NCBI RefSeq assembly: GCF_040812015.1
Contig: NZ_JBFNXJ010000002.1
Location: 1 to 64,000, forward strand
Direction: 5' to 3'
DNA length: 64,000 nt
DNA from: Chitinivorax sp. PXF-14
GTDB taxonomy: Bacteria > Pseudomonadota > Gammaproteobacteria > Burkholderiales > SCOH01
Below are positions 1-64,000 of the stretch, piece by piece. Position numbers and translations under genes: made by a program. Within the stretch, counting starts at the first letter, position 1. Every line of letters starts with the position of its first letter. A model generated the notes under the pieces. That model did no database searches and had not been told where the DNA came from. It saw only the letters and a program-made list of their open reading frames with translations.

Positions 1-254
1 AACTGAATACCCCATGCTCGGAGAGTATTTATTTCGCGAAGACGAGCCATGTAGTCAGGGTTGTTGTAATAACCCCTAGCCTTGATCACGGCCATACGGC
101 GCAAGTGAGTAGCATTCTTGCCGATAAAGGCATCAAACACGACGAAGTCGGCGATAGCTGCTGAAAATCCGGGTTCCATCTTCAGCGCTGCGTACGCCTC
201 CTCGTAGGTATCCTTGTGATTAAGAAGCGACTCGAAGGCAGGCTTGCTGGTCAT
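1..254 (-). CDS. hypothetical protein, 3' end outside the window
   Basis: An open frame on the minus strand starts at an ATG (MTSKPAFESLLNHKD...) and stays open to base 1, so the gene is cut by the window edge. The 84 visible residues look protein-like: an acidic/aromatic helix-rich start (KDTYEEAYAALK) and a segment rich in Arg/Tyr (ARGYYNNPDYMARLRE). A GAGAG stretch about 7 bases upstream could be the ribosome site, but the frame also stays open for more than 100 bases upstream, so the true start could be earlier. I do not recognise the family. GC is lower than in most of the window. Confidence 0.55.
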   Translation of the reverse strand, partial: MTSKPAFESLLNHKDTYEEAYAALKMEPGFSAAIADFVVFDAFIGKNATHLRRMAVIKARGYYNNPDYMARLREINTLRAWGIQ

Positions 255-351
255 GAGTACGCTCTCGCCCACAACAAAGAAATCAAAGCTCCGGGAAATG
301 CTGAAAGACGACGTGACGACGCGGATGCGGGACCGAACCGCGCAGCGCCAT

Positions 352-921
352 TCAGCGGATGTAAAGGCCGCCGGATGGCTGCTTGGGCGGCATTGGGGCT
401 GGCTCCAGTTCTTCTTCGGGCTCGGCCAGCAGGGCGGCCGCGCGCTCATCCGCCTGGGCCTTGGCTTCCCTGACCAGCAGTTCCAGTATCGACAGCAGGT
501 CGTTGAACGAGCCGGTTTGCCATAGCTCGTCGATGCTCGCGTTGCCGAGCCCCTTGAGCAGGCGCTCGAGCTTGGGCAGTTCATATTCCGGCTTCTTGAG
601 CGTGACGAGAAAGGGAGCGGCGAGATCGGGCGGCACCGCCAGCCTGGCCAGCAGCATCGTCAGCATGCTTGCCGCCTGGCGAAGCTTGTAGTCGGTGGGG
701 AGATCGAGCACGGCGGTCTGCAGGGTATCCATGAGCTGCTTGATGACCCTGGCCTGCGTCTGCACATGTACGAGCGCGCGGTCCTTGTCGGCCTTCAGCT
801 GTCCTGTCTTCGCCACGTGCTGCCGCCGCTCCTCGCGCAGGAGGTTGACGTTGTTGACGTAGTTGGCGCCCGCCACGATCAGGAGCGCGACCATGGCGAT
901 GAGGAGGATGCTGGCAATCAT
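352..921 (-). CDS. membrane-anchored coiled-coil hypothetical protein
   Basis: 189 residues. The first ~20 residues are one hydrophobic segment (IASILLIAMVALLIVAG) with no cleavage site, so a signal anchor is likely, leaving the rest in the periplasm or, in the opposite topology, in the cytoplasm. Residues ~28-70 are charged and heptad-like (LLREERRQHVAKTGQLKADKD). A second helix-rich part follows, then an acidic/proline tail (EPEEELEPAPMPPKQP). No enzyme motif is visible and I do not recognise the family. It is separated from its neighbours by about 100 and 215 bases, so it is probably transcribed alone. Confidence 0.65.
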   Translation of the reverse strand: MIASILLIAMVALLIVAGANYVNNVNLLREERRQHVAKTGQLKADKDRALVHVQTQARVIKQLMDTLQTAVLDLPTDYKLRQAASMLTMLLARLAVPPDLAAPFLVTLKKPEYELPKLERLLKGLGNASIDELWQTGSFNDLLSILELLVREAKAQADERAAALLAEPEEELEPAPMPPKQPSGGLYIR

Positions 922-1136
922 CTAGCGGGTATATCTGGTTTTTCTAATATGCAATCTTACCTCGGATACCCTTGCCGATATAGCCATGTGCGACAACCAT
1001 CGTCCGTCATTCACGGGCGCCCCCAACGAGCGCGGCCTGTGGCGAGTAATTCAACACGCCATGAGTGGCCCGGAAATGTAGACAGACCACCGCCGGACGG
1101 CCTGTTTGTCTTTGGCTGTCGGCCTGAAAGCTGCCG

Positions 1137-1844
1137 TCACGATGCTGCACAATAATAATTGAGGGCGGCGGGCGCGACGGAATAGCCGTCCGCTTCGACG
1201 TCTTTCAGCGCACCGCAAAGGATCGATCGGGCATTGCGCGCCTGAGCGGCTTTCTTGTCTTCCTGCCCGTTGCCCTGGCCCAGGTTGAGCCCGTTGCCGA
1301 TGGCTTGCATCAAGACATCGAAAACCCGTTGATGCTCGGGTGACGCGTTGATAGCGGCCCAATCCGCTGCCTCCTTGGGCGTGAAAGAGGCTTTCAGCTC
1401 GGCCTGTCGCTGCTCGGACGTTTTCGAATCCGAGACAAGAATCGTGGCAAACATCTTCTTGGTCGCCGTGTTCTCGACCAGGGACTTCAAGCGCAGATAG
1501 TCCTTGCGATCCTTCAGCTCCGGGCTGGTGGCCAGGATGGCTTCCGCCATGACCGCCGGCTTGTCAACGAACAGATAATGCGCCGACTTGACCAGTGCCG
1601 GCTCCAGGGCCGATGTCAGCCTGGCCTGGTCCTCTGGCTTGACGGCGGCCTGCAGTGCGAGCTTCGGTGCGAACGAGGCAAACTCTTTCGCGCCGGGGCC
1701 GGTCAGCCTCGCATAAATATCGACAACCTGGATCTCGTTCATGATCTGGTTGGCAAATTGCGTTCTTTCATTCTGGCCAAAGTCGTCGGCAGCGATTGCG
1801 AACGACGCCAGCAGGCTCATGAGTAGGATGCCGAAACGAATCAT
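1137..1844 (-). CDS. secreted hypothetical protein, paralogue A of a tandem pair
   Basis: 235 residues starting at MIRFGILLMSLLASFAIA; this ATG has GGAG five bases upstream and begins a clear signal peptide cut after ASFAIA-A, so an in-frame upstream start is rejected. The mature part opens GQNERTQFANQIMNEIQVVDIYAR and ends with two cysteines (SILCGALKDVEADGYS...YYCAAS) that could form a disulfide. It is plainly homologous along its length to the next gene upstream. The segment FTPKEAADW faintly recalls the DUF2059 type of periplasmic helical proteins, but that is not firm. Function unknown. Confidence 0.75.
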   Translation of the reverse strand: MIRFGILLMSLLASFAIAADDFGQNERTQFANQIMNEIQVVDIYARLTGPGAKEFASFAPKLALQAAVKPEDQARLTSALEPALVKSAHYLFVDKPAVMAEAILATSPELKDRKDYLRLKSLVENTATKKMFATILVSDSKTSEQRQAELKASFTPKEAADWAAINASPEHQRVFDVLMQAIGNGLNLGQGNGQEDKKAAQARNARSILCGALKDVEADGYSVAPAALNYYCAAS

Positions 1845-1932
1845 CAAAACTCCGTCAATGTCGGTAAACGAAAGGTGGGGCCACCGGACGGTGTGGGCCA
1901 TAGCCTGTCTGGCTGGCCGCCCGGCACGGCGC

Positions 1933-2685
1933 TCAGGATGCGGTGCAGAAATGCTCGAACGCGCTCTGGTCAAGCGAATAGCCATCCGTTTTAACGTCGT
2001 TCAGCGCATCGCAAATGATCCTGTTGGCGTTTCTCCGCCACGCCACCTTTTTGTCTTCGGGTGTTTTACCCTGGTCCGCCTTCATGCCGCTCAATACGGT
2101 GTTGAACAGCGTGCCGGCCAGCCGTTGGCGCTCAGGCGAGGTATTCAGCACCTTCCAGTCCGCCGCTTCCTGCGGTGTAAAGGCGGCAATCATCTCCGCC
2201 TGGCGTTGCTCGAACGATTTGGAACCCACGCCCGACCGGTGTTCCGCCAGGTTCGAAGCTTCGTCAGCGGAGCCAAACAAGATGAGTTGCACCAGCTTCT
2301 TGCCCAGCGAACTTTCTACAAAAGATTTCAGCCACTGGTAGTCCTTCAGGCTCGTCAACGCGGGGCTTGTGGCCAGACTGGCTTCGGCCTGGGCGGTGGG
2401 TGCATCGATAAACCGGCTCTGCGCCGACTTGATCAGCGCCAGCTCCAGCACGGACGTCAGCTTGGCGCGGTCTTCCGGCTTGGTGGCGGCCTGTTGCGCA
2501 ATTTTTTCACCAACTGACGCAAACTGGCTGACCCACTGCCCGGCTATCCGCGCGTAAAGGTCGGTGACGTGAACCTCGTTGATGATCTGTTTGGCGAATT
2601 GCGCCCGTTCGTTTTGGCCCAATTCTTCTGCCGATACCGCGGCGGACAGCAGGAAGCCGACCAGCAAAATACCGCGACGAATCAT
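1933..2685 (-). CDS. secreted hypothetical protein, paralogue B of a tandem pair
   Basis: 250 residues with the signal peptide MIRRGILLVGFLLSAAVSA and GGAG upstream of the ATG. It shares with the neighbour the block GQNERxQFAxQIxNEhxVxDhYAR after the signal peptide, the FTPxEAADW motif and the paired C-terminal cysteines (IICDALND...HFCTAS). It has an extra insert around residues 150-165 (EASNLAEHRSGVG). The two genes lie head-to-tail 88 bases apart and are probably one transcript that arose by tandem duplication. The family is not recognised; an exported, all-helical protein is inferred. Confidence 0.75.
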   Translation of the reverse strand: MIRRGILLVGFLLSAAVSAEELGQNERAQFAKQIINEVHVTDLYARIAGQWVSQFASVGEKIAQQAATKPEDRAKLTSVLELALIKSAQSRFIDAPTAQAEASLATSPALTSLKDYQWLKSFVESSLGKKLVQLILFGSADEASNLAEHRSGVGSKSFEQRQAEMIAAFTPQEAADWKVLNTSPERQRLAGTLFNTVLSGMKADQGKTPEDKKVAWRRNANRIICDALNDVKTDGYSLDQSAFEHFCTAS

Positions 2686-3087
2686 TCAGAACTCCTGTTC
2701 TTAATTGTTAAGCAGAGGTGGTATGGCTTGACGATGCCGCTTCAAATGCGAGCAAAAACATGCCGCGCTGCAGCCAATCACGCCGATTTTCCGGCAAATC
2801 CAGCATCGTAATTAATCAGTTTAATCGACTATTCGAATTTATTAGAAAATATAATCTGCGCGACCATGAGGGCCGGCCGCCTGTTGCCTGCCATCCGTTT
2901 TTCTGGGCGGCGGGCCATGCTCCGCCGCTCGCGGATTTCTTGCGCCGCCCCAGGCCATGGTCCGGCGTGCGGTCGCCACCGCCCATCCACTTTCCACTTC
3001 ACGGCAGGCAATCGGGCCTATGCTGAAAGACGAAAACACCACTAGAGATCACGGCTGTCTTTCATCGGATGACAAGGAGTGTGGATT
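2686..3087. other. gene-free stretch between divergent genes
   Basis: About 400 bases between the leftward secreted-protein pair and the rightward host-attachment gene. The part around 2805-2860 is AT-rich and could hold the leftward promoter. No coding frame with a credible start or composition was found, and no strong hairpin. The only clear signal is AAGGAG at 3074-3079, the ribosome site of the gene at 3088. Confidence 0.5.
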
Positions 3088-3531
3088 ATGCAGACAACCT
3101 GGATACTGGCCGCCGACGCAAGCCGAGCAAGGATTTTCGAGTTTGACGAGTCGCAGCACCTGCGCGAGATAGAGGGCTTCGAACACGCGGCGGGACACGC
3201 CCGCAATCAGGACCTGACGGCAGACGCAGAAGGCCGCTTTGCCGGCCGTGGCGGCCACGGTCAGGGCGGCGCCCCCGAGCCGGTAACCGACCCGGTGCAG
3301 CACGAACTGGAACGCTTTTCGATGAATGTCAGCGCCTATCTCGACCGCGCGGCGATGCAGAACCGCTATGACCATCTGTGCGTATTTGCCGCCCCGAGGC
3401 TGCTGGGTGCGATGCGCCAGCATTTCGGCGATGAAACGCAACGGCGGATCGACGAAGCGGTGGCAAAGGATGTATCGAAACTCAGCCCGAAGGCGCTGGA
3501 GGATTATTTGAAGGCGCACTTCCCGCACTAG
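3088..3531 (+). CDS. host attachment family protein
   Basis: 147 residues, start ATG 8 bases after AAGGAG (a GTG three codons earlier lies inside the ribosome site and is rejected). The opening TTWILAADASRARIFEF, the central Gly-rich variable loop (AGRGGHGQGG) and the end (LSPKALEDYLKAHFP) are typical of the small proteins annotated as host attachment protein (Pfam Host_attach), named from an Agrobacterium attachment locus. Its biochemical role is not established; the fold resembles the eRF1/Pelota middle domain in some analyses. It appears monocistronic and faces a diguanylate cyclase gene tail to tail. Confidence 0.85.
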   Translation: MQTTWILAADASRARIFEFDESQHLREIEGFEHAAGHARNQDLTADAEGRFAGRGGHGQGGAPEPVTDPVQHELERFSMNVSAYLDRAAMQNRYDHLCVFAAPRLLGAMRQHFGDETQRRIDEAVAKDVSKLSPKALEDYLKAHFPH

Positions 3532-3586
3532 CAGGGATGCGGCCTCAACCCGGGTCGAGCGTTGGCACCCGATCCGGCGGGTTGGC

Positions 3587-3611
3587 GGGCGGCCACACTG
3601 CCTGGCCGCCC
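3587..3611 (+). terminator. GC-rich hairpin after the host attachment gene
   Basis: Perfect 9-bp stem GGGCGGCCA / TGGCCGCCC with a 7-base loop, in the space between two convergent genes. There is no T-tract on either side, so it may be a transcript-end stabiliser and not a classic intrinsic terminator. Confidence 0.4.
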
Positions 3612-3712
3612 CACCCCAAGTCCGCGACGCCCGACTGTTTGCCCGCTAACGATAACAAGAACGCCGCCTCGGCCGCCTACACCCCGCCGGCCAGGCAAGG
3701 GCCTGCCGCGCG

Positions 3713-5137
3713 CTAACGCATCACCGCCTGATCACGTCCGTTCGCCTTGGCTTCGTACAGCGCCGCATCGGCCCGTGCCAGCGTGGATTCGATGCTGGCA
3801 TCGCCCGGGCTGAGGGCGGTGACGCCAACGCTGATCGTGAACGGCACCACATCGTTCACATCAGCCAGGCTGAGCTGCAGCTGAGCGCGCAGCTTGGCGG
3901 CGATGGCCTGGGTGTCGGTGTCGCCGTGCGTCAGGATGGCAAACTCTTCGCCGCCGATGCGGGCGATCAGGTCGCTGCGGCGGAACATGGACTGCACGAG
4001 CCGGCCAAAAAAGGCGAGCACGCGATCGCCTGCAGCGTGGCCATGGTGGTCGTTGATCGATTTGAAGTGATCGATGTCGATCCATAGCAGCGTCACCACC
4101 GCGGGCTCGCGCTTGATCTTGCTGAGCTCACGCTCGGCCGCTTCGAAAAAGTAACGGCGGTTGTAGAGCCCGGTGAGGTGATCGCGGTTGGCCAGGCGCT
4201 TGAGTGCGCGCTCCTTTTCCGAGCGCTCGCGCAGCAGTGTGCCGACCAGGCAGGCGCTGAGGATGATGCCGGCCATGAAGGTGTTGACGTTCTGCAATTG
4301 CCCCGGCTCGGACAACAGGCCCGCCAGCGGCCCACGCTCGCGATAACTGGCCCACTGCATCACGCTGAGCACGATCAGGTTGGCCGAGGCCGCGCCGAGC
4401 AGCTCGAATGCCGCCGTCACCACCATCACCAGCAGATACACGATCGACAGCATGTGCAGCGGATGCAGCTGGTTGGTAAACCGGCACCAGAGCATGGTCG
4501 TCAGCACCGTCGCCAGCAGTGCCAGAGACAGCCCCAGCAGCCACCAGTAGCGGCCCGGCAAGCGGCGCTGGTAGCCATTGATGGCGGCCAGCACGGTGCT
4601 CGCGACCAGTATCTGGAACACCGACTGGTCGAGCCACAGGTAGGACAGTACGTCGGGCAGCTCGGCCAGGGTCACGCGCAGGCCGGTCAGCATGCTCAGC
4701 ACGGCCAGCCCGAACAGGCGGCTCAGCGGCTGGTAGACCAGCGTGCAGGCCAGGGCCAGCAACAGGTAGTCGCGTGGGGCGGCAACACCGTGGTTGAAGC
4801 GACAGCCCTTGAGCAGGCGGGCCGTGACGAGTAGCACGGCGACGTTGGCCAGCGCCACGAGCATGCCGTTCCACGCCGGCAAGCCCTGGTACAGGGCCAG
4901 CGCCAGCTGTCCGAGCAGGATGCCGGACCACACCCGGCGCGTGCCCCAGATCAAGGCGGCGGCAAGCCCGAAGCCTTCGTGCATGAAGACAGATTCGGCG
5001 AGCGCGCCACTGGCCGACGAAAACGCGTAGGACAGCAGGCCCACGACGAAATAGGCGGCAGCGAGACTGGCCCCAAACCTGTAGCGGGCCGGCGCAACCG
5101 TCACCTGTTGGCGAATTGCACTTGCTAGCGGCGTCAT
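3713..5137 (-). CDS. membrane diguanylate cyclase (MASE1-like + GGDEF)
   Basis: 474 residues. Residues ~20-300 form about eight hydrophobic segments resembling a MASE1 integral membrane sensor (FGLAAALIWGTRRVWSGILLG). A short linker leads to a GGDEF domain: DHLTGLYNRR (~319-328), the metal-site Asp in WIDIDHFKSIND, and the active-site signature GGEEF at 395-399. An RRSD motif at 386-389 sits exactly five residues before the signature, the standard RxxD product-inhibition site. It should therefore make cyclic di-GMP from two GTP in response to an unknown membrane signal and be feedback-inhibited. No EAL domain. Transcribed alone. Confidence 0.92.
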   Translation of the reverse strand: MTPLASAIRQQVTVAPARYRFGASLAAAYFVVGLLSYAFSSASGALAESVFMHEGFGLAAALIWGTRRVWSGILLGQLALALYQGLPAWNGMLVALANVAVLLVTARLLKGCRFNHGVAAPRDYLLLALACTLVYQPLSRLFGLAVLSMLTGLRVTLAELPDVLSYLWLDQSVFQILVASTVLAAINGYQRRLPGRYWWLLGLSLALLATVLTTMLWCRFTNQLHPLHMLSIVYLLVMVVTAAFELLGAASANLIVLSVMQWASYRERGPLAGLLSEPGQLQNVNTFMAGIILSACLVGTLLRERSEKERALKRLANRDHLTGLYNRRYFFEAAERELSKIKREPAVVTLLWIDIDHFKSINDHHGHAAGDRVLAFFGRLVQSMFRRSDLIARIGGEEFAILTHGDTDTQAIAAKLRAQLQLSLADVNDVVPFTISVGVTALSPGDASIESTLARADAALYEAKANGRDQAVMR

Positions 5138-5521
5138 GCGGTTACCATCATCTCCGGAGGGCGCGGGCCCGGCACATCGCCGGCCCCCGCCTGTTGCAAG
5201 CGCTTAGCACCATGTTGCCAGCCGGAATTATCAGCTGGGGCGGTGCTTTCAGCATACACGGGCCACCTTGCTCAGAATAGGCGGAAATGCGGCGCAGTGC
5301 GGCCCGATCCGACATGCCGGCCACGAACTCGACGCGCGCCCTGGGGGCATCTGGCCGGCATTTGATTACAAACGATTACCGCCGCCCGGCCTGCAATGGT
5401 TTTTAACCGCTGGATCGACCCCTGCCCGCCGCACGCTCGCGCCCTTGCTTACAATAGGCCACGGATATCGCCGCACGGCCCGGACGACAGGCCCGCCCCC
5501 GTTTGAAGCAAAGGAGAAACG
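5138..5521. other. gene-free stretch between divergent genes
   Basis: About 380 bases separating the leftward diguanylate cyclase from the rightward serine hydrolase. It contains TACAAT at 5450-5455, a possible -10 element for the hydrolase, without a good -35, and AAGGAG just before the ATG at 5522. No further gene or strong repeat is seen. Confidence 0.4.
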
Positions 5522-6541
5522 ATGAAGCAGACAGGCCACCGCGGAATCGGCCCGCGACACGCTACCGCAAGCCTGTGGCTCGGCACCGCCCTGCTCGCCT
5601 ACGGCCTTGCCGCCCGGGCTGACGATGTCCCCTCCCCCGCCAGCCGCAAGCAGGCTGCCAGCGAGACGGCCGAGCGCAACGCGCGCTGTAAGGCGATCCA
5701 GCCGTTTTACTGGGAGATCGGCGACCGGCAGCAACGGCTCGCGGGAGGCAGCGTCGGCGGCAATGAGCCCGATGCCACAACACAGATGAAGATCGCCTCG
5801 GCGTCGAAATGGGTGTTCGGCGCCTACGTCATCGAGCTCAGGGGCGGCCGTCTCAGCGAGGCCGACATCCGCGCGCTGACGATGCGCAGCGGCTACACCA
5901 GCTTCAACTACGGCAGCTGCGTCAAGCTGCTGCCGCGGCGCCAGGCACACGAAACCGTGGCCGAGTGCTTCGACAACGCCGGCAACAACCGCTACAGCGC
6001 CGCCAACGACGGCCGCTTCTTCTACGATGGCGGCCACTTCCAGGCACATGCTGTCAAGGCGCTAGACCTCGGCCAGCTGAACGACGAGGGCCTGGCGCAG
6101 GCAGTCAATGCCATGCTCGGCATCGACATCGGCTATGCCTCGCCACAGCTTGCCGCCGGCGTCGAGACCTCGGCCACGGCCTATGCGCGTTTCCTGCAGA
6201 GAACGCTGTCCGGCGAGCTGCGCATACACGATGCACTGGGGACGCATGCCGTCTGCACCAACCCGCGCAGCTGCAGCCAGGCGGTGAGCACGCCGATCCC
6301 GCAGAACGAAAGCTGGCACTATTCGATCGGGCATTGGGTGGAGGATGACCCGCGCGTGGGCGATGGCGCGTATTCGAGCCCGGGCGCCTTCGGCTTCTAC
6401 CCCTGGATCGACGCGGACAAGACCTACTACGGCATTCTCGCCCGGCACAGCGTGAACCCGCATGCCGGCTATGAATCGACGCAGTGCGGGCGCAACATCC
6501 GGCGTGCCTGGCTGGAAGGCCGCTACGTGCCGGCCAGTTAG
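5522..6541 (+). CDS. secreted serine hydrolase, beta-lactamase/transpeptidase fold
   Basis: 339 residues with an AAGGAG ribosome site. A long N-terminus leads to a hydrophobic export signal (SLWLGTALLAYGLAARA, ~17-33). The motif SASK (~93-96, in KIASASKWVFGAY) has the SxxK spacing of the nucleophile/base pair of penicillin-binding proteins and class C/D-type beta-lactamases. Later segments YSIGHW and YSSPGAFGFYPW match the general pattern of this fold. Cysteines are numerous for a periplasmic enzyme. A true beta-lactamase function is not implied: many such proteins are peptidases or esterases. Convergent with sodC 65 bases away. Confidence 0.75.
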   Translation: MKQTGHRGIGPRHATASLWLGTALLAYGLAARADDVPSPASRKQAASETAERNARCKAIQPFYWEIGDRQQRLAGGSVGGNEPDATTQMKIASASKWVFGAYVIELRGGRLSEADIRALTMRSGYTSFNYGSCVKLLPRRQAHETVAECFDNAGNNRYSAANDGRFFYDGGHFQAHAVKALDLGQLNDEGLAQAVNAMLGIDIGYASPQLAAGVETSATAYARFLQRTLSGELRIHDALGTHAVCTNPRSCSQAVSTPIPQNESWHYSIGHWVEDDPRVGDGAYSSPGAFGFYPWIDADKTYYGILARHSVNPHAGYESTQCGRNIRRAWLEGRYVPAS

Positions 6542-6605
6542 CCCACCGGATGCATTTCAAAGTGAGGGCAGCCATGCCGCCCCTTGGCATCAGCCATCGC
6601 GGTTG

Positions 6606-7130
6606 TCAGCGAATCACGCCGCAGGCCATGCGCGCGCCGCCACCGCCGAGCGCTGCCGGGTGATCGCTATGGTTGTCGGCACCCGTGTGCACCATCAAGG
6701 CATGGCCGCGGACCTCGTCCAGCGACTTGAGGCGCGGCGCCAGCACCGGGTAGGTCGCCTTGCCGTCGGCCGCGACGTAGAGCGCGGGCAGATCGCCCAG
6801 GTGGCCGCTGCCGAACGGGCCTTCATGGCGGCCCGTCTTCTCCGGGTCCCAGTGGCCGCCGGCGCCCAGGGCGGCAACCGGCTTGCCGTCCTTCTCGGCC
6901 GGGTCGCACGATGGCTTGTCGTGAATATGGAAGCCATGAATGCCGGACGGCAGGCCGGCGAGATTCGGCGTGAACACCAGGCCGTGGGCCGATTCACCGA
7001 TGGTGATGTTGCCGATGGACGACACCGCGCCCTTTTCGTCGACAAGGTTGAGCGGGACATCGACGCTCGCGGCGTGGGCAACGGGGCTGACGGCAAGTGC
7101 AGACAGGACGATGGGCAAGGCAAGACGCAT
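6606..7130 (-). CDS. sodC: Cu/Zn superoxide dismutase, periplasmic
   Basis: 174 residues from [20 protein letters not shown], a signal peptide with AGGAG 8 bases upstream. Family signatures are complete: [10 protein letters not shown] carries two copper-ligand histidines and the first disulfide cysteine, the loop [25 protein letters not shown] carries further copper and zinc ligands, and the C-terminal part [15 protein letters not shown]...[12 protein letters not shown] has the last copper histidine, the active-site Arg and the second disulfide cysteine. It removes superoxide in the periplasm. Length fits the SodC family. Monocistronic. Confidence 0.96.
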
Positions 7131-7246
7131 GGTTGAGCTCCTCAGGATGGAACGGATCGAAACGCCGGAAAAATGGGACTGGGGTAGCCAGCCATGATCT
7201 CGCGCCGTCACGGGCCGCAGGGCCGGATACGGCCACACAGGCGCGC

Positions 7247-8062
7247 TCAGGCCGCGTCACCTCGTGGCGTTGCCGCCAGCCGGTAGACCTGCGCCCGCAG
7301 CGTATCGGCCAGCTCATCGAAGCTGGCCTGGTCGGCAATCCCGCGCCATTGCAGCGCTTGCCCGACGCGGATCGGCAAGATGGCATTGCGGTTGCGGAAT
7401 ATCTCGCCGGGCAGCAGCGGCATGGCCAAGGGCTTGCTGAGCAGCGACAGCATGTAGAAACGCCCGGAGTTGCGGCCGCCGATGTGCACCGGCACGATGC
7501 TGGCCTCGGCTTCGCGCGCGAAATGCAGGAATCCCTTGCGCCAGCGCTGATCGCGGATGCCGTGCCGCGACCAGCGCGACACCTCGCCGCTCGGAAACAG
7601 CATGATCGCGCCGCCGCCGCGCAGCTCGGTGTTGATCGCACAGATGTGGCCCTTGTTGTCGCCGCGCCCGACATTCACCACCGGCAACATGACATCGCGC
7701 AGCGGCTTGAACTGCCACAACATGTCGTTGACCACCACGCGCACATCGGGGCGCACCGTACTCATCGCCTGCAGCAGCGACAGCCCGTCGAGTGCGCCGA
7801 GCGGGTGGTTGGCGACGATCACCAGCGGCCCCTCACGCGGAATATGTTCGAGTCCGAAGGCGCGCCAGCGCACATTGAGATAATCGAGTGCCGCGCCGAC
7901 GAATTCGAGCCCGGCACGGTGGCCGTGCAGCTGCAGGAAGGCATCGATCTCGGGCAGGCACAGCAGCCACCCCAGCCAGGCGATCATGCGGCCGCGCAGC
8001 GGCGCCGGCCACCGGGCAAAGGCGGGGAATTTGTCGGCCAGGAGCAGGGAAAGATTGATCAT
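7247..8062 (-). CDS. lysophospholipid acyltransferase-family protein (PlsC-like)
   Basis: 271 residues from [12 protein letters not shown]; longer in-frame starts add a low-complexity Arg/Ala stretch and are rejected. The motif NHPLGALDG (~85-93) is the acyl-transfer site of the PlsC superfamily in the His-x5-Asp spacing seen in hemolysin/OlsA-like members. Further blocks LFPSGEVSR and [12 protein letters not shown] correspond to the glycerol-phosphate-binding motifs. It probably transfers an acyl group from acyl-ACP or acyl-CoA to a lyso-lipid (glycerophospholipid or ornithine lipid) at the inner membrane. The ribosome site (GGTGG) is weak. Confidence 0.82.
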
Positions 8063-8332
8063 GCGCCACCGTTGACAGAAAAAGCGCGGATGCTGCCACA
8101 CCAATGCGACATCCCGATTGCATGCCGGCCGGCCCCGGCCTGCGTCAGCGCGGCCGGCCTCGCGAGCCCCACGCCGCTGGCGCGCACGCCGGGGCAATAC
8201 GGGCAGCCAGTACCGGCAGGCAAGCACGGCAACGAGCGACGCTTGATTAAGCGTAGACACAGCAAGCCAGCTCCGCCAAGGTCGGCCCGCGCGGTAGCAG
8301 CGGCAAATAGCGGGAAGCCGCGCCTCGGCTAG

Positions 8333-9480
<1,148 letters not shown>

Positions 9481-9484
<4 letters not shown>

Positions 9485-10374
9485 CTGCCACCCCTTGCCA
9501 GCAGGCGTTCGGCGAATGCCTGGGCGAAGGTATGTACATCGCCGGGCCAGCGGGCAGACAGATAGTTGCCATCCTGCACCACCCAGGCCGGACGCGGGTT
9601 GTCGAGCCGGTCGCGGGCGATGCCGCTGGTCTTGAGCAGGAAATCGGCGCTGCCCTTGGGCACGTCGATGAAATCGGCATCGTTCGCCAGGGCGCGCTTC
9701 ACTTCACTCTCCACGCTGCAATAGCCCACGGGCTGGCCCGGTGCTTCGCCATAGGTGCGGTAGTAGCCCGGGTCCCAGAAACGGGCGAAGAACCGCGTCA
9801 GTTGCCAGGCGCTGCGTTCGAGCTGCCAGGTCAACGCCGTGGTCTTGCGCCCATGCAGCACTGATTTGCCCGTCCGGGGCGAGATGGATCGCGCGGCCAG
9901 CACCACGCCGTGGCAGACAGCGGCGATCGGCTTCGCTTGCCCCGCGTGATCGACGCTCTCGAAAAACGCGGCGACGAAGGCCTGCAACCTCCTGTCCTCG
10001 AGATAAGCCTTCATCCGTGGCGCATGGCCGCCGGGCAGTAGCAGGCCGTCGTAGTCGTCGGGCTTGAGCTCGGCATAACGCCGAGGAGCCAGGAAAGCGC
10101 TGTCCTGCTGCAGCTGGCGATAGGCCTCGCGCCCGTGACGATCGGCGCGCAGCAGCAAACCCACGAGGCGGATGGCCTTGAGGCCCGGTATCCAGCCCCA
10201 TGGATCGAGCCCCTGGCCGCTGATCATCAGCGGGTCGGCGTAGCCACGCTGGCCATCGGGCGTGGCGAACTCGACGCGGCAGCCGGCGTCGCGCAGGATT
10301 TTCCAGCTGACCGAGACCTCGGTCGGGTCGAAATCATGGCTCGGGATGGGGATGATCACGGTTGGCGGATTCAT
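9481..10374 (-). CDS. DJ-1/PfpI-family protein (type 1 glutamine amidotransferase-like)
   Basis: 297 residues. The nucleophile elbow AVCHGVVLAAR (~150-160) has the conserved cysteine followed by histidine, and LLLPGGHAPRMK (~110-121) gives the upstream acidic/oxyanion region of the DJ-1/PfpI superfamily. An N-terminal segment (IPIPSHDFDPTEVSVSWKIL) resembles Hsp31/YDR533C-type members, which include glyoxalase III, chaperone and deglycase activities; which applies here is unknown. It lies between an FAH-family gene (61 bases upstream) and the hydroxy-acid oxidase (4-base overlap), suggesting one three-gene transcript handling reactive carbonyl or 2-oxo/hydroxy acids. Confidence 0.86.
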
Positions 10375-10435
10375 GCGTCTCCTTGTCGTGTGTCGGGCAC
10401 ATCACTCAATGTAGGGCAGCAGTCGTTGGCCCGCA

Positions 10436-11302
10436 TCAAAGCGGGCCGCGTATTGTCAGCTCGCCGGCGCCAAGCCAGCCGGCGCTGAAGCTCAGCACGT
10501 CGCCAACCTGCAGGAAGCCGGGTTTGCCGCGGTTGGCGCGCAAGCCCGCGAGAACACGCTGGCGACGCGGCAGGATCGCCGCCAGGCGCCGCTTCCAGCG
10601 TGGTATCGATAGGGCGATGCCGGCCGGCGTGCCGGTCAGCACCAGGTCATGCCGCCGCAGGCAATGGCCGGGCGCGATACCGGCCGCACTGGCGAGCAAC
10701 TGGCGCGGCGTGTAGATCAGCTCACGGCTCGACGCCCGCTGCCGGCACAGGCCGTTGACGCGGGTCTCCAGCTCCACCGCCGGCAGGCGCACAAGGTCGG
10801 CCATGGCAGGCTGCCACAACTGTTGACCCAGCGGCAGGAAACCATCGAGGCTCTTGGCCGCCGACCAGTAGGCGAGCCGATCACGGGCCCCCTCCCCGGC
10901 CATCTGCACGCTGCGCGCAGTCAGGTCGTTGGCGGCGGTATAGGCCAGCTGCGGTGCATAGGCCGGGTCATCGAGCCGCGCCAGTGGGATGTCTTCGAGC
11001 GGCACGATACCGATCTCCACCTCGTAGTCGAGCAGCACGGGCAAGCTGTCGAGCCGGGCTGTGAGCCAGCGCGCCAAGTCCGGATCGAGCGCGGCCAGGG
11101 CCGCGTCGAGCTGGGCCGGGGCCGGCAGCGCCATCCTTGTCTGCCCGGGCATCGGCGCGCAGTGCTTGAGGAACACGGCAGGTTGGCCGACGCGCTCGCC
11201 CGTTTCGCGAATGTGCCCGGTGTAGGTCAGCCCCAGTGCGTAGACCTGGCCCAGCGGGAAATCGAAAGGTAGGAAACGGCCTTCGGCGGCGCTCGTATAC
11301 AT
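10436..11302 (-). CDS. fumarylacetoacetate hydrolase (FAH) family protein
   Basis: 288 residues. FAH-fold signatures are present: the metal-binding YEVEIGIV, NDLTARSVQ, WSAAKSLDGFLPLG with the catalytic lysine, and DLVLTGTPAGI. Family members hydrolyse or decarboxylate 2,4-dioxo/ketoacid-type substrates (for example oxaloacetate, acylpyruvates, fumarylacetoacetate). A Lys/Arg-rich insert (IPRWKRRLAAILPRRQRVL, ~238-256) is unusual for the family. First gene of the leftward FAH-PfpI-hydroxyacid oxidase row, divergent from a TetR regulator that likely controls it. Confidence 0.87.
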   Translation of the reverse strand: MYTSAAEGRFLPFDFPLGQVYALGLTYTGHIRETGERVGQPAVFLKHCAPMPGQTRMALPAPAQLDAALAALDPDLARWLTARLDSLPVLLDYEVEIGIVPLEDIPLARLDDPAYAPQLAYTAANDLTARSVQMAGEGARDRLAYWSAAKSLDGFLPLGQQLWQPAMADLVRLPAVELETRVNGLCRQRASSRELIYTPRQLLASAAGIAPGHCLRRHDLVLTGTPAGIALSIPRWKRRLAAILPRRQRVLAGLRANRGKPGFLQVGDVLSFSAGWLGAGELTIRGPL

Positions 11303-11334
11303 AGTTGTGGCTTCGCTGCGATAAACTTCAGGTT

Positions 11335-11362
11335 AATATACGAGCAATTGCTCACATATCAA
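11335..11362 (-). promoter_or_regulatory. leftward promoter with an operator palindrome in its spacer
   Basis: On the minus strand TTGATA (11362-11357) and TATATT (11340-11335) are 16 bases apart, a good sigma-70 promoter aimed at the FAH gene. The spacer contains the perfect 12-bp palindrome GAGCAATTGCTC at 11342-11353; flanking ATAT arms extend the symmetry to about 24 bases. A TetR gene starts 22 bases away in the other direction, so this is very probably its operator, controlling both transcripts. Confidence 0.75.
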
Positions 11363-11375
11363 ACTCGCATTCCAG

Positions 11376-12014
11376 ATGCCCGCCACGCCCCCGCTCAAGC
11401 CCCGCAAACAGCCGCGCCAGGCACGCTCACGCGCCACCGTCGAGGCCATTCTCGACGCCACCGCTCGCATTCTGGTCACGCATGGCTACGCGACCGCCAG
11501 CACCAACCGCATCGCCGAGGCCGCCGGCATCAGCATCGGCTCGCTGTACCAGTATTTCCCGAGCAAGGAGGCGCTCGTCACCGCGCTGCACCGCCGCCAC
11601 ACGGAGCAGATGCAGGCGGCACTGCTCGAGGTGGCCGCCTCCGCCACCGAAGCGCCATTGCCCGTCGCCGCGCGCACACTGATCCATGCCGTCATGGCCG
11701 CCCACATGATCGACCCACAGCTGCATCGCGTGTTCGACGAGGAAGTGCCGCGGCCAGACCTCGCCGATTGCCGCGACGAGCTCGAGGCCAGCATGCGCAC
11801 GATGGTGAAGGGCTTGCTGCTCGCGCATCGGGCATCGCTGCTGCCGCTCGATGTCGACCTCGCCAGCCTGATGCTGGTGCAGCTCGTCGATGCGCTGATC
11901 CACACCGCCGTGATCGCCCGGCCGGACGACGCCAGGGCCGATGCCATCGAACAGGAGATCGTGGCGATCGTGCTGCGCTACCTGACCGGCCAGACAAGCC
12001 CGGGCAGCCCATGA
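11376..12014 (+). CDS. TetR family transcriptional regulator
   Basis: 212 residues. The N-terminal DNA-binding domain is textbook TetR: RATVEAILDATARIL, then the helix-turn-helix STNRIAEAAGISIGSLYQYFPSKEALV (~43-69), followed by a divergent ligand-binding half. It is transcribed away from the FAH/PfpI/hydroxyacid-oxidase row across 73 bases that hold the palindrome described at 11342-11353. The natural reading is a repressor released by a metabolite of that pathway and autoregulated. The ligand cannot be predicted. Confidence 0.93.
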   Translation: MPATPPLKPRKQPRQARSRATVEAILDATARILVTHGYATASTNRIAEAAGISIGSLYQYFPSKEALVTALHRRHTEQMQAALLEVAASATEAPLPVAARTLIHAVMAAHMIDPQLHRVFDEEVPRPDLADCRDELEASMRTMVKGLLLAHRASLLPLDVDLASLMLVQLVDALIHTAVIARPDDARADAIEQEIVAIVLRYLTGQTSPGSP

Positions 12015-12102
12015 AAGCGCAACGGGCCAGGCCGGCAGCACCTACACTGATAGCAGTGGCTCGGGATTGCCGGGCCGGAACACTCGAGTAGCAGGAGGAA
12101 CC

Positions 12103-12609
12103 ATGACACTTTCCATGTACCAGGCCTCGGTGCCGGTATTCGCCAGGATGATGAACAACCTCGCCGCGATCCTGGAAAAGGCGGCGGCCCACGCCGAAGC
12201 GAGGAAGATCGACCCGGCAGTGCTGCTCAACAGCCGCCTGTTTCCCGACATGTTCGCGCTCTCGCGCCAGGTGCAGGTCGTCAGCGACACGGCCAAGGGC
12301 TGTGTGGCAAGGCTGGCCGGGCTGGAGCCGCCAAAATTCGAAGACAATGAGGCGAGCTTTCCCGAGCTGATCGCGCGGCTCAAGAAAACCATCGACTTCA
12401 TCAACAGCGTGAGCGCCGAGCAGATCGACGGCAGCGAGGACAAGACCATCACCGTGCCGATGCGCAGCGGCCCGCTCACTTTCGTCGGCATGCCGTATCT
12501 GCTGGGCTTTGCCCTGCCGAATTTCTACTTCCACCTGACCACGGCTTACGACATCCTGCGCCACAACGGCGTCGAAATCGGCAAGATGGACTATCTGGGC
12601 GCGGTCTGA
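12103..12609 (+). CDS. DUF1993 family protein
   Basis: 168 residues from MTLSMYQASVPVFARMM with GGAGGA upstream. The opening, the FPDMFALSRQVQVVSDTAKG block, LPNFYFHLTTAYDILRHNG near the end and the overall length match the DUF1993 family, whose members are DinB-like four-helix proteins of unknown activity. It is single-domain, cytoplasmic and followed at once by a good terminator, so probably monocistronic. DinB-like folds often bind a metal through three histidines; only one or two candidate histidines are visible here. Confidence 0.85.
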   Translation: MTLSMYQASVPVFARMMNNLAAILEKAAAHAEARKIDPAVLLNSRLFPDMFALSRQVQVVSDTAKGCVARLAGLEPPKFEDNEASFPELIARLKKTIDFINSVSAEQIDGSEDKTITVPMRSGPLTFVGMPYLLGFALPNFYFHLTTAYDILRHNGVEIGKMDYLGAV

Positions 12610-12630
12610 ACCACTCGCCCGGCAAGAAAA

Positions 12631-12650
12631 AAGCCGGCAACTGCCGGCTT
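12631..12650 (+). terminator. intrinsic terminator after the DUF1993 gene, possibly bidirectional
   Basis: A stem AAGCCGGCA / TGCCGGCTT with a minimal loop, preceded by an A-run and followed by TTTGTCATTT. Its position between convergent genes and the flanking A and T runs allow it to serve both directions. Confidence 0.75.
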
Positions 12651-12676
12651 TGTCATTTGTCACGGTGCGTGCGTAC

Positions 12677-12877
12677 TCAGTCGCTCATGGCCTCCTCCGC
12701 CGCCTGCTCCGGTGAATAACCGTCGTAGAACAGGTCGGTATACCACTCGGCCTGTTCCTCGATCTGTTCCTGCGCCTCCTCGCGCGTGGCGCCGCGCTCG
12801 ATGAGCTGCGCCTCCACCTGCATGCACCATTCGATCAGCGCGATGGTGTCCTGGTCGAGCTCCTTGTCCTTTTTCAT
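12677..12877 (-). CDS. small acidic hypothetical protein
   Basis: 66 residues, AGAGAGG ribosome site 7-8 bases upstream of the ATG. Very acidic and Glu/Gln-rich (TREEAQEQIEEQAEWYTDLFYDG), probably two or three short helices; a Cys sits in IEWCMQVEAQL. No signal peptide or membrane segment. It looks like a real conserved small protein, but I do not recognise the family. Lies leftward behind the DUF3330-like gene with about 120 bases between, and shares the bidirectional terminator. Confidence 0.7.
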   Translation of the reverse strand: MKKDKELDQDTIALIEWCMQVEAQLIERGATREEAQEQIEEQAEWYTDLFYDGYSPEQAAEEAMSD

Positions 12878-12996
12878 GGCTAGCCTCTCTTTATCAGCTT
12901 CAGACGACGTTCGACTCGCCCATAGTGTGCCACGTTCAGGTGAAAAAGGAGGATCAATATCAGCCCATACGCATGGGATTTTGCCTGACCGGCACC

Positions 12997-13182
12997 TCAG
13001 TGCGTGGCCGGTGGCGGCATGGCGTCGGTTTCAGCCACCTGGTCCTGCTCGCGCCAGGTCACGTAGCAATCGAGGCCGAAGAAATAGGTGATGTAGTCGC
13101 GCGCTTCTGCGCTGTCGGCTTCCGACGCGGGGACATCATGCAGGCAGATGCTGCAGGCGATGGTTTGCGGCTCGGTGTTCAT
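12997..13182 (-). CDS. DUF3330-like small zinc-binding protein
   Basis: 61 residues from MNTEPQTIACSICLHDVP; of two adjacent ATGs this one lies 6 bases after GGAGG and is preferred. The pattern C-x2-C-x2-(I/V)P-x-S-E-A ... DYITYFFGLDCYVTW matches the DUF3330 type of small protein, with CSIC and a later cysteine (LDCY) as probable zinc ligands. Function is not established. The C-terminal tail (ETDAMPPPATH) is disordered-looking. Monocistronic or co-transcribed with the acidic protein downstream. Confidence 0.75.
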   Translation of the reverse strand: MNTEPQTIACSICLHDVPASEADSAEARDYITYFFGLDCYVTWREQDQVAETDAMPPPATH

Positions 13183-13366
13183 CATGCACCTCCTGTGGCA
13201 AGGAAGCTCTACGCGCACCCGATTGGCGCCGTTTGAGGCCAGTACGATCAGCCTAAACCCAAGCCGAACAGGCGGGAAATTGAATATGGCAATGGCGCGG
13301 ATAGCAGTCAGCTATACGATCTATGGCGACAGAAACGGCAGGCACCCGGCCGGCGCGGGCATGAAA

Positions 13367-13394
13367 AAACCCGCAAACGGATAGTTGCGGGTTT
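13367..13394. terminator. hairpin with A/T flanks
   Basis: Ten-base stem AAACCCGCAA / TTGCGGGTTT with an 8-base loop, preceded by AAA. Reading leftward, the stem ends in TTT and the three following T's, so it would terminate a leftward transcript. No gene directly feeding it is seen, which suggests an unannotated transcript or a remnant. Confidence 0.5.
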
Positions 13395-13676
13395 CGAATT
13401 CTGGTGCGAGGGTATCGGACCCACCCCCGCCGGAGTCATACTGCTTACTGCACTTACATTTACATGCTGGCCGTAATCGATTACCGGCCATAGAACAATC
13501 GCTTTAGTATGTGGCGATAGTACTGAAAATATTTTCATGCGTCAAGCGCTGGGTGCTTTGACGCATTTGCTCGCGACCAGCATGACGAACAGTCCGCCGG
13601 CCAGAACCACGTGATACACCGTGGCACCGCCGAGTCAGTTGGCGCAGAGTCGATACAGGCCATCGCGGGCAGCAAA

Positions 13677-13705
13677 AAGCCCGGGGGCTTGCGCCAACCG
13701 GGCTT
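13677..13705 (-). terminator. intrinsic terminator of the chalcone-isomerase-like gene
   Basis: Minus-strand stem AAGCCCGG / CCGGGCTT with a 13-base loop followed by TTTTTGC, starting 24 bases after the stop codon of the gene at 13729-14358. Confidence 0.8.
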
Positions 13706-13728
13706 GGGTATCGTGCGGGCTCAGCCGA

Positions 13729-14358
13729 TCAAGGCGAGAAACCGTCAAATACCGAGTTGTTGAGTGCCGAGCGTGTGCCGAGCGATGCCGGGCGGGTGGT
13801 GCCGAGCAGGGCATACTTGAGGTCTTCGTTGACGGGCTTTTCGCCGAGCCAGATCTTGAGTACCGCGGGGCCGATATCGGGGCCGGGAACGGCATCGACG
13901 ACCTTGCCGTTGCGCACGAGCTCCAGCGAGCCATCACTGCCGACGTCCAGCGATACGCGGTCACCGAGGCGCACGTCGCCAATACGGTTGAAGATGTCTT
14001 CGAGCAGCGCGATGCTCGGCTGCAGGCGTTGCAGCATTTCCGGGTCGCCGTTGAGGCGCAGGCCATCCTTCAGGCCGGCCAGCAGCAGATTGGCCTTCAG
14101 GTCGCGCATCAGCACCAGCTGCACGCGCTTCGGGCCTGGGGCGGCGAGGGCTTCCTCGGCTGCAGCCTTCGTGGTCTTCGAATAGAGGGCGGCGATATAG
14201 ATCTTGACCGCGCCACTGGCACGCAGGCCGGCGCCATTGAGTTGCAGATCGGTGCCACGCACGGTCTCCTGCGGGGCGATTTCGACACCTTCGACTTCGG
14301 CGGCGAATGCGCTGCAAGACAGCAGGGCAAACAGGGTTGCAGCAATCGTACGTTTCAT
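13729..14358 (-). CDS. secreted chalcone isomerase-like domain protein
   Basis: 209 residues: signal peptide MKRTIAATLFALLSCSAFA, cut before AEVEGVEIAP, with GAGGAG upstream. The mature part has the Chalcone_3 type opening (VEIAPQETVRGTDLQLNGAGLR...VKIYIAALYSK), the LMRDLKANLLLAGLKDGLRLN core and the end DLKYALLGTT. Bacterial members of this family are periplasmic, lack proven chalcone isomerase activity and are usually called chalcone isomerase family proteins. Monocistronic, with its own terminator. Confidence 0.88.
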   Translation of the reverse strand: MKRTIAATLFALLSCSAFAAEVEGVEIAPQETVRGTDLQLNGAGLRASGAVKIYIAALYSKTTKAAAEEALAAPGPKRVQLVLMRDLKANLLLAGLKDGLRLNGDPEMLQRLQPSIALLEDIFNRIGDVRLGDRVSLDVGSDGSLELVRNGKVVDAVPGPDIGPAVLKIWLGEKPVNEDLKYALLGTTRPASLGTRSALNNSVFDGFSP

Positions 14359-14779
14359 TCGGTCCTGCTCCTCATTAGAAGATAATTAGTATGCTCGAAT
14401 CTTCTCATCAATCTTCTAGAGCAAGATACCCTAACGTGCACGTCAATTTCTGCTGCAAGCCGATGATTGTGTGTCGGTTTTCCGTTTCACCCCGATCCAG
14501 CGGGGCCAATTCGCCCATCATTGCCCGTAAAACACCATTACCGGAAACCCGTAGCCATACGACGGCTTCCCTCATTTGGCCGCCAGATGGCGCGGAACCG
14601 GAGCAATCGCTGAAAACTTGATGAACGAGCGTTTACCCAAGACAGGGTCTCGGGTATAGTCGCGCCCTGATTTTGCTTACCCAACTGGTTTGTCACTGAT
14701 TATTATGGGATTTCCGGCCGGCTCATGTGCATGGCGGCAGTCCTGTACGACGGCCAGCCAATGCCCACGGAGCGCGGCC
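14359..14779. other. gene-free stretch between divergent genes
   Basis: About 420 bases. Near the leftward gene it holds an inverted repeat AGAAGAT (14377-14383) / ATCTTCT (14399-14405) and a further ATCTTCT copy at 14411-14417, which may be an operator. The rest is mixed-composition sequence with no convincing frame. GGAG at 14769-14772 serves the gene at 14780. Confidence 0.4.
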
Positions 14780-15355
14780 ATGCACCATACCATCTTCGAC
14801 ACCCCCATCATCCGCGACCTATTCGCCTGGATTTCCATCGTCATGCTCAAGCTGAGCGGCTGGCGCCTCGAAGGCAAGTTCCCCGATCTGCCGAAATACG
14901 TGATGATTGCCGCCCCGCATACGAGCAATTGGGATTTCCCGGTCACGCTCGGCATCTGCTTCGCGGCGCGCGCCAAGATCTACTGGATGGGCAAGGACAG
15001 CCTGTTCAAGGGGCCGCTGGGGCCGATCATGCGCTGGCTTGGCGGCATCCCGGTGGATCGCAGCAAGTCCAACGACCTGGTGGGGCAGATGGTCGAGGTG
15101 TTCAACCGCTCCGAGCGCCTGGTGGTCACCATTCCGCCGGAAGGCACGCGGCAGAAGGTGCGTTACTGGAAGACCGGCTTCTACCATATCGCCAAGGGCG
15201 CCAATGTGCCCATCGTGCTGGCCTTCCTCGATTTTCGCCGCAAGGTGGGCGGCTTTGGCCCGGTGTTCAGGCCGACGGGCAATGTCGAGGCAGACATGGC
15301 CGAGATTCAGGCGTTTTACAAGAACATCAGCGGCAAGAATCCCGACCAGTATTGA
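14780..15355 (+). CDS. 1-acylglycerol-3-phosphate acyltransferase family protein
   Basis: 191 residues from MHHTIFDTPIIRDLFAW with GGAG upstream; longer in-frame starts lack support. The PlsC site HTSNWDF (His-x4-Asp, ~46-52), the second motif GGIPVDRSKSND and the third motif PPEGTRQKVRYWKTGF (EGT-R) are all present. It is the short, single-domain acyltransferase type common in proteobacteria next to unrelated genes. Probable role: acylation of lysophosphatidate or a related lyso-lipid at the cytoplasmic membrane. Not the same subfamily as the acyltransferase at 7.2-8.1 kb. Confidence 0.88.
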   Translation: MHHTIFDTPIIRDLFAWISIVMLKLSGWRLEGKFPDLPKYVMIAAPHTSNWDFPVTLGICFAARAKIYWMGKDSLFKGPLGPIMRWLGGIPVDRSKSNDLVGQMVEVFNRSERLVVTIPPEGTRQKVRYWKTGFYHIAKGANVPIVLAFLDFRRKVGGFGPVFRPTGNVEADMAEIQAFYKNISGKNPDQY

Positions 15356-15459
15356 GCGAGGCGCGTATCCCCCAGCCGGGCGATGCGTCCAACAGGGCGA
15401 ACGGCCCCGTTGGCGCCTGCTAATATCCGCCCTTCGCCACGACATCGAGTCCATCCATC

Positions 15460-16134
15460 ATGCACAGGCTGACCGGCAGCGCCCGCTTCATCTGCAGCGC
15501 AGCGGCAAGTGTGGCGCTGCTCGGGGCCTGCGCGGGCCCGGCACCGCAAGCCGACGCCTGCGCGACGCCGCTCTCCGCTACCGTTCCCAATTCGTGCGTC
15601 GTCGTCCCGGACATCCTGTGGCGCGGCGGCAGGCCCGACCGCGAGGTGGCCACCCTGGTCGGGCTGGGTGTGAAGACGGTAGTCAACCTCGAACTGCTGC
15701 ACGACGATCTCGACGCCCTGCTCGCCATCCCGGCCGCACCGGGCCTGTCGGGCAGCCTCGACTATTTCCGCGTGCGTGACTGGGAGCCGAATGTCGTGAT
15801 CGCGCCCTGGCTGCTCGACGAGCATGTGGCCGAGTTCATTGCCATCATGCGGACGCAGGCCAAGCCGGTGTATGTCCACTGCCGCTCGGGCCAGAACCGA
15901 ACAGGTGTGATGGTGGCGAGCTACCGCGTGCTGGCGGGCATGCCCGTTGACGATGCGATCGAGGAAATGCGCAAGTATCGTGGCATCTGGTTCGACTACG
16001 ATGCCGACTACCTGCGCAGGCTGACGGGCGAACACCGGCAACGGCTCGAAGCCATGATCGCCGCGAAGATGACACAGGTGAAGCGCAAGGCGCGCATCGA
16101 ATGCGACGCCACGGGCTGCAGGCAGGCCCCCTGA
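15460..16134 (+). CDS. lipoprotein protein-tyrosine/dual-specificity phosphatase
   Basis: 224 residues. A lipobox LLGAC (~21-25) follows a hydrophobic segment, so the mature protein is lipid-anchored outside the cytoplasm. The catalytic loop HCRSGQNRTG (~141-150) is the HCx5R signature of cysteine phosphatases, and DILWRGGRPDREVATLVGLGVKTVVNLE is the typical entry of the family. The upstream general-acid Asp may be in the VRDWEP segment. Extracytoplasmic dual-specificity phosphatases of this kind often act on phosphosugars, inositol phosphates or lipids; substrate unknown. A possible -10 (TAATAT) lies at 15421. Confidence 0.87.
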   Translation: MHRLTGSARFICSAAASVALLGACAGPAPQADACATPLSATVPNSCVVVPDILWRGGRPDREVATLVGLGVKTVVNLELLHDDLDALLAIPAAPGLSGSLDYFRVRDWEPNVVIAPWLLDEHVAEFIAIMRTQAKPVYVHCRSGQNRTGVMVASYRVLAGMPVDDAIEEMRKYRGIWFDYDADYLRRLTGEHRQRLEAMIAAKMTQVKRKARIECDATGCRQAP

Positions 16135-16390
16135 CCCGGGCACCGGCCCCCAATCGAGGCACCATCATCAAACATGCAACCGGGCTGCAATAGCCGGCGG
16201 CCTCGACCGCAAGGCTGGGCGTTCGTGCGCCAGCGCAGGAAGCAGCTGGCGCTGAGCGATGCGCCCTGCCGCTTTGCCTGTAGCTGACGCCGCAGACGCA
16301 GCCCGAAACCAATAGCGCTATTCGGCCCGTGGCGCCTGCTTCGCGCCGGAGCCCCCCAAGGTGCTGCCGGGCAAGCCGTCAGCGCCGCCG

Positions 16391-17428
16391 TCACGGCTTG
16401 AGCGCCGACCAGTCGAGAATCACCTTGCCCGACTGCCCGGACAGCATGGCCTTGAAACCCGCCTCGTAGTCGTCAACCGGGAAGTGATGGGTGATGATGG
16501 GGCTGATATCGAGGCCGGATTGCAGCATGGCGGCCATCTTGTACCAGGTCTCGAACATCTCGCGGCCGTAGATGCCCTTGATCTCGAGGCCCTTGAAGAT
16601 CACCTGGTTCCAGTCGATCACCGTGTTCTGCGGCGGGATGCCGAGCAGCGCGACCTTGCCGCCGTGGTTCATGTTGGCGAGCAGGTCCTTGAACGCGGCC
16701 GGGTTGCCCGACATCTCCATGCCGACGTCGAAGCCCTCGGTCATGTGCAGCGCTTCCATCACCTGCCTGAGGTTCTCGCGGCTGACGTTGACGGCACGCG
16801 TGGCGCCCATCTTGCTCGCCAGGCCGAGCCGGTAGTCGTTGACATCGGTGATCACCACATGGCGTGCACCGACGTGGCGGGCAATGGCGACGGCCATGAT
16901 GCCGATCGGGCCGGCGCCGGTGATGAGCACGTCCTCGCCGACGAGGTTGAAGCTCAGCGCGGTGTGCGTGGCATTGCCGAAAGGATCGAGGATGGAGGCG
17001 ATGTCGTCGGGGATGTCATCGGGAATCTTGAAGGCGTTGAAGGCCGGGATCACCAGGTATTCGGCGAACGCGCCTTCGCGGTTCACGCCCACGCCGGTCG
17101 TGTTGCGGCACAGGTGGCGGCGGCCGGCGCGGCAGTTGCGGCAATAGCCGCAGGTGATGTGGCCCTCGCCGCTGACGCGGTCGCCGATGGCGAAGCCGCG
17201 TACCTCCACGCCCATATCGACGACTTCGCCGACATATTCGTGGCCGACGTGCATCGGCACCGGGATCGTGGCCTGCGCCCATTCGTCCCAGTTCCAGATA
17301 TGGATGTCGGTGCCGCAGATTGCGGTCTTGCGGATCTTGATCAGGAGATCGTTGTGGCCGACCTCGGGCTTCTTCACGCGCGTCAGCGTCAGGCCGGGTG
17401 CGCGTTCGAGTTTGGCGAGTGCTTTCAT
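16391..17428 (-). CDS. tdh: L-threonine 3-dehydrogenase
   Basis: 345 residues, close to the length of E. coli Tdh and collinear with it. The zinc-alcohol-dehydrogenase pattern is complete: catalytic zinc region [14 protein letters not shown] and GHEYVGEV, structural zinc cysteines [15 protein letters not shown], and the NAD fold [20 protein letters not shown]. It oxidises L-threonine with NAD+ to 2-amino-3-ketobutyrate, the substrate of Kbl encoded two genes upstream on the same strand. Together they give glycine and acetyl-CoA. Confidence 0.97.
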
Positions 17429-17596
17429 TTATACCTCGAACAATGATTCTGGCTTCAGGCCAGTATGGGTGCGGCTCGTGGCGCGCCTGGCAGGCGCGCC
17501 GGTACTTGATCCTGCGGCCATCGCCAACAACCGCAAGCGGCCACGGCCTGGCACGGTCGCGCCATCGCGCGGCAATTCAAATCGATGGCGGCGCCA

Positions 17597-18043
17597 CTAG
17601 CGGTCGACCAGCAGCGGCCGGCCATCGCGCACGGCATAGCTGAATACGGCGGCATGTCGGTCATAGGGCCGCCCGGCCCCAGCCACAGAAAAGTCGACCA
17701 CATTGCGCGGCACCGCCGCGACCAGCGCTACGGAGTGCTGATCAACGAACACCAGCAGATTGATGTCATCCCTTTCCTGCAGGCCGGTGCGCTCGATGTC
17801 CGCCGACAACGGCGTCTTGATGGCCGCCCCGATCACCGCCAGCGGCGTATAGGGCGCGAACACGTACAGCCGGCTCCAGCGGGCCGGGTTGACCGCCTCC
17901 ATCTGCACCGCCTGGCCGGCTTGCAGCTCTTGCACCGCCACGCCGAGGCCATGAATGAAGGTGGCGACACGGTCCTCGCCGGTGCAAGCTGCCAACAGCA
18001 GCACACCGGCAGCCGCTCCCAGCAGCAATGGTCGTATGCACAT
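17597..18043 (-). CDS. hypothetical lipoprotein between kbl and tdh
   Basis: 148 residues. MCIRPLLLGAAAGVLLLAAC has a lipobox ending at Cys20 (LAAC), so it should be lipid-anchored. The mature part has QMEAVNPARWSRLYVFAPYTP and SVALVAAVPRNVVDFSVAG, suggesting a beta-rich small domain; I do not recognise the family. It starts 26 bases after the kbl stop and precedes tdh by 168 bases, so it likely rides in the threonine operon, though a cytosolic pathway has no obvious need for a lipoprotein. The ribosome site (AAGGGG) is distant. Confidence 0.68.
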   Translation of the reverse strand: MCIRPLLLGAAAGVLLLAACTGEDRVATFIHGLGVAVQELQAGQAVQMEAVNPARWSRLYVFAPYTPLAVIGAAIKTPLSADIERTGLQERDDINLLVFVDQHSVALVAAVPRNVVDFSVAGAGRPYDRHAAVFSYAVRDGRPLLVDR

Positions 18044-18069
18044 GGCTTGTGGGCCCCTTGGGCAAATCC

Positions 18070-19260
<1,191 letters not shown>

Positions 19261-19499
19261 GAGGCACTCCTTGGATCGCGCGGGTAGCGCCATCTTCTAA
19301 GAATAGATGCAAGCGGGATCGCCGCCGCACCGGAATGCGCGATTGTAGGCGCCGGGCCGGGTTGGCGCCAAGCAGGCTAGGGAAAGTCCGCATAAGCCGC
19401 CGGCCGCGCGCCCACCTATCCGCTTCGGGCGCAGCCGCCGTGTAGTGCGCGCCCCCGCCAGCGCCCCGGTTGGCCAGCCCCCGGTCAGCCGGCCTCCGC

Positions 19500-21395
19500 T
19501 TAGCCGGCCTCGGGCTTCAACCGTTTCAGCCGGCGCCACAGCGTCGTGCGGCTGATGCCGAGCGCCTGCGCGGTACGGCCAAGATCCCCGTCGTGCAAGG
19601 CCAGCGCCGCCAGCGTCGGCTCGGTGGGCGGCGCGGCCTTGCGTTCGGCCGGCGCGCCCGCCGCCACCAGCTCGGGTACCACGCGCGCCAGCGAGGGTTC
19701 GTCGACCTGGCCGTAGGCATCGTAGAACACCGCCAGGCGCTCGATCAGGTTCTCCAGCTCGCGCACGTTGCCGCGCCACTCGCTCGCCAGCAGGTGCCCG
19801 CCGACGCTCTCGATCAAGGGCTCGGCCTGGCGCCTGGATGCGAGCCGCTGCAATGCCTGGCGCGCCAGCACGCGGGCAATCGGCAGAATGTCGTCGCGCC
19901 GCTCGCGTAGCGGCGGCAGCCGCAGGTTGAGGATGTTGATGCGGTAATACAGGTCGGCGCGGAACAGGCCCTGCTCCACGTTGAAGCGCAGATCCTGGTG
20001 CGTGGCGGCGATCACGCGCACATCGATGGGCGTGGGCTCGGTGCCGCCGAGGCGCAACACCTCGCGTTCCTGCAACACGCGCAACAGCCGCGTCTGCAGG
20101 CTCAGCGGCATCTCACCGATCTCGTCGAGAAAGATCGTGCCGGTGTGCGCCGACTCGAACAGGCCCGGCTTGCCGCCCTTGCGCCCGCCGGTGAACGCGC
20201 CCTCCTCGTAGCCGAACAGCTCGCTCTCGAGCAGGCTTTCGGGAAACGATGCGCAGTTGATCGCCACGAACGGCGCCTTGGCGCGCGTGCTGACGTTGTG
20301 GATGCTCTGCGCGAACAGCTCCTTGCCGGTGCCCGATTCGCCGGTCACCAGCACGGTGGCGTCCGAGCGCGCGTAGAGCCTGGCCATGCCCACCGCGTCG
20401 CGCATCGCGGCCGATTCACCCATGATGTCCTCGAAGCGGTAGCGCGCCACGAACTGGCTGCGCCGGCTCTGGCTTCTGAGCTTACGGTCGGCGCTCTGGA
20501 TCAGGCTCGCGTCCTGGAAGGTCAGCACCGCGCCGGTCTGCTCGCCGTGCTCGTGGATGGGCAGGCGGTTGATCACCAGCGTGCGGCCGTTGACGCTCTG
20601 CACCTGTTCGAGCGCCGCCTGGCCGCTGGCGATCACGGCATCGAGCGACAGCGTCGGCGCCACGCGCGCGAGCGGCTGGTCGAGCGCCCAGTCGGCGCCG
20701 ACACCGAGCAGCTTCTCCATGGCCGGGTTCAGGGTCTGCACCCGGCCGCGCATGTCGACCGCCACCACGCCTTCGGACAGGCTGTAGAGAATATTGCCGA
20801 TGCGCTCGCGCTTGGCCTCCTCGATGCTGGCGATGCGGGCGATTTCAAGCGCATCGTCGAAAGCCTGACGCACCGCGTTGTCGGAATAGATCAGCACGCC
20901 GGTCAGGCCCTCCTGTTCGGCCAGCGCCGCCACCTGCGCCGAGCCGATGACGACCTCGATGCGGCGCTCGTGCAGCTCGCGAAACAGCAGCCGTGCCTCG
21001 TTGTCGTCGCGATAGTTGAGCACCATCACGTTCAGGTTCAGCAGCGGCTTCAGCTCCTCGAACTCGTCGCCGAGCGACTGGCGCGTGACGATGGCCACGC
21101 TGTCGGACAGCCGCCGTGCCCGCACCAGCGCCTGCATGATGTCGTAGCCGCCGAGCTTGATCAGCACCGTCGGCAGGCTGAGCTCGGCGCGCAGCCGCTG
21201 GCCGGTCATGCCGGCGGCGATGGCGACATCGATCAGGCCGGCGCGATGGAGCTCCTGCGCGGCCTCCACGGCTTCGTCGAGCGGCTTGTCGAGCAGGCGC
21301 ACGTCGGCCAGCGACGAGAACTCGGGCAGCATCGCCCGCACCAGCTCGGCGAGCCCGCGCGACGCCACCACCAGCAATCTGGGTTTTCCGGCCAT
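19500..21395 (-). CDS. prpR: propionate catabolism sigma-54 activator PrpR
   Basis: 631 residues. Residues ~5-190 are the PrpR_N sensor domain, ~200-300 a PAS domain (ILYSLSEGVVAVDMRGRV), ~325-560 the sigma-54 AAA+ domain with Walker A GESGTGKE at 352-359, the sigma-54 contact loop as GAFTGG at 399-404 and Walker B FLDEIGEMP at 422-430, and ~595-627 a Fis-type helix-turn-helix. In known systems 2-methylcitrate binding to the N-terminus relieves inhibition and the protein opens sigma-54 promoters. It faces the prp operon divergently across 206 bases that carry a -24/-12 promoter and inverted repeats. Confidence 0.96.
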   Translation of the reverse strand: MAGKPRLLVVASRGLAELVRAMLPEFSSLADVRLLDKPLDEAVEAAQELHRAGLIDVAIAAGMTGQRLRAELSLPTVLIKLGGYDIMQALVRARRLSDSVAIVTRQSLGDEFEELKPLLNLNVMVLNYRDDNEARLLFRELHERRIEVVIGSAQVAALAEQEGLTGVLIYSDNAVRQAFDDALEIARIASIEEAKRERIGNILYSLSEGVVAVDMRGRVQTLNPAMEKLLGVGADWALDQPLARVAPTLSLDAVIASGQAALEQVQSVNGRTLVINRLPIHEHGEQTGAVLTFQDASLIQSADRKLRSQSRRSQFVARYRFEDIMGESAAMRDAVGMARLYARSDATVLVTGESGTGKELFAQSIHNVSTRAKAPFVAINCASFPESLLESELFGYEEGAFTGGRKGGKPGLFESAHTGTIFLDEIGEMPLSLQTRLLRVLQEREVLRLGGTEPTPIDVRVIAATHQDLRFNVEQGLFRADLYYRINILNLRLPPLRERRDDILPIARVLARQALQRLASRRQAEPLIESVGGHLLASEWRGNVRELENLIERLAVFYDAYGQVDEPSLARVVPELVAAGAPAERKAAPPTEPTLAALALHDGDLGRTAQALGISRTTLWRRLKRLKPEAG

Positions 21396-21408
21396 GATGT
21401 CACCTCAA

Positions 21409-21468
21409 TGTTTCATGGGTGAAACATAGCATTTCAATATGAAACACACCATGGTTTCATGATGCAAC
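21409..21468. promoter_or_regulatory. cluster of TGTTTCA/TGAAACA inverted repeats, probable PrpR sites
   Basis: Three overlapping symmetric elements upstream of prpB: TGTTTCA-4-TGAAACA (21409-21426), TTTCAATATGAAA (21432-21444), and the imperfect GTTTCATGATGCAAC (21454-21468). They lie about 80-155 bases before the sigma-54 promoter, the usual position for an enhancer-binding activator. Assignment to PrpR is inferred from position and repetition. Confidence 0.7.
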
Positions 21469-21547
21469 ATGCCATTTGTTGATGGCATCCACCTAAGTCG
21501 CTGAATCGTCAATGGAGTTGCACGATTGCGCTGGCCATCCGTCAGGC

Positions 21548-21563
21548 TGGCCCAAGTCTTGCA
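21548..21563 (+). promoter_or_regulatory. sigma-54 (-24/-12) promoter of the prp operon
   Basis: TGGCCCAAGTCTTGCA has GG and GC separated by exactly 10 bases, the defining spacing, and matches the TGGCNC-N5-TTGCA consensus. It ends 38 bases before the prpB ATG, and the divergently encoded PrpR is a sigma-54 activator. Confidence 0.85.
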
Positions 21564-21601
21564 CATAAGCAGGCAACGCATTTGGACGAGGAGACAACAC
21601 C

Positions 21602-22477
21602 ATGACATCCGCAGGCAAACGTTTTCGCCAGGCCGTCGCCGACAACAAGCCGCTGCAAGTGCTCGGCGCCATCAATGCCTATGCCGCGCGGCTGGCCGAA
21701 CATAGCGGCGCCAAGGCGCTCTATGTATCGGGCGGCGGCGTGGCGGCCAGCTCTTGCGGCATTCCCGATCTCGGCATCACCACGATGGAAGACGTGCTGA
21801 TCGACGTGCGCCGCATCACCGACGTCACCGAGCTACCGGTACTGGTCGACATCGATACCGGCTGGGGCGGCGCCTTCAACATCGCACGCACCATCCGCGC
21901 CATGATCCAGGCCGGTGCCGGCGCCGTGCACATCGAGGACCAGGTCGCCGCCAAGCGCTGCGGCCACCGCCCGAACAAGGCCATCGTCCCCGCCGACGAG
22001 ATGGTGGACCGCGTCAAGGCCGCCGTCGATGCCAAGACCGATGCCGACTTCGTGGTCATGGCACGCACCGACGCGCTCGCCGTGGAAGGCCTGCAGGCAG
22101 CGATCGACCGCGCCTGCCGCTGCGTCGAGGCCGGCGCCGACATGATCTTCCCCGAGGCGATGACCGACCTGAACATGTACCGCGAGTTTGCCGCCGCAGT
22201 GAAGGTGCCGGTGCTCGCCAACATCACCGAGTTCGGCGCGACGCCGCTGTTCACCCGCGACGAGCTGGCCGCCGCCGACGTCAGCCTGATCCTGTACCCG
22301 CTGTCGGCCTTCCGGGCCAGCGCCAAGGCGGCGCTCGGCGTGTACGAGGCGATCGTGCGCGACGGCACGCAGAAGCACGTCGTCGATACCATGCAGACGC
22401 GCATGGAGCTCTACGATCACCTGGGCTACCACAGCTACGAGCAGAAGCTCGACGCGCTGTTCGCCAGGAACGGCTGA
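21602..22477 (+). CDS. prpB: 2-methylisocitrate lyase
   Basis: 291 residues, AGGAG ribosome site. Member of the isocitrate lyase/PEP mutase superfamily with the catalytic loop KRCGH at 118-122 (the PrpB form of KKCGH), the metal site VDIDTGWGG and the IEDQ strand. It splits 2-methylisocitrate into pyruvate and succinate, the last step of propionate oxidation by the methylcitrate cycle. First gene of the sigma-54-dependent operon. Confidence 0.97.
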
Positions 22478-22499
22478 TCGACACGGCAACGTGGCGGAC

Positions 22500-23393
22500 A
22501 TGAGCGAGATCCCGACCCTGCACGGCGCACGCGTGCTGCTGCGGCCCTGGCGCGAGAGCGACCGGGCACCGTTCGCACGCCTCAACGCCGACCCGGCGGC
22601 CAGGCTCTACTTCCCCACCCTCGCCACGGCCGAACAGAGCAATCAGGAAGCCGACCGCATCGCCGAGCATTTCGAGCGCGAGGGCTTCGGCCTGTGGGCG
22701 CTCGAGATTCCCGGCGTGACCGAGTTCGCCGGCTTCGTCGGCCTGATGCGCCCCGCTTACGAGGCGCATTTCACACCGTGCGTCGAGGTCGGCTGGCGGC
22801 TGTTGCCCGACTACTGGCGATGCGGCTATGCAAGCGAAGCGGCAGAGCTGGCGCTGGCTCACGGCTTCGAGGTGCTCGGGCTCGACCAGATCGTGTCACT
22901 GACCACGGCCACCAACCAGCCGTCGCGGCGCGTGATGGAACGCATCGGCATGCAGCGCGACCCGGCGGATGATTTCGACCATCCACGCATCGCCGAGGGC
23001 CACCCCTTGCGGCCACATGTGCTGTACCGGCTCAGCCGCGCCGACTGGCGCCGGCAGGCCGAGCCAGCCGGCAATCTGCTCGCCGGGATGCCCGCCACGC
23101 TGCCCGAGGAGCTGATCGAGCCGCTGTTCGCCGGCCAGCGCGGCTTTCATGTCGAGCGCATCGTCTCGCGCGGCCAGGCCTCGCCGCCCGGCTTCTGGTA
23201 CGAACAGACTGAACACGAATGGGTGCTGCTCGTCACCGGCAGCGCCTGCATCGAATACGACGCGCCGGCAGGCGAGCTGTGCCTGCATGCCGGCGATCAT
23301 GTGCTGATCCCGGCTGGCCGGCGCCACCGGGTGAAATGGACGCAGACGGATACCGACACGGTCTGGCTGGCCGTGTTCTACCAGCCGGATTGA
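22500..23393 (+). CDS. GNAT acetyltransferase-cupin fusion protein
   Basis: 297 residues from ATG 22500 (an in-frame GTG at 22491 is possible; neither has a strong ribosome site). Residues ~5-175 are a RimJ/RimL-type GNAT domain: LHGARVLLRPWRESD, FVGLMRP, VEVGWRLLPDYWRCGYASEA with the acetyl-CoA loop, and NQPSRRVMERIGMQ. Residues ~190-297 are a single cupin: GFWYEQTEHEWVLLVTGSACIEYD and LHAGDHVLIPAGRRHRVKW. It sits 22 bases after prpB and 54 bases before prpC, so it is in the operon but is not a methylcitrate-cycle enzyme. An acyl-group transferase regulated by a ligand bound to the cupin is one reading; this is inference. Confidence 0.8.
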   Translation: MSEIPTLHGARVLLRPWRESDRAPFARLNADPAARLYFPTLATAEQSNQEADRIAEHFEREGFGLWALEIPGVTEFAGFVGLMRPAYEAHFTPCVEVGWRLLPDYWRCGYASEAAELALAHGFEVLGLDQIVSLTTATNQPSRRVMERIGMQRDPADDFDHPRIAEGHPLRPHVLYRLSRADWRRQAEPAGNLLAGMPATLPEELIEPLFAGQRGFHVERIVSRGQASPPGFWYEQTEHEWVLLVTGSACIEYDAPAGELCLHAGDHVLIPAGRRHRVKWTQTDTDTVWLAVFYQPD

Positions 23394-23447
23394 CTATTTT
23401 TCATGAATTCCTGGCGACCCCGCTCGCCGATCATTGAGGAGACAACG

Positions 23448-24602
23448 ATGACCGAACCCCAGCAAGTAACGCCCAAGCCCAAGAAATCCGTCGCCCTGTC
23501 CGGCGTCACCGCCGGCAATACCGGGCTGTGCACCGTCGGCCGCACCGGCAACGACCTGCACTACCGCGGCTACGACATCCTCGATGTCGCCGAGAGCTGT
23601 GAGTTCGAGGAAATCGCCCACCTGCTGGTGCACGGCAAGCTGCCGACCCAGGCCGAGCTGGCCGGCTACAAGGCCAAGCTCCGCGCCCTGCGCGGCTTGC
23701 CGGCCGCCGTGACGGCAGTGCTGGAGCAGCTCCCGGCCGCGACCCACCCGATGGACGTGATGCGCACCGGCGCCTCGGCGCTGGGCTGCGTGCTGCCCGA
23801 GAAGGACGACCACAACACCGCCGGCGCGCGCGACATCGCCGACCGCCTGATGGCCTCGTTCGGCTCGATCCTGCTCTACTGGTACCACTTCAGCCACAAC
23901 GGCAAGCGCATCGACGTGGAAACCGACGACGACTCGATCGGCGGCCATTTCCTGCACCTGCTGCATGGCGAAACACCGTCCGAGCTGTGGGTAAAGGCGA
24001 TGCATACCTCGCTGATCCTCTACGCCGAGCACGAATTCAACGCCTCCACCTTCACCGGCCGCGTCATCGCCGGCACGGGCTCGGACATGTACTCGGCCAT
24101 CACCGGCGCCATCGGCGCGTTGCGCGGCCCCAAGCATGGCGGTGCCAACGAGGTGGCGTTCGAGATCCAGAAGCGCTACGACAGCCCCGACGAAGCCGAG
24201 GCTGACATCCGCGCCCGCGTCGAGCGCAAGGAAGTGGTGATTGGCTTCGGCCACCCGGTCTACACGGTGAGCGACCCGCGCAACGTGGTCATCAAGCGCG
24301 TAGCCAAATCGCTGTCGGACGCGGCCCACAACACTAAGATGTACGACATCGCCGACCGTCTGGAAAGCGTGATGTGGGAGATCAAGAAGATGTTCCCTAA
24401 CCTCGACTGGTTCTCGGCCGTCAGCTACCACATGATGGGCGTGCCGACCGCCATGTTCACCCCGCTGTTCGTGATTGCCCGCACCTCCGGCTGGAGCGCC
24501 CACGTGATCGAACAACGCATCGACGGCAAGATCATCCGCCCGAGCGCCAACTACACCGGCCCGGAAGACCTCGCCTTCGTCCCACTGAAGGATCGCAAGT
24601 AA
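23448..24602 (+). CDS. prpC: 2-methylcitrate synthase
   Basis: 384 residues from [20 protein letters not shown] with GAGGAG upstream; an ATG 45 bases earlier lacks a ribosome site. The citrate-synthase fold shows LHYRGYDI, the histidine-containing [13 protein letters not shown] and the [13 protein letters not shown] substrate loop; the short length and LSGVTAGNT opening are the PrpC subtype. It condenses propionyl-CoA with oxaloacetate. The stop codon is followed after one base by the acnD ATG. Confidence 0.96.
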
Positions 24603-24603
24603 T

Positions 24604-27195
24604 ATGAATACCGCCAACCGCAAGCCCTTACCCGGTACGCAACTGGATTACTTCGACGCCCGCGCGGCAGTCGATGCGATCCAGCCCGGCGCCTACGACA
24701 AGCTGCCGTACACCTCGCGCGTGTTGGCGGAAAACCTGGTGCGCCGCTGCGAGCCGGCCACGCTGGCCGATTCGCTGAAACAACTGATCGAACGCAAACG
24801 CGACCTGGATTTCCCGTGGTTCCCGGCGCGCGTGGTGTGCCACGACATCCTTGGCCAGACTGCACTGGTGGATCTGGCTGGCCTGCGCGATGCGATTGCC
24901 GAGCAAGGCGGCGATCCGGCCAAAGTGAATCCAGTGGTGCCGGTACAATTGATCGTCGACCACTCGCTGGCCGTTGAATGCGGCGGCTTCGACCCGCAGG
25001 CATTCGAGAAAAACCGCGCCATCGAAGATCGCCGCAATGAAGACCGTTTCGACTTCATCAACTGGACCAAGCTGGCGTTCAAGAACGTCGACGTGATCCC
25101 GCCCGGCAACGGCATCATGCACCAGATCAATCTGGAACGGATGTCGCCGGTAATTGGCGTGTTGGATGGCGTGGCCTACCCCGACACCTGTGTTGGCACT
25201 GACAGCCACACGCCGCACGTCGATGCACTGGGCGTGATTGCGATTGGTGTTGGCGGCCTGGAAGCCGAAAACGTCATGCTTGGCCGTGCCTCGTGGATGC
25301 GCCTGCCGGATATCGTCGGCGTTGAGCTGAGCGGCAAACGCCAGCCCGGCATCACCGCCACCGACGTAGTGCTGGCGATGACCGAATTCCTGCGCAAATC
25401 GAAAGTGGTCGGCGCTTATCTGGAATTCTACGGCGAAGGCACCAGCAGCCTGACACTGGGCGACCGCGCCACCATCTCCAATATGGCCCCGGAATACGGC
25501 GCAACTGCGGCGATGTTCAGCATTGACCAGCAGACCATCGACTATCTGAAACTCACCGGCCGCAGCGACGAGCAGGTGAAACTGGTCGAGACCTACGCCA
25601 AGACTGCCGGCCTGTGGTCGGATAGCCTGCAAAACGCCGAATACGAACGCGTGCTCAAGTTCGACCTGTCGAGCGTGGTACGCAATATGGCCGGCCCATC
25701 CAACCCGCATGCCCGCGTTGCCACCAGCGATCTGGCGGCCAAGGGCATCGCAGGCCAATGGACGGAAACACCGGGGCAAATGCCGGACGGCGCGGTGATC
25801 ATCGCAGCCATCACCAGTTGCACCAACACCAGCAACCCGCGCAACGTGATCGCTGCAGCGCTGCTGGCGCGCAATGCCCACAAACTCGGCCTGACGCGCA
25901 AGCCGTGGGTCAAATCGTCGCTGGCGCCGGGTTCGAAAGCAGTCACTTTGTATCTGGAAGAAGCTGGTCTGCTGGGCGATCTGGAAGCCCTTGGCTTTGG
26001 CGTGGTGGCATACGCTTGCACCTCGTGCAACGGCATGTCCGGCGCGCTGGATCCGCAGATTCAGCAGGAAATCATTGAGCGCGACCTGTACGCCACTGCG
26101 GTGTTGTCGGGCAACCGCAACTTCGACGGCCGTATTCACCCGTATGCGAAGCAGGCTTTCCTCGCTTCGCCACCGCTGGTGGTGGCCTACGCGATTGCCG
26201 GCACCATCCGTTTCGATATCGAGCGCGACGTGCTGGCGGTGGTTGATGGCAAGGAAATCCGCTTGAAAGACATCTGGCCGAGCGATGAGGAAATCGACGC
26301 CATCGTCAAAGCCAGCGTCAAACCTGAGCAATTCCGCAAGGTGTACGAGCCGATGTTCGCGCTGCAAGCGGATGCCGGCCCCCAGGTCAGCCCCTTGTAC
26401 GACTGGCGCCCGATGTCGACCTACATCCGCCGCCCGCCGTATTGGGAAGGCGCGCTGGCAGCGCCGCGCACGCTGACCGGCATGCGCCCGCTGGCGGTGC
26501 TGCCGGACAACATCACCACCGATCACCTGTCGCCGTCGAACGCCATCATGATGAACTCGGCCGCTGGCGAGTATCTGCACAAGATGGGCCTGCCGGAAGA
26601 GGACTTCAACTCTTACGCCACCCACCGCGGCGACCACCTGACGGCGCAACGCGCGACGTTTGCCAACCCGACGCTGAAAAACGAAATGGTGCGCGATGCT
26701 GAAGGCAAAGTGAAAGCCGGCTCGCTGGCGCGCGTCGAGCCGGAAGGCAAAGTGATGCGCATGTGGGAAGCGATCGAAACCTATATGGGCCGCAAACAGC
26801 CACTGATCATCGTCGCCGGCGCCGACTACGGCCAGGGCAGCTCGCGCGACTGGGCCGCCAAGGGCGTGCGTCTGGCTGGTGTCGAAGCGATTATCGCCGA
26901 AGGCTTTGAACGCATCCACCGCACCAACCTGATCGGCATGGGTGTGTTGCCGCTGGAGTTCAAACCCGGCACCACGCGCTTGACGCTGGGCTTGGACGGC
27001 ACCGAAACCTACGACGTGATCGGCACGCGCAAGCCACGTGCGGATCTGACGTTGGTGGTTCATCGCAAGAACGGCGAACGGCTTGAAGTGCCGGTAACCT
27101 GCCGCCTCGACAGCGATGAAGAAGTGTCGATCTACGAAGCCGGTGGCGTGTTGCAGCGCTTTGCACAGGATTTTCTGGAGTCTGCGCAGGCGTGA
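24604..27195 (+). CDS. acnD: Fe/S-dependent 2-methylcitrate dehydratase AcnD
   Basis: 863 residues, the AcnA-like aconitase architecture. Cluster cysteines are in SCTNTSNPRN and in ACTSCNGMSG; GTDSHTPHVDALGV and the swivel-domain GADYGQGSSRDWAAKG are present. The pairing with prpF immediately downstream identifies it as AcnD and not a housekeeping aconitase. It dehydrates 2-methylcitrate to an isomer of 2-methylaconitate that PrpF converts to the usable form. Codon choice looks less GC-biased than in prpC and prpF (many TTG, AAA and GAA codons), which may hint at a separate origin. Confidence 0.95.
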   Translation: MNTANRKPLPGTQLDYFDARAAVDAIQPGAYDKLPYTSRVLAENLVRRCEPATLADSLKQLIERKRDLDFPWFPARVVCHDILGQTALVDLAGLRDAIAEQGGDPAKVNPVVPVQLIVDHSLAVECGGFDPQAFEKNRAIEDRRNEDRFDFINWTKLAFKNVDVIPPGNGIMHQINLERMSPVIGVLDGVAYPDTCVGTDSHTPHVDALGVIAIGVGGLEAENVMLGRASWMRLPDIVGVELSGKRQPGITATDVVLAMTEFLRKSKVVGAYLEFYGEGTSSLTLGDRATISNMAPEYGATAAMFSIDQQTIDYLKLTGRSDEQVKLVETYAKTAGLWSDSLQNAEYERVLKFDLSSVVRNMAGPSNPHARVATSDLAAKGIAGQWTETPGQMPDGAVIIAAITSCTNTSNPRNVIAAALLARNAHKLGLTRKPWVKSSLAPGSKAVTLYLEEAGLLGDLEALGFGVVAYACTSCNGMSGALDPQIQQEIIERDLYATAVLSGNRNFDGRIHPYAKQAFLASPPLVVAYAIAGTIRFDIERDVLAVVDGKEIRLKDIWPSDEEIDAIVKASVKPEQFRKVYEPMFALQADAGPQVSPLYDWRPMSTYIRRPPYWEGALAAPRTLTGMRPLAVLPDNITTDHLSPSNAIMMNSAAGEYLHKMGLPEEDFNSYATHRGDHLTAQRATFANPTLKNEMVRDAEGKVKAGSLARVEPEGKVMRMWEAIETYMGRKQPLIIVAGADYGQGSSRDWAAKGVRLAGVEAIIAEGFERIHRTNLIGMGVLPLEFKPGTTRLTLGLDGTETYDVIGTRKPRADLTLVVHRKNGERLEVPVTCRLDSDEEVSIYEAGGVLQRFAQDFLESAQA

Positions 27196-27196
27196 G

Positions 27197-27298
27197 CCCC
27201 CTCTCCCCCAACCCCTCTGATGAAACCACTGATCATTCGGCTAAGCCAACAAACAACGTTGGTCAAGCTGCTGGTCATCCCGCAAGGGGCGAGGGGAG
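27197..27298. repeat. REP/MITE-like intergenic element after acnD
   Basis: Imperfect C/G-tract inverted ends (CCCCTCTCCCCCAACCCCTC on the left; the complement of GCAAGGGGCGAGGGGAG on the right) enclose about 60 bases with an inner CCAAC/GTTGG hairpin. The C-rich end is the type seen at dispersed intergenic repeats in proteobacteria. It fills almost the whole acnD-prpF gap. Confidence 0.5.
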
Positions 27299-27328
27299 AC
27301 AATAGTCCTAGCAAAGGAACAAGGTAAT

Positions 27329-28522
27329 ATGCCTCACCCACCCCAAATCAAAATCCCCGCTACCTACATGCGTGGCGGCACCAGCAAAGGCGTGTTCTTC
27401 CGTCTGCAGGATCTGCCCGAGCGCTGCCAGCAGGCAGGGCCGGCGCGTGATGCGCTGCTGCTGCGCGTGATCGGCAGCCCTGACCCTTATGGCAAGCAGA
27501 TCGACGGCATGGGCGGCGCGACGTCGAGCACCAGCAAGACGGTCATCCTGGCCAAGAGCGAGCGGGCCGAGCACGATGTCGATTACCTGTTCGGCCAGGT
27601 CTCGATCGACAAGGCCTTTGTCGACTGGAGCGGTAACTGCGGCAACCTCTCGGCGGCGGTCGGCGCTTTCGCCATCAGCGCCGGGCTGGTCGATGCCGCC
27701 CGCATTCCGCACACCGGCCACTGCACCGTGCGCATCTGGCAGGCCAATATCGGCAAGACCATCATCGCCCACGTGCCGCTCGTCAACGGCGAAGTGCAGG
27801 AAACCGGCGACTTCGAGCTCGACGGCGTGACCTTCCCGGCGGCCGAGGTGCAGCTTGAATTCCTCGACCCGGCCGATGAAGGAGAAGGCGATGGCGGCGG
27901 TTCGATGTTCCCTAGCTGCAATCTGGTCGATGACCTGGAAGTAGCGGGCGTCGGCACGCTCAAGGTGACGATGATCAACGCCGGCATCCCGACCATTTTC
28001 GTCAACGCCGACGCTATCGGCTACAACGGCACCGAGCTGCAGGACGCCATCAACGGCGATGCCAAGGCACTGGCGATGTTCGAAACCATCCGCGCTCACG
28101 GTGCGTTGCGCATGGGCTTGATCAAGAGTCTGGACGAAGCGGCCAGCCGTCAGCACACGCCGAAAATTGCCTTTGTCGCGCCCCCCCAGAGCTACGCCGC
28201 ATCGAGCGGCAAGCAGGTTGCCGCAAGCGATGTCGATCTGCTGGTACGCGCGCTGTCGATGGGCAAGCTGCACCACGCGATGATGGGCACAGCGGCCGTG
28301 GCTATCGGCACCGCCGCCGCGATCCCCGGCACGCTGGTCAACCTGGCGGCCGGCGGCGGCCCACGCAACGCGGTGCGCTTTGGCCACCCGTCGGGCACCT
28401 TGCGGGTGGGCGCCGAGGCGGCGCAGGTCGGCGGCGAATGGCGCGTGACCAAGGCCATCATGAGCCGCAGCGCGCGCGTGTTGATGGAAGGCTGGGTGCG
28501 CGTGCCGGGGGATTCATTCTAG
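27329..28522 (+). CDS. prpF: 2-methylaconitate cis-trans isomerase PrpF
   Basis: 397 residues, with AAGGAACAAGG upstream of the ATG. PrpF signatures: TYMRGGTSKGVFFRLQDLP at the N-terminus, the SGNCGNLSAAVGAFAI core, and PSGTLRVGAEA near the end; the fold is the diaminopimelate-epimerase-like barrel pair. It isomerises the AcnD product to cis-2-methylaconitate. It follows acnD in the usual order, but 133 bases away across a repeat-like element. Confidence 0.96.
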   Translation: MPHPPQIKIPATYMRGGTSKGVFFRLQDLPERCQQAGPARDALLLRVIGSPDPYGKQIDGMGGATSSTSKTVILAKSERAEHDVDYLFGQVSIDKAFVDWSGNCGNLSAAVGAFAISAGLVDAARIPHTGHCTVRIWQANIGKTIIAHVPLVNGEVQETGDFELDGVTFPAAEVQLEFLDPADEGEGDGGGSMFPSCNLVDDLEVAGVGTLKVTMINAGIPTIFVNADAIGYNGTELQDAINGDAKALAMFETIRAHGALRMGLIKSLDEAASRQHTPKIAFVAPPQSYAASSGKQVAASDVDLLVRALSMGKLHHAMMGTAAVAIGTAAAIPGTLVNLAAGGGPRNAVRFGHPSGTLRVGAEAAQVGGEWRVTKAIMSRSARVLMEGWVRVPGDSF

Positions 28523-28677
28523 CGCGCTGTCCCGCCCCTGTGCTGGCCGTCAACACAGGCCAGCCGGGCCTTTTGGCCTGTGCGAGCAAAAAATGACATC
28601 TGGTTTTCTTGTGCTAACCTGTCCCTATCCGAACCGGCAGGATTCGGAATATGGCCTAAACGGAACAAGGAGACCGG

Positions 28678-29223
28678 GTGGTGCAGGATTCGATTTGGGT
28701 GAAGACGGCAGCAGGCCAGCTCGCGCTGCAGGAGCGGGGCCGCTGCCCGGAGTTGACGGGACGTTTACGTAATCTGCTGCTACAGGTCGACGGCAAGCGC
28801 AATGGCGCCGAATTGACTGCCCTGGCAGCCTCGTTGGGCTGTGCGGACGGCGTGTTGGCGCGCCTGGCGGAGCTCGGCCTGGCAGAAGCAATCGGTGCGG
28901 CGGCGGCCGTCGCGTTGGCAGCCCCGACGCCAGCTGTGCCAGCCGAGGTACCTGCAGCCGCGCCCAGCGCAGAAACGGAAGCCGCCGCCATCGACAAGGA
29001 TGCCGCCTTCAAGCGCTTTCTGGCGGCCACCGAGATGATGAACAAGGCCGTGAGTCAGTACCTCGGCCTGAAGGCAGTGTTCTTCACCCTGAAAATCGAA
29101 CGCTGCAGCAACGCCATGGAATTGAAAGCCTTGCTGGACGAGCTCCACAAGGCGATTGCCAAGGCCAAGACCCCGTTCATCGCGGACCGCGTGATTGAAG
29201 ACATTCGCGAGGTGTTGCAATGA
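28678..29223 (+). CDS. unknown 181-residue protein within the prp cluster
   Basis: Starts at GTG 28678 (or the adjacent GTG 28681), 5-8 bases after AAGGAG. Two parts are visible: residues ~5-75, a probable winged-helix-like domain ([31 protein letters not shown]), and ~105-181, a helical domain ([35 protein letters not shown]), joined by an Ala/Pro-rich linker. No signal peptide. I do not recognise a named family; similar two-part proteins occur in betaproteobacteria as hypothetical proteins. It lies between prpF (155 bases) and prpD (28 bases), so co-transcription with prpD is likely. Confidence 0.75.
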
Positions 29224-29251
29224 GCGCCTGAAATGGAGAAAGGTAGTCTGG

Positions 29252-30694
29252 ATGTCCGCCCATGCCTCGAGCGCCCGCCCCGATCCGGATCAAGTCCTGA
29301 TCGACATCGCCGACTATGTCGTCGACACGCCGATCGGGTCGGACGAGGCCTACCACACGGCCCGCCTCTGCCTGATCGACACGCTGGGCTGCGGGCTCGA
29401 AGCGCTGGACTACCCAGCCTGCACCAGGCTGCTCGGGCCGATCGTGGCGGACACGCGGGTACCGAACGGCGCCCGGGTTCCCGGCACGCGCTTCCAGCTC
29501 GACCCGGTACAGGCTGCCTTCAACATCGGCGCGATGATTCGCTGGCTCGATTTCAACGATACCTGGCTCGCCGCCGAATGGGGGCATCCCTCCGATAACC
29601 TCGGCGGCATTCTCGCTACCGCGGACTGGCTGAGCCGCATCCGCGTCGCCAAGGGCGAGCCACCGCTCACTATGCGCGACGTGCTGACCGCGATGATCAA
29701 GGCGCACGAGATCCAGGGCTGCCTGGCGCTCGAGAACAGCTTCAACCGCGCCGGCCTCGACCATGTGGTGCTCGTCAAGGTCGCCTCGGCCGCCGTGTGC
29801 TGCCGACTGATGGGCGGCAACCGCGAGCAGATCATCGATGCCGTGTCTCAGGCCTTCGTCGATGGCCAGCCGCTGCGCACCTACCGCCACGCGCCGAACA
29901 CTGGCTCGCGCAAGAGCTGGGCCGCGGCGGATGCCACCAGCCGGGCCGTGCGCCTGGCGCTGTTCACGATGAAGGGCGAGATGGGCTATCCGTCGGTGCT
30001 CACCGCCCGGACCTGGGGCTTCTACGATGTGCTGTTCAAGGGCAGCGCATTCCGGTTCCAGCGGCCCTACGGCAGCTATGTGATGGAGAACATCCTGTTC
30101 AAGCTCAGCTTTCCGGCCGAGTTTCACGCCCAGACAGCCGTCGAATGCGCGATCAGGCTACATCCACAGGTGCAGGGCCGGCTCGACGAAGTCGAAAGAA
30201 TCATCATCACGACGCAGGAATCGGCGATCCGCATCATCGACAAGAAAGGCCCGCTCGCCAACCCGGCGGACCGCGATCATTGCATCCAGTACATGACGGC
30301 CATCGGCCTGATCCAGGGCCGCCTCAGCGCGGCCGACTACGAGGATACAGCCGCCGCCGATCCGCGCATCGACATGCTGCGCGACAGGATGATCTGCGTC
30401 GAGAACCCGGCCTATACCCAGGATTATCTCGACCCCGACAAGCGCTCGATCGCCAATGCAGTGCAGGTATTTTTCCGCGACGGCAGCAAGACCGCGAACA
30501 TCGAGGTCGAGTATCCAATCGGCCATCGGCGCCGCCGCGACGAAGGCATGCCCGTGCTGCAGGCCAAGTTCGAGGCCAATCTCGCCCGCCGCCTGCCCGC
30601 CGCACGGCAGCAGGCGATCGTTGCACTCACGGCGGACCAGGCAAGGCTGGAGGCCACGCCGGTCAACGAATTCGTCGACCTGTTCGTGCCCTGA
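29252..30694 (+). CDS. prpD: 2-methylcitrate dehydratase PrpD (MmgE/PrpD family)
   Basis: 480 residues from [20 protein letters not shown]; a longer frame overlapping the previous gene lacks a ribosome site. The PrpD hallmark [24 protein letters not shown] (~93-116), the [15 protein letters not shown] opening and [16 protein letters not shown] are clear, separating it from immune-responsive-gene-like relatives. It dehydrates 2-methylcitrate without an Fe-S cluster, giving cis-2-methylaconitate directly, so it duplicates the AcnD+PrpF route encoded just upstream. Ends at a strong terminator. Confidence 0.94.
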
Positions 30695-30748
30695 CGGCAC
30701 GGACGAGGATCGCCAGACAGTTTTTTGTTGGAAGCTCCAACGGCATTG

Positions 30749-30773
30749 ACCCGGCCCCGGCCGGGTTTTTTTT
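30749..30773 (+). terminator. intrinsic terminator of the prp cluster
   Basis: Stem ACCCGGCC / GGCCGGGT followed directly by eight T residues, 55 bases after the prpD stop codon. Confidence 0.9.
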
Positions 30774-30792
30774 GACCCGGCCCACAAGCAAA

Positions 30793-30813
30793 ACGGGCGC
30801 ACAGCGCGCCCGT
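30793..30813 (-). terminator. terminator hairpin of lysA
   Basis: Perfect 8-bp stem ACGGGCGC / GCGCCCGT with a 5-base loop; reading leftward it ends in TTTTGCTTG. It lies 26 bases beyond the lysA stop codon. Confidence 0.7.
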
Positions 30814-30838
30814 CTTTACAGCCATCGCCAATACAGGC

Positions 30839-32077
30839 TTAGATCGTTTCCAGCGCCAGCAGCTCGTCCACCATCTGGCGGCGGCGGATCAGCCTGTCCT
30901 GCTCGCCATCGACCAGCACCTCGGCGATCAAGGGCCGCGTGTTGTAGTTGGACGACATGCTCGCGCCATAGGCGCCGGTATTGTGGATCACCAGCACATC
31001 GCCGACCTGCGCGCGCGGCAGGGCACGCGGCGTGACCACGCCGCCGTCGCCCTGGGTGAACACATCGCCCGATTCGCACAAGGGGCCGGCGATCACGCAC
31101 TCACCGAGCGGGCGCTCGCCGCCATCGTGCGCGATCAGGCTCATGCCGTGGTAGCTGCCGTACATGGCCGGGCGCATCAGCTCGCTGAAGCCTGCATCCA
31201 CCAGCACGAAATGGTTGGCACCGGCTTGCTTGGTCGCGCGCACCTCGGTCAGCAGGCAGCCCGATTCGGCCACCAGGTAGCGCCCCGGCTCGATTTCCAG
31301 CGACAGCGGGTGGCCGACGATGGCAGCGGCCTCGCGCCGCGCGGCGTCCCACAGGCCGAAATAATGTTCGGTGTCGATGCTGGCGTCGCCCTCGCGGTAA
31401 GGAATCGACAGGCCGCCGCCCGCCGAGATCGCGTGCAGATCATGCCCCGCGGCCTTGGTCTGGCGCACCAGCGCCACCATCGCGCCGCACACCTGGCTCA
31501 GGTGGCCGTAATCCACGCCCGAACCGATGTGCATGTGCAGGCCCATCAGCTGCAAGCCATGCTGGTGGATCGCATCGAGGGCGGCGCCCAGGTCGGTGTG
31601 CCAGATGCCGTGCTTGCTGTGCTCGCCTCCGGTGTTGGTCTTGTTGCTGTGGCCGTGGCCAAAGCCTGGATTGATGCGCAGCCACACCTTGTGGCCGCGC
31701 GACGCGGCGCCGAGCTGGTGCAGCATGTCGATGGAGCCGGCGTTGACGGTGACGCCCTGCTCCACCACGGTGTCCAGCGTGGCGCGGTCGAACAGGTCGG
31801 CGGTGAACACGATGCCCGGTGCATCGCCCGCCGCGTCGAAGCCGGCCGCCAGTGCGCGCAGGATCTCGCCGCGCGACACGGCATCGACCTTCACGCCCTG
31901 CTCGCGCATCAGGCGCAGGATGTGGGTGTTGGAACAGGCCTTCTGCGCAAAGCGGACGATGTCGAAGCGCTTGAGGTCGGCCACGCGCTGGCGGATCACG
32001 GCGGCATCGTAGATCCACAATGGTGTGCCATAACGGTTGGCGAGATCGGCGAGGCGGGCTGGAGCGATAGAAGGCAT
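30839..32077 (-). CDS. lysA: diaminopimelate decarboxylase
   Basis: 412 residues from MPSIAPARLADLANRYGTPLWIYD. The fold-III PLP-enzyme signatures are all here: the lysine in RFAQKACSNTHILRLM, LHMHIGSGVDYGHL, ISAGGGLSIPYREGD, and the C-terminal CESGDVFTQGD with the partner-subunit active-site cysteine. It makes L-lysine and CO2 from meso-diaminopimelate. Divergent from a LysR-family gene, the classic lysA-lysR arrangement. Confidence 0.96.
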   Translation of the reverse strand: MPSIAPARLADLANRYGTPLWIYDAAVIRQRVADLKRFDIVRFAQKACSNTHILRLMREQGVKVDAVSRGEILRALAAGFDAAGDAPGIVFTADLFDRATLDTVVEQGVTVNAGSIDMLHQLGAASRGHKVWLRINPGFGHGHSNKTNTGGEHSKHGIWHTDLGAALDAIHQHGLQLMGLHMHIGSGVDYGHLSQVCGAMVALVRQTKAAGHDLHAISAGGGLSIPYREGDASIDTEHYFGLWDAARREAAAIVGHPLSLEIEPGRYLVAESGCLLTEVRATKQAGANHFVLVDAGFSELMRPAMYGSYHGMSLIAHDGGERPLGECVIAGPLCESGDVFTQGDGGVVTPRALPRAQVGDVLVIHNTGAYGASMSSNYNTRPLIAEVLVDGEQDRLIRRRQMVDELLALETI

Positions 32078-32168
32078 GAGCAGGTCCTGTGTTTGATTGC
32101 CATGCATGATGCGCCCGCGATAGCATGCCGTCCAATGCAGATTTTTATATTATTCATTCATATTTGAT

Positions 32169-33080
32169 ATGACAGAAACGATTACCCACCGACTCATCGA
32201 TGTATTCCGCGCCGTCATGAGCACCGGCAACGTGACCGAGGCCGCGCGGCTGATGAACAGCTCGCAGCCCACGCTGAGCCGCGAGCTGGCCAGGCTGGAG
32301 CAGGTGCTCGGCTACGCGCTGTTCACCCGCAGCAAGGGCCGCCTGCAGCCGACCACGCAGGGCCTGAGCCTGTACGACGAGGTGCAGCGCAGCTATCAGG
32401 GCCTCGATCAGGTGATCAGCACGGCCCGCCAGCTGGGGCGCGGCGAGCAGGGGCAGTTGAGCATCCTCAGCCTACCCGCCCTCACCCATGCCCTGCTGCC
32501 GGCCGCCAGCGCGCATTTTCTTGCGGCCCACCCCGGCGTACAGCTTTCCGTCACCCCACAGGAGTCCCCCCTGCTGGAGGCATGGCTCAGCGGCCAGCGC
32601 TTCGACCTTGGCCTCACCGAGCACCACGACACCCCACCCGGCACCGAGCTGGAGCCCTTGCTGCTAGCCGACGAGGTGTGCGTGCTGCCGGCCGGCCACC
32701 CGCTGTTGGCCAGGCCCGTGCTGACCCCGGCGGACTTCGCGGAGCAGCCTTTCATCAGCCTCTCCGCCGACGACCCCTACCGCGTGGAGCTGGATCAGGC
32801 CTTCGCGCAGCACGGCGTCCAGCGCCGCATGCGCATGGAGACCCACAGCGCCGTGGCGATCTGCGCCATGGTGTGCGAAGGCATCGGCCTCTCCATCATC
32901 AATCCGCTTACGGCGCTGGCCTTCGCCGGCGAGCGCCTGCAACTGCGACGCTTCAGCATCTCGATCCCCTACCGGGTAGGCGTGGTGCGCCCCTTGCACC
33001 GGCCCGGCAACCCCTGGCTGGCGCACTATGTCGCCGCGCTGCAGGATAGCGCGGCAGCGATCAAGTCCCGCCTCGGCTGA
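32169..33080 (+). CDS. lysR: LysR family regulator, probable activator of lysA
   Basis: 303 residues. The N-terminal winged helix-turn-helix is LysR-type (IDVFRAVMSTGNVTEAARLMNSSQPTLSRELARLEQVLG), followed by a two-lobed effector domain (LSILSLPALTHALLPAA ... GIGLSIINPLTALAFAGE). It starts 91 bases from lysA on the opposite strand. By analogy with E. coli LysR it should activate lysA in response to diaminopimelate and repress itself; the AT-rich intergenic region would hold its site. Confidence 0.92.
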   Translation: MTETITHRLIDVFRAVMSTGNVTEAARLMNSSQPTLSRELARLEQVLGYALFTRSKGRLQPTTQGLSLYDEVQRSYQGLDQVISTARQLGRGEQGQLSILSLPALTHALLPAASAHFLAAHPGVQLSVTPQESPLLEAWLSGQRFDLGLTEHHDTPPGTELEPLLLADEVCVLPAGHPLLARPVLTPADFAEQPFISLSADDPYRVELDQAFAQHGVQRRMRMETHSAVAICAMVCEGIGLSIINPLTALAFAGERLQLRRFSISIPYRVGVVRPLHRPGNPWLAHYVAALQDSAAAIKSRLG

Positions 33081-33154
33081 GCCATGGCGCCCGGCCACAT
33101 CGCCTTGGGCCGGTCACGAATGAGGTCAGCGCCAGTCAATCCGGGAGATGCGCA

Positions 33155-33195
33155 TTGACATCGATCAATTAAGCCGACGTGAAATACATTACAAT
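33155..33195 (+). promoter_or_regulatory. FNR-dependent promoter of ccoI
   Basis: An FNR box TTGACATCGATCAA lies at 33155-33168 (centre 33161.5) and a -10 element TACAAT at 33190-33195. With a start point 7-8 bases after the -10, the box is centred at about -41.5, the class II activation position. The predicted start point falls on the ATG at 33203 itself. Confidence 0.8.
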
Positions 33196-33202
33196 GCCGG
33201 CC

Positions 33203-35662
33203 ATGACTTACCGCACCGCACAAATTACCGGAACCGACTGTTTTCATTGCGGGCTGCCGGTGCCAGCCGGTGCGGACTACCCGATACGCCACCAGGGCCA
33301 GCAGCACGCAGCCTGTTGCGCAGGCTGCCAGGCCGTGGCGCAGACCATCGTCGACAGCGGGCTCGGCGATTACTACAAGCACCGCGCGGGTGCCGCCGAC
33401 AAGGCCACCCCGCTGCCAACCGAAATCCTCGAGCAGATACGGCTCTATGACTCGCCGGAAATCCAGAAGAGTTTCGTGCGCACCGAATCGGGCGATATCC
33501 GCGAGGCCGCGCTGATTCTCGAAGGCATCACCTGTGCGGCCTGCGTGTGGCTCAACGAGCGGCACCTGACACGGCTGGTAGGCGTACTGTCGGTCGACAT
33601 CAACTACACCACGCACCGCGCGCTGGTGCGCTGGGACGACAGCCAGGTCAAGCTGAGCCGCATCCTGCAGGCCGTCGCCGACATCGGCTACCACGCCCAC
33701 CCGTTCGATGCTGCACGGCAAGACCAGCTGGCGCAGAAGGAACGCAAGCAGGCGCTGATCCGGCTGTATCTCGCCGGCCTGTCGATGATGCAGGTGATGA
33801 TGTATGCGGTGCCGGTGTACATGGCGCACGGCGACATGAGTGCCGAATCGGAGCAGATACTGCGCTGGGCCAGCCTGGTGCTCACGCTGCCGGTGATCCT
33901 GTATTCCTCGCTGCCGTTCTACAAAGGCACGCTCAAGGACATCAAGGCCGGCCGCGCCGGCATGGACGTGCCGGTCGCCATCGGCGTTCTCACGGCCTTC
34001 CTGGCCAGTGTGTGGGCAACGGTCAGTGGCACCGGCGAGGTCTATTTCGACTCGGTGTCGATGTTCGTGTTCCTGCTGCTGGGCGGCCGCTATCTCGAGA
34101 TGATCGCGCGGCGCAAGGCGGGTGCGGCGGTCGAGCAGCTGGTGAAGCTGATACCGGCCTTCGCGCACCGGCTCCCCCATTATCCGCAAAGTCGCGAGGC
34201 GCATGAGGCCGCGGTCGCCACCCTATCCTGCGGCGACGTGCTGCTGGTCAAACCCGGCGAAACCATTCCGATCGACTCGACGGTGATTGAAGGCAGCAGC
34301 GGTGTCGACGAATCGTTGCTGTCCGGCGAGAGCCGCGCCATCGCCAAGCAGGTCGGCGACCCGGTCATCGGCGGTGCCGTCAATATCGACGGCCCGCTCG
34401 TCGTACGGGTCGACAAGACAGGGCAGGACACGGCGCTGTCGGCCATTGTGCGCCTGCTCGACCGCGCCATGGCCGAGAAGCCGCGCCTGGCCCAGCTCGC
34501 GGACCGGGTGTCGGCCTGGTTCGTCACGGCGCTGCTGCTGGTGGCCGCGCTCACTTTTGCCGGCTGGTATCTGCACGATGCCCACCGCGCGCTGTGGATC
34601 ACCGTCTCGGTGCTGGTCATCAGCTGCCCCTGCGCGCTCTCGCTGGCCACGCCGGCTGCACTGGCCGCCGCCACCGGCCGCCTCACCCAGCTCGGCATGC
34701 TGGTGGCACGCGGCCATGCGCTGGAGACCCTGGCCGGTGTCACCCACGTGGTATTCGACAAGACCGGTACGCTGACCTATGGCCGCATGCGCCTGCTCGA
34801 CATCCTGCCGCTCGGCGGGCTTGATGCCGCGATGGCGCTTGAACGGGCGGCCCGGCTGGAACAGGGCTCCCCCCATCCGATCGCGAAGGCGCTGTTCGAT
34901 GCAGTCGGCAAGCCAGACCTTCCCGCCGCCGACGCGCTCGGCAGCGAAACCGGCATGGGTATCGAAGGCGTCATCGCGGGCGAGCCGCACCGGCTCGGTC
35001 GTGCCGCCTATGTAGCGCAACTGGTCGGCCAGCCGCTGCCCGCCATGCCGGCCGACTGGCATGCGGATGCGAGCCATGTCTACCTCGGTCAACCCGGCTG
35101 CTGGCTGGCCGTTATAGCGATCGGGGACGATGTTCGCCCCGAGGCACCCGCGCTGCTCCAGCGGCTCCGTGCGACCGGCCAGCAGCTTGTGATGCTGAGT
35201 GGCGACCGCGAACAGGCAGTCCATGCGCTGGCCCAGCGGCTTGGTATCGATGACGCCCGTGCAGCGCTGACGCCTGGCGACAAGCTGGCAGCCGTACAGG
35301 CGCTCCAGCAAAGCGGTGCGGTGGTTGCCATGCTGGGGGACGGGGTCAACGACGCCCCGGTGCTTGCCAGCGCACAGGTCTCGATTGCCTTGGGCAGCGG
35401 CACCGATGTGGCCCGGGCAAGCGCCGACATGGTGTTGATGAACAACCAGCTGCCGGTCGTCGCCGACGCGCTCGATATCGCCCGGCGCTGCCGCGCCATC
35501 ATCCGGCAGAACCTATGGTGGGCGTTATGCTACAACCTGGTCGCCCTGCCGCTCGCGATCACCGGTCTGATCACGCCATGGCTCGCAAGCATCGGCATGG
35601 CAGGCAGCTCGCTACTGGTGGTCGGCAATGCCTTGCGGCTGCTCGGCCCGCGGACTCGATAG
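33203..35662 (+). CDS. ccoI: copper-translocating P1B-type ATPase for cbb3 oxidase assembly
   Basis: 819 residues from MTYRTAQITGTDCFHCGLPV; in-frame GTG 33179 and ATG 33194 upstream are less likely because the mapped promoter would exclude them. Order: N-terminal CFHCGLPVP and CCAGCQ motifs, a heavy-metal domain with CAACVW (~113-118), membrane helices, the actuator TGES-type loop (LLSGES), the transport motif SCPCALS, the phosphorylation site DKTGTLT, SPHP and the hinge GDGVNDAPVLA. This N-terminal arrangement is the CcoI/FixI subgroup, which supplies copper to the binuclear centre of the oxidase encoded downstream. Confidence 0.95.
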   Translation: MTYRTAQITGTDCFHCGLPVPAGADYPIRHQGQQHAACCAGCQAVAQTIVDSGLGDYYKHRAGAADKATPLPTEILEQIRLYDSPEIQKSFVRTESGDIREAALILEGITCAACVWLNERHLTRLVGVLSVDINYTTHRALVRWDDSQVKLSRILQAVADIGYHAHPFDAARQDQLAQKERKQALIRLYLAGLSMMQVMMYAVPVYMAHGDMSAESEQILRWASLVLTLPVILYSSLPFYKGTLKDIKAGRAGMDVPVAIGVLTAFLASVWATVSGTGEVYFDSVSMFVFLLLGGRYLEMIARRKAGAAVEQLVKLIPAFAHRLPHYPQSREAHEAAVATLSCGDVLLVKPGETIPIDSTVIEGSSGVDESLLSGESRAIAKQVGDPVIGGAVNIDGPLVVRVDKTGQDTALSAIVRLLDRAMAEKPRLAQLADRVSAWFVTALLLVAALTFAGWYLHDAHRALWITVSVLVISCPCALSLATPAALAAATGRLTQLGMLVARGHALETLAGVTHVVFDKTGTLTYGRMRLLDILPLGGLDAAMALERAARLEQGSPHPIAKALFDAVGKPDLPAADALGSETGMGIEGVIAGEPHRLGRAAYVAQLVGQPLPAMPADWHADASHVYLGQPGCWLAVIAIGDDVRPEAPALLQRLRATGQQLVMLSGDREQAVHALAQRLGIDDARAALTPGDKLAAVQALQQSGAVVAMLGDGVNDAPVLASAQVSIALGSGTDVARASADMVLMNNQLPVVADALDIARRCRAIIRQNLWWALCYNLVALPLAITGLITPWLASIGMAGSSLLVVGNALRLLGPRTR

Positions 35663-35675
35663 CCGGCAGAAACTT

Positions 35676-35846
35676 ATGGAAATCCTATACTTACTCATTC
35701 CGCTCAGCGTGGTACTAGTTCTCGTGATCGCGGCATTGTTCTGGTGGACGATTGACAATGGCCAGTTTGACGACCTCGAAGGCCCCGCGCATCGCGTCAT
35801 CATGGACGACGACAGCCCGGAAACCAAGCCCGAGCAAGACAGTTAA
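35676..35846 (+). CDS. ccoS: cbb3-type oxidase assembly protein CcoS
   Basis: 56 residues: one membrane helix (MEILYLLIPLSVVLVLVIAALFWW) followed by the CcoS/FixS signature DNGQFDDLEGPAHRVIMDDD. Required in other bacteria for cofactor insertion into cbb3 oxidase. It follows ccoI by 13 bases and is probably co-transcribed with it. Confidence 0.94.
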   Translation: MEILYLLIPLSVVLVLVIAALFWWTIDNGQFDDLEGPAHRVIMDDDSPETKPEQDS

Positions 35847-35913
35847 TGTATAATCGCATGTTTATGTTGCGTCGCACATACATTGCTGCAACGCCACAGT
35901 TCTGGCACCCCCT

Positions 35914-35955
35914 TTGACTCAAGTCAAGAATTCAAGGGATTCGTCACGCTAGCAT
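35914..35955 (+). promoter_or_regulatory. FNR-dependent promoter of ccoNOQP
   Basis: The symmetric FNR box TTGACTCAAGTCAA is at 35914-35927 (centre 35920.5); a -10-like TAGCAT is at 35950-35955, predicting a start near 35962 and the box at about -41.5. The geometry matches the ccoI promoter. Confidence 0.82.
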
Positions 35956-36016
35956 TACCCACATTCCCGCCTCCGGGGAATGTGCGCACCTTTTCATGCA
36001 ACACTGGGAGAACTTC

Positions 36017-37453
36017 ATGCAATCGCAGTCCACATACAACTATAAGGTGGTAAGGCAGTTCGCCATCATGGCTGTCATATGGGGTATTGTCGGGATGGCC
36101 GTTGGCGTGCTATGCGCGTCGCAGCTGGTCTGGCCGGCCCTGAATTTCGATACACCCTGGCTGACCTATAGCCGCCTCCGCCCGCTGCACACCAATGCGG
36201 TGATCTTTGCCTTTGGTGGTTGCGCCCTGTTCGCTACCTCCTACTACGTTGTCCAGCGTACCTGTCACACCCGTCTGTTCGCGGAAAAGCTTGCCGCGTT
36301 CACGTTCTGGGGCTGGCAACTGGTCATCCTGCTGGCCGCGATCTCGCTGCCGCTCGGCTACACCACGTCCAAGGAATATGCCGAACTCGAATGGCCGATC
36401 GACATTCTGATCACCATCGTCTGGGTGTCTTACGCCATCGTGTTCTTCGGCACGATCGCCACGCGCAAGGTCAAGCACATCTATGTCGCGAACTGGTTCT
36501 ACGGCGGTTTCATCCTGACGGTGGCCCTGCTGCACGTGGTCAACAGCGCCGAGCTGCCCGTTTCCTGGACATCAATGAAATCCTACTCCGCCTACGCCGG
36601 CGCCGCTGACGCGATGGTGCAATGGTGGTACGGCCACAACGCGGTAGGCTTCTTCCTGACTGCAGGCTTCCTGGGCATGATGTACTACTTCGTACCGAAG
36701 CAGGTCGGCCGTCCGGTTTACTCGTATCGCCTGTCGGTGGTTCACTTCTGGGCGCTGATCTTCACCTATATGTGGGCGGGCCCGCACCACCTGCATTACA
36801 CCGCTCTGCCCGACTGGACCCAGTCCGTCGGCATGGTGTTCTCGCTGATCCTGCTCGCACCGAGCTGGGGCGGCATGATCAACGGCATCATGACCCTGTC
36901 CGGCGCGTGGCACAAACTGCGCACCGACCCGATCCTGAAGTTCCTGGTCACCGCATTGTCCTTCTACGGCATGTCGACCTTCGAAGGTCCGATGATGTCG
37001 ATCAAGACCGTCAACGCGCTGTCGCACTACACCGACTGGACCATCGGCCACGTTCACTCCGGCGCACTGGGCTGGGTGGCAATGATCTCCATCGGCTCGA
37101 TCTACTACCTGATCCCGCGCCTGTTCGGCCGCGAGCAGATGTACTCGATCAAGCTGATCGAAACCCACTTCTGGATGGCCACCATCGGCACCGTGCTGTA
37201 CATCGCCGCCATGTGGATTTCCGGCGTGATGGAAGGCCTGATGTGGCGCGCGGTCAACCCGGACGGCACCCTGACCTACTCGTTCGCGCAGGTCGTGGCC
37301 GCCAAGTATCCATACCTGACCATCCGCTTCCTGGGTGGCGCGCTGTTCCTGTCCGGCATGGTCGTCATGCTGTACAACGTGCTCAAGACCGCGGCCCAAG
37401 GCAAGGCAGTGGAAGCCTCGATCCCGGCTCCCGTTGCACATGCCCACGCTTAA
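36017..37453 (+). CDS. ccoN: cbb3-type cytochrome c oxidase subunit I
   Basis: 478 residues from [26 protein letters not shown] is 7 bases upstream, so this ATG is preferred over one 21 bases earlier. About twelve membrane helices carry the haem-copper ligands, for example [41 protein letters not shown] and [17 protein letters not shown]. Catalytic subunit with haem b, haem b3 and CuB that reduces O2 at high affinity. First gene of ccoNOQP. Confidence 0.97.
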
Positions 37454-37471
37454 GTCGGAAAGAGAAGCATC

Positions 37472-38086
37472 ATGGAAAAAGTACAAAAACTGATTGAAGA
37501 AAACACGTTCGCGCTGATCGTCTTCACCCTGATCGTCGTCAGCTTCGCCGGCCTGGTGGAAATCGTTCCACTGTTCTTCCAGAAGTCGACCACGCAACCG
37601 ATCGAGGGCGTCAAGCCCTACCCGGCGCTGCAACTGGCTGGCCGCGACATCTACATCCGTGAAGGCTGTGTCGGCTGCCACTCGCAGATGGTGCGTCCGT
37701 TCCGTGCAGAAACCGAGCGCTATGGCCACTACTCGGTGGCTGGCGAGTCGGTATACGACCACCCCTTCCTGTGGGGCTCGAAGCGTACTGGCCCGGACCT
37801 GGCTCGCGTCGGCGGCCGTTACTCGGACGAATGGCACCGCACTCACCTGAACAATCCGCGTGACGTCGTGCCCGAATCGAACATGCCTGCCTTCCCATGG
37901 CTTGCCCGCAACCAGGTCGATGCAGACAGCCTGCCGGCCAAGATGCAGACACTGCGCAAGCTCGGCGTACCCTACACCGATGACGACATCAAGGGTGCCG
38001 TCGACGCCGCCAAGGGCAAGACTGAAATGGACGCGCTGATCGCCTACCTGCAAGGTCTGGGCCTGGCGCTGAAAAACAAGAGGTAA
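37472..38086 (+). CDS. ccoO: cbb3-type oxidase monohaem cytochrome c subunit II
   Basis: 204 residues: an N-terminal membrane anchor ([23 protein letters not shown]) then a periplasmic domain with one haem site [11 protein letters not shown] (~67-77) and a distal Met ligand, probably in SNMPAFPW. Passes electrons from CcoP to CcoN. Starts 18 bases after ccoN. Confidence 0.97.
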
Positions 38087-38092
38087 TAGGTA

Positions 38093-38260
38093 ATGACGAT
38101 CACCGATCTGCGCGTTGCTGTCACAGTCGTTTCTTTCATCGTGTTCCTGGGCATCGTCGTATGGGCCATGGCACGCAGCAAGAAGGATCTCGACGAGGCG
38201 GCCAATGTCCCCTTCATGGAAGACGACGCACCTCTGGCCGACAAAAGGCAGGACGCCTGA
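38093..38260 (+). CDS. ccoQ: cbb3-type oxidase small subunit CcoQ
   Basis: 55 residues (MTITDLRVAVTVVSFIVFLG...), too short for many gene finders. One membrane helix (VAVTVVSFIVFLGIVVWAMA), then a charged tail with RSKKDLDEAANVPFMEDD, the CcoQ/FixQ pattern. AGG precedes the ATG, which begins 6 bases after ccoO, and it ends 27 bases before ccoP. Stabilises the oxidase complex in related species. Confidence 0.92.
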   Translation: MTITDLRVAVTVVSFIVFLGIVVWAMARSKKDLDEAANVPFMEDDAPLADKRQDA

Positions 38261-38287
38261 TCGGCGGCCGAATAGCGGAGCAATCAA

Positions 38288-39205
38288 ATGAGTGATTTCG
38301 TAAGCAGTTTCTGGAGTATCTGGATCACGGCGATCGTGGTCGGCGGCATCGTGTGGCTTGCCTACCTGCTGGTGTCGCAACGTAGCACCCGCGTGGCACC
38401 TGGCGAGAAGGTCGAGACGCTGGGCCATGTCTGGGATGGCGATCTCGAGGAGTACAACAACCCGCTGCCGCGCTGGTGGATGGGCCTGTTCGTGCTCACG
38501 CTGGTGTTCGGCGTAGTCTACCTCGCGCTCTACCCGGGCCTCGGCACCTGGCAAGGTCTGAACAAGTGGACCTCGCAAGGCCAGTACGAAGCCGAGCGCA
38601 GCAAGGCTGAAGCCAAGTACAACGCCATCTACGACAAGTACCTGAAGATGGACGTGAAGGCCGTAGCAGCAGACCCGGAGGCCAAGCAGATGGGCCAGCG
38701 CCTGTTCCAGACCTACTGCATGCAGTGCCACGGCGCCGATGCGAAGGGCAACAAGGGCTTCCCCAACCTGACCGATAGCGACTGGCTGTATGGCGGCGCC
38801 CCGGAGAAGATTGGCGAAACCATCAGCGGTGGCCGCAAGGGCGCCATGCCGGCCTTCGGCGCGGCACTCGGTGAAGACGGCGTGAAGGATGTGGCCAACT
38901 ATGTGTTGTCGCTGTCCGGCCGTGATCACAACGAAGACCGTGCGCTGCGCGGCAAGGAAACCTTCACCACCATCTGCGCGGCCTGCCACGGCGCTGACGG
39001 CAAGGGCAACCAGGCAGTCGGTGCCCCCAACCTGACCGACAAGACCTGGCTCTATGGCGGTTCGGAAAAGACCATCGTCGAAACCATCACCAATGGCCGC
39101 AACGGCGTGATGCCCAACTGGAAGGAATTCCTGGGCGATGCCAAGGTCCATGTACTGGCTTCCTACGTTTACGGCCTGTCCAACCAGGCTGACGCTGCCA
39201 AGTAA
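38288..39205 (+). CDS. ccoP: cbb3-type oxidase dihaem cytochrome c subunit III
   Basis: 305 residues. N-terminal membrane segment (FWSIWITAIVVGGIVWLAYLL) and a second (GLFVLTLVFGVVYLALYPGLG), with the subgroup signature HVWDGDLEEYNNPLPRWW between them. Two haem c sites, CMQCHG (~141-146) and CAACHG (~231-236). Accepts electrons from soluble or membrane cytochromes for delivery to CcoO. Confidence 0.97.
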   Translation: MSDFVSSFWSIWITAIVVGGIVWLAYLLVSQRSTRVAPGEKVETLGHVWDGDLEEYNNPLPRWWMGLFVLTLVFGVVYLALYPGLGTWQGLNKWTSQGQYEAERSKAEAKYNAIYDKYLKMDVKAVAADPEAKQMGQRLFQTYCMQCHGADAKGNKGFPNLTDSDWLYGGAPEKIGETISGGRKGAMPAFGAALGEDGVKDVANYVLSLSGRDHNEDRALRGKETFTTICAACHGADGKGNQAVGAPNLTDKTWLYGGSEKTIVETITNGRNGVMPNWKEFLGDAKVHVLASYVYGLSNQADAAK

Positions 39206-39334
39206 TATCCCCTCAAGTGCAGGCTCCGGCCTGCCTCACCGCCGTTCGCATCAGCGAACGGCGGTACCAGCCGCCTCGCAAGGCGGTCTCCCGGCCCCGC
39301 GCCCCCATCTGGTGCTCGCAACAGGAAACTGAAA

Positions 39335-40771
39335 ATGGGCGACAGTCTCAAGAAAATACCCGTCAAGGTCATCGCATCAAACACCCCTGAAGCCGCCGAG
39401 GTTCAGGATCTCTACGAAGTCCGCAAGAAAATCTACCCGCGTTACATATCAGGCCTGTTCAACAACTGGCGTATCGCGATGGTCGTCATCACCCAGCTGT
39501 TCTTCTACGGCGTCCCTTGGTTGCAATGGAATGGCCGCCAGGCGATGTTGTTCGACCTGGTCAACCGCAAGTTCTACATCTTTGGCTACGTATTCTGGCC
39601 GCAGGATTTTGCCCTGCTGGCAGGCCTGCTGGTGCTGTGCGCGTTCGGCCTGTTCTGGTGGACGGCAATCGCCGGCCGGCTCTGGTGCGGCTACGCCTGT
39701 CCGCAAACGGTCTACACCGAGATATTCCTGTGGATCGAGAACTGGGTCGAAGGTGACCGCAACAAACGCATGAAGCTCGACGCGGCGCCCAACTCATTCA
39801 CCAAATTCAGGCTCAAGGCCACCAAGCATGGCCTGTGGCTGCTGCTGTCGTTCTGGACCGGCTTCACCTTCGTCGGTTTCTACACGCCGATCCAATCGCT
39901 GTGGAACGAGCTGATCTCGTTCTCGCTGGGCCCATGGGAGGCCTTCTGGGTCGGCTTCTATGGCTTCGCCACCTATGGCAACGCAGGCTTTATGCGCGAG
40001 CAGGTGTGCAAGTACATGTGCCCCTACGCGCGCTTCCAGAGCGTGATGTTCGACCGCGACACGCTGGTCATCTCCTATGACACGGAACGCGGCGAGCCGC
40101 GTGGTTCGCGCGGCAAGAAGGTCGACCACAAGGCCGAAGGTATGGGTGACTGCATCAACTGCAGCATCTGCGTCCAGGTCTGCCCGACCGGTATCGACAT
40201 CCGCGAAGGGCTACAGTACGAGTGCATCGGCTGTGCAGCCTGTATCGACGCCTGTGATCAGGTGATGGACAAGATGGGCTACCAGCGCGGCCTGATCCGC
40301 TACACCACGGAGAACGCACTGGAGCACAAGTACGAGGAGAGCCAGTTCCTGCGTCGCCTGTTGCGCCCCCGCGTGATGGTCTATACGGTGCTGCTGGCGG
40401 TCATCTCGGCGGCCATGATCGCGACACTCGCCCTGCGCGTACCGCTCAAGCTCAATGTCACGCGCGACCGCGCCACGCTGGTACGGGAAACGGATGACGG
40501 GCTGCTGGAAAACCTCTACCAGCTGCAGATCATCAATACCGACGAGAAGGCACACACCTACCAGATTTCGGCTACCGGGCTCACCGGGCTGAAGCTGATT
40601 GCCGACACCCGCGTCAGCGTACCGGCCGGCAGCGCCTTCAACGTACCCGCCAACATCCAGGTCGATCCGGCCGATATCGGCCGCGGCACCAAGCAGGTCA
40701 CGTTCAAGGTCGAAGCGGTGGACGACGCCAAGGTCGCCATCGAACACACGACCAGTTTCATCACCCGTTAA
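39335..40771 (+). CDS. ccoG: cytochrome c oxidase accessory protein CcoG
   Basis: 478 residues: several membrane helices, the conserved WCGYACPQTVYTE loop, two ferredoxin-type clusters CINCSICVQVCPTGIDI and CIGCAACIDACDQV, and a C-terminal Ig-like periplasmic domain. CcoG/RdxA/FixG proteins reduce Cu(II) to Cu(I) for the cbb3 assembly pathway. It follows ccoP by 129 bases; TCAACACCTGAAG-type leader sequence shows nothing notable. Confidence 0.95.
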   Translation: MGDSLKKIPVKVIASNTPEAAEVQDLYEVRKKIYPRYISGLFNNWRIAMVVITQLFFYGVPWLQWNGRQAMLFDLVNRKFYIFGYVFWPQDFALLAGLLVLCAFGLFWWTAIAGRLWCGYACPQTVYTEIFLWIENWVEGDRNKRMKLDAAPNSFTKFRLKATKHGLWLLLSFWTGFTFVGFYTPIQSLWNELISFSLGPWEAFWVGFYGFATYGNAGFMREQVCKYMCPYARFQSVMFDRDTLVISYDTERGEPRGSRGKKVDHKAEGMGDCINCSICVQVCPTGIDIREGLQYECIGCAACIDACDQVMDKMGYQRGLIRYTTENALEHKYEESQFLRRLLRPRVMVYTVLLAVISAAMIATLALRVPLKLNVTRDRATLVRETDDGLLENLYQLQIINTDEKAHTYQISATGLTGLKLIADTRVSVPAGSAFNVPANIQVDPADIGRGTKQVTFKVEAVDDAKVAIEHTTSFITR

Positions 40772-40817
40772 CGGCTGGCCGGCGGAACCAAGCCACCGGC
40801 CAACTGTCGAGAAATAC

Positions 40818-41333
40818 ATGAATCGCAAGAAGCAAGATAAACCCTGGTATCGCTACAACGGCCCCTGGCTGTTGATGGCGGGTCCGGCCGTCGTCGTCGT
40901 CGCCGGTTTCCTGACAGCCTGGCTGGCGGTCAAAAGCGACGATGGCCTCGTCACGGACGACTATTACAAGCAGGGCAAGGAAATCAACCTCGATCTGGCC
41001 CGCGATACGGCAGCGAGCAAGCTTGGTGCACGTGCGCACGTCATGCTTGGCGACAACGATCGCGAGCTACGCCTGACTCTGGATGGCAACGATGCACTGC
41101 AGAGGCCAAGGCAGCTTGGCTTACGTCTGATGCACCCGACGCGAGCCGGGCTGGATCAGACCCTGCCGCTCGCCAGCCTGGGCGGCAACCTCTACCAGGC
41201 ACAGTTGCCACAGGCCATCCATGGCCGTTGGTATATCAGCGTCGAGGCGGTGGAGCAGAAATGGCGCTTGACAGGCAAGTGGGATACCGACAAAGATAAA
41301 GCAATTATTCTAAAAGCGGCGGCAAATCAATAG
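40818..41333 (+). CDS. fixH: FixH family protein
   Basis: 171 residues from MNRKKQDKPWYRYNGPWLLM. A single membrane anchor (LLMAGPAVVVVAGFLTAWLAV), the DDYYKQGKEINLDLARD motif typical of FixH, and a periplasmic beta-rich domain ending KWRLTGKWD. FixH partners the CcoG/CcoI copper machinery in cbb3 oxidase assembly. 46 bases after ccoG in the same transcript. Confidence 0.9.
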   Translation: MNRKKQDKPWYRYNGPWLLMAGPAVVVVAGFLTAWLAVKSDDGLVTDDYYKQGKEINLDLARDTAASKLGARAHVMLGDNDRELRLTLDGNDALQRPRQLGLRLMHPTRAGLDQTLPLASLGGNLYQAQLPQAIHGRWYISVEAVEQKWRLTGKWDTDKDKAIILKAAANQ

Positions 41334-41388
41334 GCTGGCTGGATGCTCAAGGGGTTGCCGTCGTTGATATTCACCAGAGGAGAAGTCA

Positions 41389-41664
41389 ATGCGTAAGGCA
41401 ATATCGATTTTGTGGCCGTCGTTCCTGGTCGCCGGGATCATGACCTCGCTGTTCTTCACGTTCGTGGATCCAGCCGATCTGGTCGTCTTTGGCACATCGC
41501 TGGCGCGATATCGCATGGCAACCTACTCCCTCGGTTTCTTCGTCTTCTGGCTGTTTGCCGCCGGCGACAGCTGGCTGACCCTGTTCTTCCAGAAAGACGC
41601 GGACTCGGTGAATCTTTACTGCCCGATCAAGCCCGCACACAACAAGCGCCTCTCTCAGCCCTAA
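41389..41664 (+). CDS. two-helix membrane hypothetical protein at the end of the cco block
   Basis: 91 residues with GAGGAG upstream. Two hydrophobic helices (ILWPSFLVAGIMTSLFFTFV and TYSLGFFVFWLFAAGDSWLTLFF) separated by a short loop; C-terminal tail has NLYCPIKP. I know of no assigned function, but small proteins of this shape accompany ccoG/fixH in related betaproteobacteria. It is the last gene before a strong bidirectional terminator, so an assembly or stability role for the oxidase is a reasonable inference only. Confidence 0.75.
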   Translation: MRKAISILWPSFLVAGIMTSLFFTFVDPADLVVFGTSLARYRMATYSLGFFVFWLFAAGDSWLTLFFQKDADSVNLYCPIKPAHNKRLSQP

Positions 41665-41679
41665 CGAGTAGCGTCAACA

Positions 41680-41714
41680 ATCAAAAACGCCGACCATTGG
41701 TCGGCGTTTTTGAT
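41680..41714. terminator. strong bidirectional terminator between the cco block and fnr
   Basis: A perfect 16-bp inverted repeat ATCAAAAACGCCGACC / GGTCGGCGTTTTTGAT with a 3-base loop. A-runs and T-runs on both sides make it an intrinsic terminator for the rightward cco genes and the leftward fnr gene. Confidence 0.93.
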
Positions 41715-41729
41715 TTGATCCGGTAATCG

Positions 41730-42482
41730 TTAGCTGCCGGCGCAGCCATTCAGCGTGGCCTTAAGCCCGCCAACATCGAGCACCTCGACATACTTGTTCT
41801 GGACCTTGAGCAATCCCTCGTCCTGGAAGCGCGAGAAAATCCGGCTCACGGTTTCGAGCTTGAGGCCAAGGAAGCTGCCAATCTCCTCGCGGGTCATGCG
41901 CAGGTAAAAACCCGTGGCAGAATAACCCCGAATGGAAAAACGCTGGGACAGGTTCAGCAGGAAGGCGGCCAACCGCTCTTCTGCCTTCATATTGCCGAGC
42001 AGCATCATCACGCCATGATCGCGCACAATCTCGCGGCTCATTACCTTATACAGATGATGCTGAAGCACAGGCACCTGGCGGCACAATTCCTCCAGGCGAT
42101 TGAATGGAATCTCGCAGATTTCACTGTCTTCGAGTGCAACGGCATTGCAGGTGTGGCGTTCGGTGCTGATCGCATCGAGCCCGATCAGCTCGCCCGACAT
42201 CTGAAAACCCGTCACCTGCTCGCGCCCGTCTTCCGCCAGCACCGTGGTCTTGAAGAAACCCGTGCGCACCGCATATAGCGAGCGGAACGGCTCGCCGGCA
42301 CGATACAGCGGCTCGCCTTTCTTTACCCTCACACCCAGGCTGATCAGCTTTTCCAGCTGGCTCATCTCGTCATGCGACAGACCCAACGGCAGGCACAACT
42401 CACGTAACGAACACGAGGAACAAGCAACTTTCAACTGCTTGAAGGAGACTTCCCGGATCGGAACGACGGAGGCACCAGACAT
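41730..42482 (-). CDS. fnr: FNR-type oxygen-sensing Crp-family regulator
   Basis: 250 residues. The N-terminal cysteines C21, C24 and C30 (CSSCSLREL C) plus C123 in EICEIPF align with the four [4Fe-4S] ligands of E. coli FNR (20, 23, 29, 122). A cyclic-nucleotide-like beta roll is followed by the helix-turn-helix RMTREEIGSFLGLKLETVSRIFSRFQ, whose ETVSR recognition residues predict a TTGAT-N4-ATCAA site. Such sites are found before ccoI, ccoN and in its own upstream region, so it is the likely controller of this block and of itself. Confidence 0.96.
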   Translation of the reverse strand: MSGASVVPIREVSFKQLKVACSSCSLRELCLPLGLSHDEMSQLEKLISLGVRVKKGEPLYRAGEPFRSLYAVRTGFFKTTVLAEDGREQVTGFQMSGELIGLDAISTERHTCNAVALEDSEICEIPFNRLEELCRQVPVLQHHLYKVMSREIVRDHGVMMLLGNMKAEERLAAFLLNLSQRFSIRGYSATGFYLRMTREEIGSFLGLKLETVSRIFSRFQDEGLLKVQNKYVEVLDVGGLKATLNGCAGS

Positions 42483-42524
42483 GATTCACCAAGCAGTTAC
42501 AAACAGCCTACTATGACATGGATT

Positions 42525-42538
42525 TTGACCCAAATCAA
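42525..42538. promoter_or_regulatory. FNR box between fnr and hemN
   Basis: TTGACCCAAATCAA matches the FNR consensus. Its centre is 42531.5: 64 bases before hemN and 49 bases before fnr. For hemN a start near 42573 would place it at -41.5 with a weak -10 CATGAT at 42561; for fnr it could act in autoregulation. Confidence 0.8.
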
Positions 42539-42595
42539 ACCAACACGGGGCTTGCGCTGGCATGATGGGCCGCACCAGTAAAGCGAATAGCCGAT

Positions 42596-44017
42596 ATGCA
42601 AACTTCCTCCCCCCTGCTGGCCCCTGTCTCGGATTTTGATCATGTCGAGGTCGATCTGGACTTGATCCGTCGTCTCGATCGTAATGGCCCGAGGTATACC
42701 TCATACCCAACGGCAGACCGTTTCGTCGAGGCATTCAACGCGCAGACCTATACCAGCTGGCTCAGGGATCGCAATATCGGCGCCATCTCGCGCCCGTTGT
42801 CACTGTACTTCCACATTCCATTCTGCAACACCATCTGCTACTACTGCGCTTGCAACAAGGTCATCACCAAGGATCGAGCCCGCTCGGCCAAGTATGTGAA
42901 ATACCTGATTCAGGAAATGGCCATGCATGCGCAATTGCTCGGCAACGACCGGCGTGTCGAGCAACTGCACTGGGGTGGCGGCACGCCGACCTTCCTGCCG
43001 CACGACCAGATCGCCGAACTGATGCAGGCCACGCGCGAGCATTTCCAGCTGATCGACGACGGCGAGTATTCGATCGAGATCGACCCGCGCAAGGTGGATC
43101 ACGAAACCGTCGCCCTGCTCGGCAAGCAAGGCTTCAACCGCATGAGCATCGGCGTGCAGGACTTCGACCACGATGTACAGGTAGCCGTCAACCGCGTGCA
43201 GTCCGAGGAAGAAACGCTCGGCGTCATGCAAGCCGCACGCGACAACGGCTTCAAATCGATCAGCATGGACCTGATCTACGGCCTGCCCAAGCAGACCCTG
43301 GCATCGTTCTCACAGACGCTCGACAAGGTCATCGCGGCCGCCCCCGATCGCCTGTCGATCTACAGCTATGCCCACCTGCCCCAGCTGTTCAAGCCGCAAC
43401 GGCGTATCAACGTGGTGGAATTGCCGACGGCGCAATCCAAGCTCGACATACTGAAACTCGCCATCGGCAAGCTTACCGATGCAGGCTACGTCTACATCGG
43501 CATGGATCACTTCGCCAAGCCGGATGACGAGCTGGCCATCGCGCAGCGGCAAGGCCGCCTGCACCGCAATTTTCAGGGCTACTCCACCCACGCCGACTGC
43601 GATCTGGTAGCCATGGGCATCTCGGCCATCGGCAAGATCGGCCCGACCTACAGCCAGAATTTCCGCACACTGGATGAGTACTACGATTGCCTCGACCGTA
43701 ACGAGTTGCCGATCATGCGCGGCATCGAGCTCACCGCGGACGATCTGCTGCGCCGGGCGATCATCCAGGCATTGATGTGTCATTTCGAGATTTCGATCGA
43801 ATCGCTCGAAGTCGCCTATCTCGTCGACTTCAATCGCTACTTCACCGCTGAGATCGAGCTGCTGCGTGACTATGAACGCGAAGGCCTGTTGACGCTGGCC
43901 GATGGCTGGCTCACGGTCACCCCCAAGGGGCGGCTGCTGATTCGCACCATCTGCATGGTCTTCGACAAGTACCTGCGCCACGATCAGGAACGCCAGCGCT
44001 ACTCGAAGGTAATCTGA
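42596..44017 (+). CDS. hemN: oxygen-independent coproporphyrinogen III oxidase
   Basis: 473 residues. Radical-SAM cysteines C77, C81, C84 with C86 (FCNTICYYCAC), YFHIPFC, the glycine motif WGGGTPTFL and the long C-terminal HemN extension (LMCHFEISIE) separate it from HemW-like proteins. It decarboxylates coproporphyrinogen III to protoporphyrinogen IX without oxygen, supplying haem for the cbb3 oxidase when O2 is low. Preceded by an FNR box. Confidence 0.96.
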   Translation: MQTSSPLLAPVSDFDHVEVDLDLIRRLDRNGPRYTSYPTADRFVEAFNAQTYTSWLRDRNIGAISRPLSLYFHIPFCNTICYYCACNKVITKDRARSAKYVKYLIQEMAMHAQLLGNDRRVEQLHWGGGTPTFLPHDQIAELMQATREHFQLIDDGEYSIEIDPRKVDHETVALLGKQGFNRMSIGVQDFDHDVQVAVNRVQSEEETLGVMQAARDNGFKSISMDLIYGLPKQTLASFSQTLDKVIAAAPDRLSIYSYAHLPQLFKPQRRINVVELPTAQSKLDILKLAIGKLTDAGYVYIGMDHFAKPDDELAIAQRQGRLHRNFQGYSTHADCDLVAMGISAIGKIGPTYSQNFRTLDEYYDCLDRNELPIMRGIELTADDLLRRAIIQALMCHFEISIESLEVAYLVDFNRYFTAEIELLRDYEREGLLTLADGWLTVTPKGRLLIRTICMVFDKYLRHDQERQRYSKVI

Positions 44018-44128
44018 TCCCTGTTACAAACAGGCGGGCACGTTTGCGACGGCGATAGTGCCCATAAATCTTGCTGGCATTGCCGATAGCAGGTATCTGC
44101 GACCTCGGCAGGCTGGTATCCTGTGGCG

Positions 44129-44803
44129 ATGTTAGAGGTCAGCTTTCTTTCCCTGTTCTTGGCGGGTCTGCTTGGTGGCGTGCACTGCATCGGCATGTGC
44201 GGCGGCCTGGTCAGCGCACTGAGCCTGCAACTGCCTCCGGGGCGCGCGCGCTGGCCTTTCCTGCTGGCCTATAACCTGGCCCGGCTCAGCAGCTACGCGC
44301 TGGCAGGCATGCTGGCGGGGCTGGCCGGGTCCGCGAGCGGGCTATTCCAGCACCTGCTGCCGGTGAGCCTGGTGCTTTACCTGCTGGCAAGCCTGCTGCT
44401 GATCGGGCTCGGGCTCTATCTGGCCGGGCTGTCGAATGCAATTTCCTGGCTGGAACGCCCAGGCAAACGGCTTTGGCGCCATCTCAACCCTGTGCTGACC
44501 AAACTGCTGCCCGTGCGCTCGCTCGGCCAAGCCTGGTTGGTAGGCATGCTCTGGGGCTGGCTGCCATGCGGGCTGGTCTATACGGCGCTGGTGTCCGCCC
44601 TCGCCAGCGGTGCCCCGCTCAAGGGGGCGGGTATCATGCTGTGTTTCGGTGCCGGCACCCTGCCCAACCTGCTAGCTATGGGTGTCACCGCACAAAAACT
44701 GTCTACCTTCACACGCAAGCCGCTGGTACGCAAGATTGCCGGCCTGACCGTGGCGGGGTTCGGCTTCGTCGGCGTAGCCCGCGTCGTGCTTGCGGGCATC
44801 TGA
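44129..44803 (+). CDS. sulfite exporter TauE/SafE-family (HCxGMCGG) membrane protein
   Basis: 224 residues from MLEVSFLSLFLAG; an in-frame GTG two codons earlier is possible. Six hydrophobic segments; the first ends in the signature HCIGMCGGLVSAL, whose cysteines and histidine are typical of DsbD_2/SafE-like proteins linked to copper or thiol handling, often beside cbb3 genes. A second WLPCGLVYTAL motif lies mid-protein. The location next to hemN and the cco block suggests a part in oxidase maturation (copper supply), but sulfite or another substrate is not excluded. Confidence 0.85.
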   Translation: MLEVSFLSLFLAGLLGGVHCIGMCGGLVSALSLQLPPGRARWPFLLAYNLARLSSYALAGMLAGLAGSASGLFQHLLPVSLVLYLLASLLLIGLGLYLAGLSNAISWLERPGKRLWRHLNPVLTKLLPVRSLGQAWLVGMLWGWLPCGLVYTALVSALASGAPLKGAGIMLCFGAGTLPNLLAMGVTAQKLSTFTRKPLVRKIAGLTVAGFGFVGVARVVLAGI

Positions 44804-44821
44804 GCCTGGGCGTGATGTCGT

Positions 44822-45298
44822 CTATTGGTGCTTCTGCAAGAGGCACACGGCTTCCGCGGCGATGCCCTCGCCACGCCCGGTGAACCCCAGCCGCTCGGTC
44901 GTCTTGGCCTTGACGTTGACCTCGTCGGGCAAGAGCCCCAGATCATCGGCAATATTGGCAACCATCTGCGGAATATGCGGGGCCATTTTTGGTGCCTGTG
45001 CAATGATGGTCGCGTCGATATTGGCCACGCGATAACCCTTGTCGTGGACCAGCTTCCAGGTTTCCCGCAGCAGCACACGACTGTCCTCACCCTTGAAGCG
45101 GGGGTCGGTATCAGGGAAATGCCTGCCGATATCACCCAGCGCCGCCGCCCCGATCAGTGCATCGGTGATCGCGTGCAGCAGCACATCCGCGTCGGAGTGG
45201 CCAAGCAATCCCTTCTCGTATGGGATGTCGACACCACCGATGATCAGGCGGCGCCCCTCGACCAGTGCGTGAACATCGAATCCTTGCCCAATTCTCAT
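44822..45298 (-). CDS. ispF: 2-C-methyl-D-erythritol 2,4-cyclodiphosphate synthase
   Basis: 158 residues from [11 protein letters not shown], the family's usual N-terminus; an adjacent upstream ATG would add one Met. Zinc ligands in GFDVHAL and the [23 protein letters not shown] block are present. It cyclises CDP-ME 2-phosphate in the MEP pathway to isoprenoids. The first base of its ATG is the last base of the ispD stop codon, so translation is coupled. Confidence 0.97.
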
Positions 45299-45999
45299 CA
45301 TTGCTCGCTTTTCAAGATCAGCTCTGCCAAAGGCAGATCGGAGGAATAGGTAACTTTCAGGTTGCGTGGGCTGCCCTTGACCAGGCGCGGTTGCCAGCCC
45401 AACCGTTCGAGGGCGGAGGCCTCGTCTGTGATGCCTGGGCCGCAATCGCGCTCCAGCGCTTCGTGCAGCAGGCCAAAACGCAGCATCTGCGGCGTTTGCG
45501 CCTGCCACAGCATGTCGCGCGGCACCGTCTCGGCAATATGTGCACCATCGGTGGTACGCTTGAGGGTGTCGGCCACCGGTATCGCCAGGATGCCGCCCAC
45601 CTCGTCGTCTTCGAGCTCGATCATCATGTCCACCAATAGGCGTGCGCCAAGGCAAGGTCTGGCGGCGTCATGCACCAGCACCCAATCCTGCCAGTCAAAT
45701 TCGCCGGCGAGCGCACGCAAGCCATTGCGCACCGATTCCGCCCTGCTGTCGCCGCCACAGCGCAGCACACGCAGGCGGCTGCCGGCAAACCGCCAGTCAT
45801 GGGCATCGAAATAGCTGTCGTCGGCGCTCAATACGACCGCCACGCAGTCGATGTCCGCATTCTCGATGAAGCGGCGCACGGTGTGCATAATGATCGGCTC
45901 ACCAGCCAGATCGAGATATTGCTTGGGCAGGCTTCCGCCCATGCGCGAGCCGCTGCCTGCCGCCGGCAGCAAGGCCACACGGCGCACCTCAGCTGGCAT
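45298..45999 (-). CDS. ispD: 2-C-methyl-D-erythritol 4-phosphate cytidylyltransferase
   Basis: 233 residues. The nucleotidyltransferase loop [22 protein letters not shown], the [13 protein letters not shown] segment and [11 protein letters not shown] are standard IspD motifs. It activates MEP with CTP, one step before IspE and two before IspF. Its start overlaps the 3' end of dnaQ by 11 bases, so dnaQ-ispD-ispF are read as one leftward transcript. Confidence 0.97.
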
Positions 46000-46720
46000 C
46001 GGCCGGCTCCGTCGTGCTGATGAGCTGACGCCAGGTGCACGTGCCCTTCACGGCCTTGTCGAGGTCGCCCAGGTAAGCATCGTGCGCCGCCAGCTCTGCC
46101 TCGCTTGCACGCACCACCCTCAGCGGCCGGCTGCGTTCAGCCTTGAAGGTCAGCGCCTGGGCCGGCGTGTTGTCGACGATGTCCATCACCAGGCTCTCCT
46201 GGCCGCGGGTCATCGCGAGATAGACATCGGAGAGCAGTTCGCAGTCGATCAACGCGCCGTGCAATGTCCGCGCCGAGCGGTCGATCTCGAAGCGATCGCA
46301 CAGCGCATCGAGGTTGTTGCGCTTGCCCGGAAACATCTCCTTGGCCATGACCAGCGTATCGATGACGCCGGCGACATGGTCCTGCATCTTGCCCAGCCCG
46401 AGCTTGCCCAGCTCGGCGTTCAGAAAGCCGATGTCAAATGCCGCGTTGTGAATGATCAGCTCGGCACCGCGGACGAACTCGAGAAAATCCTGGGCAATCT
46501 CGGCGAACTTGGGCTTGTCCGACAGAAACTCGGTCGTCAGGCCGTGCACCTGCAGGGCGGCTTCATCGCTGTCGCGGCCCGGGTTCATGAAGCTATGGTA
46601 GTGGCGATCCGGCGTAGATAGCTTGCGGTTGATCATCTCCACACCGGCAATTTCGATGATGCGATGACCCTGTTGCGGATCCAGGCCGGTGGTTTCGGTA
46701 TCGAGGATGATTTGTCTCAT
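45989..46720 (-). CDS. dnaQ: DNA polymerase III epsilon subunit (3'-5' proofreading)
   Basis: 243 residues. Exonuclease motifs are intact: Exo I LDTETTGLD with the two metal-binding acids, Exo II HNAAFDIGFLN, and Exo III with GALIDCELLSDVY. The C-terminal part, joined by a linker, should bind the polymerase subunit. It edits misincorporated bases during replication. Co-directional with rnhA 7 bases upstream, the arrangement also seen (divergently) in enterobacteria. Confidence 0.96.
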   Translation of the reverse strand: MRQIILDTETTGLDPQQGHRIIEIAGVEMINRKLSTPDRHYHSFMNPGRDSDEAALQVHGLTTEFLSDKPKFAEIAQDFLEFVRGAELIIHNAAFDIGFLNAELGKLGLGKMQDHVAGVIDTLVMAKEMFPGKRNNLDALCDRFEIDRSARTLHGALIDCELLSDVYLAMTRGQESLVMDIVDNTPAQALTFKAERSRPLRVVRASEAELAAHDAYLGDLDKAVKGTCTWRQLISTTEPADAS

Positions 46721-46727
46721 GATGCCC

Positions 46728-47171
46728 TTATCGTGCTGCTTCTACACCGCGATTCGCGAGCTGGTCGGCCCGTTCGTTGAATTCATGCCCGGCGTGACCC
46801 TTGACCCAGCGCCAGTCGATCTTGTGCTGGCTTTGCGCCTGATCCAGGCGCTGCCATAAGTCTGCATTCTTGACCGGCTGGTTCTGGCTGGTCTTCCAGC
46901 CCTTTTTCTTCCAGCCGTGTATCCACTCGCTGATGCCCTTCTGCACATATTGCGAGTCGGTATACAGCGTGACCGTGCATGGCCGTTTCAGCGCGTTGAG
47001 CGCCTCGATCACCGCAAGCAGCTCCATACGGTTATTGGTGGTCATCGGCTCGCCGCCAAAGAGCTCCTTCTCCTGCGCCCCATAGCGCAGCAGCGCCCCC
47101 CAGCCACCTGGGCCCGGGTTGCCCTTGCAAGCGCCATCGGTATAGATATCGACTGTGATCTGGTCTGTCAT
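46728..47171 (-). CDS. rnhA: ribonuclease HI
   Basis: 147 residues. [19 protein letters not shown] holds the first catalytic Asp, [11 protein letters not shown] the Glu, LYTDSQYV the second Asp, and [15 protein letters not shown] the histidine loop and last Asp. Degrades RNA in RNA-DNA hybrids. Its ATG overlaps the stop of the upstream methyltransferase gene by 4 bases. Confidence 0.97.
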
Positions 47172-47911
47172 GATGATTTCGACCGCTGCTCGATGGTGCG
47201 CGCAGCGGCGCCGACTCCGTTCTTTTCCGCGAGGGCCGCGAGCCTAGCACGCAGCTGGATTTGCTGCCACGCCGGCGTGATCAGCCGCATGCCGCGCACC
47301 CGTTTCGTCGCGTGCAGGAAGTACACCCCCCCTGCTACCGGCCACCAGCGCCGGCCGGCCTCTTCGACGAAACAGAAGCGCTCCAGCCAGTGTCGCTGCG
47401 AGAATGGCGGGGCATAGCCGGCCAACTGCGTGGTCCGCGCCTCGAAACCAAGCAGTTCGAGCCAATCCTTGATGCGCGGCAGGCTGACAAAGTTGGCAGA
47501 CCATGGCGCACCATTGCGCCGCGCCCAGTAGCGCTTGGCGCCCCACAGGCTCCAGGGGTTGAAGCCTGCCACCACGAGCTGCCCTTCCGGCACCAGCACG
47601 CGCTCCGCTTCGCGCAAGACCTGGTGCGGGTGCTCGCTGGTATCGAGCACATGGGGCAAGACAACCAGATCGACGCTGGATGTCTCCAGCGGCACCTGGG
47701 TCGGGTCGCAGCAGAGCTCGGCGCCCACCTCCCGCCCCAGATGGAAATGGTGGGGCATCCGGTTGGCGCGCAGGAAATCGAACTGTGACATACCGATCTG
47801 CACCGCGTGGTAGCCGAACAAATTGGCTACCGTGCGATCAAAGTACTCCTGCTCGCGTTCTATGACATACTGACCCAGGGCGGATTGCCACCACTCGTTC
47901 CAATCCTGCAT
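47168..47911 (-). CDS. class I SAM-dependent methyltransferase
   Basis: 247 residues. The core resembles the Methyltransf_11 group: [51 protein letters not shown]. The usual glycine-rich motif I is degenerate ([11 protein letters not shown] region), as in a known set of proteobacterial proteins found beside rnhA and gloB. The target is unknown. First gene of the leftward methyltransferase-rnhA-dnaQ-ispD-ispF row and divergent from gloB, with 42 bases between the start codons. Confidence 0.88.
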
Positions 47912-47953
47912 CAGTCTTTCCTCTTTGCGATGACAGCCTCAGGCCGAAACACG

Positions 47954-48721
47954 ATGAAGATCATCCCCATCCCAGCGTTTCAAGATAATTATATCTGGCT
48001 TTTGAGCGACGGCCCGAATGCCGTCGTGGTGGACCCGGGCGACGCCGAGCCAGTCATGCACCACCTGGAAGATCAGGGGCTGTCGCTGACGGCGATCCTG
48101 CTGACCCACCATCATGCCGATCACGTCGGTGGGGTGGCCAAGCTGTTGTCGTGCAGGCCCGTGCCGGTATTCGGACCGCTGGGCAGCCCCTATCCGGGCA
48201 TCACGCACCCACTGTCCGACGGCGAGCGGATCGCGGTCCCGGGCCTGGCTTGTGAGCTGTCGGTCATGGCCGTGCCGGGCCATACGCTCGACCATATCGC
48301 CTACTATGGCGATGGCCGGCTGTTCTGCGGCGATACCCTGTTTGCCTGCGGTTGCGGCCGCCTGTTCGAAGGCAGCCCGGAGCAGATGCACGTTTCGCTG
48401 TCGCGCCTGGCCGCGCTCCCCGGGCCGACCGAGGTATATTGCACCCACGAATATACGCTGTCGAACCAACGTTTCGCCCTGGCCGTCGAGCCAGACAATC
48501 TCGATCTGCAACAGCGCCACGCGGCGGACAGCGCGCGCCGCGACAAAGGCGAAGCCACGCTGCCGAGCAGCATCGAGCTGGAACATCGCACCAACCCCTT
48601 CCTGCGGGCCTCGCTCGAGTCGGTCAGACAGGCAGCGGAGCAGCATGCCGGCCACCCACTACCCGACGCCTGTAGCGTATTTGCAACACTGCGCGCCTGG
48701 AAGGATGGGTTCCGCGGTTGA
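47954..48721 (+). CDS. gloB: hydroxyacylglutathione hydrolase (glyoxalase II)
   Basis: 255 residues from MKIIPIPAFQDNYIWLL, the usual GloB N-terminus. Metallo-beta-lactamase fold with THHHADHVGG, further metal ligands in VPGHTLDHIAYY, GDTLFACGCGRLFEGSPEQM and THEYTLSN, and the C-terminal substrate domain (RTNPFLR). Hydrolyses S-lactoylglutathione to lactate and glutathione. Confidence 0.97.
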   Translation: MKIIPIPAFQDNYIWLLSDGPNAVVVDPGDAEPVMHHLEDQGLSLTAILLTHHHADHVGGVAKLLSCRPVPVFGPLGSPYPGITHPLSDGERIAVPGLACELSVMAVPGHTLDHIAYYGDGRLFCGDTLFACGCGRLFEGSPEQMHVSLSRLAALPGPTEVYCTHEYTLSNQRFALAVEPDNLDLQQRHAADSARRDKGEATLPSSIELEHRTNPFLRASLESVRQAAEQHAGHPLPDACSVFATLRAWKDGFRG

Positions 48722-48742
48722 CCGGCGCCCAGGCAGCGCGGC

Positions 48743-48766
48743 TATATATTTCATCAACAATATATA
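48743..48766. terminator. AT-rich hairpin after gloB
   Basis: Perfect inverted repeat TATATATT / AATATATA with an 8-base loop, 21 bases after the gloB stop and followed by C/T-rich sequence with T-runs. An all-AT stem is weak for an intrinsic terminator, so its role is uncertain. Confidence 0.4.
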
Positions 48767-48854
48767 TCCCGGCACTTTTCTTTTTCCAACGAGTCACTTA
48801 GCCCGTTTTTTCATCGCCAGGCCCACACACATCCCATTAATTTGATTACGCTTT

Positions 48855-48884
48855 TTGACAGCGCAGAGTCGGCCCCGGTAAAAT
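48855..48884 (+). promoter_or_regulatory. sigma-70 promoter of mltD
   Basis: TTGACA (48855-48860) and TAAAAT (48879-48884) separated by 18 bases, predicting a start near 48891 and a leader of about 28 bases before the mltD ATG. Confidence 0.7.
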
Positions 48885-48918
48885 TGCACGTTTGACACGC
48901 CTTACAGCAGCCGACCGA

Positions 48919-50565
48919 ATGAAGAAACTGCCGTTCCTGGTTCTTACCGTCTTCGGATTGGGTGCTTCCGCCCCGCTCTTTGCGGCGGAAACGCGTTTCA
49001 CGCCGCCAGATTCCCCGCAAACAGCGCCCCAGCCCGGCATATCGCAGGAAGCCGCCATCCCCGCACAGGTGGAGCCGGCAGCCGACGCGGACGACAACAC
49101 CGCTGAGCCGGACCGGCTGACCCCCAATCTGCTCGCTGACGTGGATCTCTGGGAGCGGATGCGCATGGGATTCAGCATTCCGAATCTCGATTCGCCCCAG
49201 GTACGCGAATATGAGCAGTATTACGCCAACCGCCCGGAATCGCTGTATCGCATGGTCGAACGCGCGCAGCGCTACCTGTATCACATCGTCAACGAGCTCG
49301 AACGCCGCGGCATGCCTGTCGACCTGGCGCTGCTGCCGATGATCGAAAGCGCCTTCAATCCCAAGGCCTACTCGCCGGCCCATGCAGCCGGCATCTGGCA
49401 GTTCGTGCCTTCCACCGGCAAGAACTACGGCCTCGAACAGACCTGGTGGTATGACGGCCGGCGCGACGTGCTGGCCGCTACCGACGCAGCGCTCGACTAT
49501 CTGCAGTATCTGTACGGCCTGTTCGGCGACTGGCATCTGGCGCTGGCGGCCTACAACTGGGGAGAAGGCGCCGTCTCGCGGGCACTGGCCAAGAACCGGG
49601 CCAGCGGCCTGCCCGAGGACTACCTCGATATCCGCATGCCGGCCGAAACGCAGAACTATGTGCCCAAACTGCTGGCAGTCCGCAACATCTTTGCCAACCC
49701 CAAGGCCTACGGTATCAACGTACGCTCGATTCCGAACCGGCCGTATTTCACCGTCGTCAGCGCACCGGTCCACATGGATACCAAGGTGGCGGCGAAGCTG
49801 GCGGAAATCCCGGTGGACGAATTCGTGCACCTGAATCCGGCCTTCAACAAGCCAGTCATCGCCTACAAGCCAAGCCGCAAGCTGCTGATCCCCACCGACA
49901 AGGCTGACGCATTCAACGAGAATCTGGCCAGCTACGATAAGCCGCTGCTGAGCTGGAAACCCTATAGCACCGCGCGGGGCGAGCGCTACGAGCAGATTGC
50001 GGCGAAATTCGGCATCTCGGTCGACAGGCTGCGGGAAATCAACAGCATCGGGCACGTGCGCGTCGCTCGTGGGGAAATGCTGCTGGTCCCCAGCACGGGG
50101 GCGGATGAAGACGCCACCCAAAACGTCGCGGCACCGCAGCCAGCCGTACCCACCCTGCCCACCTACGCCAAGCTGGAGCGCATCGACAGCAACCCAGGCA
50201 CTTACAAGGTCAAGCACGGCGATACCGCGTTCAGTGTGGCCAAGCGCTATCAACTAACCGTTGCCGAGTTGAGCCACCTGAACAAGTTGCGGGCGGGCCA
50301 CATCACCCCGGGCCAGATGCTCGTGGTAGCCAAGCCCGACACGGTCAAGCCGACAAAGCTGGCCGAGGCTCGCAGTGGCAAGCAGGCGGTGCACAAGGCC
50401 GCACAACCAAAAACCACACGCTATGTGGTTCAGCGCGGCGACACGGTATACAGCATCGCCCGCAAGTTCAACGTGGCCGCAGCCGACATTCAGCGCTGGA
50501 ACAAGCTCGGCAAGCACCTGAACCCAGGCCTGAAGGTAACCTTGTATCTGCCGGACAATAGCTGA
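48919..50565 (+). CDS. mltD: membrane-bound lytic murein transglycosylase D with LysM repeats
   Basis: 548 residues: export signal MKKLPFLVLTVFGLGASAPLFAA, then a family 1 SLT domain with the catalytic Glu in LPMIESAFNPKAYSPAHAAGIWQFVPSTGKNYGL (split here by order: PMIESAFNP, then AAGIWQFVPSTG) and LALAAYNWGEGAV. Three C-terminal LysM modules follow; the last two are clear (YKVKHGDTAFSVAKRY, YVVQRGDTVYSIARKF), the first degenerate. It cleaves peptidoglycan glycan strands with anhydro-muropeptide formation. No lipobox is evident, unlike E. coli MltD. Confidence 0.94.
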   Translation: MKKLPFLVLTVFGLGASAPLFAAETRFTPPDSPQTAPQPGISQEAAIPAQVEPAADADDNTAEPDRLTPNLLADVDLWERMRMGFSIPNLDSPQVREYEQYYANRPESLYRMVERAQRYLYHIVNELERRGMPVDLALLPMIESAFNPKAYSPAHAAGIWQFVPSTGKNYGLEQTWWYDGRRDVLAATDAALDYLQYLYGLFGDWHLALAAYNWGEGAVSRALAKNRASGLPEDYLDIRMPAETQNYVPKLLAVRNIFANPKAYGINVRSIPNRPYFTVVSAPVHMDTKVAAKLAEIPVDEFVHLNPAFNKPVIAYKPSRKLLIPTDKADAFNENLASYDKPLLSWKPYSTARGERYEQIAAKFGISVDRLREINSIGHVRVARGEMLLVPSTGADEDATQNVAAPQPAVPTLPTYAKLERIDSNPGTYKVKHGDTAFSVAKRYQLTVAELSHLNKLRAGHITPGQMLVVAKPDTVKPTKLAEARSGKQAVHKAAQPKTTRYVVQRGDTVYSIARKFNVAAADIQRWNKLGKHLNPGLKVTLYLPDNS

Positions 50566-50594
50566 CATGGCCTGGCGCCACCCCACCCCTCAAG

Positions 50595-50648
50595 CAAAAA
50601 CGTAATCATTTGATAATCAAGCAGATTATTCTATATTTTACGTTTTTG
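50595..50648 (+). terminator. long AT-rich hairpin after mltD
   Basis: Perfect 11-bp arms CAAAAACGTAA / TTACGTTTTTG enclose 32 bases that fold again (ATAATC / GATTAT). The A-run before and T-run at the right arm make it a likely transcript end for mltD. Confidence 0.6.
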
Positions 50649-50671
50649 GAATTTGTTCTAACTTAATCTTT

Positions 50672-50700
50672 TTGACTTCAATATGCCGATGAACTAGAAT
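50672..50700 (+). promoter_or_regulatory. near-consensus sigma-70 promoter of a candidate small RNA
   Basis: TTGACT (50672-50677), a 17-base spacer and TAGAAT (50695-50700). It predicts transcription from about 50707 into a strong terminator ending at 50785, with no reading frame between. Confidence 0.75.
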
Positions 50701-50706
50701 ACGTTT

Positions 50707-50785
50707 AAGTTAGAGTTATCACTCGAATATATTTTGCTTTCCCCTACCCCAGGAATTAGTCTAGGACTGGCCTGGGGCTTTTTTT
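50707..50785 (+). ncRNA. candidate small RNA of about 80 nt
   Basis: The region lies between a near-consensus promoter and an intrinsic terminator: stem CCCCAGG (50747-50753) / CCTGGGG (50771-50777) followed by seven or eight T's. The first ~40 nt are AU-rich and single-stranded, then comes a C/U-rich patch (TTTCCCCTACCCC) able to pair with G-rich ribosome sites, the layout of a trans-acting Hfq-type sRNA. No ORF or ribosome site is present. It is not a sequence I recognise from a named RNA family. Confidence 0.6.
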
Positions 50786-50830
50786 GCCCGTTTTCGCCAG
50801 CCAGGCAGCCAACACGGCAATGCGTCGCCT

Positions 50831-50860
50831 TTGAGCAGGCGAGGCGGAATCCGGTAAAAT
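50831..50860 (+). promoter_or_regulatory. sigma-70-like promoter ending just before the gene at 50867
   Basis: TTGAGC (50831-50836), 18-base spacer, TAAAAT (50855-50860). The expected start point, 6-8 bases after the -10, coincides with the ATG at 50867, suggesting a leaderless message. Confidence 0.55.
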
Positions 50861-50866
50861 CGGGGC

Positions 50867-51055
50867 ATGACCGATCTCCCTACTCCACCAGAACCACCAG
50901 AGCCCCCTTTGGATAGCGACTGCTGCGGCAGTGGTTGCGATGTGTGCGTACACGACATGTACACCGCCGAACTCACCGAATACCGCCGCCAGCTGGCCGA
51001 GTACCAGCAGCAGATACAGGCCCGGGCCGAAGCCGGCACGGCCGATCCATCCTGA
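50867..51055 (+). CDS. oxidoreductase-like domain small protein
   Basis: 62 residues with the signature PPEPPEPPLDSDCCGSGCDVCVHDMYTAEL..., matching the Oxidored-like family: a proline-rich start, CC-x-SGC-x2-C with four cysteines for a metal or cluster, and a conserved D-x-Y. The helical tail (EYRRQLAEYQQQIQARAEA) is probably coiled coil. Function unknown despite the family name. Apparently the first gene of a short row with the SUI1 and YchJ genes. Confidence 0.82.
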   Translation: MTDLPTPPEPPEPPLDSDCCGSGCDVCVHDMYTAELTEYRRQLAEYQQQIQARAEAGTADPS

Positions 51056-51070
51056 ACAGGAAGCACCGAC

Positions 51071-51418
51071 GTGTCCAACTCACGCGCAGTCTATTCGACC
51101 GAGCATGGCCGGCTCTGCCCTGGCTGCGGTCACCCCTCGAATGCCTGCACCTGCAAGCAAGCCGCGCCGCCGGCCGGTGATGGCGTCATTCGCGTTCGCC
51201 GGGAAACCGGTGGCCGTGGCGGTAAGACGGTGACCACCGCCACCGGCTTCATCATCGACGATGCCACATTGAAGCAGCTGGCGACCGAGCTCAAGCGCAA
51301 GTGCGGCACCGGCGGCGCGCTCAAGGAGCGCGTAGTGGAAATCCAGGGCGATCACCGTGAAACGATCAAGGCCGAGCTCGAGAAGCGCGGCTTCACCGTC
51401 AAGCTCGCCGGGGGCTAG
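51071..51418 (+). CDS. SUI1/eIF1-like translation factor (YciH family)
   Basis: 115 residues starting at GTG, 7-8 bases after AGGAAG. An N-terminal zinc-ribbon-like segment (LCPGCGHPSNACTCK, four cysteines) precedes the SUI1 domain: VRVRRETGGRGGKTVTTATGF-type start (IRVRRETGGRGGK), LKRKCGTGGALKERVVEIQGDH. Bacterial YciH resembles eukaryotic eIF1 and can influence start-codon selection on some messages. 15 bases after the preceding gene, 2 bases before the next. Confidence 0.92.
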   Translation: MSNSRAVYSTEHGRLCPGCGHPSNACTCKQAAPPAGDGVIRVRRETGGRGGKTVTTATGFIIDDATLKQLATELKRKCGTGGALKERVVEIQGDHRETIKAELEKRGFTVKLAGG

Positions 51419-51420
51419 CC

Positions 51421-51816
51421 ATGGCCAAGGCAAAGGCACATCCGACCTGCCCCTGCGGCCCGCCGGCATCGTTCGAGCGCTGCTGCGGCCGCTATCTGCA
51501 AGGGGCGGAAGCTGCCCCCGGTGCGGAGACGCTGATGCGTTCGCGCTATAGCGCCTACGCCCTGCAACACGATCGATACCTGCTCGACACCTGGCATCGC
51601 TCCACCCGGCCGGAAGCGCTCGACCCCAACGAACACGTCGGTATCAAGTGGATCGGCCTGCAAGTCCTGCGGGCAAGCGAGCACGGCGACGAGGCAAGCG
51701 TCGAGTTCGTCGCCCGCTACAAGATCGGCGGACGTGCCGGCAAGCTGCACGAGCTGAGCCGTTTTGTGCGCGAGGATGGCCGCTGGTACTACGTCGACGG
51801 CCAACTTCACGACTGA
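51421..51816 (+). CDS. YchJ-family protein (UPF0225, SEC-C motif)
   Basis: 131 residues. N-terminal CPCGPPASFERCCGRYL is the zinc-binding SEC-C motif, then LMRSRYSAYALQHDRYLLDTWHRSTRPE and an NTF2-like domain ending FVREDGRWYYVDGQ. Typical YchJ length and order. Biochemical function unknown. It starts 2 bases after the SUI1 gene and is probably the last gene of that transcript. Confidence 0.92.
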   Translation: MAKAKAHPTCPCGPPASFERCCGRYLQGAEAAPGAETLMRSRYSAYALQHDRYLLDTWHRSTRPEALDPNEHVGIKWIGLQVLRASEHGDEASVEFVARYKIGGRAGKLHELSRFVREDGRWYYVDGQLHD

Positions 51817-51853
51817 CCATGCCCGCGGAAGCGCCGTCCATCGCGCGCGGCTG

Positions 51854-51881
51854 CTGACAGCGCACGCAATGCCGCTATAAT
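51854..51881 (+). promoter_or_regulatory. sigma-70 promoter of the FimV-like gene
   Basis: CTGACA (51854-51859), 16-base spacer, perfect TATAAT (51876-51881); predicted start near 51888, 23 bases before the ATG. Confidence 0.7.
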
Positions 51882-51910
51882 CACGGCACATCAATGGCCA
51901 CGACAAGATA

Positions 51911-53110
51911 ATGCGCCGATACGAGCGACCCACCATTGCCACCCTGGCTGTTCTTCCCCTGCTGGCGTTGAGCCAGACCGCATTGGCCACCGCCACCTTG
52001 GGCCCGTTGCAGGTCCGCTCCTATCTTCAAGAGCCGTTCGACGCAAGCATCAGCTTCAGCCATGTTGAACTGAGCGGCAAACGTGAGTTGTTTGGCTGCT
52101 TCGAACTCGATCGCAGCGGTGGGAGCGAAAACGGTTTCCCGGTAATCAGCAATGCCACGCTGAGCGTCGAAGGCAGCCCCGAGCAAGGCACGCTGCGTAT
52201 TGCCACCCCCAACCCGGTCACCGAGCCGGTCGCGCTGGTGCGGATCAAGTTCCGCTGCGATGCAAACGCGGATTCGCTCAGGGAATACACCTTCTTTCTC
52301 GATCCCGCACCGCAAGACCGGGTACGCGATGAGGCCGCGCCGGTGCCGCCGAGCCAGGTATTCCTGCCCGTCGTGAGGGTGCTGGCGACCAAGCCCAAGG
52401 CGGCCGAGCCAGCAGCAGAAACAGGGGAAAAGACCACCTGGACGGTACGCAAGGGAGACACCCTGCAGCGCATCTCGCGTCGCTACCAGCCCGGCAGCAA
52501 GAACCGGCAGAAACAGCTGGCGCAGGCCATCATCGATGCCAACCCGAACATCCGCAATCCGGACCGTATCCGTATCGGCCAGGCGCTGGTGATTCCGGAG
52601 CTGCTCGAAACCCGCGAGAAATTCGCGGCCCCGCCAGCTGCCAAGGCTGGGCCGTCGAGCCCAGCCGAGCCGCCCCCGCCGAAGCACCGCACGGCACCAA
52701 TCGTCGCGAGCCAGACCGAATATCGCGTCAAGCTGTCCGCCACCAAGAACGACGCCGATGCCGGCACCAAGGATGACCTGGGCGGTACGGGCAAACCGTC
52801 GGCCACGCACGAGAACGATGACAAGACCGCGCAATTGCTCGCGCTCAACGACAAGATTCGTGAACTGGAAGCACAGGTCGCCGCGCTGCAGATCGAGCTC
52901 AAGCGGCAATCCACCGCGCCAGCGGCTGCTTCCGGCACTGCCGCGCCGGCCAAGGCGGCTACGCCACGGCCAGCCCCGCAGATTCCGGTGGCCAGCACAC
53001 TGAAACCGGATGCGCCGGTGTCCCCCTATGCCGCGTTGGGCATCGGCGTCGCAATCGCCGGGCTGACAGCCGGGGGCCTCACCTGGATGCGCAAGCGGCG
53101 CGCGACTTAA
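51911..53110 (+). CDS. FimV-like LysM protein with C-terminal membrane anchor
   Basis: 399 residues. Signal peptide (~9-27, TIATLAVLPLLALSQTALA), then the FimV N-terminal domain (ATLGPLQVRSYLQEPFDASISF), a LysM module (WTVRKGDTLQRISRRYQPG...NRQKQLAQAIIDANPN), a coiled coil (~300-330, NDKIRELEAQVAALQIELKRQ), and one membrane helix near the C-terminus (YAALGIGVAIAGLTAGGLTW) ending RKRRAT. It lacks the large cytoplasmic acidic/TPR part of full FimV, so it is a short form. FimV-type proteins organise polar structures and type IV pili and affect cyclic-nucleotide signalling. Its stop overlaps the stop of the diguanylate cyclase gene by 4 bases. Confidence 0.85.
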   Translation: MRRYERPTIATLAVLPLLALSQTALATATLGPLQVRSYLQEPFDASISFSHVELSGKRELFGCFELDRSGGSENGFPVISNATLSVEGSPEQGTLRIATPNPVTEPVALVRIKFRCDANADSLREYTFFLDPAPQDRVRDEAAPVPPSQVFLPVVRVLATKPKAAEPAAETGEKTTWTVRKGDTLQRISRRYQPGSKNRQKQLAQAIIDANPNIRNPDRIRIGQALVIPELLETREKFAAPPAAKAGPSSPAEPPPPKHRTAPIVASQTEYRVKLSATKNDADAGTKDDLGGTGKPSATHENDDKTAQLLALNDKIRELEAQVAALQIELKRQSTAPAAASGTAAPAKAATPRPAPQIPVASTLKPDAPVSPYAALGIGVAIAGLTAGGLTWMRKRRAT

Positions 53111-54711
53111 TCGCCGGCCAGGCGAAACTGGTTCTTGCCCGCCCGCTTGGCCGCATACATGGCCATGTCGGCCTTCTTGCGCAAGAGATCGGGGTCGTTT
53201 CCGTCGTCCGGACACAGCGCCACGCCCAGGCTCAGCGATACCGTCAGCAACTGGTCCTCTATCAGGACGGGCACGGTCAGAGAGGTCACGACCTTGCGCG
53301 CTACCAGAATCGCATCCTCGCGCGCCTTCAGGTTTGGCAGCAACAGTACGAATTCGTCACCGCCCAGCCGTGCCACCGTGTCACTGCGGCGCACACAGGC
53401 GTTGAGCCGGCGCGCCACCTCTCGCAGCAGTTGATCGCCGCAGTCGTGCCCCAAGGTATCGTTGACCAGCTTGAAGTCGTCGAGGTCGACGAACATCAGC
53501 GCCACGAGCCCGCCCTGGCGTTTTTGCTGCAGCAGCGCCTGATCGATGCGTTCCTGAAACAGGAAGCGGTTGGGTAGCGCCGTCAGCGTGTCATAGAAGG
53601 CGAGATACAGCACGCGCTCTTCGTTGAGCTTGCGCTCGGTGATGTCGGTGATCAGGCAGAAGCTAAATACCGGGTGCTGCTCGGCATCGAACCGGGTGGA
53701 GGCATTCACCAGCAGTACGCGTGCCTCGCCCTCGCGGGTGTACAGCGTCAGCTCGAACTGGCGGTGATGCTCGCGCCCGGCCAGAGCCAGTTGTTCGGAC
53801 AGGGTCTGCCGGCTCGGCTCATCGACGAAATCGGCCGGTGGGCGCCCCAGCAGCGCTTCACGCGGGTAGCCGGTGAGCCTGCACATGGCTTCGTTGACGT
53901 CGACGATAAGGCCGTTGACCAGGTCGTACTGAACGAAGCCTTCCGAGGTGGTATCGAGTATCGCCCTGAGCCTGGCCTCGCTGTCACGTAAGGCGGCGTC
54001 GGCACGCTTGCGCTCGGTGATGTCGTGCAGTGCGAACAGCAGCAGGCTGCCGTCGCCGTGGCTGGTTTTCCGCCCTGCGAGCTGCACCCAGCAGGTCTGG
54101 CCATTGCGGCCGCGAATCCCACATTCCTCGTCGCGCACCGCCCCCTGGGTCTTCAGCATCAGCAGCAGTTGCCGGCACACCTGCGCCATCACGAAACGGC
54201 TCTCGAATGATTGTCCAATCAGCTCCACGGCGGTCTGGCCAAAATACTCGGCTGCCCGCTGGTTGACGGCCACGATGACGAGGTCCGCGGCGCTGACGAG
54301 CAGCAGCGGGAATGGCGTTGCCTCGGCGATGACGCGAAACAGCCGTTCGTCCTGCTCGTCACTGACGATTTCGGCCGTGGGCGTGATCCTGCCGGCCAGG
54401 ATGCGTTTGCCATCGGGCAGGGTGATCAGGTGCTTCTGCGTCACCAGCGACTGCGCGCGGCCATCGGGCAGGCGGAAATGGTCCACCACCTCCTGCTCCT
54501 CGCCAGTCACGAACACGGCTCGCCCGTCGGCCCAGGCGGGTAACGGCATCGCGTCGCCGCCAGCGCGCCGGCCGATGAGCTTGGCGCGCGGCGTCAGGGT
54601 GAAACGGCAGAACGCTTCGTTCACGGCCAGCAGGCAGCCCGAGGCATCCTGCAGGAAGGCAGGTTCCCGGTGGGTTTCCAGGTAGGCGGCGAGTGGCGCG
54701 AGGGAATCCAT
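53107..54711 (-). CDS. PAS-PAS-PAS-GGDEF diguanylate cyclase
   Basis: 534 residues from MDSLAPLAAYLETHREPAFL; AGGAG is 8 bases upstream, while a start 84 bases earlier would run into folA. Three PAS-type sensor segments (for example DASGCLLAVNEAFCRFTL; FPLLLVSAADLVIVAVNQRAAEYFG; SEGFVQYDLVNGLIVDVNEAMCRLTG) precede the GGDEF domain: DTLTALPNRFLF, VDLDDFKLVNDTLGH and LGGDEFVLL. RRSD five residues before GGDEF is an intact inhibitory site. No EAL domain and no membrane helix, so a cytoplasmic cyclic di-GMP synthase. Last gene of thyA-orf-folA-GGDEF. Confidence 0.93.
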   Translation of the reverse strand: MDSLAPLAAYLETHREPAFLQDASGCLLAVNEAFCRFTLTPRAKLIGRRAGGDAMPLPAWADGRAVFVTGEEQEVVDHFRLPDGRAQSLVTQKHLITLPDGKRILAGRITPTAEIVSDEQDERLFRVIAEATPFPLLLVSAADLVIVAVNQRAAEYFGQTAVELIGQSFESRFVMAQVCRQLLLMLKTQGAVRDEECGIRGRNGQTCWVQLAGRKTSHGDGSLLLFALHDITERKRADAALRDSEARLRAILDTTSEGFVQYDLVNGLIVDVNEAMCRLTGYPREALLGRPPADFVDEPSRQTLSEQLALAGREHHRQFELTLYTREGEARVLLVNASTRFDAEQHPVFSFCLITDITERKLNEERVLYLAFYDTLTALPNRFLFQERIDQALLQQKRQGGLVALMFVDLDDFKLVNDTLGHDCGDQLLREVARRLNACVRRSDTVARLGGDEFVLLLPNLKAREDAILVARKVVTSLTVPVLIEDQLLTVSLSLGVALCPDDGNDPDLLRKKADMAMYAAKRAGKNQFRLAGD

Positions 54712-54733
54712 CACCGCGGCTCCTGGTGGCGGC

Positions 54734-55228
54734 TCAGGCGCCGCGTCTGTCGTAGCGTACAAAGGCGTAACCGAAGCCACGGCCGTCGTCGGCATGCACG
54801 ACGCGCTCGGCCTCCTGCCACTGCGTCATGTCGAGCGCGGGGAAGTAGGCGTCGCCCGCGACATCCGCGTCGATCTCGGTCAGATAGAGCCGCTGGGCCA
54901 GCCCCATGGCCTGGCTGTAGAGCTCCGCGCCGCCGATGACGAAGACCTCGTCGGCGGCCGGTGCCAGCTCAAGCCCCTGGGCGATCGAGCCGGCAACGAG
55001 GCAGCCGTCGGCCCGCCACTGTGAATTGCGGCTGATGACGATCGAGGTGCGGCCTGGCAGCGGGCGGCCGATCGATTCGAAGGTCTTGCGCCCCATCAGG
55101 ATCGGGTGGCCGAGCGTGAGTGCCTTGAAGTGCTTGAGATCCTCCGGCAGATGCCAGGGCAAGCGGTTGTCGATGCCGATCACGCGGTTACGCGCCATGG
55201 CGGCGATCAGGGAAAGGGTCGGGCTCAT
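54734..55228 (-). CDS. folA: dihydrofolate reductase
   Basis: 164 residues. LIAAMARNRVIGIDNRLPWHLPEDLKHFK holds the substrate-binding Asp/Glu region, GRKTFESIGRPLPGR the NADPH site, and FVIGGAELYSQAM the second cofactor loop. Regenerates tetrahydrofolate after thymidylate synthesis. Its ATG directly abuts the stop codon of the preceding small gene. Confidence 0.97.
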   Translation of the reverse strand: MSPTLSLIAAMARNRVIGIDNRLPWHLPEDLKHFKALTLGHPILMGRKTFESIGRPLPGRTSIVISRNSQWRADGCLVAGSIAQGLELAPAADEVFVIGGAELYSQAMGLAQRLYLTEIDADVAGDAYFPALDMTQWQEAERVVHADDGRGFGYAFVRYDRRGA

Positions 55229-55444
55229 TCAGTCGTTATAGGGGTTGGTGAGTTCATCGACCAGGCGGTGCAACACATCCTTTACCTGTCGTTCGTCGCA
55301 GCCCATCAGCAGCGCGTCTTCGAGCGCATCCTGAGCGGCCTGCTGCAGCTCTTCGAGATTCTCGCGCATGACCTTGATCTTCTCGACGCAGGCGATCACC
55401 TCGCCCGTCGCCGAGCGCCACACGATACCATCGAACTTGCTCAT
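55229..55444 (-). CDS. small conserved helical protein between thyA and folA
   Basis: 71 residues from MSKFDGIVWRSATGEVIACVEKIKVM. The rest is helical and acidic (ENLEELQQAAQDALEDALLMGCDERQVKDVLHRLVDEL). No membrane segment or catalytic motif. It starts 7 bases after thyA and ends exactly at the folA start, so it is cotranscribed with folate genes. I recognise it only as a hypothetical protein often found in this position in betaproteobacteria. Confidence 0.82.
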   Translation of the reverse strand: MSKFDGIVWRSATGEVIACVEKIKVMRENLEELQQAAQDALEDALLMGCDERQVKDVLHRLVDELTNPYND

Positions 55445-55451
55445 GGCTGCC

Positions 55452-56246
55452 TCACACCGCGACCGGCGCCTTGATGGCGGGGTGCGGGTCGTAATGGTCG
55501 AGACGGAAGTCGTCATAACTGAAGGTGAAGATGTCGTTCACCTCGGGGTTGATCCACATCGTCGGCAAGGCGCGCGGCTCGCGCGACAGCTGCAGCTCGG
55601 TCTGCTCGAGGTGGTTCAGGTAGATATGGGCATCGCCCAGCGTATGCACGAAGTCGCCCGGCTTCAGGCCGCACACCTGCGCCACCATCATGGTCAGCAG
55701 CGCGTAGCTCGCGATATTGAACGGCACGCCGAGGAAGATGTCGGCGCTGCGCTGATAGAGCTGGCACGAGAGCTTGCCGTCGGCCACGTAGAACTGGAAG
55801 AAGGCGTGGCAGGGTGGCAGCTTCATCGTGTCGATGTCGGCCACGTTCCAGGCCGACACGATCAGGCGGCGCGAATCGGGCGTGCGCTTGATCTGTTCGA
55901 TCACCTGGCGGATCTGGTCGATATGGCGGCCGTCCGGCGCAGGCCAGTTGCGCCACTGGTAGCCATACACCGGCCCGAGATTGCCCTCGGCATCGGCCCA
56001 TTCATCCCAGATGGTGACGCCGTTGTCCTTCAGGTACTGGATGTTGGTGTCGCCGGACAGGAACCACAGCAATTCGTGGATGATCGACTTCAGGTGCGCC
56101 TTCTTGGTGGTGACCAGCGGGAACCCCTGCGACAGGTCGAAGCGCATCTGGTGGCCAAACACAGACACGGTGCCAGTGCCGGTGCGGTCGGTCTTCTTCA
56201 CGCCGTGCTCGAGCACGTGGCGCATCAGGTCCAGGTATTGTTGCAT
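55452..56246 (-). CDS. thyA: thymidylate synthase
   Basis: 264 residues, the same length as E. coli ThyA. The opening [26 protein letters not shown], the folate site, the catalytic cysteine in [32 protein letters not shown] and the end [18 protein letters not shown] are all present. Methylates dUMP to dTMP using methylenetetrahydrofolate. First gene of the leftward thyA-orf-folA-GGDEF row. Confidence 0.98.
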
Positions 56247-56476
56247 TGCAAATCCTTCATGCAGATCGGCGCATTTTACCACCAAGGCATCCGCCCCGCG
56301 CCGCCGATATCGGCTCTGGACAAGACCGGCAACGGCTGCACGAGTTCCCTGCCATGCCGCGTCTGGCGCCACGGGCAACGATTGCCGGGCGATGGCCACC
56401 GTACTGGGACAAACCCCGATATACAAGCCCCGCGACCTGGGCCCAAACAGCGGTAGGCCTTGTGGCGGTGCGACGT

Positions 56477-56482
56477 TATAAT
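56477..56482 (+). promoter_or_regulatory. -10 element of psd
   Basis: A perfect TATAAT 31 bases before the proposed psd TTG start. No good -35 at 16-18 bases was found, so activation or an extended element may be needed. Confidence 0.5.
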
Positions 56483-56512
56483 CCGCGATTGGCTTTTTTT
56501 CGAGTATGCATT

Positions 56513-57355
56513 TTGTCTGACCGTCTCGCGGTGCTGCCGCAGTATCTCCTTCCCAAGCAAGCCCTCACCTCGCTCGCCGGCAAGCTCGCCAGTGCACGCG
56601 CCGGCGCACTGACCACCGGCATCATCGAGCGCTTCGTCGCCCGCTACAACGTCAACATGGCCGAGGCGGCCAATCCCGACATCCGCAGCTACTCGACATT
56701 CAACGAATTCTTCACCCGCCCGCTCAAGCCCGGTGTCCGCCCGCTGGCCCGGGCTGACTTCATCTGCCCGGTGGATGGCGCGATCAGCCAGTTTGGCGCA
56801 ATCGAGCGCGACCAGATTTTCCAGGCCAAGGGCCACCAGTACTCGACCACGGCGCTGGTCGGCGGCGACGCAGCACTCGCCAGGCAATTCGAGGATGGCA
56901 GCTTTGCCACGATCTACCTGAGCCCGCGGGACTACCACCGCATCCACATGCCTTGCGACGGCCGCCTGGTACGCATGATCTATGTGCCGGGCGCGTTGTT
57001 CTCGGTCAACCCGACGACCGCGCGTGGCGTGCCGGGCCTGTTTGCCCGCAACGAGCGCGTGGTGTGCGTGTTCGAATCCGAACATGGGCCATTCGTGCTG
57101 ACGCTGGTCGGCGCCACCATCGTCGGCAGCATGGCCACGGTCTGGCACGGCGTGGTCAACCCGCCGCGCAGCGCAAAGGTGCGCGAATGGCGCTACGACG
57201 AGCAGCAGATCGTGCTGAAGCAAGGCGAAGAGATGGGCCGCTTCCTGCTTGGCTCGACGGTCGTGCTGCTATTCCCCAAGGGCAAGCTGCGCTTCAACAA
57301 GGAGTGGGAAGCCGCCCGCCCGGTGCGCCTCGGCGAGAAAATGGGTGTGAAGTAA
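56513..57355 (+). CDS. psd: phosphatidylserine decarboxylase proenzyme
   Basis: 280 residues starting at TTG ([20 protein letters not shown]...), which aligns with the E. coli Psd N-terminus; the only in-frame ATG lies 267 bases earlier, within the thyA start, and is rejected. Signatures: [46 protein letters not shown] and the autocleavage site LGST (~253-256), where the Ser becomes the pyruvoyl group. Makes phosphatidylethanolamine at the inner membrane. Confidence 0.95.
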
Positions 57356-57751
57356 GTCCTGCCGTCATCCATCTGCGATGGCCCGGTCGATGTGCAAGTC
57401 ATTCTGCAATAGCATGATTTCGTGATGGTATTTGGGGGGCTGGTGATTGAAGCCAGCCCCTCAAACCCATTCTGCCGTGTCGGCAGGAAGTCCATCAGGC
57501 ACCATCCGTGCGGCCACCCTCATCCGCGCTTGAATGGCCATTTTGCAAAGGCCCACCCTTCGCTGGCGGGCTGCATCAATCCGCCTCCCGAGCTGGCTCG
57601 ACGCCACTTCAGCCCACTCCCGATCGAGGAATAAGTTGACGTCGACGCGCAGGTTGGCAAACTGTTCAGATCGGAAATCGCACCAGCTGTATCTGTGATG
57701 GTCGCCGCATTCAGCCAAAATGGTGGTGTCGAAAGAAATGCAGGTATCCCT
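57356..57751. other. long intergenic stretch with a hairpin and a doubtful minus-strand frame
   Basis: About 395 bases. A hairpin GGGGCTGG / CCAGCCCC at 57436-57460 may end psd transcription, though no T-run follows. On the minus strand an open frame covers 57461-57718 and continues upstream without an ATG; its residues (NLFLDREWAEVASSQLGRRIDAARQRRVGLCKMA) look protein-like, so it may be a decayed gene. No FNR box was found before the norE-like gene. Confidence 0.45.
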
Positions 57752-58375
57752 ATGACCACGTTGGCAATTTCAGGCCTCGAGCCGCTGCAGCCGCAAGAGC
57801 CGCTGGAGCATGTGCAGAACAATCGACGGGTGCCTGGCAACAACGGCATCTGGGTCGGCATTACCTGCGAATTTGTCGAGTTTCTGGTTCTCTTCACCGT
57901 GTATTTCGTTGCCCGGGCCCATTTCCCACAGGCATTTGAGCAAGGGGGCGAGAAACTGTCCCGGCTGTCGGGGACGGTTATTACCGCACTGATGGTGACC
58001 AGCAGCTTTTTCATAGCCTGCTCGGTTGCAACGATGCGTGCAGGCAAGCGCCGGGCCTCGATTGGCTGGCTGCTTGCAGGCTTGGTGATGGCGCTTGGCT
58101 ATCCACTCACCAAATATCTCGAGTTCCAGTGGAACATGGCGCATGGCGTTACTGGCGATGCGGGCATATTCTTCACCGTCTACTACTACCTGACCCTGAG
58201 CCATCTGGTTCATGCCACCTGGGGCATCCTCGGCATACTGTGGGTATTGGCCCGGCACCTGGCTGGCGGCTATTCAGCCGATGATCACGGCGGCCTGGAA
58301 GCGTTGGCGAGCTACTGGCACGCCACGGACATCATCTGGCTGGTTCTCTTCTCGTTCTTCTACGTACTGGTGTAA
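57752..58375 (+). CDS. norE: cytochrome c oxidase subunit III family protein, NorE-like
   Basis: 207 residues, five hydrophobic helices. GNNGIWVGITCEFVEFLVLFTVYFVARA matches the start of NorE-type subunit III homologues, and the later YYYLTLSHLVHATWGILGI and YWHATDIIWLVLFSFFYVLV are standard subunit III segments. In denitrifiers NorE/NorF help nitric oxide reductase function but are not catalytic. Followed after 2 bases by the NorF-like gene; no norCB in the window. Confidence 0.82.
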   Translation: MTTLAISGLEPLQPQEPLEHVQNNRRVPGNNGIWVGITCEFVEFLVLFTVYFVARAHFPQAFEQGGEKLSRLSGTVITALMVTSSFFIACSVATMRAGKRRASIGWLLAGLVMALGYPLTKYLEFQWNMAHGVTGDAGIFFTVYYYLTLSHLVHATWGILGILWVLARHLAGGYSADDHGGLEALASYWHATDIIWLVLFSFFYVLV

Positions 58376-58377
58376 CC

Positions 58378-58686
58378 ATGAATACTACCGAGAAAACGCT
58401 GTCGACCAGTCTGGCACCACTCACCTACGCCTGGCTGGGGCTGCTCGTCCTGACCATCACCAGCCTGTACCTCGGCCAATGGTTTCATGGCACGCCGTGG
58501 CTGCAGCTACTGGTTGCCGCCATTATCTGGGTCAAGGGCATGCTGGTTGCCCGGCGCTTCATCGAGGTTGAAGTCACCCACCCCTTCATTCGTCGCGTGG
58601 TGTATGTATTTGTCTCGGTGACGCCGCTGGCGCTGGCCATGACAGCTTATTTCGGTACGCAACTGGCGCATTGGGCATCACGATAG
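58378..58686 (+). CDS. norF: NorF-like / cytochrome oxidase subunit IV-like membrane protein
   Basis: 102 residues with three hydrophobic helices (TYAWLGLLVLTITSLYLGQW, QLLVAAIIWVKGMLVARRFIEVEV, VVYVFVSVTPLALAMTAYFG). The IIWVKGMLVARRFIEVE motif is typical of the subunit IV/NorF group. Paired with the NorE-like gene. Its 3' end overlaps the end of the MocR gene by 9 bases, tail to tail. Confidence 0.78.
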   Translation: MNTTEKTLSTSLAPLTYAWLGLLVLTITSLYLGQWFHGTPWLQLLVAAIIWVKGMLVARRFIEVEVTHPFIRRVVYVFVSVTPLALAMTAYFGTQLAHWASR

Positions 58687-60093
58687 CTGCTGGGCGATCA
58701 GCGCTCCCAGCGTCGCCATTGCCGACATCAGGCGTTCCGAGCCCGGATGTCCGAAATTGAGGCGCAGGTAGTGGCTGAACTCCCGTTTGGCCGAGAAAAT
58801 GGGGCCAGGTGCAATGCTGATGCCGTGCGTCAAAGCCTGTTGATGCAACAACAGGGTATCGACCCTGGCGGCCAGCTCCAGCCAGAGGAAATAGCCCCCC
58901 TTGGGACGTGCCAGCTTGGTTCCAGCCGGGAAATGGCGCTCGACGGCCTGCGCCAGCACTACCTCCTGCATGGCCAGCGTTTGCCGTAGATGCCGCAGAT
59001 GATTATCGAATCCCCCCTGCTTGAGGTAATCGGCAACGGCGATCTGCACCGGGATGGTCGTGGCCAGGCTCAAGGAGAGCTTCTGGCGCTGGATCTGGCG
59101 CGCGTAGCGGCCAGCTGCCACCCACCCGATGCGATAGCCGGGAGCCAGGCATTTCGAGAACGACGAAACGTGCATCACCAGGCCGGTGCTATCTTCGGCC
59201 TTGCTGCATAGCGGCGCGTGCGGCCCGAAATAGAGCTCGGCGTACACATCGTCCTCGATGAGCGGCACGTCGTGTTGCCTCAGCAACGCCAGCAGCGCCT
59301 TCTTGCTTTCATCCGGCACGCGGCTGCCTGTCGGGTTCGCAAAGTTGAGCATGAATAGGCATGCCTTGATGGGGTGATGCCTGAGGGCATCCGCCAGGGC
59401 AGCCAGGTTGACCCCGTCACGGGGATGCGAAGGAATTTCGATGACCTTGAGGCCCAGGCGTTCGCTGGCCTGCAATCCGGCATAGAAGGTCGGCGATTCG
59501 ATGGCTATCAGATCGCCGGGCTGGGTGACGGCTTGAAGGCATAGATTCAGCCCCTCCATCGCCCCGGAGGTAATGATGATCTCCTGCGGCGACACCGTTG
59601 CCCCCTGCGCCAGGTAGCGCAAGGCCAGTTGCCGGCGCAGCTCCTCGTTTCCAGGCGGCAGGTCGGTCAACGTTGCCTGCGGGTCGAACTTGCGGGCCGC
59701 GCTGGCGAGAAAGCGCCCAAGCTTGTCGAGCGGATAGCGATAGGGGCTGGGGAAGCTGGAGCCGAGCGGCACGACTGCGGGGTCGCGGGCACTCTCCAGT
59801 ATCTGGAAGATGAAGTCGCTGACCTGGAGTTGCGTGGAGCCACCGACAGGGTGCGTCATCTCGGGCTCGGGCAGGCCCCGGCCCAAACGGGCGCGGACGA
59901 AATAGCCCGATTTGGGGCGCGCTTCGATCAGCCCGCGGCTCTCCAGCAGGTAGTAGGCTTGCGTCACCGTGACGGGGCTGACATCGTGGATACGGCAGGC
60001 ATGCCGGACAGAAGGCAGTCGCTCCCCCGGACGAAGCACGCCGTTGAGGATGAGGTTTTCTGTCTGCTCTGCGAGCTCTTGGTAGCGACTCAT
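58678..60093 (-). CDS. MocR-type regulator (GntR DNA-binding + aminotransferase-like)
   Basis: 471 residues. Residues ~1-70 form a GntR winged helix (YQELAEQTENLILNGVLRPGERLPSVRHACRIHDVSPVTVTQAYYLLESRGLIEARP in continuous order), and ~90-471 a class I aminotransferase fold with the PLP lysine in SSFSKCLAPGYRIGWVAAG, NFANPTGSRVP and GGYFLWLEL. Such regulators sense PLP-bound amino compounds and usually control a neighbouring gene. Its neighbours here (norEF-like pair, secreted NlpC/P60-like protein) give no clear target. Confidence 0.93.
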   Translation of the reverse strand: MSRYQELAEQTENLILNGVLRPGERLPSVRHACRIHDVSPVTVTQAYYLLESRGLIEARPKSGYFVRARLGRGLPEPEMTHPVGGSTQLQVSDFIFQILESARDPAVVPLGSSFPSPYRYPLDKLGRFLASAARKFDPQATLTDLPPGNEELRRQLALRYLAQGATVSPQEIIITSGAMEGLNLCLQAVTQPGDLIAIESPTFYAGLQASERLGLKVIEIPSHPRDGVNLAALADALRHHPIKACLFMLNFANPTGSRVPDESKKALLALLRQHDVPLIEDDVYAELYFGPHAPLCSKAEDSTGLVMHVSSFSKCLAPGYRIGWVAAGRYARQIQRQKLSLSLATTIPVQIAVADYLKQGGFDNHLRHLRQTLAMQEVVLAQAVERHFPAGTKLARPKGGYFLWLELAARVDTLLLHQQALTHGISIAPGPIFSAKREFSHYLRLNFGHPGSERLMSAMATLGALIAQQLS

Positions 60094-60318
60094 GGCGCGA
60101 TGTTATCAGGCACTGCCGCGCCGCGCGTTAAGCAACATCAAGGGCCGAATCGAGCCAGGCACGCCGTAGGCACGGCCTGCTGAATCACACTTTCTGCATC
60201 TGCCAAGACATTCGTCGTTTCCCGATCGAAGCAGAGAGGCGATCGATCCGGTCACGCAGCAAGTCCTGCTGGATTCGCCAAGGAATCGAAAACCTACGAA
60301 AACCCGATGAATGCCACA

Positions 60319-61071
60319 TCAGTATGGCAAGGGACGGCCAATATTGATTGGCCGGTCTTTGCCGTCATGGAATTTGGGATCATTCGGACCATTGGTATAC
60401 CCCACAGGAATCCCCGCCATATCGGTGTAGATGCGATACGTGCCACGGCCAACCCCGGTCGCAATCGGCTCGCCCTTTGGCCTCCAGCGCGTATCTTCTC
60501 GCCCATGCGGGCCATCCGCCGAGTCAATGACCGTCACAAGCCATTGAATGGTGTTGTCGATCAGCGGCGGAGTGGGTTCTTTACGCGTGGGAGGCGCATC
60601 AACGATGGTGATGTGCCCAAGTGCCTCATATCCCTCACGTGTGCGGCAACCACCATTGCACCAGAACATGAATAAGTCCCCGGGTTTGGCCGCCTCGATG
60701 GTCTGTATTTTCTGGAGACCGTAGCCCTTCTGCAGTGCTTCCCAATAGCTATCCAAGCGTAGGTGTTTTTTCCACTGGGTTTTGGACTCGATTTCCTTGA
60801 CCGTCGGGTTGTTGGCCTTTTCGAGCACCGCGCTGACAAAACCAGTACACATCGTGTTGACCGAGTTTTCACTGGTAAACAGGTCACCCTTCCAGCGTAC
60901 CCCTTCCGGCCCACGAATTACGTATTTGTTGTTCTCGGGCTTGACGGTGGCGAGCAACTCGCGAGCCAGTTTAAGGTGCGCGGGGACAGGCGTTGCCGGC
61001 TGATCCTCATCCGCAGCCAATATCTGCCCTGTTGCCATAGCCATCAGCATGGCAGCCACGATACATTTCAT
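60319..61071 (-). CDS. secreted NlpC/P60-like (cysteine peptidase fold) hypothetical protein
   Basis: 250 residues from MKCIVAAMLMAMATGQILA, a signal peptide with GGGAG 8 bases upstream. A candidate catalytic Cys in NTMCTGFVSAVLEKA, the AAKPGDLFMFWC turn and the candidate His in GHITIVDA follow the order of NlpC/P60 or CHAP amidases. Two further cysteines (WCNGGCRTREG) could form a disulfide. The C-terminal third (REDTRWRPKGEPIATGVGRGTYRIYTD) is family-specific. A peptidoglycan or protein amidase is plausible, not shown. Base composition is visibly lower in GC than in neighbouring core genes. Confidence 0.65.
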   Translation of the reverse strand: MKCIVAAMLMAMATGQILAADEDQPATPVPAHLKLARELLATVKPENNKYVIRGPEGVRWKGDLFTSENSVNTMCTGFVSAVLEKANNPTVKEIESKTQWKKHLRLDSYWEALQKGYGLQKIQTIEAAKPGDLFMFWCNGGCRTREGYEALGHITIVDAPPTRKEPTPPLIDNTIQWLVTVIDSADGPHGREDTRWRPKGEPIATGVGRGTYRIYTDMAGIPVGYTNGPNDPKFHDGKDRPINIGRPLPY

Positions 61072-61198
61072 TCTGCTACTCCCAGCCATTATCTGAGTGA
61101 AAGCGTAATCGAACACAGGCCATCGCCACCGTGACAGCAAGCTAAGCGCACGCTGACTGCAATCGATTTGCCCGCATAGGGTTTGAGCATGCTCAGTC

Positions 61199-61393
61199 GC
61201 CCTTCATCACGGATGCGTCTGGTCAAAAACGAGACCATTTTCGGTAGTATATCGGCCAGAGGCATCAAGCTGCCACCGAAGGGGATCATTCCTCAATCAT
61301 TGCGGCGTTGAAAAAGAACGTAAGAAAAGGCAATGGCAGGCATGTACTCCCTGCTGTCGGCCAGTAATTAGCATGTAAAGTGTGTCAATTACC
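61199..61393. repeat. direct repeat copy A (serine-recombinase 5' end plus amidotransferase start, decayed)
   Basis: About 195 bases matching 62305-62499 at roughly 70% identity by eye and nearly without gaps. On the minus strand an ATG at 61344 opens MPAIAFSYVLF and, across frame breaks, GRYTTENGLVFDQTHP. On the plus strand the right end carries GTG TGT CAA TTA, equivalent to the first codons of the amidotransferase gene beside copy B. It lies in the ~450-base gap between the NlpC/P60-like and the hydrolase genes; the rest of that gap shows no gene. Confidence 0.8.
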
Positions 61394-61520
61394 AGGTAAT
61401 AAGCAACACGAATTACATAATGGCATCTGGCATGATTAGTGACTGAAGCCAGTCGTGCCATTCCATAATATTGACAGAAGCCTCGCCCAGCCATTTTCTG
61501 TATAAATACGATTATCCAAT

Positions 61521-62285
61521 ATGCTGAAGAAACTACTGGCTATTTTTCTACTCGCAGCCTCATGTTTAGCCTCCGCAGGGGAACTGATCAGGGTGCCGAC
61601 GCGCGACGGTGTATCCACCACGCTGTTTTGGGAATCGATACCCAATGCAAAAGCCACTGTTTTGCTTTTTCCAGGTGGAGGCGGTGGTTTTGGCAAAGTG
61701 GAAGATGGGAAGGCGACCGGCAATAATTTTTTAGTTCGCTCCAACCCATATTTTCTGGCTAATGGCTTCAATGTCGCCATTTTCGGCCGCCCCAATGATT
61801 CCGCTGAGCTGGAGTACGTAGACCGGACTAGCGATGCACACATGGCCGATGTACAGAAGGTGCTAGCCTTTATCAAGACTAAAGCTGATTTGCCAGTATG
61901 GGTCGTCGGTACCAGCCGAGGCACTATTTCTGCAACGGCTACCGCCATCCATGTGCAGAACGAAATTGCGGGTTTGGTGCTGACCTCCAGTGTCGTCAAC
62001 AACAAGAAGCCCGGCGCCATACCCAAACAGGAATTGGCTGACATCAGGGTGCCAGTCCTGGTGCTTCATCATACAAAAGACGCCTGCCCCCTTTGCCAAC
62101 CGCAGGAAGTTCCCAACATCCTGCGTGGCCTCAAGAATGCTCCTATCAAAAAGGAAATCATGGTTAGCGAGGGTGACAACCCAACGGGTGATCCGTGTGC
62201 GGCACTGCATTGGCACGGGTTTATCGGTATGGAAAAAGAAGCCGTCGATACCATAGGGCGCTGGATTAACAGCCCAACAAGCTGA
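61521..62285 (+). CDS. secreted alpha/beta hydrolase
   Basis: 254 residues. Signal peptide MLKKLLAIFLLAASCLASA, then an alpha/beta-hydrolase core: LLFPGGGGGFGK oxyanion region, the nucleophile elbow VVGTSRGTIS (~134-143, G-x-S-x-G), an Asp in HHTKDACPLC and a late His in HWHGFIGM. Two cysteines in DACPLC may pair. A TATAAA lies 15 bases before the ATG but no ribosome site is obvious. AT-richer than the core genes and placed exactly between the two direct repeats, so likely acquired. Confidence 0.78.
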   Translation: MLKKLLAIFLLAASCLASAGELIRVPTRDGVSTTLFWESIPNAKATVLLFPGGGGGFGKVEDGKATGNNFLVRSNPYFLANGFNVAIFGRPNDSAELEYVDRTSDAHMADVQKVLAFIKTKADLPVWVVGTSRGTISATATAIHVQNEIAGLVLTSSVVNNKKPGAIPKQELADIRVPVLVLHHTKDACPLCQPQEVPNILRGLKNAPIKKEIMVSEGDNPTGDPCAALHWHGFIGMEKEAVDTIGRWINSPTS

Positions 62286-62304
62286 AACACCCGGTTTCAA
62301 ATTC

Positions 62305-62448
62305 CCCCTCATCACGGATGAGTTTGATCAAGAACGAGATCATTTTCGATAACATACCGATAGAGGCTTCAAGCTGCCGCCAAAGGGAATCCCCCAGGAG
62401 CTGTTGCGGCGTAGAAAATCGAACGTAGGAGTACGCAATGGTTGGCAT
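62305..62448 (-). pseudogene. serine recombinase (resolvase) N-terminal fragment
   Basis: From ATG 62448 the frame reads MPTIAYSYVRFSTPQQLLGD then SLWRQLEAS, the canonical start of serine recombinases with the catalytic Ser in VRFSTP. After one frame change the next segment reads RYVIENDLVLDQTHP, also recombinase-like, then stops. The remaining >80% of the gene is missing. It is divergent from the amidotransferase gene, 36 bases away. Confidence 0.75.
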
Positions 62449-62499
62449 GCACTTCATGCCATCGGCTACCAAGGAGCAGGTAAATTGTGTCAATTATTA
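62305..62499. repeat. direct repeat copy B
   Basis: The better-preserved partner of 61199-61393. Its minus strand holds a serine-recombinase N-terminus and its right end contains the ribosome site, TTG start and first codons of the glutamine amidotransferase gene, so this copy is the ancestral junction and copy A a diverged duplicate. Confidence 0.8.
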
Positions 62500-63255
62500 G
62501 GCATGAATTGCAATGTCCCGACCGACATCTGCTTTTCATTCACCGGATTCTCGCGGCGTGGCGGGCACACCGACCATCACGGTGACGGCTGGGGTATCGC
62601 CTTCTTCGAGGGGCATGGCTGCCGCATCTTCCGCGACTACCTGCCCTCGGCCGAATCGCCGATCGCCGAGCTGGTGCAGCGCTACCCGATCAAGTCCACC
62701 AACGTCATCGCACATATCCGCAAAGCCACGCAGGGCGCGGTGAACCTGGCCAATACCCACCCCTTCCTGCGCGAGCTGTGGGGGCAATACTGGATTTTTG
62801 CCCACAACGGCAACCTCGAAGGCTTGCCCAACGACTTCGGCGACTATTACCAGCCGGTTGGCAGCACCGATAGCGAGCGTGCCTTCTGCTTGATTCTCGA
62901 GCGGCTGCGCAAGCGCTTCTCCGCACTGCCCGAACACGCCCAGCTGTGCCAGGCCCTGCGCGAGATCGCTACCGAGCTCGCCGCACTCGGCACCTTCAAC
63001 TTCATGCTGTCCAACGGCGACTGGCTGTTCGCACACTGCGCCACCCATCTGCACTACATCGTGCGCCACGCCCCGTTTGCCCAGGCGCACCTGGTCGACG
63101 ACGACGTCACGGTCGATTTCAGCGAGGTCACCACCCCCAACGACCGCGTCGCGGTGATCGCCACCCAGCCGCTGACCGACAACGAATGCTGGCACAAGAT
63201 GGCGCCCGGCGAGCTAATCTGCTTCCGCGATGGCTATCCCGAGCCGGTAGCCTGA
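62485..63255 (+). CDS. class II glutamine amidotransferase (YafJ family)
   Basis: 256 residues starting at TTG, 8 bases after AAGGAG (62471-62476). This start gives (M)CQLLGMNCNVPTD, putting the nucleophile cysteine at position 2 as the Ntn-hydrolase mechanism requires; the longer ATG frame would bury it. RGGHTDHHGDGWGIAFFEG, HIRKAT, NTHPF and FAHNGNLEG complete the glutaminase site. The partner activity is unknown for this family. It stands next to the recombinase fragment and has core-like GC content. Confidence 0.93.
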   Translation: MCQLLGMNCNVPTDICFSFTGFSRRGGHTDHHGDGWGIAFFEGHGCRIFRDYLPSAESPIAELVQRYPIKSTNVIAHIRKATQGAVNLANTHPFLRELWGQYWIFAHNGNLEGLPNDFGDYYQPVGSTDSERAFCLILERLRKRFSALPEHAQLCQALREIATELAALGTFNFMLSNGDWLFAHCATHLHYIVRHAPFAQAHLVDDDVTVDFSEVTTPNDRVAVIATQPLTDNECWHKMAPGELICFRDGYPEPVA

Positions 63256-63420
63256 CCGCCCCTGCCCCGGCACGGCGGCAATGGCCACGGGCAGCCCGCC
63301 GGGCAGGCGCAGCGCTGTGACGACACGGGCCGGGGCCCGACACCAAACTGTATGTGTATTTCCTGCCTCGGCATGGGCTAGAATTTCACGCTTCTACCCA
63401 CCCACCCTGCACATCGAGCT

Positions 63421-64000
63421 ATGTTCCAGCATGTTGACGCCTACGCAGGCGACCCGATCCTCACCCTCGTCGAAACCTTCAACAAGGACCCGCGCACCAC
63501 CAAGGTCAACCTCGGCATCGGCCTGTATTACGATGAGCAGGGCCGCATTCCCTTGCTGCCGTCGGTCAGGAAAGCCGAAACGGCACGTGCGCAGAACGCC
63601 GCGGCACGCCCCTACCAGCCGATGGAAGGCGCTGCCAACTACCGCGAGGCGGTGCAGCAACTGGTATTCGGCGCCGAGCACGAGGCGGTGAAGGCCAATC
63701 GCATCGCCAGCATCCAGACCATCGGCGGCTCCGGCGCGCTCAAGATCGGTGGCGACTTCCTCAAGCGCTACTACCCGAACAGCGAAGTCTGGGTCAGCGA
63801 TCCGACCTGGGACAACCATCGCTCGATGTTCGAGGGCGCCGGCTTCAAGGTGCACGACTACCCCTACTACGACGCCAAGACCGGCGGCGTGCGCTTCGAC
63901 GAGATGCTGGCCACGCTCAAGTCGCTGCCCGAGCACAGCATCGTGCTGCTGCACCCGTGCTGCCACAATCCCACCGGCGTCGACCTGACGCGCGCGCAGT
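63421..64000 (+). CDS. aromatic/aspartate aminotransferase, 3' end outside the window
   Basis: The first 193 residues are visible. [41 protein letters not shown] is the start of class I aminotransferases of the AspC/TyrB group; [50 protein letters not shown] and [13 protein letters not shown] follow in order. The PLP lysine lies beyond the window end. It transfers amino groups between glutamate and aromatic or C4 oxo acids; TyrB versus AspC cannot be decided from this part. Confidence 0.93.

Follow-up and report, generated by a model that had tools for sequence, protein, structure and literature searches.

MicX of Vibrio cholerae is an sRNA of about 190 nt that originates in the 3′ region of an mRNA and has its own promoter (PMC9438474). 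The sibling sRNAs NgncR_162/163 of Neisseria form a tandem pair with three stem-loops and block ribosome sites by pairing (PMC9973317). The locus described here lies downstream of mltD in a 64,000-nt stretch of DNA (hereafter the window) located on G000:C2; the genome totals 4.42 Mb in 65 contigs. The locus resembles MicX in that it occupies the 3′ region of a protein-coding gene, with which it probably shares a terminator, but its promoter is located between the genes and not inside mltD, and the predicted RNA measures about 79 nt instead of about 190 nt. The Neisseria sRNAs come from a related betaproteobacterial group and are compared here by description, not by sequence; in contrast to their tandem arrangement with three stem-loops, the mltD-linked unit has two hairpins and occurs in a single copy in G000 according to the covariance model. 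As a general class, the Hfq-dependent sRNAs with a C-rich seed share with it an own promoter, a length of about 80 nt, a 5′ hairpin, an unpaired pyrimidine-rich seed, a terminator with a U tail and an Hfq-encoding host. Unlike that class, the mltD-linked RNA is known from sequence alone and has no Rfam sequence family. SdsR/RyeB (RF00111) is similar in its small 5′ hairpin and in the UUUCCC segment directly before the terminator.

The promoter and terminator signals and their conservation suggest that the mltD 3′ region holds a separate gene for a small non-coding RNA, transcribed from its own promoter and carrying a C-rich seed; we assign this reading a probability of about 0.7. The locus is very probably a real, functional sRNA gene, and very probably an undescribed sRNA of an ordinary, well-known kind. 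In the window mltD is followed by the sRNA unit, an oxidoreductase-like gene (PF09791), a SUI1 gene, a YchJ-like gene and a FimV-like gene, and about 80 nt separate the terminator from the next start codon on the same strand. The features are collected in Table 1. Directly upstream of mltD another near-consensus promoter, TTGACA-18-TAAAAT (11/12), is present at 48855-48884.

Table 1. Features of the mltD-linked sRNA locus in the window; L007 is the counterpart locus in the related genus.
Feature	Position	Strand	Remarks
mltD, lytic transglycosylase, upstream neighbour	48922..50565	+	Pfam SLT, LysM
Second promoter-like site TTGATA-16-TATATT	50610..50637	+	would yield a form of about 140 nt; absent from relative
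Sigma-70-type sRNA promoter TTGACT-17-TAGAAT	50672..50700	+	10/12 consensus positions; relative 11/12
Predicted sRNA, about 75-79 nt, ATG-free	50707..50785	+	start predicted from -10, end from T tract; counterpart L007 5783-5856
5′ hairpin GAGU-UAUC-ACUC	50713..50724	+	L007 equivalent GAGU-AAUU-GCUC
C-rich segment UUUCCCCUACCC, unpaired part UUUCCCCUA = probable seed	50738..50749	+	identical in relative; pairing probabilities
Intrinsic terminator: CCCCAGG/CCUGGGG stem, upper stem, UCUAG loop, then T7	50747..50785	+	predicted fold; L007 upper stem altered yet paired
Oxidoreductase-like N-terminal domain gene, downstream neighbour	50867..51055	+	Pfam PF09791; absent here in L007

The initial annotation had described a near-consensus promoter leading through an AU-rich stretch and a C/U-rich patch to a strong terminator with a T-tract. 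Promoter, AU-rich stretch and terminator are present as described, the terminator stem covering 50747-50777 with the T7 tract behind it, and together these signals enclose a short non-coding segment. The patch UUUCCCCUACCCC is also found (50738-50750), but its last C's are paired in the terminator stem, and the free seed is UUUCCCCUA. Transcription would start 7 nt downstream of the -10 hexamer. In the predicted fold of the 79-nt RNA a free pyrimidine-rich stretch separates the small 5′ hairpin from the terminator, and the unpaired probability of the seed ranges from 0.72 to 1.0 in the window RNA and from 0.52 to 1.0 in the RNA of the relative. The fold energy of the 79-nt RNA is ordinary in comparison with shuffled sequences (z = -1.3).

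Since the GC content over 50600-50740 is 27%, as against 63% in the whole window, lone promoter-like matches in this AT-rich region are less telling and conservation weighs more. Both strands of the window were scanned for a promoter matching at least 10 of the 12 consensus positions with a strong terminator 45-160 nt further on. This combination occurs at a single place, where two promoter-like sites feed one terminator, and 20 locally shuffled windows contained no joint pair of such quality.

Conservation at the mltD junction, set beforehand as a test of the sRNA reading, was examined in L007, a locus from a MAG of another genus of the same family (same contig as G004:C259). Both promoter and terminator are kept there. 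The mltD stop codon is followed by TTGACA-17-TAGAAT, GUAGAGUAAUUGCUCUUAC, GGUUUCCCCUACCC, a terminator stem of 12 pairs and a TTTTCTT tail; the promoter regions share ATATGCC in the spacer, and also ACTAGAAT. The 12-mer UUUCCCCUACCC is identical in the two sequences. In the 5′ hairpin GAGU/ACUC of the window corresponds to GAGU/GCUC, which changes one U-A pair to U-G. In the lower terminator stem the changes are one-sided and leave the pairing intact; the upper stem differs in sequence with its pairing preserved. The local alignment of the two units scores 42, as compared to a mean of 19.6 and a maximum of 31 in 1000 dinucleotide shuffles. This shows that syntenic conservation can confirm a layout recognized by eye. 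The conserved promoter, hairpin, C-rich seed and terminator uphold the sRNA part of the earlier reading, whose trans-acting role is presumed. The claim that no frame lies between promoter and terminator stands insofar as the 79-nt RNA contains no ATG. The RNA of the relative also has none, and since indels of 2 and 6 nt separate the two RNAs, a shared reading frame is argued against.

In view of the above, other explanations can be considered. One is that the terminator belongs to mltD and that the promoter-like site is a chance sequence in AT-rich DNA, with no separate RNA being made. The low GC content does raise the number of promoter-like matches, and mltD has no other clear terminator. 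However, the promoter hexamers, their spacing, the hairpin and the C-rich segment are conserved 5′ of the terminator in another genus, although a terminator on its own would not require them, which makes this explanation quite unlikely. The position within the mltD 3′ region would also be consistent with an sRNA that is freed mainly by cleavage of the mltD mRNA and not made from its own promoter, as would the lack of another good plus-strand terminator between mltD and the unit in both the window and L007. Against this, the promoter is near-consensus and conserved, and we regard release by cleavage as improbable. Some read-through is compatible with the preferred reading of an independently transcribed sRNA gene: because mltD lacks a clear terminator of its own, its transcripts may likewise end at the sRNA terminator.

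The same strand and the short distance to the next start codon could also indicate a 5′ leader or attenuator of the downstream oxidoreductase-like and SUI1 genes. This is very unlikely, since in L007 the unit is intact although the oxidoreductase-like gene is missing and SUI1 follows about 300 nt further on, and the Rfam search yielded neither a riboswitch nor a leader family. Association with the downstream gene is thus not maintained in the relative; the unit's occurrence in two genera with a different gene behind it suggests that it is kept for itself. At gathering scores no Rfam 15 family matched, and the matches obtained at relaxed thresholds (a miRNA, a snoRNA and SdsR) are at chance level. 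That the window RNA is a distant SdsR/RyeB (RgsA-type) RNA is hardly credible: RF00111 aligns with it end to end, covering UUUCCC and the terminator, but with 16.7 bits stays far under the gathering score of 38 (E = 0.45-1.4), L007 gives no match, and a slightly better chance match (17.5 bits) occurs elsewhere in the same genome.

For an independent sRNA gene the following mode of action can be proposed. RNA polymerase would start at about 50707 from the unit's own housekeeping-type promoter and stop at the strong terminator, giving an RNA of 75-79 nt composed of the 5′ hairpin, the unpaired UUUCCCCUA, the terminator hairpin and the U tail. Hfq, whose gene is present in each of the five genomes of the family, the host included, could bind the U-rich tail; the predicted RNA has a U-rich segment as well. 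The CCCCUA segment may then pair with G-rich ribosome-binding sites of other mRNAs and lower their translation. The RNA is probably a lineage-restricted, Hfq-dependent, base-pairing sRNA with a C-rich anti-ribosome-site seed.

Searches of start regions in G000 and G004 gave no conserved or clearly enriched seed target. The patterns TAGGGGAA and GTAGGGGA occur just before an ATG at 6 and 20 sites in G000, as compared to 6 and 11 for the reversed-pattern controls. Start regions with eight perfect seed pairs in G000 include those of galU, a TAP-type esterase and an exported protein, among others (named from their sequences). With duplex energies of -15 to -17 kcal/mol these candidates rank only among roughly the best 5% of random stretches; no candidate target common to G000 and G004 was found. 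A more far-reaching proposal, that a previously undescribed, family-restricted sRNA couples transcription of mltD to the silencing of several mRNAs via its C-rich anti-ribosome-site seed, is unlikely; if true, it would point to a cell-envelope circuit, since galU and two exported proteins are among the candidates in G000. The general picture of bacterial sRNA action is left unchanged by the mltD-linked sRNA.

The phylogenetic range of the unit is narrow. In the genome collection the family comprises five genomes in three genera, and the unit is present in two of the four with a readable junction. In the other two (G001 and G003, genus g2) mltD and the oxidoreductase-like gene are separated by a short junction that lacks it. 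That just two sequences carry the unit and two genomes of genus g2 lack it counts against the sRNA reading, as do the ordinary fold energy and the lack of clearly enriched or shared seed targets. The fifth genome, G002, is a MAG of 680 contigs in which neither the mltD end nor SUI1 was found and was left out of this count; its mltD apparently sits at the end of a contig (L008, probably from this MAG). Other TTCCCCTACCC sites read in G000 and G002 do not carry the unit. The covariance search in relatives, proposed in the initial annotation and covering the family, 399 genomes of the order and 62 fetched loci, recovered both known copies and nothing else credible, with a model built from two sequences that could miss distant relatives. 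An exact pattern search in the 399 genomes of the order likewise returned just the two known copies. A DNA search of 60 relatives gave no additional copy, the sole extra match being 25 terminator bases, and no match to the unit was present in plasmid and phage collections. A weak match in Aquaspirillum serpens (L109 1501-1599) is AT-rich and covers the promoter part alone, without C-rich segment or terminator, and was judged to be due to chance; this sequence adjoins a cas3-like gene.

As far as could be searched, the sRNA gene thus appears restricted to two genera. Among named records MltD has its closest relatives in two MAGs (L007 and L008), and by best-segment identity the nearest cultured relative is Leeia oryzae; the organism is therefore presumed to be a betaproteobacterium near Leeia. 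A literature search on Leeia yielded no work on sRNAs. For this group of bacteria the locus provides a well-supported sRNA candidate whose coordinates are exact and whose seed can be tested.

A search for Fur-, FNR-, CRP- or sigma-E-type sites conserved in both carriers gave none. The second promoter-like site is not conserved in L007, and a longer RNA of about 140 nt starting from it is possible in the window. It lies, together with a weak Fur-like match (12/19), within 32 AT-rich bases that are enclosed by a perfect 11-nt inverted repeat, CAAAAACGTAA / TTACGTTTTTG, at 50595-50648, which is not conserved in L007. The sRNA promoter itself is flanked by another inverted repeat, TCTAACTTAA / TTAAGTTAGA (50657-50714), also without conservation in L007, which could be an operator pair or form a hairpin within a longer transcript.
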